Source: Pelobates cultripes
Taxonomy: Eukaryota; Chordata; Amphibia; Anura; Pelobatidae
Direction: 5' to 3'
Length of the DNA stretch: 64,000 nt
Assembly (NCBI GenBank): GCA_933207985.1
Contig: OW240916.1
Span: 137,606,122-137,670,121, forward strand
In this document: one piece after another, positions 1 through 64,000 of the stretch
How the letters are laid out: each line of letters opens with the position of its first letter
Numbering within the stretch: position 1 is the stretch's first letter
Made by a program: the position numbers and the translations under genes
Notes under the pieces: model-generated
What the model was told of the DNA's origin: nothing
What the model saw: only the letters and a program-made list of their open reading frames with translations
The model's database searches: none

Positions 1-159
1 ATGTATAGCTTGGAGGTAAGACGAGACAGGGGGGATATTATAGAAACATTTAAATATATAAAGGGAATCAACACAGTAAAGGAGGAAACTATACTTAAAA
101 GAAGAAAAACTACCACAACAAGAGGACATAGTCTTAAATTAGTAAATTAGAGGGGTAAA

Positions 160-163
<4 letters not shown>

Positions 164-214
<51 letters not shown>
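164..214. repeat. (TA)n microsatellite
   Basis: A pure TA run of about 50 bases, directly abutting the hairpin at 214-268. It codes for nothing. Confidence 0.95.
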
Positions 215-218
<4 letters not shown>

Positions 219-268
219 CCAAATTGTCCTTGGAATTCACCTTGAATTGCAAGGACAATTTGGGACTA
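214..268. repeat. Perfect 19-bp hairpin within TA repeats
   Basis: The arm at 214-232 (TAGTCCCAAATTGTCCTTG) is repeated as its exact reverse complement at 250-268, around a 17-base loop. TA-rich sequence flanks both sides, so this may be a very short foldback MITE inserted in a TA run. No protein is encoded. Confidence 0.8.
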
Positions 269-1856
269 TTTATATATATTTTCTATGGGACTTTCCTTAC
301 TTACTATTTTATGTAGTCTTTTAATTTATTTACAATAAAAGTTTGTGTTTAATCTTGAACCTGCCACCATGTGATTTCCACATCAAATTTTGGGAAGAAC
401 CCAGCTGAGTTTTTGTTCCAGTCCTAAGGAATATTTCTGTTCAAGGCGTGTAGCTTGAGCCAGCTTCCAATTGGCTCCCCGTATGTGAGTGCAATTAACC
501 CATTACGTTGTTGTTTCACTCTTACTTTATTACCCTATGTTATTTTCTGTTTTTTTTCAGATATCTACTAAATTGTGGGTAATATTATCTTGTATTGAAT
601 GCTCTCACCATTTTCTATTTATTTATCACTTGAGTTTGACATATATGGTGACTGTTTTGGGGTGGGGGGCTTTTTCTTTGTGCTACTTATTTTTTGGCAG
701 TTTTACAGAAATTCAATTAGATGACAATAAGTGCTAAAACTGGGAATAAAAAAAAAAGAGTATATTCATTTTATAAATGAACATTACTGAGACTCTTTTT
801 CATTCCTCATTATGTATTAAACATTATATTTCATACACATTATTTGGATACCATGAGTGAGAATTTTTATCACATTCATTTGTTAAAGGAAAGGTTTACC
901 TGTCTCTCTTCTGAGACAGTAAAATGTATCTTATGTGAGAGGAAAAGGTTTCCTATTATAGTTATCAAGGGATTTTTAAAAACAAATTATTTCTCTGGAC
1001 CTGTGTAATTGTCTTACATATTTACTATGTATGGGTTAATCTTGCATAATTGTTACCTTGTGTTGCCTAGAAGCTTATAAACAAAATACTAAGAAATGGG
1101 AACTAAGAAATGGGAAATGTTTGCGCATAACAATAACTGATTTCAATTATTTTTTGGAAGCAATAGGGCAAGCATAAAATGTAGTTTTAAAACTAAACCA
1201 TAGGCAAATTAGGCATGGCACTTTAACTTTTTAATAGCAGAATCCAAAGTATCTTCACAAAAAGTACATATATCTAGAATGTAGACCCATCTGGATATTT
1301 AACTATCATCATTTACCCATTTTGTCACCAACCCAGTCATAATTACTGGGTAAATTGTATTTGTTTGTAATTTTCCCAAAGATGTTTTCAAGGTTAATTT
1401 CTCAGACCATGCATGGCCCACTATGTCCAGACCCCTGATTTGTATAGTAAAGCAATACCCCACATGTATATCTGTGCCAGGTTCGGTGGCAATTTATTAG
1501 AGATGTGTCTTAATTTTGATATGCCTAATTACGTGCTTACCATACTTGCTTCCCATATATGCTATTTGGAGGTGAAATTGGAATGTCACACTTTGACACT
1601 ATTTCTAACCCTCCTTTAACCCCAAACTTAACCTTAACTGTTATCTAGCACAGCATCTAAGCCAGCGCCTGAAATTTCCATTGATATTAAATAAATAAGT
1701 TCCTATAGTAGAAAAAGGCTTAGTCATTAAGGAGAAAATTTAAAAAAATTGGACCATGTATATATCACATTTTACACCAATGTGTGTAAGCAGTGATCAG
1801 TGCTTCACAAGAGGAAAAAAAACAACTAAACTCATACACGGCACCAAGTCTGAAAC
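269..1856. other. AT-rich non-coding stretch, nothing recognised
   Basis: Ordinary AT-rich sequence. The short open frames here (for example 489-737 and 1413-1619) have low-complexity hydrophobic translations and no motif I recognise. I see no exon of trpm3 in it. Confidence 0.6.
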
Positions 1857-1858
1857 TA

Positions 1859-3012
1859 CAGGGTGCGGCAGAAGTGACTAAGCAGTTTGTAGGGGACAAT
1901 GCTCGGGCTGTGGTAGGGGGAGGCAGGTGCACCTGGTCTTATTGTGTTTCGTCCGTCACCCCATTTTAGTAGCCAATATAGTTTGGATCGGAATACATCG
2001 AGGCTTTGGCGTGCGGGCGTATTTTGAAAACAACCAGTCTGTGATCGCGACGCAAAGAGCTCTTCGGCGATGGTTCAAAATTCTGCGCAACAACGCTGTT
2101 CCTAATGCGAACACAATTCGGTCATGGGTTAGGTGGTTGGAGTAAACTGGAACCATGCTTAAAAGAGGTACATATGGCCGACACAGGTCCATAAGAACAC
2201 CGGAAAACGTGCAGCTGGTGAGGGCAGCAATTGAGCTGTCGCCAGAACATTTGGCTCGAAAGCATGCTGTTGTATGATGTAGGACCGCAGTCTGAGGAGG
2301 ATTCTTCGTTTAGATTTCTAGTTTTATCCCTACAAGATGATGTTGGCTCAGGAATTGAGTGTAGCAGATTATGCCAACCGCAGAAATTTGTGTGAGCAAA
2401 TGCTTGCACAGATCCCTCCCGCAGCAACTTTCTTCAGTAGCGAAGAGGGACATTTTCACCTCAGTGGAGTTGTGAATAAGCAAAATCTCTGCTACTGGGC
2501 TCAAAATAACCCCCGAATGATTCATGAAAGACCGCTACATTCCCCTAAACTAACGGTGTGGTGTGCCGTATCACAATTGGGAGTTATAGGCCCGTACTTT
2601 TTTGAGAAGGAAGGCGTGACCGTGAATTCTGAATGTTATGTCTCAATGTTGGAAAATTTCCTGCAGCCCAGAATGGAAGAGACTGTTGAAGAAGAGGAAT
2701 TGGTTCCAACAGGATGGGGCTACTGCCCACACAGCCCAAAATACATTCAATGTTTTAAAAGAAATGTTTCCCGGACGTCTGGTCTCTCTGAGGGGTGATG
2801 TGGGGTGGCCGTCGCGGTCACCAGATTTGAGCATTTGCGATTTTTTTCTCTGGGGATATATAAAGGAAAAAGTGTTCAAACATTGCCCTCACACCCTACC
2901 AGAGCTAAGGGAGCAGATTATTGAAGAAGTTAACGCCATACGCTGTGATATGTGTGAACGAGCTGTACAAAACTTGGCTGTAAAAAAACATGGAAAAAAA
3001 AACCCATAATGT
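1859..3012 (+). mobile_element. Decayed DD41D (rosa-like) mariner element
   Basis: A TA is followed at 1859 by CAGGGTGCGGCAG, a plausible terminal repeat start. The reading frames then give an N-terminal DNA-binding region (FENNQSVIATQRALRRWF, about 2026-2080) and an IS630/mariner catalytic region. The second Asp is in WFQQDGATAHTA and the third in SPDLSICDFF, with 41 residues between them, so the spacing is DD41D. The matching 3' terminal repeat is not recognisable, so the right end looks truncated. I know DD41D elements mainly from insects. Confidence 0.75.
1960..3009 (+). pseudogene. DD41D mariner transposase, broken
   Basis: The transposase is split over three frames. The DNA-binding part ends at a stop near 2143, and the linker 2145-2336 has several stops. 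Frame 2337-2798 carries the first catalytic block, and the reading shifts near 2690 into frame 2638-3009 with the second and third. The first catalytic aspartate appears replaced by glutamate: SSEEGHFHLSG where relatives have SSDEAHF. HYANRR-like and ERPLHSPKLTVWCAV blocks between are typical of the family. It cannot be active. This is not a host gene. Confidence 0.8.
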
Positions 3013-3319
3013 TTTGTAGTATTAGCTGGAGTGCAGTTTGCATGCCTCACGTTAGATTTTGGGTTTTCTCAGGACTATTTGGAATTTAGTAGTACACACC
3101 ATTGAGCTAGCTGTCACTAACTAAAACAATGAGCCTATACTATTTTATTTCCCAATTGCATGATTGATTATATTGGTGTGATTTAAACTTGGTCTTTTCT
3201 TGGGAAGGATGGGTGAGGAGAGGGGGAAGTAGAGGCACATATTATTGTATATTGCTGTTAACTTCACAAATACCAACATACCCAGATCTGAAAATCAAAA
3301 ATATATAACAAACTATATA

Positions 3320-3834
3320 CAGTGGAACCTCGGAACTCGAACTTAACCTGTTCCTGAAGGCTGTTTGAGAACCGATTTGTTCTAAAACCGCAACAACATT
3401 TTCCATAAGAATTAATGTAAATTAGATTAATCCGTTCCAGACGCCAAAAATTACAAAATTTTAACACATATTATGCAGTTTAATAATACCTTACATTTAT
3501 AAAATCATACAGAAAAACTATAAACACAATTTAAATTAAATGAAAATGTAACTTTACTTTACCTGTCAGCTCTGTTTGCTGACAGAATGGAGCTGTTTGC
3601 TGATAGAATGGAGCTCTGTTCGCCGACAGAATGGAGCTCTGTTCACTTTGCCTAGTGCTAGAAGGCCATTAGCATCATACCAACGAGGTTCCAATGAGGT
3701 ACCAAAAGGGTAATGAAGTGTGACTTTGTTCTAATACTGAGTTTTGTTCAGGTACCGAGATGTTGTTTTTCTAATTTTTTGTTTTAATACCGAATTGTTT
3801 GAGTAAGGGGCGTTCCAGTTCCGAGGTTCCACTG
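3320..3834. mobile_element. TA-flanked MITE, pogo/Tigger-like
   Basis: The element begins CAGTGGAACCTCGGAACTCG and ends with the inverted copy CGAGGTTCCACTG. TA dinucleotides sit at 3318-3319 and 3835-3836. Length is 515 bases with no transposase. Inside are tandem copies of a motif near 3570-3650 (GACAGAATGGAGCTCTGTTC-like). TA duplication plus this end sequence fit a non-autonomous Tc1/mariner/pogo-type element. The exact family is inferred. Confidence 0.8.
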
Positions 3835-4249
3835 TACAATGATTCCAGCAAATCAGTTTTAATAGAAAAAAAAATCTAAATTCATCTTTTTCATAAAGAC
3901 AGAATTATTAATGTTTCATCAATATTAACACATTTAGAGTAACAAATTACAAACAAAACTGAATTATAACATATATTATTTATTTTTAGCTTGCAACACT
4001 GATTTAATGTCAAAAGAATGAGAATATGGTGTAACTGAAAGCACATGTTATAGAGTTGAAAAAGAAAATTACAATAATACCAAAGCATTTTTCCAGGAAT
4101 TAGAGAATTAAAAATAATAATAAAAAATAGAAATAACTACCCATCTTATTAATATTCATTTTATCAACTTCAGAAGAAAGAAAGACACCCTATCAACTAC
4201 AACAGAAGCTCTGTGGTTTCTCTAAGGAGCAGCGATACTGCAGATATGT

Positions 4250-4480
4250 ACTATCTCATGCATCCCAACTGTCCCAATTTTGGCAGCACAGTCCTGATTT
4301 TACCGCCTTAGTTCCCTGGGCGCACTAAGACCCCCAGGGTCTGCGGGCCTGCATGATGGACAGGCAGCCTGGTTGGACCTGTCCTCTTCCCCCTTTGGGG
4401 ACAAAGCTAGCGACACAATCGCATCACTGGCCCGCTCTTTTTAACTCTCTAAAGACACTGGAGTTGGAAGGTATGCTAGC
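4250..4480. repeat. Dispersed repeat, TIR-like ends
   Basis: The stretch starts near CATCCCAACTGTCCCAATTT and ends near GGAGTTGGAAGGTATG, which are inverted relatives of each other. A related segment (GGAGTTGGAAGGTATT) ends near 54704. This is probably a non-autonomous DNA element; the class is uncertain. The flanks 3837-4249 and 4481-5290 show nothing else recognisable. Confidence 0.5.
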
Positions 4481-5295
4481 CACCTGAGCTAGCTAACCTT
4501 AAATAATACAAATAAGGGTCGAGTATGTAAACATAACAGTTTAATCACTGTTATTGCAAAGTTCAAACTGTGCAAGTTGTTAGACATCTTTGGCTTTTCA
4601 GAAGTTATGGGATTACAATTTCCACAGTGCTATTATAAACATTATGGTTGATTCACGTTAACAAAGAATTGTAATGAATTGAATGAGTTGTAAAACTAAA
4701 TTTAAATAGCCACACTTTGATTATAGCAGAGTTTGAGATTTTTTTTAAAATAGCTATTTTACAGCAGTTCAATTTCCCATTCAGCCTATTGCTCTGTTTA
4801 TATAAACCCACTTAAAACAGTTTTATGCCATAAACAGCTGCTGGAGTTATCAATGATATGTCTAGAAAAGAAAAAGCTGAAGGTCTTCCAAAGCAACTAT
4901 AAGCAATAGGAGTAGCCACTTAGCCATCTAGTACATTGATATTCATACAAATACCATCTGGGATAACGCATTAGACTGAGCATGATATGAACAGTCATAG
5001 ATCAGCACTTAATTAATTGTAAAAAAAAAAAAAAGCTAATTGATTAAAATTTATATTTGAACTTATTCCCTTCTAACCCTTTAAATGCATGGGAATGAGG
5101 TTGGATTTATTTTTCAATAATTATTAAGGCAAAACAAAACATTTTAATTTCACCCAATAACTCCTCCATAGTGAGAGCTCCAGTCAATCTATTTCCTGCA
5201 CTTTGCTAGAGCATGCCAACGGCTGGAGGTGGAACACCTACTCATTTTTAGCCCCTATATGCATATAAAAGGCTGAATGAACAAGTGAAAATGGT

Positions 5296-6306
5296 TGTGA
5301 CGTGACCAATCTCGCCACTGTGCATTGGAGGAGCCTGGTTGCCCGCCTGCTGCCTTTAGACTATGGCCCCATGTTGAAACGCTTGATTTTACCCTGCAAA
5401 GACACGAAAGCCGGGTCATTCGGTGCTGGCCCTGTTTGAGCGGTGATACCCCAGATAGCTATGCCATGGAGCCCATTCATATAATGAAAGACTATGGGAA
5501 AGACTTTGGCTCTATGGCAATTGAACTGTATGTGTGTGCTCTGAGCGCCATTCAGTAATAATGTGCGCTCAGATCTGAGCTATCTTGGGATATGTTGAAT
5601 GCACCTGCTTTGTGCAATGGCTGCACAGTTATATAATTTTATGTGTTTTATTGTCTTTTGCTGCCATGTGTTCAATGGAGTTTTGTCTCTGTCCTTGGAG
5701 ATAATTGGATACTTCCCAATTATCTCCAGGATAGAAGACTCTGTGGAACTGGTTTTGGGCAGAAAAGCCATGCTTCATTTGGTCACAAAGGACTTCGATC
5801 TATCTTTTGAACCAATGAACCAATTTGGATGATTTTGACATATGTTTGTATTTGGAGTATGCTGATTCTGAAAATGTAAGTTATTTATGTGAATGTGATG
5901 CATACTTTTCAAGTTATAAATAATGTGGAAAAACTGTATTTCTCTGGGGAATTTTGTGTGGGAGTGTCTGAGTGTATTGTATGTGTTTATTGGTTGTTTT
6001 CCAAAACCCTGTGGGTGGTACTAATGTGTATATAAGAACAATAAACCCACAGCTCTGACAGTTAACTGCTTGACCCTCAAAACAGAGCCTTGTCTCGTTC
6101 TTGGGGGGATTTATTGTATGCTGTTCCAGTTTGACTGCTAGGAGTGTAAACCTATTCGTATGGTTTTTCCTATTCGGCTGTTTACGGCATTCATATGGTT
6201 TCCTGTTCGGCGGATTGGTGTTCTGCAGTAGCTGTGCCTGTGTCTCTGGAAGGGAAGATCTACTAAACGGCGGTTTAACCCTTTTATGCCTGGGGGTGCC
6301 GTTACA
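5296..6306 (+). mobile_element. Solo LTR of an endogenous retrovirus-like element
   Basis: The segment starts TGTGACGTGACC and ends CCGTTACA. The five bases ATGGT precede it (5291-5295) and follow it (6307-6311), an exact 5-bp target duplication. Its length (1011 bases), TG...CA ends, a TATA-like TATATAAG at 6029 and AATAAA at 6040 fit an LTR left after recombination removed the internal part. No gag, pol or env is present. The polyadenylation signal lies only a few bases after the TATA box, so it probably sits in U3. A perfect 13-bp inverted repeat occupies 5696-5728. Confidence 0.8.
5696..5728. repeat. 13-bp perfect palindrome within the LTR
   Basis: TGGAGATAATTGG and its exact inverted copy CCAATTATCTCCA are separated by 7 bases. 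It could be a regulatory or structural element of the U3 region. That role is inferred only. Confidence 0.7.
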
Positions 6307-6460
6307 ATGGTAAATTATGGAAATCTATATAATTTGTTAGTTATCCTTGTACAGGACTGGACTACAAGGGTTATTCATAAAGAGAAATTAAACGTTACTG
6401 TCTCCCTGGCTCCACTATTACAGGTTCTCTGTATAAGCTAAGGACAACTGTGCAGGGCGT

Positions 6461-6511
6461 AGCTAATTGGCTGAGTTTGAGCAACTGATGCTCTCAGCCA
6501 ATGAGTTAGCT
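6461..6511. repeat. Imperfect hairpin
   Basis: AGCTAATTGGCTGAG and CTCAGCCAATGAGTTAGCT face each other across about 17 bases. It looks like part of a small palindromic MITE. Boundaries are not defined. Confidence 0.4.
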
Positions 6512-9115
6512 CTGCAGTACAGGTCTTAGCTCAGAGTAACTAATAGAAGTTCCTGCTTAATTAGGAGCCTCCATCTCTCTGACTGAAGTAGAGCTTGGGA
6601 GGTGCTGCATGGCAGATTACAGATAAGAAGTCAAACTCTTACTTTATAGCGGTGGTGCCAGGACACTCCTTGCCCCATAATCACTACAGAGTGCTGTAGT
6701 TCACAGGATGCATGGAGTGTAGTTAAAAAACAAGTATTTAGTACTGGGGCATTAATAAATGTTATATATATACATATATATATAATTATATGTAAAGTTT
6801 TTTAGTGGATTGCATTGCTAGGGGTTCATGCCTCTGTTCTCTGTGTTTTTGCTAAATGTATATTGCGCATCTTTATAGTAACCCTTAGCTTCAAGCTTGT
6901 TTTCACACATATTCACACCTAATGAATTTATTTTTGCTAATTTAGTTTCTGGGGGGAGAGGTTGATAGCGTCCACGGAAACCAATGCAATATTCCAGTCG
7001 ATTGTCCTACTTATGTACTCTTTGTCAATGGTTCTCATCCAGTGTGTCATGGCCATAAGCCACCCCAGAGTGTGTCAAGAACAAACTGATTTTATGGCTG
7101 TAAAACGTTGGCAATAACATTTTGATCTGTGAAATACAAAGGCTAAAGAAATTAATTTTATTCGGAACGTATATATGCATGCATTGTACATGTACTTCTC
7201 TATTAATGTTAATGTTGCAAGCAGAGAAGGATTAACCATAAGGTAGCCAGCCACCTAGTGCCTAGGGGTTAGACAGGGGCCCGATAACTTTGATTTTGCT
7301 CTTGGCCCCATTCACCATCCCTATGTGAAGAATAACAGCAAGTGATACATTTATAACTTGTCTTTGGCCCTGTGGGATCTTAATCCTTGCAAATAAATGT
7401 GAGGTTTTGTTTCATTGAACTGTGCCTTATTCACAAAAGGTTGTGAATCACTGCTTACTAATAACATGATTATATGCTACAATTTTGAGTTCTAAAATAA
7501 ATACTAGTTCTTTAATTTAACATTAAATCTGTAATATGTGCTCTTGTAAGATATGCATAACACCACCATATTCATCAGAAATCAGAAGCAAGGTTATTTT
7601 GCTGATCTATAATCAGCTTTTCCTAAATACTTTTCACTTTTGCAATTCTAATCTATTACTGCAATTCTAATCTATTACTGCACGGTATAGTTTCCAAAGA
7701 CTTTCAGCCACTGGCAGTCATGAAAAGTTTTGGAAAATAAGCTCTAACAATAAATGGCTGCTTGTAGAAGAAAGTAAAATTATAGTAAAATAATAAAATT
7801 CTAAAAGCAGAATAATAATCTACTCAAACATTAAGACATTTTAAAAACGAGAACGGGTCATAGAAATTACTTGATTGGAAGTGAATAAATTTTTAAGAGT
7901 ACAATATCAACCACATTTTCAATTGATTATAACTAGTAATTTTCTTGGCTCATTATAAAGCTATTTAACATTTTCTCCATCCCGTACCTTGTACTGAAGA
8001 CGTACTTTTCTTTTATAACAAATTTAAGGTACCTTGATATTTATAGACATATAGGCAAGCATCAAGCTATTAATTTAGAAGCACATTATAGCTTCTGAAA
8101 TTTGTGAGTACAATTTCAATACCTTAGGTACTGTAACCCAATTTATTTTGTCACTGTAATTCTTTCTTCATTTATGCATTTTTTTCCATGTGCACCAAGT
8201 AGATTAATTGCACATATACTTTGGAAACCTCATCGCTATCATAAAGTACTGTTCCTTATCATAAGTCATGTTTTAAAATTACATGTAAAACACATTAAAC
8301 TATTGTCAGCTTTTCATGATTACTTTAGATCATCACATTAAATATTACTACTTCTTCAGCAGTCAACAGCTGTATATATCACATTTCAAATGTAAGAGTC
8401 ATAGTGCTCTGGTTATACTAGGTTAGAAATTGGAAGCTATAAGGTGTTTTTTTTTTAAATAATCATTATTAAAATGTGTCTTGTGGGGCATGATTCTGTG
8501 CTCCTGTAAATGAATTGTAATCAGTGGATGACATTTTACTCCGATTTAGTGAATGATTTTATTAATAGGCAGCTTTATGTATTTAATCAACCTAACTGCG
8601 CCATATGAGATTTTCTTTTTTGAGGAAAACTATTAAATAATAATAAAAAAAATCCTCAAAACACCTGTTGTACATTAAAATAATGCTAAGCAATATGCGC
8701 AGCAGACTTCTAGATGCCATGAAATATTAGAGTTGGTGACTTAGCAGTGACTCATAACTCCCTGCCCCATGTGCAAGTCGGTGTGAATTAGGGACTGCTC
8801 TGGGGCTATCATGTCATCTCATCATGTGCTGGAACGTGTCTTGTCAAAATCCCTTTGACTTTCTCCCCATTCTGTGCACTAAATGATGAGTATACAACTG
8901 GAAATGAGATGCCAAATTCTTTGGCCAGCTTCTGTGCCCTCTATTAAGTCAATGGAGCAGTCTCCTTGAACAAAACCCCATGTATAGATATGACCCCACA
9001 ACATATAAAGAGTCAAATGCATAGTCAATTTCAAGGTCAGAAATAAAAGTTTTCTTAATAATATAAAACAAATTGAGAACGTTTTCCCCACCATCCTTAC
9101 AAAATAATGCCTCCA
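6512..9115. other. AT-rich intronic or flanking sequence
   Basis: A short TA/AT tract is near 6765-6790, a tandem doublet near 7645-7680 (GCAATTCTAATCTATTACT), and degenerate dispersed repeats near 7020-7450. I see no exon. The next trpm3 exon, for S5, is not found here and may lie beyond position 1 or in the gap. Confidence 0.5.
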
Positions 9116-9215
9116 NNNNNNNNNNNNNNNNNNNNNNNNNNNNNNNNNNNNNNNNNNNNNNNNNNNNNNNNNNNNNNNNNNNNNNNNNNNNNNNNNNNNN
9201 NNNNNNNNNNNNNNN
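9116..9215. other. Assembly gap, 100 N
   Basis: Exactly 100 N, the usual placeholder for an unsized scaffold gap. Open frames that cross it are artefacts. Confidence 0.99.
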
Positions 9216-9352
9216 CAGCCGCCTGACCGCTCTTCACAGAGCGCTCGGGCGGCTGCAGTATTTAAAGGGCCGGCCCAGGAACGCGGCCGGCCCCCAGGTG
9301 CCGCGGCCCACCGGGAAATTTCCCGGTATCCCGGTGGGCCAGTCCGGCCCTG
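9216..9352. mobile_element. Right end of a GC-rich hAT-like element
   Basis: This GC-rich block ends GGGCCAGTCCGGCCCTG. Its reverse complement CAGGGCCGGACTGGCCC looks like a hAT terminal repeat. It is followed by GCCAGCAC, a possible 8-bp target site. The left end is lost in the N gap, so the duplication cannot be checked. Confidence 0.55.
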
Positions 9353-9515
9353 GCCAGCACTACATACAAACACACGCCTGCATTCAAACGCAAACCCTAC
9401 ATGTACACTATACAAAACATGCTTACATTCAAACACTGCTCACAAATAAGACCCTGCAAGGATGGGCAAATGGTAGATCTCCAGCTGAGTTGTACGACAG
9501 ACCCTTGGACTAGAG
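9353..9515. repeat. Fragment of the repeat family seen at 49-50.7 kb
   Basis: The order CACGCCTGCATTCAAA, ACATGCTTACATTCAAACAC, CCCTGCAAG, GGGCAAATGGTAGATCT matches the block at 50555-50720 piece by piece. The two are diverged copies of one dispersed repeat. Confidence 0.75.
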
Positions 9516-10091
9516 GGAGCCCAAAACTTTTTCTTACACCAGGGCTAACTCTACATTAGTTCTGCCACTACATTTAAGAGCTATGTTTCTAACAATGCTT
9601 AGATAACCCTACTGGTTGGCTACATTGGCGTCATAGGAAATAAGGTTAACAAACATTTTGGTGCTAATGCTACTATTTACAGTTGTACATTATTTTCAGG
9701 AATTCATTAATTTGCTATTTGTAGCTCTTGCAGTGCTAATCTTTATGGTTTTGTTGGGGTTCACCAGCTAGAAAACCATTTGCTATGAAACAATGTGGGT
9801 AAGCATACGACCATCATAAAAAATCCTAATGAAAGGGAAATAACCCTATAACAAAGCTCACTAAAACTTTTTGTATAAATATACAACCATGCTCTATTGA
9901 TGTTCTCAAAGACACTAGTGTTATCAGGTTTTTCTCTTACTTACAGGAAATATTTTAACTATGCTTTATATGTCTTTTTCACCAAAATTTCAGATTTCAT
10001 GGGCCTTCACGCTAGCATGTCAGTTGACTTTGTGGACATGGCATATAAAGGCGAAATAACTAACAAAGAAAACAAATGAAGCTTTTCTTAC
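9516..10091. other. Intron sequence, nothing recognised
   Basis: AT-rich sequence downstream (in gene sense) of the 10092-10343 exon. No repeat or exon is recognised. Confidence 0.5.
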
Positions 10092-10343
10092 CATTTTGCC
10101 AATCATCATCACATAGGGCCCAAGGTACTTGTTCACACCAAAGATGTCAAGCAATCGTATATACCAGTAGATGATATTCACGCAATACACTACTCTTCCA
10201 TAGCTGCTGAAGGGTTGCTCTTGTAAACGAAATATCATTCCAATGGAAAACAACAGGATGGAGATAAGATCTGTGACATTCCAATATTCCTGCAACCACA
10301 CTTTAAACTTCTGCAATAGCTTTCCTGGCTCCGACATCAAGAT
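10092..10343 (-). CDS. trpm3: trpm3 exon: S2-S3 linker, S3 and S4
   Basis: The exon is 84 whole codons between acceptor TTTTTCTGCAG and donor GTAAGAAAAG. It opens [12 protein letters not shown] and continues with [11 protein letters not shown], hydrophobic S3 (about residues 24-40), [19 protein letters not shown] (S4) and [16 protein letters not shown] at the S4-S5 linker. TRPM S4 lacks the regular arginine ladder of voltage-gated channels, as here. The segment QEQPFSSYG before S4 differs from QDQPFRSDG, which I remember for mammalian TRPM3. The next exon should begin with S5 (MIDMMYF-like) but is not in view. Confidence 0.96.
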
Positions 10344-12125
10344 CTGCAGAAAAATGATCAATAAAGATAAAGAAATTGCAGAAAATCATTTTCACAAACA
10401 ATGATCACAATATCATTATAGAAATCATTAGCATAAAAATGTACATAGCACTATGCATTGTAAAACTTAGCTATTTAACCCAAGCTTTTAGCACTAGAAT
10501 GCTATATAAACTCTTAAGTGATTATAGATAGCAAAAATATAGTAACATAGGTTGAAAAGAGACATGAGTCCATCATGTTCAGCATTTCTCACATCTGTTT
10601 TTTGCTGTTGATCCAAAAGAAGGTAAAAAACAGTTTGAAGCACTTTTGATTTTGCAACAAGCTAGGAAAAAATCCTTCTTAATACCAGAATGCCAGTCAG
10701 AATGTTATCCCTGAATATTCTGTTTTTGCAAATTTGCATCCTGTTGATGTTTAAACATCTGTATAGACTCTGATGAAACTACTCCTTTTTTCCAGTCTAA
10801 ACATGTGACCCTGTGTCCTATGTATTGTAGCATACCCTATGTAACATGTAGCATAATTCACTAATTAAGCAGTTTTCATGGCACAAACCATTTGACAGAA
10901 AATTTTGCCTTTAGCCCCATGCAATTTCTTATAGGAATATGCATCCTAAATAGTGCTGGATACATTCTATTATCAGATATGTATCATAAACATATGAGAG
11001 TTGCAAGTCAACTTGCCCATCCTTCAGTTGTACAGCTTGAATTTTTATTTGTAAGGCATCTGATGCTTCTACTTTAGAAGGGCTGGAGTGAGATAGGAAC
11101 ACAAATACACAATAAAACCTGCCACCTGCTAACTCCTTTTTATCATGATGGTAGGTGTGTTTCCTGGTGTTCCTAGTTTGGGAGACAAGCAGACAATGCT
11201 TTTGAGAATTTTCTAACCAACAAAAAAGGATGAAATAGAATGGAAAAAATAGAAATGTTGATAACTCCAAGTGTGTGATCTAATTTTTAGATTTTTTAAA
11301 TTTATTTATTAAGCAGGAAGGTGCATCACATGACTAAAGTCTTTACACTTGGAACAATCAATTGGTTATATGTTGCTTATAAATTTCTTGATGTGCACAT
11401 GTGCCCAGTGTTTACAGATAAGGATAAAATGTGACTTGGAAGACCTCAAGTACTATGCGGTAACATAGAAACAAATAATGTGACGGCAGATAAGAACCAT
11501 TCAGCCCATGCCCATCTAGTCTACCCATCAAGACATTATAATATTGGTAGTTACCCATGAGTGAACATGTTAGATCTGCACTATGTCACTTAACATCCAT
11601 GCCAAGCCATTCAAGAACCAGAGCAATTTTTAGTCTTGTAAAGTAAACACGATTTATTAGCTGTTTAATACTAACTACAGCAGCCTATTTATTTTATTAT
11701 TTCATTACACAAGTCGAGGTAAGTTTCTACCAACTTTCTCTGTATAACTTTTTAAAAGTGTAAGAATGGATAAATACAATTTATGTGCACTACATTTCCA
11801 GTGCCAACTTTATAAAAACTTAAGAGCATAATAAGAAATGACCTGCTTCTACTGTATTGCTTATAGTGATTATTTCTCATTAAGATAACGTACCTTGTTA
11901 CAAACACATTGGCCTCAATTAACTAGCTTTTCAAATTATTTAATACTGTTAGAAAAAAAGTTCCGAAAGATTTATCTACAGAATTCACAATTAAAGTCCA
12001 TGGAAATATTTCAGATAAATCATTTGGATTTTTTTCCTTACAGTATTGAATTGTTTGAAAAGCTTATTAAATTGATCCCCAATGTAAGAATCAATCATTT
12101 ATTGATGACTGATAACATTTTTTAC
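10344..12125. other. Intron with degenerate repeats and one MITE
   Basis: About 10535-10860 is a decayed dispersed repeat (GATCCAAAAGAAGGTAAAAA, AGCTAGGAAAAAATCCTTCTT) of a type common in frogs; class uncertain. About 11460-11600 is another short one (GTGACGGCAGATAAGAACC, GCCCATCTAGTCTACCCATC). The palindromic MITE at 11911-12077 is listed separately. Confidence 0.5.
11911..12077. mobile_element. Palindromic MITE next to a trpm3 donor site
   Basis: The left arm (CCTCAATTAACTAGCTTTTC ... GATTTATCT) is matched by an inverted right arm (AGATAAATCATTTGG ... GAAAAGCTTATTAAATTGA). A related half-copy lies at about 31725-31797. The right edge is 48 bases from the donor of exon 12126-12254. Confidence 0.75.
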
Positions 12126-12254
12126 CTCTCTCATTTTTTCTATTCCCAGGGTGAAAATGTATGAGATGACAAACCACTCCTGCGCTGATGGCCACCGATC
12201 CATTTTTACTAACACGATGTAGTTAAATAGCATGAGATATCCCATGTAGGCCAT
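12126..12254 (-). CDS. trpm3: trpm3 exon: end of S1, S2
   Basis: The exon has 43 whole codons. The acceptor follows an ACACACACAG run and the donor is GTAAAAAATG, an unusual one because it lacks G at +5. The protein starts [18 protein letters not shown], completing S1 begun in the previous exon. [20 protein letters not shown] is S2, and the exon ends KMRE, which joins ILMSEPG in the next exon. Confidence 0.96.
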
Positions 12255-12426
12255 CTGTGTGTGTAAAAAAAACAATGATGGCATTGTTAGGAAAAAGACA
12301 GAGGAAATGCATTCATCCAACAGTAAAACTTAAAATTCTTATTCTTAGAAAGTATTGAAAATGCTCAGTGTGTACTTCGAAACATTCACTTATAATAATA
12401 TTTAGTATCAGTATGATTTCAGCATG

Positions 12427-12533
12427 CAACCTCCAGCATTCTAGATATTGTGGACTACATCTCCCAGAATACTCTTACGGCCATAACGCTGGCAAAACAT
12501 CAAGTATGAAGTAGTCCACAACCGCTGGAGTGC
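12427..12533. repeat. Small palindromic repeat
   Basis: CCTCCAGCATTCTAGATATT...GTGGACTACAT faces ATGAAGTAGTCCACAACCGCTGGAGTGCC. The arms are imperfect inverted copies, typical of a short hAT-type MITE. Nothing else is recognised between 12255 and 12999. Confidence 0.6.
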
Positions 12534-13232
12534 CCTGCTCTAGAGAAATGAGTCACACACGTCTTTCAGCTGTATTTTCAGCTCTAAAATGACAGGAGGT
12601 CGGACAGAGGAGTCATAGTTAATGGAGAATTTTTACTTTTGGAAATTACACCATTGAATAAAACATTGAAAATAACCAATAACTTGCATGAATGGCAGAA
12701 AAGTCTACATTTCTAGTGATGATTGATGGTGAGCCAACGAGGTAAATAGAGTAGTGTGGATTTCTACATTTAAATTTATTTTTCAGATCCATTTTTTGCA
12801 ACAAATGTACAAATTTAAATGTAAGCATGTAAAAAATACAGTTTTAAAAGTTAAATGCATAATGTTGTGTTGGTGCCTGGAGTGTCTACTGTCTGCTTAT
12901 CACAGTACCACAATCTACCAAATGTGATTATAGGATTATAGTTTGAGGAGCCGCCATGCTTTTTGTGTTTAACTACTTTTGTGCATGAGTCAGCTGATGC
13001 TCTAGGCCAGGAGTAGGGAACCTTTTAGCAGCACTGTGCCGAAATAAGATTGCAATGTCGCATGCCGGTGTTCTATCAAATTTCCCTACACGTGAAAATC
13101 CCCTACCCTCGTCACTTCCGCTAAGGGGAATCAGCTGGATCCTGTGCTGCACATGCGTGCTAGCACTCCTGCTACTCCTCCACAGCAAGGTCCTGGAAGG
13201 TAAGCAAAACTAGTTTTACACTTTCATTATAG

Positions 13233-13505
13233 TTAGTGCATTCACTAAGCTTAGGACATGGAACATTTAGGGGTAATGTTAGGGTTCAAATTAGGGTTAG
13301 GATTAGGGACTTGTTCTTATTTAGTGATATTTCACATTGGGGGAATATCTATAAATAGTGATTTCTCACACTCTATTTTAACCCTTACCCCAAGGGTTAG
13401 GGTAAGAAAAGAGTGTGAGAGAGGTTAAAATAACTTACCTAACCATAATTTGAACCCTCACTTAACCCTAAATGTCCCGTGTGCATAAGCTTAGTGAATA
13501 CACTA
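13233..13505. repeat. Foldback sequence with TTAGGG-like bits
   Basis: TTAGTGCATTCACTAAGCTTA on the left is matched by an inverted TAAGCTTAGTGAATACACTAA on the right. Matching inner arms (TCTCACACTCTATTTTAACC and its inverse) meet near 13395. The GGGTTAGGG-like bits are part of these arms, not a telomeric array. Confidence 0.75.
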
Positions 13506-14598
13506 ACTCGTTTGGCTTCCAATATCATTTCTATGCAGATGACATGCAAATCTACCTGTCCTCTCCTGATCTCTGCCCGTCCCTCTTGACTAGTGTCTCT
13601 GACTGCCTCTCTGCTGTTTCTAACTGGATGGCTGCCCACTTCCTTAAACTAAATTTGACCAAAACTGAAATTCTGGTCTTTCCTCCCTCAAGTGTTGTTA
13701 CTCCTGTGTCTGTCTCCCTCCAAGTCAACGGTGCTACCATCAGCTCAACCATGCAGGCTCGCTGCCTAGGTGTTCTCTTTGACTCCGACCTCTCCTTCAA
13801 GCCTCATGTTCAATCTATCGCCAAATCCTGTCATTTCCATCTCAAAAACATTGCGCGCATCTGCCCCGCCTTAACGCCAGATACGACTAAGGTGTTGTTC
13901 CATTCCACTGTCCTTTCTCGCCTTGACTACTGTAATCCGCTTCTCAGTGGTCTTATGTGCTCCCAACTAGCACCGTTACAGTCCATAATGAATGCGGCGG
14001 CGAGGCTCATCTTCCGGTCCGCCCGCACCTCCCATGCCTCACCCTTCTGTCAGTCTCTACATTGGCTTCCTATAAAATATAGAGCTCAATTTAAAATTCC
14101 GGTTCTTGCTTTCAAATCTCTACATAATGCTGCTCCCACCTACCTATCCTCCCTTATACACAAGTATGTCCCGTCTAGGCCCTTACGATCTGCTGAAGAC
14201 TTACGTCTATATTCTGTCCATACTCCCACCTCTGATGCTCGCCTTCAAGATTTCTCAAGGGCTGCACCGTTCCTGTGGAACTCGCTTCCCTCCTCCGTTA
14301 GATGCTCACCCAGTCTCCACTCATTCAAAAAATCATTAAAAACCCACTTCTTCATAAAAGCGTATCAATTAAACTGTTAATAGCTCCTGACAGATTCCTC
14401 TTCTGCAACTGTCATTAGTCTAATACTATCCTTACCTTTTTGTGTCATTTTACCCCACTCCCTCTAGCATGTAAGCTCTGTTCCTGTGTGTCCAACTTGT
14501 CTGGTTACAACTACATGTCTGTTCGTTCACCCATTGTAAAGCGCTGCGGAATTTGACGGCGCTCTATAAATATCATAATAATAATAATAATAATATAA
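13506..14598 (+). pseudogene. L2-like LINE, 5'-truncated ORF2 (C-terminal RT)
   Basis: The reading frame runs uninterrupted to 14380, starting just before the reverse-transcriptase catalytic box (FYADDMQIYL). It continues through KLNLTKTEILVF, RCLGVLFDSDLSF, LHWLPIKYRAQFKI and the tail RAAPFLWNSLPSSVR. The 3' end has TGTAAAGCGCTGCGGAATTT and a short (AAT)n tail, as L2/CR1 elements do. Loss of the front part is ordinary 5' truncation at reverse transcription. It is the same family as the minus-strand copy at 21.9-25.1 kb. Confidence 0.85.
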
Positions 14599-15501
14599 TA
14601 AAAGTGTAAAACTAGTTTTACTTACCTTCCAGGACCTTGCTGTGGAGGAGTAGCAGGAGTGCTAGCACGCATGTGAAGCACGGGATCCAGCTGATTCCCC
14701 TCACCGGAAGTGACAAGGGTAGGTGATTTTCACGAGGTAGGGGAATTTGATAGAACACCGGTCCTATTTTTATTTTTTTATTTTTTATTGAGGTGCGAGG
14801 GTTGCCGTATTCCGCTTGTGGTATTTTTACTGCAATACAATGTATTGTTGTATTTGTGCGTATATGAGCTATTATATTCTATATGTTCATGAGTAGTTTG
14901 TGGTGTTGCATAACCAAGAATGTGGGCTGTGTATGGGGGCTGCTTGTGGAATTGTGTGTGTGGATGGATATGTCACATTGCGTATTTGGTAGTGTGTGAA
15001 GGGCTGTTTGGGGTATTGCATGTGAGAGGCTGCATGTAGTGTTGTGTGCATGTATGTGGATTGTCAGTGGTGTTGAGTTTGTGCAAATTGTGTGTTGTAT
15101 TTTTGTGTGGGCTGTTCGTATTATTTGTATGAGGGGAGGGTTATTCTGTAGCTCTGTGTATATCTAGCAGTGTGGGTGGCTTCCATGGGTTCCAATGGGG
15201 ACCAGGCTGCCCAGGTACAGGTCAAGGACAAGAGCAGCAATAGCAGCTACAGGCTACTCTACTACACTGTGGATTTCCATTCACAAGTGCTGGGAGGAAG
15301 TGATCTGAGATTACGTGCTGCAATGCATAAATTGAGGATTGTCCTTCACCACCTTTTCGTATTAGCAGATATCGGAAGTTTCACTGGGACTCCTGAAAGG
15401 CCAGAGCCTGTTTGGCTCTAGCAGCCGCGAGTGCCGTGGAAAGACACCTCGAGTGCCGTACATGGCACTCGTGCCATAGGTTGCCTACCCCTGCTCTAGG
15501 C

Positions 15502-16365
15502 CCTTGTACTCCAAGAGCTGGCTTGGTGGTCAACTTAGCTCCCCCCTGGGGGCGTTCGCCTGTGAGCTAAGGCAGAGTATGTTCCTACTCTGCCAAAATA
15601 CAGTGTCCAGGGGGAGAATGGAGATGGGGGTGTTGAAGGAGCTGTAATCTTCATGATCTTCCAGCACTGCTCCCTCATGCACCTTGAGCCGTGTTATGGC
15701 CCTTACTCCAGTCCCAGCATCAGTAAACAGCACAAAAGGTAGTAGTGCTGCCAGTGCACGAAGATTACACAAGCCCTTCACTGAACTCCAGGGGAAAGAC
15801 ACAAAAGGTAGGGAGGCTGGACGGACTTAAATAAACATAATTTAAAAAGTATTTTGAGTGTGTGTTGCAGAATGTGCTTATGTCGGTCAGTGAGTGTGTG
15901 TCTGTCAGTGAATGTGTGTGTGTCTGTCAGTGAGTGTGTGTTGCTGAGTGCACTAAGTGGTGGGATTAATCTCCATTTGCATGCTTTGTAGTGCTGTGGC
16001 TCATTTCATTTAAATTTTTGTCTTTTGAAGGTTTTTTGGATGGTAGCCTTGTGAGCCTGTACCTAGGCTTCTCTACTAGAAGTGCTGGATGAGTGTATAG
16101 CTAAATAGTGCTGGATAAATTGTTCATCAACAGTTTAAACCCTAAAGGTTAGCCAGTGTCAGGGAAATCCTGGTACCATAACAAATTCTGATTAAATTCT
16201 TATGATGCATGGACTGTTAATTTAGGCTAAAGTTGTTTTGTTGCTTAGAATACAAATTTAACTAGACTCTCTTACTCATCATTTATAATTTAATTTGGTA
16301 AACTACTGGACTTTAAGTATGATCTAGGCTTGATAATTTTTACTAATTGAAGTTCTAGAACTTAC
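15502..16365. other. Intron sequence
   Basis: A GT-rich imperfect microsatellite lies near 15855-15950 (GTGTGTCTGTCAGTGA). No exon or clear element is recognised elsewhere. Confidence 0.5.
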
Positions 16366-16503
16366 TGTATAGAACCAGAATTTAACAATTGGAGCATTAT
16401 AAAATTCATAGATTTTTCTTCCAAGAGGAATTAAGCGATGTCTTGGGTGATCGTCATCATCTTTCTTTCTAGATGAATCCCCGTTGCCTCTAGCCAGCAT
16501 TGC
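16366..16503 (-). CDS. trpm3: trpm3 exon: pre-S1 linker and start of S1
   Basis: The exon has 46 whole codons between acceptor TTTTTTGCAG and donor GTAAGTTCTAG. It begins [20 protein letters not shown], a charged cytoplasmic linker, then [20 protein letters not shown] and FWFYT, the first part of S1. The upstream intron, from 16504 to 47439, is 30.9 kb and holds most of the mobile DNA of the window. Confidence 0.96.
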
Positions 16504-18340
16504 CTGCAAAAAAGTTCAGCAATATCATCATTTTTGTGATTATTATCTACCATAATTTTGTAATTTCTCAAACATGAGTTCCATGCTACTATGGAATTCA
16601 CTGAATTCATGGATTTTTTCTACAACTAAGAAAACTTGTTGAGTGCAAGGTTGTCAGCAACTGTCTTAATATATAATTTACATTAATGATCTAGGTAAGC
16701 TAAACAATAGGTTCAACAGAAACAATATGTATATAACAATGTATATGCAATAAAATAGTGGCAACTTTATTTTACGCACACAAAACCATGCCAGGAAGGC
16801 TTAATTTAACCACAAACACAGTGTTTTAAAAAGATGCTAGTTTTGGTTGCAGTAACCGTTTAAATGATATTCCCTAGGCTCGAATATTTATTGGGGAAAC
16901 TTGGTAATGGTTCACTATTCATCCACTTAGTATGTATATAGGTAGGGTGAAATAAATTAAAAGCCATAATGCAAAAATACAGTTTGGCTAGTCCTGTGGT
17001 CACTGAACCAAAGGATACCAAGTTCCTTAGTTTGGGTTATATTACTTGTCACACCTCCCCACAACACTTTGCGATACAGTGCAACATTTTGGTGTCATAT
17101 TTGGCATGCACTAAACCAAGTAGTCACTGTTATACTCAAAATTATGCTTGCTTGATTAAAGTATCTCAGCAATTCTGGCATGTCATATTATACTCAACCA
17201 TCCCTCAGTAATAATAATAAGCTAAGGTCATGGTCTACTGGCTAAGTTGGATTTGTGTGTTGTGTGCCAGATTCAATACCTATATGACCAGAGGGTGCCT
17301 AATCTGGACCTATAAACAAAAGTTGCACCACACCACTCTATCCAATATGGGACACAGAGATGCCCAGGCCTCTGGTCACAAGTAGTAAAGTCACTCTTTA
17401 GTGGCTCCATGTCCCCAGAGCCCTAGTTACCAGGCCTTAAAACCTGCCATGAGAAAACAAGTATTAGGGAGGGGAGCAGTAAAATCTATTAAACTAGATA
17501 TACATACACATTTTAAAAAGATCTGCAGTTATGTTGTTTGAAAACCTGACAAGATGGGGCTACGACTAGGAATCCTCTGGCCTTACATTGAGTAAGGTTT
17601 AATAGGACCAAAGGAATTTGACACATTTTAGCACTAAGGGTTTTAACACAAGAGGACTGGGCACATGGGCATCCGCAATAATTTTTTTCAAGGGAGGGAG
17701 GGGGGGGGGGAACAATTGTAATGACATCCATGCTCAGCCACTTTTTGACAGTGTCATAAGGGGAGGGGCTTGGTCATTGCACCCATAAAGTGCAAGCATG
17801 CAAAGGGTTGAGAAACATGCAAAATCGTATTAGAAAAATCAAGTTCAAGAACCAGCTCAGGCCCATATATCTTTCTTGTTATTTGTTTATTGGTTTTATT
17901 TCCCTACATGAATAAGTCTGTCTTATCTCTGTAATTTTCAATCTTACTCTTTGTCTTTCCGTAAATTACCCTTAAATCAAATGTCCATAGATGCATCTTC
18001 CCCATCCCTTAGCCCATCTGACCCTAATATATATCTCTCTCCCACAGTCTGATATTTAAACTTACCCAGTCCAGCAAAGCACCCAGAGCTCAATCAGCTG
18101 TTCCACTGCCATTTGCAACAGGTAGCCTTCTGGAAGACTGTTTCCCCTCCCACCCTACACCTCGCCCACCCACCCCAAGCTCATTTCCTCATTTATAGAT
18201 AGTCTCCCACACAACTTTCATTCTCCTGAAATGACAGGTGCAAACACTGATCAGCACACCCTTCCAATCTCTTAACCCTATAGAATACATACCCTCTCTC
18301 AAATAGCTATATATCACACAAATATTATATACTTTTATTG
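16504..18340. other. Start of the 31-kb intron, little recognised
   Basis: No exon, coding element or clear repeat boundary is seen. There is a poly-G stretch near 17696-17710. From about 18050 the sequence becomes C-rich and may be the 5' untranslated part of the LINE that follows. Confidence 0.45.
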
Positions 18341-18523
18341 AATTTTTAATTTTAGTTTTTCACTATTTGTGTTTCATTTTCATCTACACACCTCATACCA
18401 CTAACCTGAATCCAAATATGAATATACTGTTTTTCTTAATAACCCTTTTCTCCCTACAATTTTGTTCACATCACTACCGCCAAAAGCACACATCTCAAAC
18501 CGGAAAACAAATTATCAAGCACA

Positions 18524-19348
18524 ATGGCCTGCTCTGTTGCTGTAACTTATCTGCTGAGTGCTGGTATAGACAGAGTTATAAAAAATAGCCCTCCTACCCC
18601 CACCTCACAAAATTATAAGGTATCCCATTTACGATATGGCCAAACAAAAATGATGTCCAAATTCCTATTTCTTATGGTACTTGCCCTTGCAAATGATGTG
18701 GAGCCTAACCCTGGTCCCCCAGCTAATTCTAATCCTAATCTCCCCACTAAAAAAGGCCTCTCTTTTGTGCAATGCAACATCCGTAGTTTACTCCCTAAAC
18801 TAGATGCACTGCAAGCCTGGTGTTCCTATTACAAACCAAAAATCATTGTGCTCTCAGAATCATGGTTAACAACTAATATACCAGACTCTGCCATTGCAAT
18901 ACAGGGTTTTTCATGTTTTAGAAATGACAGAGCAAAGAGAGGAGGAGGAATTGTTATTTATGTTGACAATTCCATAAAGTTTACCCCCTTACAAAACTTT
19001 AGCCCTCCTGCCACCTTTGATTTTCTTTCTGGCATAATTGAGATCCCGTGCAGTAAATCAATCATTGTTGCAGGAATCTACCGCCCACCTAGCTCCCCAG
19101 TGCATTCCCTATCTGACATAGCACATCTCCTGAGTGAAACCATAGCTCAAAACCTAAAAATTGAACTGTTGGTCTTTGGAGATTTTAATATTGATTGGCT
19201 GAATCCTAAAAATAATAGTTCTTACTCGCTGTTTATGACTTTGCAGCTAATACAATTAATCTACTCCCCAACTCGCATAAACATTAAAGCCATAACCATA
19301 CCCTACTCGATTGGATTCTGTCCACTTCTCCTGTCAGAATCCAGGTAG
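18524..19348 (+). pseudogene. LINE ORF2 N-terminus: leader, 2A motif, APE endonuclease
   Basis: The frame gives 274 residues. A hydrophobic run (KFLFLMVLALA) after Met43/Met44 is followed at once by DVEPNPGP (18695-18718), the exact 2A consensus D-V-E-x-N-P-G-P. The endonuclease follows with FVQCNIRSL (Asn), VLSESWL (Glu), GGGIVIYV, AGIYRPPSS and VFGDFNIDW (Asp/Asn). After a frameshift near 19300 the SDH motif is read as SDRC, so the catalytic histidine is lost. The 2A motif would make the ribosome skip between Gly and Pro, releasing the leader. Confidence 0.8.
18695..18718 (+). other. 2A-like ribosome-skipping motif (DVEPNPGP)
   Basis: These codons read Asp-Val-Glu-Pro-Asn-Pro-Gly-Pro, matching every fixed residue of the 2A consensus. 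2A-like sequences are known in some APE-type LINEs, for example of sea urchins. Skipping would occur between 18715 and 18716. The hydrophobic run just before it resembles a signal sequence, so the leader might also be secreted. That is inference. Confidence 0.75.
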
Positions 19349-20046
19349 CAGGTGTTCTCCCTAACTGTTTCAGTGATCGCTGTTTAGTGTACTGCATGCG
19401 CAAAATAAAGGCTACTAAATCCTCTCCCAAGGTTAAAATCATCAGGTCCTTCAAAAAATGTAATCTTGAATCCTTTCTTAATGACATCAAGAACCTCCCA
19501 TGACACAGATTAAACATTATCCCAGATCTAGACTGTGCAGTTGAATTCTTTCAGTCTGAACTCCTACAAGTTTGGAATTTGCAAGGCCTGCTGCGTAAGG
19601 TGAGAGTAAAAGGAGCACATATGAACTTGATCACACCTGACCTCTTCCAAATGTACCAGTTTCAGGATTCATTGAAGTCAAAGTTAAAACATACTGGCTC
19701 TATGAACAGTGGCGAAATATATGCACAAATATTTCTGTAAAAATCTGAACAATAACCTATCAAACCCTAGAAACTTTTGGAAAGTTATAAATAAATTACA
19801 AACGCCCCCAATCCTCTCCCAACCCTCCACTGTCAACGTGGACAACCAAACCCTGCATTTTCCCTTAGATGTAGCAAATGCCCTTAACAATTATTTTGTC
19901 GGATGCTCCACAACCCTGATTGCCAAGCTAATAAATGACACACATCCTGAAACTACAAATGTGGATCAGGCCCCACTAAATTTGCAAAGACCCAATATAG
20001 ACAAGTTCATTTTTAGACCTGTACCTATTAGTGTCATTAAAATCTA

Positions 20047-21094
20047 AATCTAAATCTAATTAATAATCTAAAAATGAAAAACCAGTCTGGACCTGATCAA
20101 ATACCAGCAATGTTGTTGAAGCTCAGTGCGCCAGCAATTGCTAAACCTGTCACAGCCCTAATTAACGAATCCTTGGTGTCTGGATACATGCCCAAACTTT
20201 GGAAGACTGCAAGGGTAGTGCCTATCCATAAAAGTGGTGACACTTTGGTTTCTAACTATCGCCCAATATCATTGCTTTTAGTATTGTCAAAAATGCGTCC
20301 ATACGCAACTATGTGAGTAGTACCAACAATCTAACTCTCTGACCCCTGATCAATCGGGTTTTCGCCCAATCACTCCACTACAACTGCTCTCTTAAAAGTT
20401 TGCAATGACATCCAAACTGGCATGGAACAAGGAGACATAAGTGGAGCTATTTTCCTTGATTTGGCAAAGGGCTTTGACACAGTAGACCCCGACATTCTAC
20501 TGCACAAACAAAAAAACTCAGGTATTGGTGACTGTCCGCTAACCTGGTTTCGATCATATGTATCGGATTGCTCACAGTATGTGTCCGTTTCTGACAGTGA
20601 TTCCCTCCCTCTCCCAGTCACGTGTGGAGTTCCCCAAGGTTCCATTCTCGGCCCCCTACTATTCACATTATTTATAAATGATCTGCCTAATGTCTGCAAA
20701 TCTTCAAATGTACACATATACGCAGATGACAGTAATCTATGCAAGCAAATCCAATCTACCGCAGCTTGAGGCTGTGCTCCAAGACCAGTTTACAGAGGTA
20801 GAAAAGTGAATAGCAGATAACAAACTCTTCCTAAACACTGACAAAACTGTCACAATGATCTCTGGAACAGTACCTAAATTACACAAATTACACAATTCCC
20901 ATCTATCCATCAACACAAATTCAAAAAGCACACTGACCGCAGTTCACTCTTTCAAATACTTGGGTATGCTGTTCGACAATCTATCTTTTGGCCTCCACAT
21001 AGAAAAACTTGCATCTAAACTTTATCCAAAACTAGGTGCCCTGTACAGAAACAAATCCTGCCTAAGCCCTACAGTAAAGGAAAACTATAACTGA
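20047..21094 (+). pseudogene. LINE reverse transcriptase, broken
   Basis: Frame fragments at 20074-20316, 20422-20769 and 20855-21094 carry [58 protein letters not shown] and IYADDSNL. The catalytic DD of YADD is intact. Shifts near 20310 and 20780 and the lack of a continuous frame make it inactive. It belongs to the same element as the 2A-bearing endonuclease upstream. Confidence 0.8.
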
Positions 21095-21394
21095 ATTATA
21101 AAAATAAAAATGTAGAATCTGCATTTGGTGTTACATTTGGCCACAGCAATAGGTGTTATGCACAGCACCAGATTGTACCCACAGCACTTTTCACATCACA
21201 GCACCAGATTGCACCCACAGTGCCAGGTTTCACTTGCCACAGCACCAGATTGCAAATGATGCTATTGCCACATCAATAGGTAACATACACAGCAGTTACT
21301 ACAGTTACTACAATACAGTCTGTGTGTCTCAATCCCCCCCAACCCCTCCATGTGTCTTATTCCCCCCAGCCCCTCCTTGTGTCTCATCTCCCCC

Positions 21395-21500
21395 AGCCCC
21401 TTCATGTGACTCATTCAACTTCCAGCCCCTTCATGTGACTCATTCAACTTCCAGCCCCTTCATGTGACTCATTCAACTTCCAGCCCCTTCATGTTACTCA
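21395..21500. repeat. 28-bp minisatellite
   Basis: The unit CCAGCCCCTTCATGTGACTC plus ATTCAACTT is repeated about three times almost exactly. Looser variants (CCCTCCATGTGTCTCATT) extend over about 21310-21600. Confidence 0.85.
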
Positions 21501-21807
21501 TTCCACCCCTAGCCCTTCCATGTGTCTCATTCACATTTTAGCCCCTCCATGTGTCTCATTTCCCACTCCCGTGCCCCTCCATGTGTCTTCCCCCCTTCCT
21601 GTGCCTGCTGACCTCCAAGTAGCATGGCAGAGTGGACCGTGGTAGAGTATCTTCTGTTTCCTCTTCCCGGCTTGGCCACACTACATGTATTGACTGGCGG
21701 GAAGGGAAACACTTTGCTGTGTGCTCCCTTCTTCCAGTCACCCAGACATTGCGCCATGAGCGGATCCTGAGCCTAATATTGGGAGAGGCACTGAATGTTA
21801 AAAACTG

Positions 21808-21816
<9 letters not shown>

Positions 21817-21891
<75 letters not shown>
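21817..21891. repeat. (TA)n microsatellite
   Basis: A long, almost pure TA run, close to the 3' tail of the minus-strand L2. Open frames of alternating Ile/Tyr here are artefacts. Confidence 0.95.
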
Positions 21892-21896
<5 letters not shown>

Positions 21897-21924
21897 ATAT
21901 AGGGTGGCCGTAAGTCCTTATCCA

Positions 21925-24900
21925 TCCATATTATTATTATTTTATTATTTATATAGCGCCAACAAATTCCGTAGCGCTGTACAATGGGTGGACTAACAGA
22001 CATATAATTGAGATCAGACCACTGACGTACAGGAACAGAGGGGGTTGAGGACCCTGCTCGATGAGCTTACATGCTAGAGGGAGTGGGGTATATTGACACA
22101 AAGGGTTAAAGTAGGGGAATTAAATAGTTTGTTACAGGAGGGTTTATTGAGTGCTTGGTAGGTCATTTTTGACAGGTACAGGAACGGAGTCATGGGGTGG
22201 GGGATGAGAAACCTGCTGACAGTTTAATTGATACGCTTTAATGAAGAAGTGAGTTTTCAAAGATTTTTTGAAGGAATGGAGGCTGGGTGAAAGTCTGATT
22301 GAGGGGGGAAGGGAGTTCCATAGAATAGGTGCAGCCCTGGAGAAGTCTTGAAGGTGAGCATCAGAGGTGGGGATCCGGGCAGAGGATAGGCGTAGGTCTT
22401 GGGCTGAGCGCAGGGGTCTCGACGGGACATACTTGTGTATGAGGGAGGATAGGTATGTTGGAGCAGCATTATGTAGGATTATTATTTGTAAGCAAGCGCC
22501 AGAATTTTGAATTGGGCCCTATATCTAACTGGAAGCCAATGCAGGGACTGACAGAGCGTGGAGGCGTGGGAGGTGCGACCGGACAGGAAAATAAGCCTCG
22601 CAGCCGTATTCATTATAGATTGCAGCGGTGCAAGCTGGGAACATGTAAGACCGGTGAGAAGGGGATTGCAATAGTCAAGGCAAGAGAGAACAACAGCATG
22701 AACCAGTACCTTAGCCGCGTCCGGCGTTAGATATGGGCGGATGCGCGCTATGTTCTTGAGTTGGAAGCAACAGGATTTAGCTATCGATTGAACATGGGGA
22801 GTAAAAGAGAGATCAGAACCAAAAAGAACCCCTAGGCAGCGAGCCTGGGAGGTAGAGGTGATAGTAGCGCTGTTGACTTGGATGGAGACAGACACAGGAG
22901 TAGCAGCACTTGAGGGAGGAAAAACTAGAAGTTCTGTTTTGGACAGGTTGAGTTTAAGGAAGTGAGCAGCCATCCAGTTGGAAATAGCAGAGAGGCAGTC
23001 AGAAACATGAGTCAAGGTGGGCGGAGAGAGATCAGGGGAGGACAGGTAGATTTGCGGGTCATCTACATCTAAATGGTACTGGACGCCAAAAGAGCTGATG
23101 AGTTTACCAAGGGAGGCAGTATAGATAGAGAACAGTAGGGGGCCGAGGACAGAACCTTGGGGGACGCCGACAGGGAGGGGTTGGGGAGAAGAGGCAGAGC
23201 CAGAGAAAGAAACACTGAAGGAGCGCTGAGAGAGGTAGGAGGAGCACCAGGAGAGAGCAATATCCCGTAGACCAAAGTTACGGAGAATGTGAATAAGCTG
23301 TTGATGATCAACAGTGTCAAAGGCGGCAGAAAGATCAAGGAGGATTAGGATAGAGTATTGGCCGCGAGATTTAGCAGCAATTAAATCGTTGGATACTTTG
23401 GTCACAGCAGTTTCAACAGAGTGACCAGTGCGGAATCCAGACTGAAGGGGGTCAAGCAGAGAGTTGGATTCAAGAAAGTCTGTTAATCTGGCATAGACAA
23501 CTCTCTCGAGGATCTTGGAGGCAAATGGCAGTAGCGAGATAGGGCGGTAGTTGGATGGGAAGTTGGGATCAAGGTTGGGCTTTTTCAGAATTGGGGTTAC
23601 GGTTGTATGTTTGAAGGCAGAGGGAAATGTGCCAGAGGAAAGGGAGAGATTGAAAATGTTAGCGAGAGGAAGAGCAAGAGAGGGAGACAAAGTGCGGATG
23701 AGATGCGAGGGAATAGGATCGAGGGAGCAGGTGGTGGGGCGGGAGGACAGGAGCAGAGCAGAAACCTCTTGTGCTGTAGCAGGTGCAAATGAGCTTAGGA
23801 TGGCAGGGGGAGTGGGGTTGGGTGGTGTATTGATACTGGTTGGAGAAAGATTAGAGATCTCTTTCCTGATTGTAGAGATCTTCTCAGTGAAATGAGATGC
23901 AAAGTTTGTGGCGGACAAGGTGGTGGAAGGAGGGGGAAGAAGTGCATCAAAAGTGTGAAACAGGTGTTTGGGTTGGTGGGACAGTGTGCTTATGAGGATG
24001 TTGAAGTAGCTTGCTTTTGCAGAGGAAAGAGCCATGCTGTAGGAGCGCAGCATAAATTTATAGTGGACAAAGTCAGATGCAAAGTGAGACTTTCTCCAGC
24101 AGCGTTCAGCAGTTCTGGAACATTTTTGGAGGTAACGGGTCAGCTTGGTGTGCCAGGGTTGTAGTTGGGGGCGCTTGCTGCGTTTAACTGTAGGAGGTGC
24201 CATGATGTCAAGTTGAGAGGAGAGAGTGGAGTTGTAGAGTGAGGTTGCAGAGTTAGGGCAGTTGTGATTTGAGATGGGTAAAAGCAGTGTTTGGAGTTTA
24301 GTGGAGAAGTGCTGGAGGTCGAGAGAGTTGAGGTTTCAGCGAGGTTGGAGAGTGGATGGTGGTGAGATTTTGGTATGGGGTATGCAGATGTTAAATGTTA
24401 GCAGATGGTGGTCAGACAAAGGAAATGGAGCAGTGGCGAGATCAGAGGTGGTACAGAGATTGGTGAAGATGAGGTCAAGAGTGTTTCCTGCAGTGTGAGT
24501 TGCTGAGGAAGAAATCTGTGTGAGTCCAAAGGAGGAGGTTACAGAGAGCAGACGAGAGGCATCAGGGCAGTTGAGCTTGTTGATAGGGATATTGAAGTCC
24601 CCAAGTATGAGAGAGGGAATGCTAGAGGAAAGAAAGTGGGGTAACCAGGAGGAAAAGTGTTCAATGAATAGTTTAGGGTGACCGGGGGGGCGATAGATGA
24701 TGGCAATTCTTAAAGGAGTGGGCTTAAAAAGGTGTACAGTGTGAACTTCAAAGGAAGTAAAGGATAGGGCAGGGGCAGGGAGGATAGGTTGAAAGGTACA
24801 TTGAGGGGAGAGAAGGATGCCTACACCACCTCCTTTACAGTCGAGTCTAGGAGTATGGGAGAACTGTAGACCACCGAAGCATAAAGAAGCAGGAGTAGCG

Positions 24901-25460
24901 GTATCGGATGGAGATAGCCAGGTCTCAGTGAGTGCCAGTATTGTGAGAGAGTTAAAGATGAGGAGGTCATGTATAGCTGTAGATTTGATATTACTACAAA
25001 TGGAGCGAGCATTCCAGTGCACACTGAATTTTGGTAGAGGAGGATAGACTGCAGGGTATTTGGAGGAGGTTTGCATGGTTTCTGGTTATTTTAGTGTGAG
25101 CAGATGAGGTGAGGGGCCCTGGGTTGGGAGAAACGTCACCAGCTGCCAGAAGTAGGAGGAGAGATAGAGACAGGAGGTGTGAATGGGTTTTATATGGGCG
25201 GTGACTAGGGTGAGATTGGGTTAGAGCAGGAGAGAGAGAATAGAGAAATTAGTGCAGGGCTTGAGATGAGAGAAGGGGGGAGTGTAGCAGAGAGGGATTC
25301 ATGTAAATGTGAGTGTGTTGTTGAGGGAAGTGGGTGGAAGGGGATATATTGATCCTTAGGGAGATGAGAGAGAAGGAGAGGAGGAGAATATAGAGCATTG
25401 CTCTGATGGGTAGGTAATTAGAGGAAAGGAGAATGAGCATAAGGGAGGAGAAGGAGTGAG
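21925..25460 (-). mobile_element. Long L2-like LINE, ORF2 nearly whole
   Basis: In minus-strand order there is a 5' part (25460-25080, non-coding, purine-rich on the plus strand), endonuclease, reverse transcriptase, C-terminal domain and a 3' tail. The tail (GTACAGCGCTACGGAATTTG then TATATAAATAATAAAATAAT) ends near 21925. The same family gave the fragments at 13506, 43430 and probably the tail at 58026. The 5' end is interrupted by the hAT element at 25461 and may resume after 26512. Confidence 0.8.
22482..25076 (-). pseudogene. L2 ORF2: endonuclease plus reverse transcriptase, one stop
   Basis: From 25076 to 22482 the frame is open except for one TGA at 24338-24336, probably from CGA. The endonuclease has HWNARSICSN, LALTETWLS, ILGDFNIPI and PLSDHHLLTF, so its Asn, Glu, Asp and His residues are present. 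The reverse transcriptase has [24 protein letters not shown] and [14 protein letters not shown]. The YADD box reads DVDD: tyrosine and alanine are changed but both aspartates remain. At 22482 a small insertion of AAT units shifts the frame, and the C-terminus continues in another frame to about 22257. Confidence 0.85.
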
Positions 25461-25561
25461 CAGTGGTGTATCCTGGTTTTGTGCTGCCCTAGGCAGGACA
25501 AAACTCAGGCGCCCCCCTCCCCCCATGCCACCCCCACCCAACCCTTCCCCGCCCCACCTTC

Positions 25562-25960
25562 TAAATACACACACACACAGTCAGACACAAACACACACAC
25601 ACACACAGTCAGACACACACACACACAGTCAGACACACACACAGTCAGACACATACACAGACACAAACACAGTCAGACACAAACACACACACAGTCAGAC
25701 ACATACACAGACACAAACACAGACACATACACAGACACACAAACACACACACACACAGTCAGACACAAACACACACACACAGTCAGACACACACACACAG
25801 TCAGACACAAACACACACACACACAGTCAGACACACTCACAAACACAGTCAGACACAAACACACACAGTCACACACACACAGTCAGACACAAACACACAG
25901 ACAAACACACACAGTCAGACACACACACAGACACACACACACACACACACACACAGTCAG

Positions 25961-25991
<31 letters not shown>

Positions 25992-26065
25992 ATCAGACAC
26001 AAACACACACACAGAGTCAGGCACAAACACACACACACAGTCAGACACACACAAACACATTAACT
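25562..26065. repeat. (ACACAGTCAGAC)n microsatellite
   Basis: Units of ACACACACAGTCAGACACAA repeat irregularly over half a kilobase. Long Thr/His-rich frames on the plus strand and Cys/Val-rich frames on the minus strand arise only from the repeat. Confidence 0.95.
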
Positions 26066-26193
26066 TTTTTTTTAATTTAAATCCCCCCCCAACCTCCTTA
26101 CCTTTGGGAGTGCTGGGGGGGGGGAGGTCTCTCTCTCCCTGGTGGTCCAGTGGCTGCCGGTCGGGCTGGGCGGCGCTGGCAGGCGGGCGGCTG

Positions 26194-26352
26194 GCGAGGG
26201 AGCTCTTCCCCTGAGCTGACTGCTCAGCTCCCTCGCGCGCCGGCTGCAGAGTGAGGCTGGGAGCCGGAAGATGACATCATCTTCCAGCTCCCAGCCTCAC
26301 TCTGCAGCCGCGAGGGAGCTGAGCAGTCAGCTCAGGGGAAGAGCTCCCTCGC
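26194..26352. repeat. 78-bp-arm hairpin in the hAT element
   Basis: GCGAGGGAGCTCTTCCCCTG at 26194 is mirrored by CAGGGGAAGAGCTCCCTCGC ending at 26352. The arms match almost throughout, with a very short centre near 26273. GC-rich and able to form a cruciform. Confidence 0.85.
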
Positions 26353-26383
26353 CGCCCGCCCGCTCGCTCGCTCGGGATGTCAG

Positions 26384-26494
26384 TTAGCCGCGAGGCTAAC
26401 TAGGCATTTGCCCTGGGCATTTGGGGGGCGGCGTTTTTTGCCGCCCCCTGAAAAATGCCGCCCAAGGCAAATGCCTTGTTAGCCTCGCGGCTAA
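26384..26494. repeat. Second palindrome in the hAT element
   Basis: TTAGCCGCGAGGCTAAC and AGGCATTTGCC on the left are mirrored by GGCAAATGCCT and GTTAGCCTCGCGGCTAA on the right. It forms the element's right subterminal region. Confidence 0.8.
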
Positions 26495-26504
26495 TACGTC
26501 CCTG

Positions 26505-26998
26505 GGAGTGAGTGTTAGGGGTTAAGAAGGTGGATTGTGCTCATTACGGGTAGTGTTTGCAGCTGCTATTTGGAATTATCTAAAGTTGTGTGTGGGATTC
26601 TATCTATAAATGTAGTAAGGAACTTGGGGTGGGGTGGTGAGGGGTGGGGTGGTGAGGGGAGGGGTGGGCGGGAATCTGAGCACTGTTCAGGTTTGCTAGA
26701 AGTGGTCTTTTAAAACTCAGACTGTGGAAGACAGAGATGATAGGGTCAAAACAGGACTGCAATAAAAGCTATGGAATGGAGATGCACAGAGGAGGTGAGG
26801 ATTGGTCAAGCAAGACATTCGGGTGGGTATCAATAAAATAAGGGGGGGGGGAGAAGAAATAACAGAGAAAATCTTTAGAGATAAGCAGGATGTTGAATAA
26901 CATTTAAGTTAACAAAACCAATGATGAGCAGGGCAGGGAGCAACTAGCTTTAGCATGCAGGACAAGACAAACTGTAGAATATATGTGTGTATGAGCAA

Positions 26999-27059
<61 letters not shown>

Positions 27060-28527
27060 CACACATACATATACACACTAAAGAGCAAGCACGTCCAGTT
27101 AAGATACAATGACAAAGAAATGGTGGTTAGAGATATATAGTTTAAAAATATGCAAGGGGTTAAAAAATTCAATACAATTATAGTGTCCAGTATTAAGGGT
27201 AGATAGTTTCCTCCATAGTCTACCTTGCATATATCTTATGTATCCAGTGTAGCTGTGTGCTGGATGGGTAGGGACCTATGGGCCACCCTGTATATTGAGT
27301 TACTCCAAATTGATGCAAATTGAAATGTAAATTGCAAATTTAAGGCAAAGTTTGATTTGAAAAAAATATATTTTGGCCTTAATTTTGCAATTCAGTTTTC
27401 AATTTACTATAACACAGAGTTTAGTTAAGACCCTGTTGTGTGTTTTCATTTCTGCAGAGCTCCTTAATGTAATATTTACTGTATGAACAGCAATAAACCT
27501 CTAATATCACATGATCATTTACCTACACCCAAGTACTCTGTGCTAGTGAGCGTCTTCCTCTATTATCCCTTCTTCCAGTGGTGTCCCTCTTTCCATAGTC
27601 CCCTAGTGTCCTTCTCTCCAGATACTCTCCCGCACTTTATATTTTACCACCATCTTATGTCCCTCTCCTCATATTCTGCCCCTACACCTTCTGCTTTCTC
27701 CAAATCAATAGTACATCATTAGATGCATTTATACCAACCTCAGTGTGCTGTCTGCATAGTATGCGTTTTGGGCATGTTTGTCCCTTTGGGCGATTCTGCT
27801 TACGTGATTCACGTCAGTGGCCCACCCTTTTACCCCGCCCACTGAAATCTTGCTTCACCAGACACTGCTGCTAGGGGGTATGGATTTACGTGAAAGATGA
27901 AAGTGAGAGCTTAGCATAGGGTATGTATTTTCTGATAGCTGTATCCTGTGAGTTTCCCTCCAGCACCACCTCTACTAGATACATGACGCTTCGGAGTTAT
28001 GACTGTTTTAGTGATTTCTGTCGATAAAATTCTGTAATTAGGCCCAGCATAATTATCAGCAGCAGGCCCAAGGGGCTCTTAATCCGGCACTGACAAGGAG
28101 GTTTGATGATCTCTATTTAATATTGGTCTTACTATTACAAAAGTAAAATATGTTTACATAATATTAAATAATTAAGACGTGTATCTTTTTGGCAGAAGTT
28201 TTGGCAGAAGATGAAAAATATCCAAACATTGTCTGATCTATGTTGTACTGTAGTATGTCATCTCAGAGTTTCTGTCCTCAGATAACATTTTTTTCCTGCT
28301 TTAATTAGTTTCTAAACCTGTGATCAATGTTGAATAATATTAATCACTAATATTATCGGAGCATTTCACATTTGACACATCCATTGAATTTTCATAAATG
28401 AAAACTTGAACAAGTATTATACATTTCTATGCATCTCATTTATTTTCATTACAATTATTTTTTTTTTTATTTCAGTCAGCATTTTCAAAGATATATTTTT
28501 TATTTTAATCGATACCTATTACTATCT
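26505..28527. other. Intron sequence with microsatellite
   Basis: G-rich sequence at 26513-26900 may be more of the L2 5' region. 27001-27075 is a CA-then-TA microsatellite. About 27300-27430 is an AT-rich palindrome-like repeat. The remainder, including 27440-28500, shows nothing recognised. Confidence 0.5.
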
Positions 28528-28531
28528 TTAA

Positions 28532-29015
28532 AGGACCACTATAGGCACCCAGACCACTTCAGCTTAATGAAGTGGTCTGGGTGCCAGGTCTATCTAGGGT
28601 TAACCCTGCCTGCAGTAAACATAGCAGTTTCAGAGAAACTGCTATGTTTACATATGGGTTAATCCAGCCTCTCGTGGCTGTCTCATTGACAGCCGCTAGA
28701 GGCGCTTCCGCGCTTCTCACTGTGATTTTCACAGTGAGAAGTCGCCAGTGTCCATAAGAAAGCATTGAGAATGCTTTCCTATGGACCGGCTGAATGCACG
28801 CGCGGCTCTTGCCGCACATGCGCATTCAGCCAATGACGACCGAAGGAGGAGGAGAGTCCCCATCGCCAAAGGACCCCGACACAGGAGAAAGGTAAGATTT
28901 TAATCCCTTCCTCCCCCATCAGCATGGTGGGACGGGGACCCATAGGTTGGGGGACACTCAAAGACCCTATAGAGCCAGGAAAACGAGTTTGTTTTCCTGG
29001 CACTATAGGGGTCCT
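28532..29015. mobile_element. piggyBac-type MITE at TTAA, copy 1
   Basis: TTAA at 28528-28531 and 29016-29019 flanks a 484-base element starting AGGACCACTATAGG and ending inverted CCTATAGGGGTCCT. Internal hairpin arms CACCCAGACCACTTC and GAAGTGGTCTGGGTG lie at the left end. This copy is in the opposite orientation to the ones at 33859 and 36835. The TTAA duplication is the piggyBac signature; no transposase is carried. Confidence 0.85.
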
Positions 29016-29019
29016 TTAA

Positions 29020-30110
29020 TTTGCGAAAAGTCATAGTGTTGTTGGACAGACATATTTTATTTACACATGATCCTCAATGCATGCATCGTGATTATCCTAT
29101 ATTAGTCCTTATATATCTGCTATAATGTCAGAACACTGGTAGCAGAAGCGGATAGGCAATTCATTTCTGGGCAATTGAGTTCATGCCATTTTATTGTAAG
29201 TGAGTGTTAATTTTATATTACAGGCACGCTTCACTTACTGACCAAGTTCCATTCCTACGACTAGGTCGTAAAGCAAATTGGTTGGTACGTGAGGATTCCT
29301 CACACCAGTGTGACAGTCAAGTCTCGCATGAGCCCGAGATCAGGTCTATGTTCTGGGAATTCCCATGAACATAGACCAGCTCACTAGGGTGTGAAATCCT
29401 TCAACTCTTTGTTTGGGGGGAAATTCCTTTCAGTCCTTAACCAATACAACAAGGATATCCTTCTTCAATTAAGCACACAGCTAATAAGTGTACTTGTAAA
29501 TGCAATTGTAATCACAGTTCTCCAGACCTTCAAAAATATAGAAGACATACATAGAGCCAACTGTGCAGTAAACCTTTAAAAAATATTCTGCCTTCTCTCA
29601 AACCATTGTTCTCCATTCTCACCTAAGAGGTGGGCTACAATGTAAAGTTTCTAGATCACTTGCAGTGTTTTGATCCTGCTTTGTCTGGGCTGCAAAGGAC
29701 CAGCAGGGAGACAAAGTCATACTGATTTATCAGGCCCTAGGTCCATGGCACCAAGAGAGGGCCCAGTTGCTTGCCCTGGGTGCCATTTGGTGCGAGGTCC
29801 CTCCACACAGTTTGCCTAGCATAGCCTCCAAGCTGCAACTCTGCACCAGATACAGGGTTTGGCCAACAAAATGTATCCAGAGCTACAGAAATTATTTTGG
29901 GTCATCTATTAGTTTCAGCGACTTCAGTTGAAATTGATATTGGAAATCTGATACTATTCCATCTACAACTGAAGTATTATGTAACATCTTTGAAACTAAA
30001 TGATGTGAGTTGGCCTTTAGAACTCCTTCTCCTGCTGTTAATTCGCTGAAACACGAATGGACACTCTGGGAAGAGGTGACAAGAGCCATTATTGCTTCTA
30101 AATCAATGTA
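29020..30110. other. Intron sequence, degenerate repeat pieces
   Basis: About 29225-29400 looks like a decayed DNA element (CCTACGACTAGGTCGTAAAG). No coding region is seen. Confidence 0.45.
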
Positions 30111-30365
30111 CCGTATATACTCGAGTATAAGTCGACCCGAATATAAGTCGAGACCCCTAATTTTACCCCCAAAAACTGGGAAAACGTATTGACTCGAGTA
30201 TAAGACTAGGGTGGGAAATGCAGCAGCTACTGGTAAATTTCCAAATAAAATTAGATCCCCCAAAAATTATATTAATTGAATATTTATTTACAGTGTGTGT
30301 ATATAATGGATGCAGTGTGTGTGTGTGTGTGTGTGTATATGAATGCAGTGTGTGTGTGTATATGA

Positions 30366-30415
<50 letters not shown>

Positions 30416-31100
30416 TGCAGTGTGTGTGTGTGTATGAGTGCAGTGTGTGTGTGATGCAGAATGTGTTTTTGTGTGTGATGCAGAGCCTTGGTGGGGGGTG
30501 GGCAATTTTATAATTTTTTGTAATTATTATTTTAATATTTTTTTAATATTATTAATATTTTATTTTTATTTTATTATTATTTAAATTTTTATTTATTTAG
30601 ATTTTTTCATCCCCCCTCCCTGCTTGATACATGGCCAGGGAGGGGGGCTCTGTCTCCCTGGTGGTCTAGTGGCATGGGCTGTGTAGGAGAGGGGCTAGCA
30701 GGAAGTGTTTACTTACCTTTCCTGCAGCTCCTGTCAGCTCCCTTCTCTCTCCTCCGGTCCGGTCAAGTCTCCTGTCAGCTCCACTGTAAGTCTCGCGATT
30801 TGACTGCCGCGCGGAGCGTTGCCACACTCTGACTCTGCGGCTCTCGCGAGACTTGCAGTGGAGCTGACCGAACCGGAGGAGAGAGAAGGGAGCTGACAGG
30901 AGCTGCAGGAAAGGTAAGTAAACACTTCCTGCCAGCCCCCAACAGGACCGCCGGGCTTGTAATGAGCCCGGCGGTCCTGGTCTGTATTATGGCAATGTTA
31001 GTTGCCATAATAGAGACACTCACTCGAGTATAAGACGAGTGGGGGGTTTTCAGCACAAAAAATGTGCCGAAAAACTCGTCTTATACTCGAGTATATACGG
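30111..31100. mobile_element. TA-flanked element with perfect 21-bp inverted ends
   Basis: TA at 30109-30110 and 31101-31102 flanks an element whose ends, CCGTATATACTCGAGTATAA plus G and the inverted copy, are identical over 21 bases. Subterminal repeats of TCGAGTATAAG follow. Inside are a GT microsatellite (about 30290-30470), an AT tract and a hairpin of about 100-bp arms. There is no transposase. TA duplication suggests the Tc1/mariner superfamily. Confidence 0.85.
30691..30938. repeat. Hairpin, arms of about 100 bp
   Basis: GGGGCTAGCAGGAAGTGTTT on the left is mirrored by AAACACTTCCTGCCAGCCCC on the right. The inner ends TCGCGA lie at 30793-30798 and 30844-30849. This is the core of the TA-flanked element. 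Confidence 0.8.
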
Positions 31101-31724
31101 TATTTTTGCATAATATACATTCGTTATATTTTCCCTGTTTATGTTATAGTTATCTTTTCTGTATTGTTATTGTTAGTGAAAAATGTATTAATAAAAATAT
31201 TTGAAAGTAAAGTAAATGTGAGAAAACAAGTTTCATAGAACATGTTTGTCAGCCAATGAATCCTGGAATTCATCAATCGCTTTTTAGCACCTCTCTGTAG
31301 CTTAAGGAGGTCAAGCCAGCAAGAACTGCCACTTCCCTACATGCATAATTTACAGTTCATTTATTAAATAGATTTAATGAATCCATGGGCAAGCACAGGT
31401 CATAGCAATTGTATAACATGTTTTTTTATTTTGTCTCCAGCATAGAGCAGGGTCAGATTTACATGTTTGGTGCCCTGTAGGAATAGAAATCTTAAGAGGC
31501 CCCTGCCTACCCCCTCCTAAAAAAATTATATAATATACACAGCGTATACAGTGAGTTTGATGAATTTATTAACTGGACATTGTAGGTATAAAACCATCTG
31601 AAATTAATTTTGGTATTTGATAACTCCATATGTATGTGCATATTTCAGCTTGTAATGTAATATGTTTGAATCTGTGATTATATTATGTACATGCAGCTGT
31701 GTAAATGCACACAGGGATAAAGAT

Positions 31725-31814
31725 TTAGGCCTCAAGTTAATAAGCTTTCTAAATGATTCAATACTGTTAGAAAAACTTTCTAAATGATTTATCTGCAAAA
31801 AAAAAAAAAAAAAA
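31725..31814. repeat. Half copy of the palindromic MITE, then poly-A
   Basis: GGCCTCAAGTTAATAAGCTTT through GATTTATCTGCAAAA matches the left arm of the MITE at 11911. An A run (31797-31814) follows, joining the L1/Tx1 3' end. The region 31101-31724 shows nothing clear. Confidence 0.6.
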
Positions 31815-33660
31815 CATAGATTTTTTTAAAATTCTTTATTTTTAGATTTTTATCAACTTGAATTGAAGAGTACAGAATGAAGAGAAGGGGTGGGGGGTAC
31901 AAGTTTGTTTCGATATGGGTGACCAGTTGACATTGAATACTTTATCTGTATCGATATCGAAAACACAGTCGCGGTTTTTCAAGTCCCAACTAATGTGTTG
32001 AGGGTTACATTTCGAGGTCATGATCTTAAGTTTTTGGGACGTTGTCCTTTCAGAGTTTTGTCATTGGTCATGTTCCATTTACTTATGGCTTGTAACTCAG
32101 AGAGAGGTTATAGAAACAGGTAGGGTGTGGGGGGGAGTGCACCATCTTCCTTGTAGTGGGTAGGTTCACTTTATGTATTTGTGTAGTTTTTCCTTATGGT
32201 TTAATTTCAGTTATAATTAGCAAGTTGTGAGCTGCTCATTTCGGTGGTCCGTGTAAGCTGGTCAGGTCTGTGGGCGTCTTCTGCGCATGTAGGACCCGTG
32301 ATGGGGGTCAAGGGGGGACCGTGGGGGGGGTCGGTCTTTTAAGGGGGTCAGTTGTTGGGTGGTCTATACTGGTAGGGGGCGTGGATAAGTTGGGTCTTGT
32401 TGACGGTGCCTTCAGTAGCCTTGTTAGTCCGCTACCTGGTGTATAGCCCCCAGTAGGGTATCAGAGGGGGAAATTGGCAAAGTTGAAGGTGGTGGGTTAG
32501 TTTTGGGTGTGGGGGGGCAAAGATCATCAGCCTAGCATGGAGGAATGGTATCCTGCGGGGATGGGGGGGTGTAGGGTGGTGGGTCTCCAGTGCTGATGGA
32601 GCGTTCTTAAGGGTGGGTCAGGCGATATATGAACCATGGGTCCCAGATTTTGTCATGGTGGTGGGTTGTGTCATGGAGTAGGGCTGAAAGTTTGTCCATC
32701 TCTCTGGATTCCTCCGTTTTTCGGAGTACAGTCTCAAGGGTAGGTATATTCTGGTTGCCCCATTGTTCGGCTATAGTGCGTCTAGTTGCCAAAGCAATTT
32801 TAGCTAGCAGTTTGTTTTGTGACCTGACCAAGGGGGCGTGGGGTTTAGAGAGCAGCCAGACCCACGGGTCCAGGGGTACCATGGTGTTTAGGACTCTGGA
32901 CACCAGGTCGGCCACCGCCGACCAGAGTTGTGCTACGTGGGGACATTCCCACCATGCGTGGATGTAGGTGCCCTGGGTTCCGCATCCCTTTCAGCACGTA
33001 TCTGTGTTCGAGCATTTCATCTGTTTCAGTCTCAGGGATGTCAGGTACCATCGGAGGAGCGTTTTGTAGGCCAGTTCCCTGTGGTTAACACATATCGTGA
33101 GGGATGCTGTAGTCTTCCATATGGCAGCCCAGTCCAAGGGGTAATCAGGGGGGCCAATATCTCTTTCCCATGCCTTAGTATAGGAAAGTGCGTCTGTGGA
33201 GGAGGTGGAGTTCAGTTGGAGGTAGATGGAGGAGATTTGGCCTTTGTGTATTGGATTGTGTACACAGTCGTGTTCGAATTGAGTTAGGTCAGCGGTGGCC
33301 GTGAAGGTGTGTTGGGGGTTTTGTAGGAAGCTGCGGATCTGTAGGTACCTGAAATGATCGAAGGTGGTTAGTGGTGTGTGTCTAGGTAAGTCTGGGAATT
33401 GGATTAGCTGTTTGGATCGGAAGAAGTGGTAGAGGCGTAAGAGCCCGTTGTCTTCAAAATGCGCAAAATCTTGGGGGTGCATTCCCGGTGGGAATTGTTT
33501 GTTCCTTAAGAGCGGAGTGAGAGGTGAGGGGGAGTTTATGAGTCGGGTCTTTTGTATGGTTTTGTCCCATACCAGGAATGAGGTGCGTAAAGCTGGAGTT
33601 GTGTGTGGGGTATCGGGTCTAGCCACATTTCCCCTGGCTGTGACGGACACAGACTGCATG
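31815..33660 (-). mobile_element. L1/Tx1-type LINE, 3' part
   Basis: In minus-strand order: the C-terminal third of ORF2 (33659-32607), then a 3' untranslated region of about 800 bases with an AATAAAG signal and tail near 31820. 5' truncated. This LINE is of a different lineage from the L2 copies, and its end sequences differ. Confidence 0.75.
32607..33659 (-). pseudogene. L1/Tx1 ORF2 C-terminus, frameshifted
   Basis: Frame 33659-32991 has RELAYKTLLRWYLTSLRLKQ, the stretch before the L1/Tx1 zinc-knuckle-like motif. A shift near 33000 moves the reading to GTQGTYIHAWWECP, where the His and last Cys of the motif lie. Frame 32915-32607 carries the tail (KIALATRRTIAEQWGN, WDPWFIYRLTHP). The endonuclease and RT core are absent. 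Not a host gene. Confidence 0.8.
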
Positions 33661-33696
33661 AAAATAATGGTTTCAGATCTTACTTACTTTAGATGT

Positions 33697-33786
33697 TTTT
33701 ATCTCCTGCTCTGTTAAATGTCCTTTCATTACACACAAGAGCCTCCTGCAGGGTTTAGCATTGTCTTAACAGAGCAGGAAATAAAA
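33697..33786. repeat. Small palindrome
   Basis: TTTTATCTCCTGCTCTGTTAA and an inverted TTAACAGAGCAGGAAATAAAA lie 49 bases apart. The left arm resembles sequence near 61435 (TTTTTATCTCCTGCTCAACA), so it is the end of a dispersed family. Confidence 0.65.
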
Positions 33787-33858
33787 AATAAAAAAAGTAA
33801 ATAAATGGAATGTGCAATGAAGGAAGTTTAAACCTTAGATTTATCTTTAGTCCCTTAA

Positions 33859-34316
33859 AGGACCACTATAGTGCCAGGAAAACATACTTGTTTTCCTGGC
33901 ACTACAGTGCCCTGAGGGTGCCCCCACCCTCAGGGTCCCCCTCCCTCCGGGCTCTGGGGAGAGGAAAGGGGTTAAAACTTACCTTTCTCCAGCGCCAGGC
34001 GGGGAGCTCTCTGTCTCTGATCCTCCTCCCCTCCTCCTCTCCTCCTCTCCTCCCTTTCGGCTGAATGCGCACGCGCGGCAAGAGCTGCACGCATTCAGCC
34101 GGTCTCATAGGAAAGCATTTTTCACAGTGAGAATCACGCAAGCGCCTCTAGCGGCTGTCAATGAGACAGCCACTAGAGGATTTGAGGGCTGGATTAACCC
34201 ATTTACAAACATATCAGTTTCTCTGAAACTGCTATGTTTATAAAAAAAATGGGTTAACCCAAGCTGGACCTGGTAATGGGTTAACCCTAGCTGGTCTGGG
34301 TGCCTAGAGTGGTTCT
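33859..34316. mobile_element. piggyBac-type MITE at TTAA, copy 2
   Basis: TTAA at 33855-33858 and 34317-34320. The left end AGGACCACTATAGTGCCAGG and the right end GCCTAGAGTGGTTCT are inverted relatives. A subterminal hairpin (CCAGGAAAACATAC / TGTTTTCCTGG) follows the left end. The inner part (TGCGCACGCGCGGC, TCATAGGAAAGCATTT) is shared with copies 1 and 3. Confidence 0.87.
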
Positions 34317-34660
34317 TTAAGAACTGAGCCAAATGTACACATTTTATGAAAATAAAACGTAAACAAAACTTGGAATTTGACAATATTTCTGTTCAACCAT
34401 AATACACGTCTTTCATATTAAGTGCACCCACACTTATTATATATAATTTTATTCAGGATAAATAGGGCTTTCATTTAACATCAAATATTTAGCTATGAAA
34501 CATAATTTAATATGAATAAAATATAAAAAAAATTGAGAAATTAAGAAATGTTATTTTTTTAGTTCTGCATGACATTTTAACTATGAATGTATTAATACTG
34601 TTTGACTTTACTGCAATACAATACACATATTTGTATTCAGTGATGTCTCACATGTAAACA

Positions 34661-35445
34661 GTACAGGTTTTATGGTGTTTTGGGAAGTTACAGGGTCAAA
34701 TATAGCATGTTAAATTTTTGCTTTTTTTCACATTGAAATTTGCCAGACTGGTTACGTTGGCTTTGAGACCGTATGGTAGCCCAGGAATGAGAATTACCCC
34801 CATGATGGCATACCATTTGCAATAGTAGACTACCCAAGGTATTGCAAATGGGGTATGTCCAGTCTATTTTATTAGCCACTTAGGCACAAACACTGGCCAA
34901 AGTTAGCGTTAACATTTGTTTGTGTGTGCAAAATGCAAAAAACTAATTTGAACGCCAATTTTGGCCAGTGTTTATGACTAAGTATCTACTAAAAAAGATT
35001 GGACATACCCAATTTTCAATACCTTGGGATGTGTACTTTTGCAAATGGTATGCCATCATGGGGGTAATTCTCATTCCTGGGCTACCATATGGTCTCAAAG
35101 GCAACGTAACCAGTCTGGCGAATTTCAGTGTGAAAAAACTGAAACACAAGCCTTATATTTGACTCTGTAACTTTTTAAAACAACATAAAACCTGTACATG
35201 GGGGGTGCTGTTATACTTGGGAGACTTCGCTGATAACAAATATTAGTCTTTCAAAACCGTAAAACTTATCACTAGTATTATATCATCAGTGTAACGTCAC
35301 TTTCACTGATGATATCATCGTTGTAATACATTTTACTGTTTTGAAACACTAATATTTGTGCTCAGCTGCGTCTCCTGAGTAAAACAGTACTCCCTCATGT
35401 ACAGGTTTTATGGTGTCTTGGAAAGTTACAGAGTTAAATATAGTG
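34661..35445. repeat. Compound foldback, two overlapping palindromes
   Basis: Palindrome A has arms at about 34661-34910 and 34951-35197 (for example CATGATGGCATACCATTTGC and its inverse). Palindrome B has arms at about 35153-35291 and 35302-35443. The block containing ACAGGTTTTATGGTGT and AAGTTACAGGGTCAAATATA occurs three times, in alternating orientation. No protein or terminal duplication is seen. Class unknown; perhaps a foldback DNA transposon. The 34321-34660 stretch before it is plain AT-rich sequence. Confidence 0.8.
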
Positions 35446-35859
35446 CTAGCAAATTAAATTCTGTGGACTTTCTGCCTGGGTTATCAAGCAGGTCCCGCAA
35501 ACTGTAATTAATAAAATTACTTAATTATGTAAAAATATTACATAAATATATATGTAGAATAAAAAAAAAAAAATATATATATATATATATGTATGTATAT
35601 ATACAATATCTCACAAAAGTGAGTACACCACTCACATTTTTGTAAAGTGTACAGCCTGTATAACAGTGTCAATTTGCTGTCCCCTCAAAATAACTCAATA
35701 TACAGCCATTAATGTCTAAACCGTTGGCAACAAAAGTGATTGCCCCCCCAAGTGGAAATGTCCAAATTGGGCACAATTAGCCATTTTCCAACACCGGTGT
35801 CATGTGACTCGTTAGTGTTACAAGGTCTCAGGTATGAATGGAAGCAGGCATGTGAAATT

Positions 35860-36835
35860 TGGTGTTATCGCTCTCATACTCTCTCATGCTGGTCACTGGA
35901 AGTTCAACATTGCACCTCAGAACTCTCTGAGGATCTGAAAACAAGAATTGTTGCTCTACATAAAGATGGCCTAGGCTATAAGAAAATTGTAAAGACCCTG
36001 AAACAGAGCTGCAGCACGGTGGGCAAGACCATACAGCGGTTTCACAGGATAGGTTCCACTTTGAACAGGACTCGCCATGGTCGACCAAACAAGTTGAGTG
36101 CACGTGTCTTTGGGAAATAGACGTATGAGTGCTGCCAGCATTGCTGCAGATGTTGGAGGGGTGGGGTCAACCTGTCAGTGCTCAGACCATACGCCGTACA
36201 CTGCATCAAATTGGTCTGCATGGCTGTCGTCCCGGAAGGAAGCCTCTTCTAAAGATGATGCACAAAAAGGCCGCAAACAGTTTGCTGAAGACAAGCAGAC
36301 TAAGGACATGGATTACTGGAACCATGTCCTGTGGTCTGATGAGACCAAGATAAACTTATTTGGTTCAGATGGTGTCAAGCATGTGGGGCGGCAACCATGT
36401 GAGGAGTACAAAGACAAGTGTGTCTTGCCTACAGTCAAGCATGGTGGTGGGAGTGTCATGGTCTGGGCCTGCATGAGTGCTGCCGGCACTGGAGAGCTAC
36501 AGCTCATTGAGGAACCCATGAATGCCAACATGTACGGTGACATACTGAAGCAGGGCATGATACCCTTCTTTTGGAAACTGGGCCGCAGGGCAGTATTCCA
36601 ACATGATAAAGACTCCAAACACACCACCAATACTACCACTGCCTTGCTAAAGAAGCTGAAGGTATAGCTGATGGACTGACCAAGATGTCTCCAGACTTAA
36701 ACCCTCAAACAGAAAGTGGGGGAGCTAAAGGTCTCTAACATCCACCAGCTCTGTGGTGTCGTCATGGAGGAGTGGAAGAGGACTTCAGTGGAAACCTGTG
36801 AAGCTCTGGTGAACTCCATGCCCATGAGGATTAAA
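35860..36835 (+). pseudogene. Tc1 transposase, broken
   Basis: A helix-turn-helix region (ELSEDLKTRIVALHKDGLGYK, GRPNKLSARV) ends in a stop near 36117. After a frameshifted part, 36270-36667 carries NHVLWSDETKINLFG with the first Asp, GGGSVMVWACMS and VFQHDKDSKHTT with the second. Stops follow, and at about 36694 SPDLNP runs straight into unrelated residues, so the catalytic glutamate region (normally PIEHLW) is deleted. The C-terminal remnant continues to the TTAA at 36831. Confidence 0.85.
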
Positions 36836-37327
36836 GGACCACTATAGTGCCAGGAAAACATACTCGTTTTCCTGGCACTATAGTGCCCTGAGGGTGCCCC
36901 CACCCTCAGGGACCCCCTCCCGCCCGGCTCTGGAAGGGGAAAGGGGTAAAAACTTACCTTTTTCCAGCGCTGGGCGGAGAGCTCTCCTCCTCCTCTCCGC
37001 CTCCGTTACGCCCCGCCGGCTGAATGCGCACGCGCGGCAAGAGCTGCGCGCGCATTCAGCCGGTCTCATAGGAAAGCATTTACAATGCTTTCCTATGGAC
37101 GCTGGCGTGCTCTCACTGTGAAAATCACAGTGAGAAGCACGCAAGCGCCTCTAGTGGCCGTCAATGAGACAGCCACTAGAGGCTTTGGGGGAAGGCTTAA
37201 CCCATTCATAATTATAGCAGTTTCTCTGAAACTGCTATAATTATGAAAAAATGGGTTAAGCCTAGAAGGACCTGGCACCCAGACCACTTCATTAAGCTGA
37301 AGTGGTCTGGGTGCCTAGAGTGGTCCT
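36835..37327. mobile_element. piggyBac-type MITE at TTAA, copy 3, inside the Tc1
   Basis: TTAA at 36831-36834 and 37328-37331. The ends AGGACCACTATAGTGCCAGG and, inverted, AGGACCACTCTAGGCACC match copy 2. The flanks read across from CCCATGAGGA to GGCAGTGCTGG, continuous Tc1 sequence. Hence it inserted after the Tc1 element. Confidence 0.9.
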
Positions 37328-37577
37328 TTAAGGCAGTGCTGGAAAATAATGGTGGACACCATTTCCACCTAGGGGTGTACTCACTTTTGTTGCCAACGGT
37401 TTAGACATTAATGGCTGTGTGTTGAGTTATTTTGAGGTGACAGCAAATTTACACTGGTATACAGGCTGTATACTTTACATTGTAGCAGAGTGTCATTTCT
37501 TTAGTGTTGTCACATGAAAAGATATAATAAAATATTTCCAAAAATGTGAGGGGTGTACTCACTTTTGTGAGATACTG

Positions 37578-37582
<5 letters not shown>

Positions 37583-37628
<46 letters not shown>

Positions 37629-37685
37629 AAAAATATATTTTTATTTATATATAGGTATATATATTGTGACATATACCTATATATT

Positions 37686-37729
<44 letters not shown>

Positions 37730-38018
37730 AAAATTGTTCCAAATTATTATGCAAATTCAATTTAAGTGTCACAAAGATTAAATATTTTGTTTTTCAGTTT
37801 AACTCATGGATGGCATTGTGTCTCATGGCTCTTTTGATCACATTGCCAGGTGAGCCCAATTTAAGGAAAAACTACTAAAGAAGGGTATTCCACATTATTA
37901 AGCAGAGCACCTTTTTAATGCCTGGGAATGCCTGGAATGACAGGTTGTCCCCCTGCTACCTGTAGAAAAGTTTAATAAGGTTTTAAAACAGTGTAAAATA
38001 AAATAATATATACTTAGA

Positions 38019-38064
<46 letters not shown>

Positions 38065-38198
38065 TTACACATACAAACACATACACTAAGTGTATTTTAA
38101 TATTAATAAATATATAATTATAATTATATATATATATATATATATATTAATATCAAAATGCACATAGAAGGATATTAATTAAATATATATACAATTAC

Positions 38199-38239
<41 letters not shown>

Positions 38240-38463
38240 CGTTAAAAATGAAAAAAAAATGAAAAAATAAAAATATATATGTGTAATTTCATTCTAACTG
38301 TATTTTGATATTATTATATATATATATAGCAAAAGAAAGAGTAATCCTAGGGCAAAAAAGTCAATATTGCTAGTCAATATTTAGGGTTATCCGCTGTTTG
38401 GATATTGTCAGGACACACTTCATAGTCCCTGCCTAAGGGAGGGATTATTTTCTATTTTTTCCT

Positions 38464-38500
<37 letters not shown>
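37583..38500. repeat. TA-rich microsatellite cluster
   Basis: Several TA runs (about 37583-37623, 37691-37722, 38023-38060, 38121-38146, 38201-38235, 38468-38500) lie close to the ends of two TA-targeting transposons. The stretch is non-coding. Confidence 0.9.
37729..37915 (+). mobile_element. Terminal fragment of the DD37E element
   Basis: TGTTCCAAATTATTATGCAAATTC through AACTCATGGATGGCATTGTG and GCCAGGTGAGCCCAATTTAAGG matches, inverted, the 39885-40085 part of the complete copy, with a small internal deletion. It is a separate, end-only copy in the other orientation. Confidence 0.85.
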
Positions 38501-38503
<3 letters not shown>

Positions 38504-38535
38504 ATATCAAAATACACTTAGAATGAAATTATATA

Positions 38536-40095
38536 CACCATGTTCCAAATTATTATGCAAATTATATTTTTGTAATTTACCTAAATAATTGATGTAAATA
38601 ACAGTCAGCATAATTCTCATGTTATCAACTATTAAGAGTACAATTCAAATTTTATTGAACAAACCTTCTAATGATAACAGTACATAAAAAACTTACAATG
38701 CACTGTTCCAAATTATTATGCACAGTAAGTTTCAAAAGACTTTATAGGTTGTAAAGAACTGAAAATTGTAATTTGTTGTGTTTGGAGCATAGTTACTGAA
38801 ATCAAAAGCTATTTCAATCAAACTTATAACAACATTTTAACTTTTTAAACATTTTAACAGGTCACGTTACATTTTAACATAGGACCCCTTATTTGATAGC
38901 AGCTTCACAAGTCTTGCATCCATTGAACTTGTGAGTTTCTGGACAGTTTCTGCTTGAATTTGTTTGCAAGATGTCAGAATAGCCTCCCAGAGCTGCTGTT
39001 TGGATGTAAACTGCCTCCCACACTCATAGATCTTTTGCTTGAGGATGCTCCAAAGGTTCTCAATAGGATTGAGGACAGGGGAGGATGGAGGCCACACCAT
39101 GACTTTCTCTCCTTTTATCCCCATAGCAGCCGTTTATGCAGAGGTATTCTTTGCAGCATGAGATGGTGCATTGTCATGCATAAGGATGATTTTATTACGG
39201 AATGCATAGTTCTTCCTTCTGTACCAGGGAAGAAAGTGGTCAGTCAGAAACTCCACATACTTTGCAGAGGTCATCTTTACACCTTCGGGGACCCTAAAGG
39301 GGCCGACCAGCTCTCTTCCCATGATTCCGGGCCAAAACATGACTCCACCGCCGCCTTGCTGACGTTGCAGCCTTGTTGGAACAGGGTGGCCGTCCACCAA
39401 CCATCCACTACTCCATCCATCTGAACCATCCAGGGTTGCACGGCACTCATCAGTGAACAGGACTGTTTGAAAATTAGTCTTCATGTATTTTTCTGCCCGA
39501 TGCAGCCGTTTCTGCTTGTGAGCATTAGTTAGTGGTGGCCGAAATAGAAGGTTTATGCACAGTTGCAAGACTCTGGAGGACTCTACACCTTGATGTCCGT
39601 GGGACTCCAGAGGCACCAGCATCTGTTTGCTGCTATGTAATATTATTTTAGCAGCTGCTGTCTTGATCCGATGCATGGATCTGGCAGAACTCTTCCTCAA
39701 TGTGCCTTTATCTGCATGAACCCGTCTGTGCTCTGAATCAGCCACAAATCTCTTAATAGTGCGATGATCACGTTTAAGTTTTCGTGAAATATCTAATGTT
39801 TTCATACCTCGTCCAAGGCATTGAACTATTTCACTCTTTTCGGCAGCAGAGAGACCATTTTTCTTCCCCATATTGCATGAAAATGGTGCTCTGCTTAATA
39901 ATGTGGAACACCCTCCTTTAGTAGTGTTCCTTAAATTGGGCTCACCTGGCAATCTAATTATCACAGGTGTCCGAGATTGTTTTCAGTGATCAAAAGAGCC
40001 ATGACACACAATGCCATCCATGAGTTAAACTGAAAAACAAAATATTTAATCTTTGTGACACAAATAGAATTTGCATAATAATTTGGAACAGGGTG
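38536..40095 (-). mobile_element. Tc1/mariner element of DD37E type, nearly complete
   Basis: TA at 38534-38535 and 40096-40097. The ends, CACCATGTTCCAAATTATTA on the left and inverted CACCCTGTTCCAAATTATTA on the right, are terminal repeats of about 28 bases with one mismatch. The 1560 bases hold one transposase on the minus strand. DD37E spacing matches the vertebrate TRT group as I know it; that label is an inference. Confidence 0.88.
38867..39964 (-). pseudogene. DD37E transposase, one internal stop
   Basis: The native start is probably the Met in MGKKNGLSAAEKSEIV, near 39871. The paired-like DNA-binding region includes MKTLDISRKLKRDHRTIKRF. The catalytic residues lie in TVLFTDECRATLDG (Asp), IILMHDNAPSHAAKN (Asp) and LNPIENLWSILKQK (Glu), with 37 residues between the last two. 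GGGGVMFWPGI is also typical. A single in-frame TAA at 39136-39134 lies 13 residues after the second Asp; otherwise the frame is open to the end. SPVLNP has Val where relatives have Asp, a non-catalytic site. Confidence 0.88.
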
Positions 40096-40639
40096 TATAG
40101 TTTTCCCTTAATCCTATAATTAGTTTTTTTTTTTTAGGTTTAGATTGTGAGTGCTTAAATGTGAAACTAAGGAAAGGTTTTTAGGTTTTGGACCGCAGTT
40201 CCTGCTGAGGAAAAAGCACACAGGGAAGTACCATACAGGAGATCAAACTATTCCTGTGCAGCCACAGGAGGCACTGTGCTGGGAGCACATGTTGCACATG
40301 TCCATTTTAAACAGACACTCCACTGTCCAAATACCAAAATAGTAGATATACCCCCGATTGAAAAAATGCATACACTTAATTATGTTTAGTTTTTTTTTCT
40401 ATTAGGTGGACACTGATCATCCACAACATCCACTAATAAGTGAAGTGAATAATATTGCTTATATATTTACAATGGGCAAGGGAAAACATCTGAAAGTATT
40501 TGACAAGGGCCAAAATGTGATGGCTAGATGACTGGGTCAGAGCATCTCCATAAGGCAAGTCTTGTGGAGAAGTCTGGTATGTTTGGTTAGAACCTTCCAA
40601 AAGTGGTACAGAAAGAACAATTGGTGAACCGGTATCATG

Positions 40640-41090
40640 GTCATGGACAGGGCCATCTTGAACACGGGGCAAATGGGGCAGCTTCCCCGGGCTCAGATAC
40701 CCCATACACTTAGGGCTAGCCAATGGCATTTTAAAACTTGAAAGGATTGTCACCTGAATGGTGACCTCAGGGGCCCAGTCAGTGCTACGGCCCTTTCATA
40801 GTTTGACTGGGCCCCTGTCAGTGCTGGGAAGAAGTGAAAACCGGTCACTTCCTTCCAACTAACACCGAGCGTCTCTCGGGAGGGAGGAGAAAAGGAGGGG
40901 AACAGAGTGAGAGCCTCTGTCTCCCAACATCTTCAACAGCCACTGGACCCCAGGGAAGCCACCCTCCTGCACAAAACAGAGTGAGAGCCTCTGACTCCCA
41001 ACATCTTCAACAGCCACTTGACCCCAGGGAAGCCACCCCCCTGGCACCTAGAAGGTTGGAAACAGGAGGATGGCTGAACAAATTTGCTTT
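40640..41090 (+). repeat. Dispersed repeat (same family as 49.2-50.7 kb)
   Basis: CAGGGCCATCTTGAACACGG starts it. GACTGGGCCCCTGTCAGTGCTGG and ACTTCCTTCCAACTAACACC match 49345-49415, then CCACCCTCCTGCA matches both. A 66-bp block containing GAGAGCCTCTG, CCCAACATCTTCAACAGCCA is tandemly doubled at about 40905-41040. It leads into the minisatellite at 41095. 40096-40639 has nothing clear. Confidence 0.75.
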
Positions 41091-41094
41091 TTGC

Positions 41095-43010
41095 ATGTCT
41101 GTCTGATTGTGTGTATCTATATAAGTATCTGTGTGTCTGCAAGTGTGTCTGTATATCTGTATGTGTATATATGTGCCTTTATGTGTATCTGTATGTTAGT
41201 ATGTGAATATGTGTGTCTGTATATGAATCTGTGTGTCTGCAAGTGTGGCTGTATGTCTGCATGTGTGTCTGTATGTGAATAATGTGTGTCTGTATGTGTG
41301 TCTAAAAGGGTACCTGTGTGTTGTTATGTGAATGTGTGCTTGTATGTGTATCTGTGTGCCTGTATGTGAATATGTATGTCTGTATGTGTATATGTGTGTC
41401 TCAATGTGTGTCTATATATCTGCATGTGTGTCTGTATGTGTATATGTGTGTCTGTATGTGTATCCGTATGACTGTATGTGAATCTCTGTGTCTATATGTG
41501 TATCTGTGTGTCTGCATGTGAATATGTATGTCTGTATGTGTATCTGTGTGTCAGCGTGTGTGTCAATGCATATGCATGTGCCTGTGTGTCTGTATGTGTA
41601 TATGTGTCCATGCATGTGTGTCTGTATATCTGCATGTGTGTCTATATGTGTATCTGTGTGTCTGCAAGTGTATCCGTGTGCCTCTATGTGAATATGTGTG
41701 TATGTATATGAATCTGTGTGTATGTGTGTGTATATGTGTGTCTGTGTATCTGCATGTGTGTCCGTATGTGAATGTGTGTCTGCATGTGTATCTGTAAGTG
41801 AATATGTGTGTCTGTATGTGTGTTGGTATGTCTGCATGTGTGTCCATATGTTAATCTGTGTGTCTGTATGTGTATCTGTGTGTCTGTATGTGTATCTGTG
41901 TGTCTGTATGTGTATCTGTGTGTCTGTATGTGTAACTGTGTGCCTGTAGGTGTATCTGTGTGTCTGTATGTGAGTATTTATGTGAATCTGTGTGTGTATC
42001 TATGTGTGTGTATGTGGATATGTGTGCCTGTATGTGGATATGTGTGTCTGTATATGAATCGGTATGTCTATATGTGTGCCTGCATGTGTGTATGTATGAG
42101 AATCTGTGTGCCTGTGTGTGTATTTATGTGTCTGTATGTGGATATGTGTGTCTGTATGTGCATATGTGTTTCTGTATGTGTGTCTGTATGTCTGTGTATC
42201 TGTATGTATATATGTGTGTCTGTATTTGTATCTATCTGTGTTTGTATGTGTATCTTTATGTCTGCATGTGTGTCAGTGTGTATCTGTGTGTCAGTGTGTG
42301 TATCTGTGAATCTGTAAGTGAATATGTGTGTCTATATGTGTATCTGTGTGTCTGCATGTGTGTTGGTATGTCTACATGTGTCCATATGTGAATCTGTGTG
42401 TCTATGTGTAACTGTGTGCCTGTATGTGTATCTGTGTGGCTGTATGTGTGTCAGTGTGTATCTGTGTGTCAGTGTGTGTATCTGTGAATCGGTAAGTGAA
42501 TATGTGTGTCTTTATGTGTATCTGCATGTGTGTTGGTATGTCTGTATGTGTGTCCATATGTGAATCTGTGTGTCTGTATGTTTAACTGTGTGCCTGTATG
42601 TGAGTATGTATGTGAATCTGTGTGACTGTGTGTGTATCTATGTGTCTGTATGTGGGTATGTGTGCCTGTATGTGGATATCTATGTATCTATATATGTATG
42701 TATATGTATCTATATATGCATGTGTTTCTGTATGTGTGTCTGTATATCTGTCTGTATTTGTATCTATCTGTGTTTGTATGTGTATCTTTGTGTCTGCATG
42801 TGTGTCAGTGTGTATCTGTATGTCAGTGTGTATCTGTATTTGTATCTGTGTATCTGTGTGTCTGTGTATCTGCATGTGTCTCTATGTGTGTATGTGTACC
42901 TGCATGTGTCTGTGTAACTGTTTGTCTGTGTCTATGTATTTATCTGTTTATCAGTGAGTGCATCTGTTTGTATGTATACCTGTGTATCTATTTGTTTGTA
43001 TGTGCCTGCC
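41095..43010. repeat. 1.9-kb GTGTCTGTATGTGTATC minisatellite
   Basis: Imperfect units of about 20 bases (TGTGTGTCTGTATGTGTATC) run for 1.9 kb. All frames stay open for long stretches because the unit has no stop, giving Cys/Val/Tyr-rich or Thr/His-rich translations. These are not genes. The same unit occurs at 50095-50530, after the same dispersed repeat. Confidence 0.93.
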
Positions 43011-43019
43011 TACCACCAT

Positions 43020-43395
43020 CAGACTGACCCCTAGTCTTCAATCATTTCAGAAGTGCCATAAAACTCATTTCTTTAGGAAAGCCTATGGCCTCCCAGACTA
43101 ACCTCTACCTCACATACCTGCCTCTTGCTCTCTCCTAAAGGGCAGCACCCTACTCTCTCTTCCAGCTCTGCTCCACTCCCACCTAATTTGACTTCTATTC
43201 CCTGTCCTAATGTGTTTTATACCCCACCTCCTATAGACTGTAAGCTCGTTTGAGCAGGGCCCTCTTCAACCCTTCGTTTCTGTAAGTTTTCTTGTAATTG
43301 TCCTATTTATAGTCAAATCCCCCCTCTAATAATATTGTAAAGCGCTACAGAATCTGTTGGCACTATATAAATCGCAATAATAATAATATGTGTAT
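43020..43395 (+). mobile_element. L2-type LINE 3' end
   Basis: AAAACTCATTTCTTTAGGAAAGC, TAGACTGTAAGCTCGTTTGAG and TTGTAAAGCGCTACAGAATCTG with TATATAAATCGCAATAATAA form a standard L2-type 3' end. It is heavily truncated; no reverse transcriptase remains. Confidence 0.75.
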
Positions 43396-43429
43396 ATCTG
43401 TGTGCATGTGACAATCAGAAACCACACAA

Positions 43430-44450
43430 ACCTCATCCCAATACCATGCCATCTATCCCCATCTACCAATATTCAGTGTGCACTCTGGAACACCCGCTCC
43501 ATCTGCAGCAATATGAAATCAACAGCCATACACAACCTCTTCATCTCAAATTCTTTCAGACTACTTTGCACTCACTGAGACTGGGCTGTCCCCCTCTGAT
43601 AGCACTACTCCTGCTTCCTTTGTTTTGGTAGACTACAGTTCTCCCTCACTCCGAGACCAAATAACTGTAAAGGAGGTGGTGTAGGCATCTTTCTCTACCC
43701 TTAAAGAACCTTTCAACAATCTTCCCTGCTCCTGCTCTATCTTTTCTGTCCACTGAAGTTTACACTGTCTGCCTATTTAAACCCACTACTTTAAGAATTG
43801 CCATAATGTATCACCCCACCGGTCATCCTAGGCTATACATTGAACACTTTTCTTCCTGGCTACCCTATTTCCTCTCCTCTAGCACACCTTCCCTTATTCT
43901 TGGGGACTAATATCCCAATAAACAACTCTCAACTGCCCTAAAGCCTCTCGTCTGCTCTCTGTAACCTTCTCCGTTGGACTCAAAAAGTGGTCTAATTCAT
44001 CAACTCATACAGAAGGAAAGCATCTTGACCTAGTCTTCACCAATCTCTGTACCAACTCTAAATTATCCAAATGTTCCATTTCCTCTATCTGACCACCACC
44101 TGCTGACCTTTGACATCGGCATACCCCGTACCCAAATTATACCACCCTCACCACATCAGTCTTGAGAAACCTCATCTGTCTTGACCTACTGCGATTCTCC
44201 ACCAACCTCCAAACTCTCCTTTCACCCATCTCAAACCTCATCTTCCCTAACACTGCAACCTCCCTCTACAACTCCACTTTCCCCTCTCAACTAGACATTG
44301 TGGCACATCCTACATTTAAACGCAGCAAGCACCCCCAATTACAACCCTTGCACACCAAGCTGACCCGATACCTCCAAAAATGTTCCAGAACAGCTGAATG
44401 CTGCCGGAGAAAGTATTGTTCTGCATCTGACTTTCTCCACTATATATATG
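43430..44450 (+). pseudogene. L2 LINE endonuclease region, decayed
   Basis: Frames hold relics of the L2 family seen on the minus strand at 25 kb. They include IYQYSVCTLEHPLHLQQ (frame-shifted endonuclease start), ATCCTAGGCTATACATTGAA-type DNA, and [20 protein letters not shown] then SASDFLHY, the linker before the RT. It breaks off at 44445. The endonuclease residues are scattered over different frames. Confidence 0.7.
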
Positions 44451-44529
44451 TTTGTGTGTGGGGGGGGGGGTCCATTGACCTAAGCAAAATGCTTGCCAAG
44501 GGTCCAATCAATATTAAAGACAGACCTGG

Positions 44530-45285
44530 TAATTGATGCATGTGGGGAGCGAAGGCTAGCCCGTCTGGTCTGATCACACAGAAGACCTGCTGTAGCTCAA
44601 ATTGTTGAAAAACTTAATCCTGGCCATGACAGACCACACTGTGCATTGCAGTTTGCAATTTGATGATGGAGCAATGCAAGAAGGTTCCGGGTCTGACGAC
44701 TCACGTTTTCTTTTAGATCAAGTGGATGGTCGGGTGCTTGTCCATTGTTTACCTGGGGAAAAGATAGCAGGAGGATGCACTATGGGAAAATTAGCAATCT
44801 GGCTGAATCAGTATGTTCTGGGCAATTTTCTGCTGGGAAAAGTTGGGTCCTGGCATTCATGTGGATGTTACATTGACACATAGCAACTGCCTAGAATTTG
44901 TTGCAGACCATGTACACCTTCATGGCAATGGTGTTTCCTGATAACAGTAGCCTTTTTCAGCAGGACAATACACCATACCACACTGCAAAATTGTTTAGGA
45001 GTGGCTTGAGGAACATGATAAGAGTTTAAAATGTTGCCTTGGTTTCCAAATTCCCCAGATCTCAATCCAATTCAGCATCTGTGGGATGTGCTGGAACCAT
45101 AAATTTGATCCATGGAGGCCCCATTTCACAACTTGCAGGACTTAAAGGATCTGCTGCTAATATCTTGGTGCCAAATACCACAGGACACGTTCAGAGGTCT
45201 TGTGGAATCCATGCCTTAACACACCAGAGCTGTTTTAGTAGCACGAGAGGGATTTACACTATATTAGGCAGGTGGTTTTATTGTT
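44530..45285 (+). pseudogene. Tc1-like transposase relic
   Basis: Traces include TTTCAGCAGGACAATACACC (QQDNTPYHT, second Asp) and CCCCAGATCTCAATCCAATT (PDLNPIQHLW), where the catalytic glutamate is glutamine. ATTAGGCAGGTGGTTTTATTG at the right is the usual subterminal end of this family. Frameshifts and stops are frequent. It is a third, distinct Tc1-like lineage in this window. Confidence 0.7.
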
Positions 45286-47439
45286 GTGGTTTATCTATAT
45301 ATCTATATTTATCTATACTTATATCTAAAATCAGTTTGCCAAACCTGCATTTCTGTTGCTGCCCAATCACATATTTCCCATTGCAGCTCAATGAGAAGTC
45401 TTTGCAAGGCAGATGCTCTGAGCAATTGCCTACCTCTTGAATTTATCTCCACTGAGCTAAACAGCCATGAAGTAAGAGAACTGCTTTCCAGGTTCACAGA
45501 CAGAGGGTGTGACAAGGTTAATATATGAAAGTGACAATTTGTTTTGAAACATGCACTTATTGTAAAGTGAAAACAGATTACAAACTCTTGACACAACGTT
45601 GAAGTGCTTTAAGAGTCTGGAGTGTCCCTTTAACCTTTCAATGCTGAAGAAGCATTTCACATCTTACAATGTTACTTCTGCACAAAGGGTAGCACAGCCT
45701 AACATATAAATTTATGCGGTCACATAGGGCATAGATACACATACATGTAACCATACTACAGAAATGTGTATGGAAGTCTCACAAATAATAAGTAATAAAG
45801 GCTATTTAATAAACAAAAATGGAAAAGTATTCTATTCACCTTGAAGAAAACCCACAAAATGTACTACAGTTCGATGTGTGTATCAGGCAAACACTGATAG
45901 TCTCTTTTTTTTTTAAACATCACATCAGTGCTTGTGATTATTGGGAATGTATAATTTTACATAAATTCTACATTTACTTGCATGTGTCATTTATCGATTC
46001 TACAGTGCTCCATAATATACTTCTACTTATTAATCAGATGTAAATAACAACATCAATACATAATCAATTGTAAAGTATACTCCTGGGGGTGAACTATTGT
46101 TACATTAAATGTTGTTATACAAGTTCCACTGGTTAAACATGTTTTATTTGGATTATTAACGAAGAGCAATTATGGGGCAAAAGGGAATCAGTTAACAAGC
46201 AAACTTTTTAAAATGCCCCTAATAAATATTGCGCTTATAGAAATTTGTTTTCTTTGGCTCAATGTTTATAACTTGCAATCTATTTCGGCTTCCAGGTTGG
46301 GGCTCACACATAATTATGAACCATTGGTGGATATTGTATAGATCTAATTATAGACCACTCTTCTTAACTTTTGCAAAAAATCTTTAAAGGAGATTAGTTA
46401 CTATATTGTAAATCTAACACAGATTTATTTCTGTGATTAATATAGACACATTGCATTATCCAGGAAATTGACTAGATCATAGTGGTAAAGTCCAACAAAG
46501 TCTCCAAATGCACATATTTTCCCATAATAGAAAAAACATTTTCAAAAGATCAAAACATTATGTTCACATATGTTAGGGAATGGGAAAAAGAGGAAGAATG
46601 TACAACAAATGAAAAAAGCAGCACCAGAACACAAATGCTGAGACAATGGGGGAAGTGAGGGTGGGGGGGATATAATGGGGAATTACGGAAACTTTCCATC
46701 CTGCTCACCCTTTGGACACGACCATTACCTTGGGTATCCAAATACTCACAGCATTTAATTTTGTCTTGTAGTCCACCATTCTTTCTTGAATTGTTTCCTC
46801 AGGTGGTCGATTCCACACCCTCACCACTCCCTGCATAAAAAAGTTTTGTTTTAAACTGCCCATCCCTTAGATTTTAGATACCCCTTTCTTAGCTGTTGCA
46901 GCTGCCGCAAACAACACGCCAACATCTGTTGTTTGGTGCATACAATTGATAATTGTAGAGAGTCTCCAGCTACTCTGGGGCATAATAACCACAATTCATG
47001 AAATACACTTAACAATAGACTATCTAGAATATATTTTCATGAAGACAATTCGATTTTAAGAATTCTATCTTCTAACCAACGAACGATTTAAAGAATATAA
47101 AAATCAATATTAGAAAACTTCATTGCAATGCATGAAAGGGAATGGATTCAAGACACGGACACCAAAGGATTTATTATAAAAGAAGCATACAAGACAATCT
47201 GCTCTTCATGATCTGTAACAACTAATACAGGGTTTAAGTAGACTTCAACGTGTGGGGGATAGAGGTGAAAGACTGAGCAGGATGGTTAAGTGTGCATGAA
47301 ATGTGACACAGAGGAAATGTAAGTGAGAATGATACAAAAAAATTGCAATTTCCAGTTTGTCTTTGGTGCTTGGACTAATATTCTATATAAATAGGATACA
47401 AGAAGGATACTGTATCACAATATATGTTCTTAGTCATAC
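45286..47439. other. Rest of the long intron, degenerate repeats
   Basis: About 45320-45640 is a decayed dispersed repeat ending GTCCCTTTAA, like a piggyBac MITE end. About 46750-46880 is a repeat like that at 10535 (GTCGATTCCACACCCTCACC). A poly-T and GGGGGG stretch are near 46655-46675. No exon is seen. Confidence 0.45.
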
Positions 47440-47607
47440 CGTCAGCTCCATGTCATCATCTTCTTTATCCTTGACAGTCTTGTCAGGCTCTTCAACTTCT
47501 TTCTCTTGCAGATCTATTTCGTTAGCCTGAGACATATAGGGCATTTCATCTTTGTTTTTGAATTCTAGGCTGAGAATGGAGGGAGGTAGTAGAATTCCTA
47601 GAATGAC
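47440..47607 (-). CDS. trpm3: trpm3 exon: pre-S1 hydrophobic segment and acidic linker
   Basis: The exon has 56 whole codons, acceptor TTTTTGTTGTAG and donor GTATGACTAAG. It opens [20 protein letters not shown], continues [17 protein letters not shown] and ends with an acidic/lysine run ...[10 protein letters not shown]. The hydrophobic first 16 residues precede S1 proper. [10 protein letters not shown] is a TRPM3 marker; TRPM1 has a different linker here. Confidence 0.96.
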
Positions 47608-49156
<1,549 letters not shown>

Positions 49157-50720
49157 GGGCCGCCATCAGGGAGTGACAACCATGACTGTTGTCATGGGCC
49201 CTGCGGTCCCGTGGGCCCCAGGCACCCAGGCCCCTATTCCCAATGTGCACACCCATATATATAGTGAGTATTGTGAGGGAGCACATCAGGTGGCCCATGC
49301 ACTTAGGGGCCCGATCAGTGCTGTGGATTTCCAGTTGCTAGACTGGGCCCCTTTAAGGATCCTGGCAGTGCTGGGAGGAAGTGAGCTCACTTCCTCCCAA
49401 CTAACACCTGCGCGGGAGGAAGCACTGGGGAGTGAGAGGAGGATTGAGAGCCAAACCCATATCAGCACAAACCAGCAGAGTCCACCCTCCTGCAGCCAAA
49501 AGGTAAGAAACAGGAGGGGGGGTTACCAGAGTTACCAGAGTTTTTGTGTGTATCTGTCAGTGTGTATCATTGTATCTGGGTGTTAGTGTGCACTTGAATG
49601 TATGTTATTGTTTTTTTTACACATGCCTGTATTCTTTTGTTTTATTATATTTCATTATTTTATAGCAGTGCTGCAGCTTTATGTTCATGCTTTCTAGTGA
49701 CCTTGTATTTGATTTTTATGTACACTTTTTTTTTTACTGAGTTGATATGCCCCATTTTTTTTGTTTTAGCTGGGCTCTATTTACCTGTTTTGATCAGATT
49801 GTTGCTGTTTGTTTTGGTAATTTTGTTGCAATGTGAATCTTTTCTATTAGAATGCAACAATTATCAGAGTCACGTTGTGTACCTTTTTATCTTGCACACC
49901 CCATCTGATATTTTATTATGTGCATGACCCATTTTCTTTTCTTTTTTTATTGCTGGAGCGCTCACACTGTCTTTGTTTTAAGAGATTCTCAACTAAAGTT
50001 AATTTTATTTGGTGTGAATCCCATAGACTTGATTATTTTATTGTTTCTCTACTTTTAAAACCATATATTTTATTAATATTTTGGTTTTATGTTTATCTGT
50101 GTCTGTGTGTATGAGTATCTGTGTGTGTGTGTGTGTGTGTGTGTGTAGCTGTATGTATCTGTGTCAATGTGCATCTGAGTGTATGTGTGTCTGTTTGTAT
50201 CAGAGTGTCAGTGTATGCATCTAAGGTGTATGTGTGTGTCTGTATGTATATGTGTGTCAGTTAGCACCGGAGTGTGTATATGTGTGTGTGTCTGTATATT
50301 TGCATGTATGTCAGTGTCTGTATCTCATATGTATGTGCGTGTATGTGTGTCTGTGTGTGTATCTGTGTGTCTGTATGTATCTGTGTCAGTTGGCATCTGT
50401 GTATGTTTGTGTATCTGTGTCAGTGTGCATTTTAGTGTGCATGTGTGTAAGTATGTGTCAATTTGTGCTTCTGTGTGTGTGTAACTGTGTGTGTGTATTT
50501 GTATGTATGTCAATGTGTGTATGAGTATGTGTGTGTATACACTACACACAAATGCACGCCTGCATTCAAATACCAACATTCACATACACACATACTCCTT
50601 ACAAAAACATGCTTACATTTAAACACACATACACTGCTGATTGCTAAATTAAGCCCTGCAAGAAAGGGCAAATTGTAGATCCACAGCTAGCAAAGCATTC
50701 TGGGACTCGTACAACAGATG
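49157..50720 (+). repeat. Dispersed repeat with GTGTCTGTATG tract
   Basis: It starts CAGGGCCGCCATCAGGGAGT and includes CATGGGCCCTGCGGTCCCGT, GACTGGGCCCC and CTTCCTCCCAACTAACACC, matching the 40640 copy. After a T-rich part comes a GTGT/CTGTATG tract (50095-50530), then CACGCCTGCATTCAAATACC and ATTCTGGGACTCGTACAACA, shared with 9353-9515. The right boundary may reach about 50885. Probably a non-autonomous DNA element; class uncertain. Confidence 0.7.
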
Positions 50721-52441
50721 CTGATCTACATTTTGGCCACATTACACACACTGTATCCACTAAACACACACTGTGCATTGACTACACACTGCATCCTTGT
50801 GGGCTGATTTAGAGGCAGGTTCTGTGGGTGGACTTGTGGGTGGGCTCTGGGGGCCCAGACCATGAGCTTTGTCAGGGGCCCCAACAATTGGCAGTGTGGC
50901 AGGTAACTCATATGTGGCAATGTAAATACAGCAGCCCTTACGAAGACAATTATAAACCAATGTGGGCTAACAAGAGTAAAGTAGCCCAATGCGTTTTATA
51001 TACAAAACATCCTCCATGGGGGACGGGGCCGGGCCACCGGGCCGAACAGACGCAATATGCATGGGCTCCAGCACTAACCCGAGCAAAAAGGCACAAAAGG
51101 CCGTTCCAGACTGCTAAAAAGTCGGATATCCCGACAACAATTAACAGGGAACAACCCCAGCGCATCTCGGACGCCGGCACAAAGCATGTCACAAGCCGGA
51201 CGGGCAATGGAGGCCGTGCCGGGCCTACACGCGGCAGAGCACCCGACCGCGGCCACAACACGCGGCATGGCGCCGCAGAGAGGCGCAGACCTGAAACACC
51301 GAAGCGGGAGAGACGCCGCATGGATAATCCCTCCCGACATGAGTTCACCCCCGGCCCTGGCCCCCCCCGGCCGGTGGGGTTTATCCCGGCCACATGGCGG
51401 CGACCCATGCCGCGTGGGGTGCGCGCTGGCCGCCTACACTGGCAAAAGCTGTATGTGAAGCAGCAAGCCAGCAGAAGTGGACATTAACACGGAGGGAAAG
51501 GAGAGCTCGAGCGGGGAGGCACACAGACCCTGAATTAACAGAGGCCGCTCACTGCCTGAAAAACGGCCCTCCCTGGGAAAGATCACCTGCACTTCTATGG
51601 AACTGCCCCAACACAGCTCAACATACCTGGAGGATCACAGTAAAATTTAACAGGGGGGACTGACATGGACGGCTCATGCAGGCCCAGGTGATACTGAGCG
51701 CTGGTCAGGACCTGCGCACTGCCCACATGCCGACCGGAGCAGTGAGTACCCCAGTCTCTGGGTATGGGGGGTCCCCGGAGAACCATGTCCCCGCTGCCGT
51801 GAGACCTGTGCGGCAGGAGTGCGCTGCCCTGCCGGCGGACCGGTGGCCGTGAGGGTTGAGTACCAGCATTGAGTGTGAGGCCGGCACTGGGAGAGACACG
51901 GGAGTGCTTGCTCCATAGGAAACAACTAGGTGCTGGGGAAGTGAAGGTGGCGAGAGAGCTGCGGACTTTGTGGTGGGGTCCAGTGGACAATCTCTGCCCC
52001 TGAGTGCCCACGGCACTGCGGAGGACCCGGCCAGTGGGCAGGGGGCGGTGTGGGGTGAACGGAGGAAGGCTCGGTGACCTGAGGACTGCACCGTAGCTGA
52101 GACATGTTGGGCCTCCCTCAGACTGCCTTACAGCCTCCACACAAGTTACTACCAGCCTTGCTCCCATATTGTTAGAGTTCTTATTATTGATTTCTATTCT
52201 TTATGCATTCATTATTATTGCATGCCTGTGTCAGAATTCACTAGGTGCTGCTATAGGACAAACAGTTATGATCTATTACAGCCTCACGTTGCCTGCTTAA
52301 TATATTATATTAGTCATGTATATGCTGTCTATGCAGCAGAGCCCATATGAGCTAAAGTTTACGGTCGCAAATTATTGCACACACTACCTCACTCGGAATA
52401 GCTGTAAGCAATATGAAAGGCCTTGCTTTTTCATTATACTC

Positions 52442-52790
52442 TTAGATAGTCTTATCAAACGTCACTGCCTCTATAAGCCCCTTTACTGCAACACTGCATT
52501 TCTTTAAGGGCCTATTAGGGATTGACCTAAACTGTTATTTGCCTAACTTAAGTTTGACCTGTTAATTCAACAGCACACTAACTTCGGCTGGGATTTAGTT
52601 AATTCCCTATTTTACCAGATAGTCATACCAAACGTCGCTGCCTCTATATACCTCCTTATTGTAACACTGTATTTCTATGAGGCTTCGGTGAGGATTGACC
52701 TAAACTGTTATTTGCCCTAAGTAAGTTAGACCTGTCAATACAACAGAATGCTTACTTCGGTAAAGATTTAGTTAATCATATTTTTGTCAT
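52442..52790. repeat. Two tandem units of about 175 bp
   Basis: TAGTCTTATCAAACGTCACTGCCTCTATA and, 175 bases on, TAGTCATACCAAACGTCGCTGCCTCTATA each lead into GATTGACCTAAACTGTTATT and GATTTAGTTAAT. Two diverged tandem copies in the 3' half of the retroelement. Confidence 0.85.
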
Positions 52791-52998
52791 ACGCAGACTG
52801 ATGCACGATATATGTTCACGATGAGAAATTCCGCATCAGCAACCGCGACTGAGCAATTAGCCAGACACATACAATTAAATGCCTTTCATAATGTTATAAA
52901 GGTTGGAACACAACACCAGAACACTACTGTCACATGTTTGTTTTAGGCCTAGACATATAAATCCTCGCAAAGTTTATGCACGTTTAAATGATCTGATA

Positions 52999-53125
52999 TA
53001 CCCGCCTCTGCGCAGGCGACCATCTGCATATATCTTCGTATACAAATACCCGCGCCTCTGCGCAGGCGACCATCTGCATATATCTTCATATACAAATACC
53101 CGCGCCTCTGCGTAGGCGACTACAT
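52999..53125. repeat. Tandem units of about 50 bp
   Basis: CCCGCGCCTCTGCGCAGGCG followed by ACCATCTGCATATATCTTC is present twice nearly exactly, and a third unit begins at about 53099 but diverges. It lies near the 3' end of the retroelement. Confidence 0.88.
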
Positions 53126-53203
53126 GCTTTAACGTAAATATGTTTGATGTACGAGCATATGACATGACATCAATAAAAATATTCAAAACAAAACATCCTC
53201 CAT

Positions 53204-55327
53204 TCTTCAGTCACTTAAGCAACTAATGGAAACTGGGTTGTCCTGTGTACTTCATAAGGAAGATTAATTCAAATAGGTTTATTCACTATGCAGCAATTCA
53301 AGGGGAAATAAAAACAGAACTTCAAAATTTAGGCAAACATTTTGATTTGTAAAATTTCTCAAAGAGAAATAAAGTCACCACAATATAACAATTTATCTTT
53401 CAGACGATTACAGTTCAGTGTTTAGAGTAGGCATGTTGCTAGGTGGCATTAAGACGACTTCTGCCCAAAGATCAAATGTATAGCCATTCACACAATTGTT
53501 TATTTAAGCTCCTCCTCAAACCCACCCATTCAAAATCGAAAAACTCATTTGACTTCAACCACCTCTTCCTTTTGATCCTTACCTCAACCCCCTCATTTGT
53601 TCCTCTCATTTAACCCTCACACCTCATGTGTTATCCCCATGGCCAACCTCCCATCTATGTCTTCTCCTCACAAACCTCTCCCTTACCATTCTCTCGTGTT
53701 GTTGTCCTTTCATCAGCCTGTGCACAATGATTACCTCCCCACCCGGCTCACTCACTGCACAAAAGCATGACAGATTATTAAGGCTGTCAGCTTTCAAACA
53801 CTTTCTGAACCAAGATGCATGTATATGGCTGAAGGATCCTGTCATGGGGTATAGATGAGTTTTTCTAATGTATTTAAGTATAATTCATTTTAAAGAGTTG
53901 CTATTTCCGTTCAAAACTTGATGAAATAATTATTATTAAAAAAAGGATAGATTTGAGGTGACTGGTGTCCTTTAATTTCTTCAGTGAGGCTCTGTTTGGA
54001 GTGTCTCTATGGCTGCTTATATTTATTATTTATCATATATTAATAACTTATCCATTTGACAATATGTATCTTGCACAATTTTATTTCTTTATGGTGTCTA
54101 GGTGCAGTTCGTTATTTACACATTGGGGAAGCAACAGCCTACCACATTCTTTAAATACACTTTTTTGTGATCTTATGTGCATCTTTGTATTTGGGGTTTA
54201 GATTCCATTAACTGTTTCCTAAAAGTAAGTTGCACATTAATATCAGCAATGTACAAATGACTTACCTGTTCTACTTTAAGACTTTTTCTTGATAAGTGTT
54301 GTGTTTAGACTTAAAGTGTAACTAAGTACATGACATATACTAGATTAATCTTCTAGAGTGCTTCTAAAGAACAAAATTGATTAATAATATCTAAATTATT
54401 CGAAAATTTTCAATTTGATGTGGATCAGCTACTGAACTACGGATAAATGTCAAGAGCAGATTTGGAAATTTACGTTTGACTGCTCTTTTGTAGCACTTCA
54501 AAAAAAATAAAAATTTGAGGATTGTTTCTGGCCTAAGTGGGTTGGCCTTAAACGATAGGCAGACATCCTGGTATGTATTCACATCAGGGTGCTCTGCCAG
54601 TAAAGGGGTTCTGCCCCTCAGGAGTTGAGACAGTGATGCGATTGCGTCACTTTACCTCCCTCTCACAAGCGTCCTGATTCTCTGGATTCTGGAGTTGGAA
54701 GGTATTTTGTTAACTTGAAGGTTCTAATCACAAAAATAATCTAGAATGTATGTATACATTTTAGCATCAAGGTGCATTTTCAATAGAACTAACAGGCTTA
54801 ATGTAAATCATTAAAAAGAGTCTCAGATCATTATTCGCCTCCACCAAGGACAGAACTATCTCCCCAAACTGGAGCACATCTAACAGGGCACTGGACTATT
54901 GGAACAGTTTTGTTTCCTTCCACAGCAGCCATGGGACTGGGAGGGTGTTATTGCACTTTACTAAAAATGTTATTATATTAATAAGTCAATTGCATGAAAT
55001 GTGTGTGTCCAATCACCAATACTGATTGCTAACATTACTTGGCAAAGAAGAAGTTCACCAAAAGTGAAATATAACAGTTTATGTGATGTACTTACTTAAA
55101 ATGTTGGATACATGCCAATTTAGCACTTTCAGTTATTACTTATGAAATCATCTCCCATTGATTAACTAGACTAAACACAAGTTTGATTCTTTTCTTTGAG
55201 CTGATAAAAAAAGTAAATCAGTCTAACAGTTCATCCACCAATCCATCCAATCTCTCTGCCACTTAATTTTTCCTTTGTAATCAGCTATATTCCATTCAAT
55301 TTATTTTCTATAAATATGTTTAACAAT

Positions 55328-55373
<46 letters not shown>

Positions 55374-55500
55374 TTTAGAGGTTGTAGTTGCTTTAACCCC
55401 TGTATCACAACTAAACTTTGAATTATATGTGTCGTCTTGCTCAGAAATGCTTTAGACTTGAGAAAGGAATATCATTAAAATATTCTGGGTGAGGCACCCC
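53204..55500. other. Intron sequence with repeat pieces
   Basis: About 54590-54710 is related to the repeat at 4250-4480. 55329-55369 is a TA microsatellite. A C/T-rich stretch at 53500-53760 has no recognised motif. No exon is found. Confidence 0.5.
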
Positions 55501-56809
55501 CCAATGGGTGGAGATAGAGAGATGCCTCTTAAAACCATATAAGCTTGCCAACCTCATGTGGCTGCCCAAACACTTCCGCCCTCCCTTGCCTACAGCCTCC
55601 ATTCTGGTTACGCTTCGCTTTCATCTATGGGATAGATACAGAGCTACACTCAGCTCACAGACCGCACTTTCGCCAGCCACCCCGATAGCAGCACTACCTT
55701 ACTGCATACCTACTTTTCATACTAAACCATGACCTTATGCATTTGCACCACATCCTCCCACAGGGAGAACTACTAGAATTTTCCAGACTGAGGGATGTGC
55801 AAGGGCTACCCCAGACCTCACAATTCTCACATATGCAGCTGAGTTCGTTCCTCCACAAACTAGCTCACGCAGAACCAAAACCGGACCCAGAGAAGGGAAA
55901 CCTCATGTCGTGGGAACAAATATGCATTACTGGGGTATTACCACCTTTTTGTAAACCTACCTCCATGTGCTACCAACTCCTAGCGAAACAATCTCCCCTT
56001 CCCCTCCACTAAAATTGTACAACAATGGAATGTTGACCTAGGATTAGATATTACCCAACAGCAATGGAATACTTTATTCAAAGATACTGGCCAACTGCTT
56101 AAGACCGCCACTCTGGCAGAACAACAGAGGAAAGTCATATATGGGAGGTATATGGTACCCACAAGGCTTCACAAATTCTACCCAACTAGCTCCTCCACCT
56201 GCTGGAGATGTGGTGAAGCAGAGGGAGATATCCTCCAAATATGGTGGAACTGTCCATCTCTCAGACCAGGCCCAGCCCTCACCCTACCTTTCAAGCCCCA
56301 TGTGTAGCCTTACTCCTTCCGAGTGGGATACCCAGGGCTAAAAGGAAACTCCTCTTCCATGTTCTTCTGACAGCTCAGAAATCTATTGCAAGGGCATGGA
56401 AATCCACACATTGCCCAACCCTCTCTAGATTGCTCACAGATGTAAACGATCAAAGAGCATATGAAAGAGCATATAGTAAATTGTGGCCCCCATCTCGGAC
56501 AACAAAACAAGCCTGGGAGGTATGGGACACATGGAGAGCGGTACACCAGGTACATATAAGTGCTGAAGCTGTGGAATGGCGCTGAGACCTGTAGTGGCAA
56601 TATGATGCTTACTATGCTGATGTTTGACCAACCGCAAGGCGTTGTACTGTGCCTGATGATTAATGGACATTGCATTACTCTGTACTGTTTGCATATTTAC
56701 GTATCTGCTGGACCCCCCCTTTTTTCCTTCTGTACCCCCCCATTCCCCCCACGGTCAATCGTTGACAAGAGAAGAGAAAACTGGTAATAAAAATTGTCAA
56801 ATAAAAAAT
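55500..56809 (+). mobile_element. L1/Tx1-type LINE, 3' part
   Basis: The C-terminal third of ORF2 is followed by a short 3' region ending GGTAATAAAAATTGTCAAAT, near 56809. It lies in the opposite strand to trpm3 and ends about 90 bases below the donor of exon 56901. The endonuclease and RT core are missing, as usual for 5' truncation. Confidence 0.78.
55508..56585 (+). pseudogene. L1/Tx1 ORF2 C-terminus, frameshifted
   Basis: Frame pieces read ANLMWLPKHFRPPLPTAS, then GELLEFSRLRDVQGLPQTSQ, and VIYGRYMVPTRLHKFYPTSS in a third frame. CWRCGEAEGD...IWWNCP at about 56200-56259 is the zinc-knuckle motif, but the histidine is read as glutamine. The tail carries KQAWEVWDTWRAV. At least three frameshifts. 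Confidence 0.8.
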
Positions 56810-56860
56810 ATATATATATATATATATAATATATATAAAAAAAAGGTATTAAAGGTATTA

Positions 56861-57193
<333 letters not shown>

Positions 57194-57420
57194 TTACAGG
57201 AAAAAATCTAATTTTAGATTTTCAGATCACTTTTTGTAATTTGCCAAATATAGTTTTCTACACACCATGCCAGCACTCCCCCCAAAAAACAAAACAGCCC
57301 TTCCATGGGTAATATAATCTGTCACATTATACCATGAGAAACAAATTGTGTGTTCTTCAAGGAAATGCAAAATTCTAATCTTCCTTATGCACTGTCATTT
57401 CTTGTTAAATCACAATTTAA

Positions 57421-57617
57421 TCAGGGTTATTCAGTGAAGCTAGAATTCAATATGAATTCAAAGGGAATTTCAAATTTAAAACCAAAGTAACCCGAAATGG
57501 AAGCACCGATGAGTTGGGAATGTTTCCTGTTTTTTTTAATTTTGACCTTAAGTTTTAAACTTACTGGGAATTTAACTATCCCAGTTACTTTGAATTCTCA
57601 CTATAGTTAATAATCCT
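57421..57617. mobile_element. Palindromic MITE
   Basis: AGGGTTATTCAGTGAAGCTAGAATTCAA at the left is matched, inverted, by TTTGAATTCTCACTATAGTTAATAATCCT at the right. The centre has AATTTCAAATTTAAAAC and AAGTTTTAAACTTACTGGGA, also inverted. AT-rich and non-coding. Confidence 0.65.
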
Positions 57618-58025
57618 GTATATTTTTATCATAAAGATTAAATTTTTCGGGTGCTGAGACTTTTTTTGTAATTGCTAGGCCATTTTTCAGCCTGGAGAAA
57701 ATCAAAGAGGTTTCAGTTACGAGCATCCCTCTGATATTTTGCCACAGAAAAACAATGGGAAAAGAAAAATGACTTTCTGCAAGGGAAAATCTATGCTCTG
57801 ATGGAGTAGATCACAGGACAATTTAGCCTATAGTACCTTTCTATACTAGCAAAGTTATTTTCATTTGTTAGATGTAATTGAATTACAACAGATGCCCACC
57901 CACTCACTTTAGGACTGGCTAAAGACAGTGCCTGTCCGGGTTTACATTTGTTTTACCTATTTGATGTGCACTTTTGACTTCTTTTAGGATATTAATTATT
58001 ACGACTATAATTTTTAAAGGAAGAT

Positions 58026-58108
58026 GTTATTATTATTATTATTATTATTACTAGTAGTAGTTTATTATTTATATAGCGCCAGCAAGTTCTGTAGCACTGT
58101 ACAACGTT
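58026..58108 (-). mobile_element. L2-type LINE 3' tail, 5' truncated
   Basis: On the minus strand it reads GTACAGTGCTACAGAACTTG, GGCGCTATATAAATAATAAA and a tail of ATA units, the 3' end of the L2 family. Only the tail is present. 57618-58025 and 58109-58818 hold nothing else recognised. Confidence 0.7.
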
Positions 58109-58818
58109 CACTCTCTGAAGCATACCATCTAAGCACTATCTCTATTATTCTGATCTAACTCTATGGAAGGACTATTTTGTCCAAAGAGTAATTAATGCAG
58201 TTGCCAATGTTCTTAAATAAGGGGTAGGACCAACAATATTTTCAGGTCATTCTCTTGAAAGAAAAGCTTAGGGATAGGGAGTAATGTATTTGCCACTTCA
58301 AGGTTATATATTTTTGCACTGATTTAAGAATAGGTGTGAGATTAGATGCACTATTTAAAGCCCTTTCTAGTATGGTCTTTGGCTATTGGAAAGAAACTAT
58401 AGAGGCTTAGTTTTGCACAATTCATGGTCACCCTTAGGGTAGAATCATTAGGGCAGAGTTACTGGTATCACGTTTAGTTACGTTACCTTTACAGCACTAC
58501 AAAATTGTGTATGAATAATGTATATCACTGAGAAAGTGATCACCAGTCCTATTTTAGAACAGATCTATAATTTACCTATAGTACAATTAATTTGCACCAT
58601 AACTACCAATTACGAAAAATCGCAATAAACAAACAAACATTAAATATTGTATGGTTGCATGGTCTGTTTTGCGGCTAATAATATTTTACAAATATGTTGG
58701 CACCACCAATTTGTTAAATTTTTGGGGTACAGGTCAGCTATTGATGTTAGAATAAGGCATTAAAGAGTTAGGTAATCAGATTATGTCATGGCAAAATGTT
58801 TTTATATATTGCACTTAC

Positions 58819-58848
58819 CTCCATCCCTAGTAGTTTCAAGGCTTTTGG
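58819..58848 (-). CDS. trpm3: trpm3 30-base microexon (PKALKLLGME)
   Basis: Ten whole codons between acceptor TTTCCTAACAG and donor GTAAGTGCAA read PKALKLLGME. It follows FGPKR from the upstream exon and precedes DDIP, so PKR-PKALKLLGME-DD matches the order known for TRPM1/3 proteins. Being phase 0 on both sides it can be skipped without a shift, and as I recall this segment is spliced variably in mammalian TRPM3. Confidence 0.93.
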
Positions 58849-60801
<1,953 letters not shown>

Positions 60802-60971
60802 CTATGGAAAAGCCATTTACTTAGTCAAAGACCATTAACAAAATAAAAGATAATAAGAGAGGGCTGACAGCAACATTTATAAACACAGCTCTATAAGTAT
60901 TATACTACATTTAAAGGAAATGAATTGAAATGCATGGACATAAATGAAATAGATTATTCTAGGTAATTCAC

Positions 60972-61007
60972 CTTAAAATAGATCCAACCGAAACCTGGAT
61001 ATTCTCG
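60972..61007 (-). CDS. trpm3: trpm3 36-base microexon (REYPGFGWIYFK)
   Basis: Twelve whole codons between TTCTTTCCAAG and GTGAATTACC read REYPGFGWIYFK, joining GNLPPDYR. The acceptor is AAG, weaker than CAG, which suits a cassette exon. TRPM1, as I remember it, lacks this segment, so it also supports TRPM3. The preceding exon (ending RDVKK in known proteins) is not found up to 64000. Confidence 0.93.
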
Positions 61008-61480
61008 CTTGGAAAGAAGACATAAATGAAATAAGAAGGTGCAGAAATCGATGGACACAACAGATGTTATCAAAACTGTTAACAACTTACTCAATGGCGT
61101 AAAAGCTCCCACAGCCCATTCAGATGAAACATTTCCTATTTTGCTTCAATAAATGTTTAAGTAATATTGCTCACTGAATCTAGTTACATAGTGAATTATA
61201 GTGCAATATTGCTAAAAAAAAAAAAACACACTTTTTTTTAAAGCTAAGTTAAGTGGTTTTGGTGTATAGATAACGGCCTTGCTGTCTCACTGCTCAATTC
61301 TCAGCCATTTAGGAGTTAAAACATGTTTGCTTCTGTTTATGCAGCCCTAGCAGCACCTCCCTTGGCTTTGACTCACACAGCCTACATAAAAAATGTTTTA
61401 ATTTTCAATAAGATGTTATCTGACTTTAGAGGTTTTTATCTCCTGCTCAACAAATTGAATTTTAATCACACACAAGAGAC
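61008..61480. repeat. Intron, then frog-type dispersed repeat
   Basis: From about 61240 the stretch GTTAAGTGGTTTTGGTGTATAG, CTCAATTCTCAGCCATTTAG and TTTTTATCTCCTGCTCAACA is a dispersed repeat related to the palindrome at 33697. The class (SINE or MITE) is uncertain. Confidence 0.55.
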
Positions 61481-63300
61481 TTCTGGGGGAGGAGCCATTG
61501 GGAGCGGACGCAGGTGAGAGAGCTCTGTGTAGAGCAGTCTTGGTGGCGGCCCAAGCACACCGTGTGCCACCACAGCTTACACCCCTATACCACAATGTCA
61601 GTAGACACTTTAAGCTGCAACAGGGACCAAACCCAATCACATCAGCGAGAGAATAGAGAACCCAGAGGTCCGGCACTGGGACAGGCTCTGATGAGTTGGA
61701 TGCCATATAGGCTGCTCCGAACAGGACCCAAATCTCCTCACCACGCACTCCCAAGTATCCGGTTGAGCACAAAGAGAAAAATTTCATATTGGGCATAAGG
61801 TAGGCCCAGCTCACATGTTACAAAAGGCACAAGGCGTAACAATACGTACATACTGGGTCATCTGTGTTTCCAACCTATTCAGTTTCTCAAATTCTCTATT
61901 TGTAAATAATTTATTTTCTTTTACTTTTCCTTTGTCTTGCTTAATTTATTTTTGTCTGCAACACTAACCTCTGAACAGGCCCTGTTTGATTCTCTTTTTA
62001 CACTATAATAAAAGAGGCCGTAATAATTCATGCATCCAAATCAACCAAGACTCGAGTCCTAATAATTTGACTTCTTTACTCAATTTACAACTCGCATAGG
62101 GACAGATCAACCCAATTCAAGAACTGTATTTACTTTATTTTACTTCTTTTATTTTATACTCTATTTGATGACATATCCAGATACCACAAGTTTCAGTGAT
62201 GTAGAGCCATATTAAAGGGTTGTTTAATGGCATCACGATTTAAAAGCTGCTGGGTTTGTATCAGATGCATGGGACTTTGCCTATCCCTATACTTAAGACC
62301 AAATCACATTCAAAACACCATAAAGCCCTTTTAAAAATAACAGATATATGACCAGAGAAAATCTCATCAGTTCTGCCAAGCCCTGCCACATCTGGCGCTG
62401 TATACACTCAGAACTTCCAAATAACGACAAAGCTTCTCATGAAGACGATATTACTGATTGGATCTGGTCTAAATTAGAAGCGAAATTCAATTTAATACAA
62501 TACACTATTGGCGATCCTGACAGCAAAGTGGCAGGTAATTCCTCAAGACTTGATAACAAACACAGTAACCTAGAAGACTCATCAATTAAACTACAAGCAC
62601 AGCTTCCACAACAATGTGCTATAATCACACAACTTCAAACAAAACTGGGGATCTTGAAAATATCAGCAGATGTAGTCACCTCCAATTCCTTGGGCACCTT
62701 GAATCCATTAAACCACGAGCCCTTTTCTCAGTAGTTCAAAATTAGATACCATAGGTACTCTATCTCCTATATGACTCCATGCAGCACAGGAATTGATCGA
62801 CACCCTCAACTTCATTGGAGTTATCCAATATCTGAACCCTAAAACTCACTCTTCTACAGTGACTGGTAGCTATTGATCCATACTCTTCATCTGACAATGC
62901 CCCATCCACAGAGGCTCTAAATGCAGTTTTTAAAGTATAAATATTTTTTGTTTATGTTAATTGCTTAGAGTATTGCTAATTTATTAACCTATAAATTCCT
63001 ATTTTTTCCTTTTGCAAACTGATATATAGGAGGTGACTTCAGCATGTTAGATGGTCAGATGGATAGTTCTGGCTCTATTTTGTTATCCAAATCCCAGGAA
63101 GATCAGGGACTAATTAATTTTCATAGACACCTCTACCTCACAGACATATTAAAGGGTACAAAACATAAATTTCAGGAATTACATGCACACGCACCTCATC
63201 TAGCACATAACACCTCATCTAGGATTGATTTATTTTTGGTCTCCTCTGAGCTGTTATATAAGGTTACATAAGCAGAACTACACAACATTCTAATCTCAGA
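61480..63300 (+). pseudogene. L1/Tx1-type LINE, 5' part with endonuclease relic
   Basis: It starts near CTGGGGGAGGAGCCATTGGG, typical of LINE 5' regions. 62348-62734 has a coiled-coil-like frame (KLEAKFNLIQYTIG, KHSNLEDSSIKLQAQLPQQC) that may be ORF1. 63044-63271 has LDGQMDSSG, FHRHLYLTDILKG, SSRIDLFLVSSELL, the second half of an L1-type endonuclease, then ISDHEI after a stop. No RT follows. Confidence 0.6.
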
Positions 63301-63713
63301 CCATGAGATTAACGCTAAACATAGTTCTACACCTCCTGTTCAGCCCACAGTTGCAATTTCTAAACTATTGTTGGTGGGAGCCTGGGCCAATTTCACAGAT
63401 GACAACTTGGACCACATAGAAAACACAATATTGTTCTGCCAGGCTTCGTAGGCAGTGAAGAGAGGCCAGATCATATTTAGGGAGGCTCAGTGAGTCACAT
63501 GCAGGGAGGTGTGTGACTAGGATTGCATAAACAAAGTGATTTTACTCCTAAATTACAGATAATTTAGCAGTGAGACTGCAGAGGCATGATCTATACCCCA
63601 AATCAGCTTCATTAAGCTAAAGTTATTTGGTGTCTATAGTGTCCCTCTAAAGCAACTACACTGAGCAAATTTATAATTTTTCATGAGCCGAACTCAAAGA
63701 TCTAAGACTTGTG

Positions 63714-63975
63714 CAATGATCATGCTGTCTAATCAACATCTTGATATGCCACACCTGTGAGGTGGATGGATTATCACGGAAAAGGAGAAGTGCTCACTAA
63801 CACAGATTTAGACAGATTTGTGAACAATATTTGTACACCAAAGGTCTATTTCTCTCAAATATTGTTCACAAATCTGTCTAAATCTGTGTTAGTGAGCACT
63901 TCTCCTTTTCCGAGATAATCCATCCACCTCACAGGTGTGGCATATCAAGATGTTGATTAGACAGCATGATTATTG
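63714..63975. repeat. Large palindrome, 120-bp arms
   Basis: The arm 63714-63833 and the inverted arm 63856-63975 match with very few differences around a 22-base loop (63834-63855). Arms include CATGCTGTCTAATCAACATC and TAGACAGATTTGTGAACAAT. The flank ATGAGCCGAACTCAAAGATCT is the usual neighbour of this family. A degenerate piggyBac-MITE end (GTGTCTATAGTGTCCCTCTAA) lies just before, near 63630. The window ends inside the repeat. Confidence 0.85.
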
Positions 63976-64000
63976 TCCAGGTCTGCCTTAGGCTGACCAC

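What the first reader, a model, noticed from the sequence alone, without database searches (positions are those of the whole stretch)
18650..18730. LINE with a 2A ribosome-skipping motif right after a signal-like leader
DVEPNPGP at 18695-18718 matches every fixed residue of the 2A consensus and lies in frame just before an APE endonuclease. The 11 residues before it (KFLFLMVLALA) are hydrophobic. 2A-like motifs are known in some APE LINEs of invertebrates. In a frog CR1/L2-group LINE, with a leader that could be exported, it suggests a translational trick for making a separate small peptide.
Basis: partly seen in the sequence, partly recalled or inferred. Interest (0 to 1): 0.8.

Follow-up and report, generated by a model that had tools for sequence, protein, structure and literature searches.

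The report
Frog retrotransposon with 2A-split leader peptide
A jumping gene in a frog genome carries a viral-style "skip" signal that probably makes ribosomes cut its protein in two, and the small first piece starts with what looks like a tag for the cell's secretory system, a layout that recurs in many related jumping genes.

Summary
DVEPNPGP lies at 18695-18718 in frame with an APE endonuclease; chance predicts at most 4e-4 such motifs per window. The window copy is a decayed member of a young family. Of 106 copies read from its genome (window copy included), 103 keep NPGP; the majority motif is DVESNPGP. Five intact copies have one 1068-1070 aa ORF: hydrophobic N-terminus, about 100 aa leader, leucine-rich stretch, 2A, endonuclease, reverse transcriptase, and no ORF1 in the shared upstream part. 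2A-bearing LINEs are known (Odon 2013, seen as a citation), and a leucine-rich stretch before the core is a known StopGo context (PMC12846837), so the run beside the motif need not be a signal peptide. What I found in no paper read is a separate signal-like N-terminus about 100 aa upstream, which recurs in 2A-LINEs (46 of 85 by my strict rule, against 0 of 23 LINE proteins without 2A). Skipping and ER targeting are inferred. Against: the leader body shows no clear purifying selection within this family.

The parts
17850..21084 (+). LINE copy: 5' UTR piece, leader, 2A, endonuclease, reverse transcriptase; 3' truncated and frameshifted
   Evidence: 88% DNA identity to L052 and L053 over this span; to L049 from 18023
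18406..18588 (+). N-terminal leader with hydrophobic, signal-like start (family start codon is CTG here; next ATG at 18418: MNILFFLITLFSLQFCS...), in a different frame from the 2A in this copy
   Evidence: translation; alignment with an intact copy
18566..18569 (+). 4-base insertion relative to an intact copy; accounts for the frame change between leader start and 2A
   Evidence: alignment; exact place may be off by a base or two
18659..18694 (+). hydrophobic run KFLFLMVLALAN immediately before the 2A core (family: KFLLLMLLALAN)
18695..18718 (+). 2A/StopGo core DVEPNPGP (family majority DVESNPGP); predicted break between Gly 18713-18715 and Pro 18716-18718
18755..19345 (+). APE endonuclease part in frame with the 2A (the frame is lost before the domain ends)
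   Evidence: Pfam PF03372 E=3.8e-6; frames
20350..20766 (+). reverse transcriptase fragment
   Evidence: Pfam PF00078 E=8.4e-18
22482..25398 (-). second LINE of another clade with the same layout: ATG 25398 MLYILLLSFSLISLRINIS..., one in-frame TAA, LLLLLAAGDVSPNPGP (core 25137-25114), then endonuclease and reverse transcriptase
   Evidence: tree position

Best explanation
The motif is a 2A (StopGo) element of a young, single-ORF APE LINE family in this frog. Translation of an intact element starts at a hydrophobic, signal-like N-terminus and makes a leader of about 102 residues that ends in a leucine-rich stretch plus NPG. The ribosome then fails to form the Gly-Pro bond, releases the leader, and goes on to make a separate endonuclease-reverse transcriptase that starts with proline. 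The N-terminal sequence probably directs the leader (and any unskipped fusion) to the ER membrane, while skipping leaves the replication enzyme in the cytosol. Shown here: motif, its place, conservation in the family and in distant LINE proteins, intact long ORFs, hydrophobic N-termini and their association with 2A. Inferred: skipping, ER targeting, fate and purpose of the leader. The window copy itself is a decayed member.
For: 103 of 106 genomic copies keep NPGP, 91 keep D[VI]ExNPGP. Five intact copies read in 9 kb stretches have one ORF of 1068-1070 aa and are 97.3-99.6% identical in DNA; no other sense ORF of 70 aa or more lies in their shared upstream part. EN and RT match Pfam profiles nearly whole in one intact copy. 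Among LINE proteins picked by the left context only (hydrophobic, small residue, G, [DNGST][VI]), NPGP follows in 90 of 94, or 37 of 38 non-redundant. Signal-like N-termini by my strict rule: 46 of 85 2A+ proteins vs 0 of 23 2A- (clusters at 60% identity: 24 of 52 vs 0 of 23, p=2.4e-5; at 45%: 7 of 24 vs 0 of 19, p=0.012); shuffled leaders mean 7.9, max 17 of 85. In the reference copy only the coding frame gives the hydrophobic start (KD11 2.99 against 0.39 and 0.96). PMC12846837 (sections read): four upstream classes tested, the leucine-rich motif 6 among them, all supported StopGo (about 92.7% to almost 100%).
Against: No skipping assay. The family has N at p11 in 105 of 106 copies, where a strong G preference is reported for p12=D (PMC12846837); 60 of 67 non-redundant relatives have G. 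Within the family, leader changes shared by 5 or more copies are 9 nonsynonymous to 4 synonymous (omega 0.73), against 12:16 (0.27) in EN: no clear purifying selection on the leader body (88 of 106 copies). The leader frame is intact in 64 of 106 copies only; two copies with 1033-codon open frames downstream (L009, L010) have an A-run frameshift in the leader. My signal rule is not SignalP; the cleavage site is ambiguous, and the window copy fails the strict rule and passes only the hydrophobic-core one. By the same rules 20 (strict) and 43 (core) of 170 ATG frames of the window also pass, 12% and 25%. The copies were chosen by similarity to a query that holds the 2A.
Confidence: 0.68

Rival explanations
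1. The hydrophobic run touching the 2A is itself the signal sequence. Translation starts at the MM just before it (18650 in the window) and gives a 20-odd residue 2A signal like those of sea urchin NLR proteins; the upstream leader is not coding.
For: MMSK precedes the run in 46 of the 48 loci printed (two of these places are held twice). Sea urchin NLR 2A signals of 26 aa do both jobs (PMC4981915, abstract and sections read). Copies with a broken upstream leader keep this part.
Against: The first in-frame ATG of intact copies lies about 80 codons earlier, and the frame from it to NPGP is open in 64 of 106 copies. In 85 relatives with 60-250 residues before NPGP, 60 have a hydrophobic core at the start of the protein. 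A leucine-rich run right before the core is a StopGo context found in RNA viruses at large (PMC12846837).
Confidence: 0.2
2. The 2A mainly throttles enzyme output: some ribosomes stop at it, so less endonuclease-reverse transcriptase is made in an element that has no ORF1. The leader has no job of its own. (Not exclusive of the best explanation.)
For: Single ORF, no ORF1 in the shared upstream part. The leader body drifts to near-background identity between families. The idea is recalled from Luke et al. 2014, which was not held.
Against: A hydrophobic N-terminus would not be needed, yet it goes with 2A: 60 of 85 with 2A and 2 of 23 without have the core.
Confidence: 0.35
3. Non-functional relic: the motif persists only because the copies are young.
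For: Five full reads are 97.3-99.6% identical, so there was little time to decay.
Against: NPGP follows the left context in 90 of 94 LINE proteins, many of them only 25-40% identical to this element; EN changes shared by five or more copies show purifying selection, so the lineage was functional.
Confidence: 0.05
4. Conserved NPGP in LINEs serves something other than canonical skipping, because p14 is not E in most of them.
For: In 67 non-redundant relatives p14 is H 19, E 18, S 14, Q 10, N 4, K 1, A 1; viral sites are almost exclusively E (PMC12846837).
Against: This family has E. p14=H is over 95% active in its natural context and E14Q 26% or 56% active in earlier tests (PMC12846837).
Confidence: 0.1

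Closest known systems
2A-like sequences of APE-type non-LTR retrotransposons (Odon et al. 2013; seen only as a citation, and as mentioned in PMC4981915, PMC11512398 and PMC12846837)
   Same: APE LINE with a 2A core (title of the cited paper); that it sits near the N-terminus and goes with lack of ORF1 is recalled
   Different: A separate signal-like N-terminus about 100 aa upstream of the 2A, tested here over many LINE proteins; whether Odon et al. noticed it is unknown to me
2A-like signal sequences of sea urchin NLR proteins (Roulston et al. 2016, PMC4981915)
   Same: Hydrophobic targeting sequence combined with a 2A, predicted dual fate of skipped and unskipped products
   Different: There one 26 aa N-terminal segment does both jobs in a host gene; here the likely signal and the 2A are about 80 residues apart in a retrotransposon
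Leucine-rich StopGo classes, motifs 2 and 6 (Li et al. 2026, PMC12846837)
   Same: Leucine-rich residues right before a D(V/I)ExNPGP core; p12=D and p15=S as in that class
   Different: p11 is N in this family instead of the favoured G
L1Tc 2A of Trypanosoma cruzi (recalled; cited in PMC4981915)
   Same: 2A in the protein of a non-LTR retrotransposon
   Different: Different organism group; no relation tested here

Membership tests
2A / StopGo element | core D(V/I)ExNPGP | tested here: met
   DVEPNPGP in the window, DVESNPGP as family majority
2A / StopGo element | supporting upstream context (leucine-rich class, G at p11) | tested here: inconclusive
   leucine-rich run present; p11 is N in 105 of 106 copies instead of G
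2A / StopGo element | in frame between two coding regions | tested here: met
   five full-length copies with one 1068-1070 aa ORF; not met upstream in the window copy
2A / StopGo element | Gly-Pro bond skipping | not testable with these tools
   needs a translation assay
APE-type LINE | APE endonuclease and reverse transcriptase in one ORF | tested here: met
   PF03372 and PF00078 in one intact ORF, YADD at 787
APE-type LINE | many dispersed copies with a common 3' tail | tested here: met
   141 scored matches on many contigs, of 9714 candidates; TAAA-type tail in both of the two 3' ends printed
CR1/L2 group LINE | RT phylogeny with named clade references | tested here: inconclusive
   in the tree it sits with seven LINE proteins (SH-aLRT 99), one of them with a named host, the fish Oryzias melastigma; no named clade references
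2A-like signal sequence (sea urchin type) | one short N-terminal segment acting as both signal and 2A | tested here: inconclusive
   possible start at MMSK exists, but the first ATG of intact ORFs lies about 80 codons upstream
ER signal peptide | N-terminal hydrophobic core followed by a cleavage site | tested here: inconclusive
   hydrophobic core present (KD11 2.99 in the reference copy); cleavage site ambiguous; no trained predictor on hand

The most novel reading that the evidence does not exclude
A large class of single-ORF animal LINEs encodes a fast-evolving leader protein that is sent to the ER and is cut loose by ribosome skipping. The replication machinery of these retrotransposons would then be born at the ER membrane, and skipping efficiency, tuned by unusual p14 residues (H, S, Q, N), would set how much enzyme stays cytosolic.
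Probability: 0.4. Interest if true: 0.8.

Novelty: new variant of a known kind. Interest (0 to 1): 0.58.

Why it matters
The 2A of LINEs has been explained (recalled, Luke 2014) as linked to doing without ORF1. If these proteins begin with an ER signal that is removed by skipping, the elements use the secretory pathway, which would be a new step in a LINE life cycle. The relatives also supply a natural set of StopGo variants (p14 = H, S, Q, N; p11 = N) unlike those usual in viruses, with which the rules of skipping can be tested directly.

Tried and rejected
Chance origin of the motif: rejected. A single decayed copy: rejected. My first guess that the frame change in the window copy sits in the A-run at 18580-18585: wrong; the window has a 4-base insertion just before it, while the A-run is longer in 11 of 106 copies (10 with 7 A, 1 with 8 A; 75 with 6 A; 20 not scorable). 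A 2065-aa open frame reported at C8:79497678 was an N-run. A first version of the 2A+/2A- comparison mishandled proteins that begin inside EN; one search replaces it and sets aside 20 ambiguous proteins. A first 106-copy substitution count was blurred by misaligned 5' ends; one search uses 88 copies. One search printed nothing (too strict a motif) and was redone. One scan of viral contigs gave no relative. The leader matches no Pfam family at E<=1 and nothing convincing among PDB sequences (best E=0.82). In the tree one row, P0155, carries a wrong 2A+ label (its match was NPGN). The protein searches scored only the 7995 and 7989 candidates sharing most words. A search for the second LINE family in the genome and a genome-wide motif count did not complete. 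Odon 2013, Luke 2014 and Rao 2025 were not held. No structure was predicted.

Full report
Observation. The window holds DVEPNPGP at 18695-18718 on the plus strand, in frame with an open stretch 18443-19348 that matches an APE endonuclease. The expected number of such motifs in six frames of the window is 4.7e-5 to 3.6e-4. The hydrophobic run KFLFLMVLALA is followed by one N before the motif.

The element. The window copy spans 17850-21084 and is 88% identical to intact copies. It is broken: the family start codon is CTG here, a 4-base insertion at about 18566 puts the leader start in another frame than the 2A, further frame changes follow in EN and RT, and the 3' end is missing. The own genome (3.09 Gb, 1162 contigs) gave 141 scored matches among 9714 candidates. 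They were ranked by similarity to a query that includes the 2A, so they lean towards intact motifs. I analysed 106 distinct copies of the 141, the window copy among them: NPGP is present in 103, D[VI]ExNPGP in 91; the commonest motif is ALANDVESNPGP (87 of 106). The P of DVEP is private to the window copy among these.

Anatomy of intact copies. Five copies read in 9 kb stretches have one ORF of 1068-1070 aa beginning MNPNI(TI)LL.LITLFSIQFCS, 102 residues (100 in the shorter form) up to NPG, then EN and RT. Pfam finds EN at 123-324 and RT at 617-872 in one of them; the leader matches nothing. The stretch shared between copies reaches from 385 to about 1250 bases upstream of the ORF, depending on the pair; it holds no sense ORF of 70 aa or more, while unrelated ORFs (413 and 273 aa in L049) lie farther out, beyond the shared part. 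A tandem-repeat search of one copy (L053) shows a 74-bp array of 6.8 units in this region; two printed 3' ends finish in TAAATAAATAA-type repeats. So this looks like a single-ORF LINE without ORF1. The best named relatives of the broken RT are Pelobates cultripes and Leptobrachium leishanense proteins; an intact copy is 92% identical to the Pelobates protein over 625 residues, whose contig (263,823,987 bases) is nearly as long as C6 here (263,808,332). I infer a Pelobates-like frog. The search with leader and endonuclease only listed no frog by name.

Relatives. Three protein searches gave 49, 139 (120 listed) and 119 proteins (the latter two scored only about 8000 candidates). Of 142 with at least 44 residues before EN, 87 have NPGP within 110 residues upstream; some of the other 55 have it farther away or with one change. 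To avoid picking by the motif, I anchored on the left side only: NPGP follows in 90 of 94, or 37 of 38 non-redundant. In 67 non-redundant motifs p11 is G in 60, p12 D 50 or N 12, p13 V or I in all, p14 H 19, E 18, S 14, Q 10, N 4, K 1, A 1. RNA-virus sites have E at p14 almost always, with H rare but over 95% active and E14Q 26% or 56% active (PMC12846837; sections 9, 10, 14 and passages read). A tree of 89 rows puts this family with seven LINE proteins, one of them from a named fish (SH-aLRT 99), and the second window LINE with Phyllobates and Leptobrachium LINEs (100); 2A presence is clustered (10 changes against 19.0 in shuffles, none of 500 as low; one row mislabelled).

The leader. In 85 proteins with 60-250 residues before NPGP, 46 have a signal-like N-terminus by a rule I wrote (uncharged hydrophobic 9-mer early, no acidic residue before it, small residue at -1 and small or aliphatic at -3) and 60 have the hydrophobic core; in 23 LINE proteins with at least 60 residues before EN and no 2A the counts are 0 and 2. 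Clustered at 60% identity: 24 and 33 of 52 against 0 and 2 of 23 (p=2.4e-5, 9.8e-6); at 45%: 7 and 13 of 24 against 0 and 2 of 19 (p=0.012, 0.0038). Shuffled leaders reach a mean of 7.9 and a maximum of 17 of 85 for the strict rule, 17.2 and 29 for the core. ATG frames of the window of 50 aa or more pass in 20 and 43 of 170. Twenty proteins were set aside as ambiguous (all). The most hydrophobic 11-mer of the leader starts in the first 25 residues in 64 of 85, 32.3 expected. Between families (500 pairs of 62 proteins with 35-80% EN identity) the leader body falls to median 24-30% identity (background 23%), while the 20-residue leucine-rich+2A stretch stays at 50-60%; four of those 20 residues, NPGP, are identical because the proteins were picked for it. 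The second LINE of the window, from another clade, has the same layout: an ATG at 25398 with MLYILLLSFSLISLRINIS, one stop, then LLLLLAAGDVSPNPGP.

Results against. Within this family I found no clear purifying selection on the leader: changes shared by five or more of 88 copies are 9 nonsynonymous and 4 synonymous (omega 0.73) against 12 and 16 in EN (0.27); power is low. The leader frame is intact in 64 of 106 copies; 14 are frameshifted, 12 have no well-aligned leader, 11 lost the ATG (8 of them with further damage), 5 have a stop. p11 is N, outside the favoured context. No trained signal predictor was available and no activity was measured.

Reading. The 2A is genuine and belongs to a known kind: 2A-like motifs in APE LINEs. 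The hydrophobic run next to it is best read as the leucine-rich StopGo context described in PMC12846837. The new element is the separate hydrophobic N-terminus far upstream, which makes the leader a candidate ER-directed product. Sea urchin NLR proteins give the precedent for combining targeting and skipping (PMC4981915: abstract, first part of the introduction section, bioinformatics and discussion sections, and passages). I found no description of this layout in LINEs in nine answered paper searches (listings) or in passages of PMC11512398, PMC5009743 and PMC4120745, but the main LINE-2A papers (Odon 2013, Luke 2014) and Rao 2025 were not held, so priority is open.

Noticed in passing
window 25398-22482 (-): A second LINE of a different clade with GDVSPNPGP; its frog relatives in Phyllobates, Leptobrachium and Ranitomeya have S at p14 and Gastrophryne has A, so E is absent while NPGP stays.
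   Followed up: partly
relatives: p14 of the LINE 2A motif is H, S, Q or N in 47 of 67 non-redundant motifs, unlike RNA viruses.
   Followed up: partly
L053:3151-3656 (orientation of the element): 74-bp tandem array, 6.8 units, 100% match, in the 5' region of an intact copy.
   Followed up: no
leader A-run, window 18580-18585: Homopolymer run is 7 or 8 A instead of 6 in 11 of 106 copies (20 not scorable), shifting the leader frame; recurrent slippage or assembly error.
   Followed up: partly
window 13507-14377 (+) and 43413-44447 (+): Two more fragments of the second LINE family, about 81% identical; the latter begins at EN without leader or 2A.
   Followed up: partly
window 2322-2798, 36098-36667, 39134-39982: Tc1/mariner-like transposase fragments, judged by eye from the translations.
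   Followed up: no
P0227, P0098: Relatives with two NPGP sites in one protein; in P0227 both follow a 2A-like context, in P0098 only the first.
   Followed up: no
window 8879-9439: A run of unknown bases lies inside this stretch.
   Followed up: no
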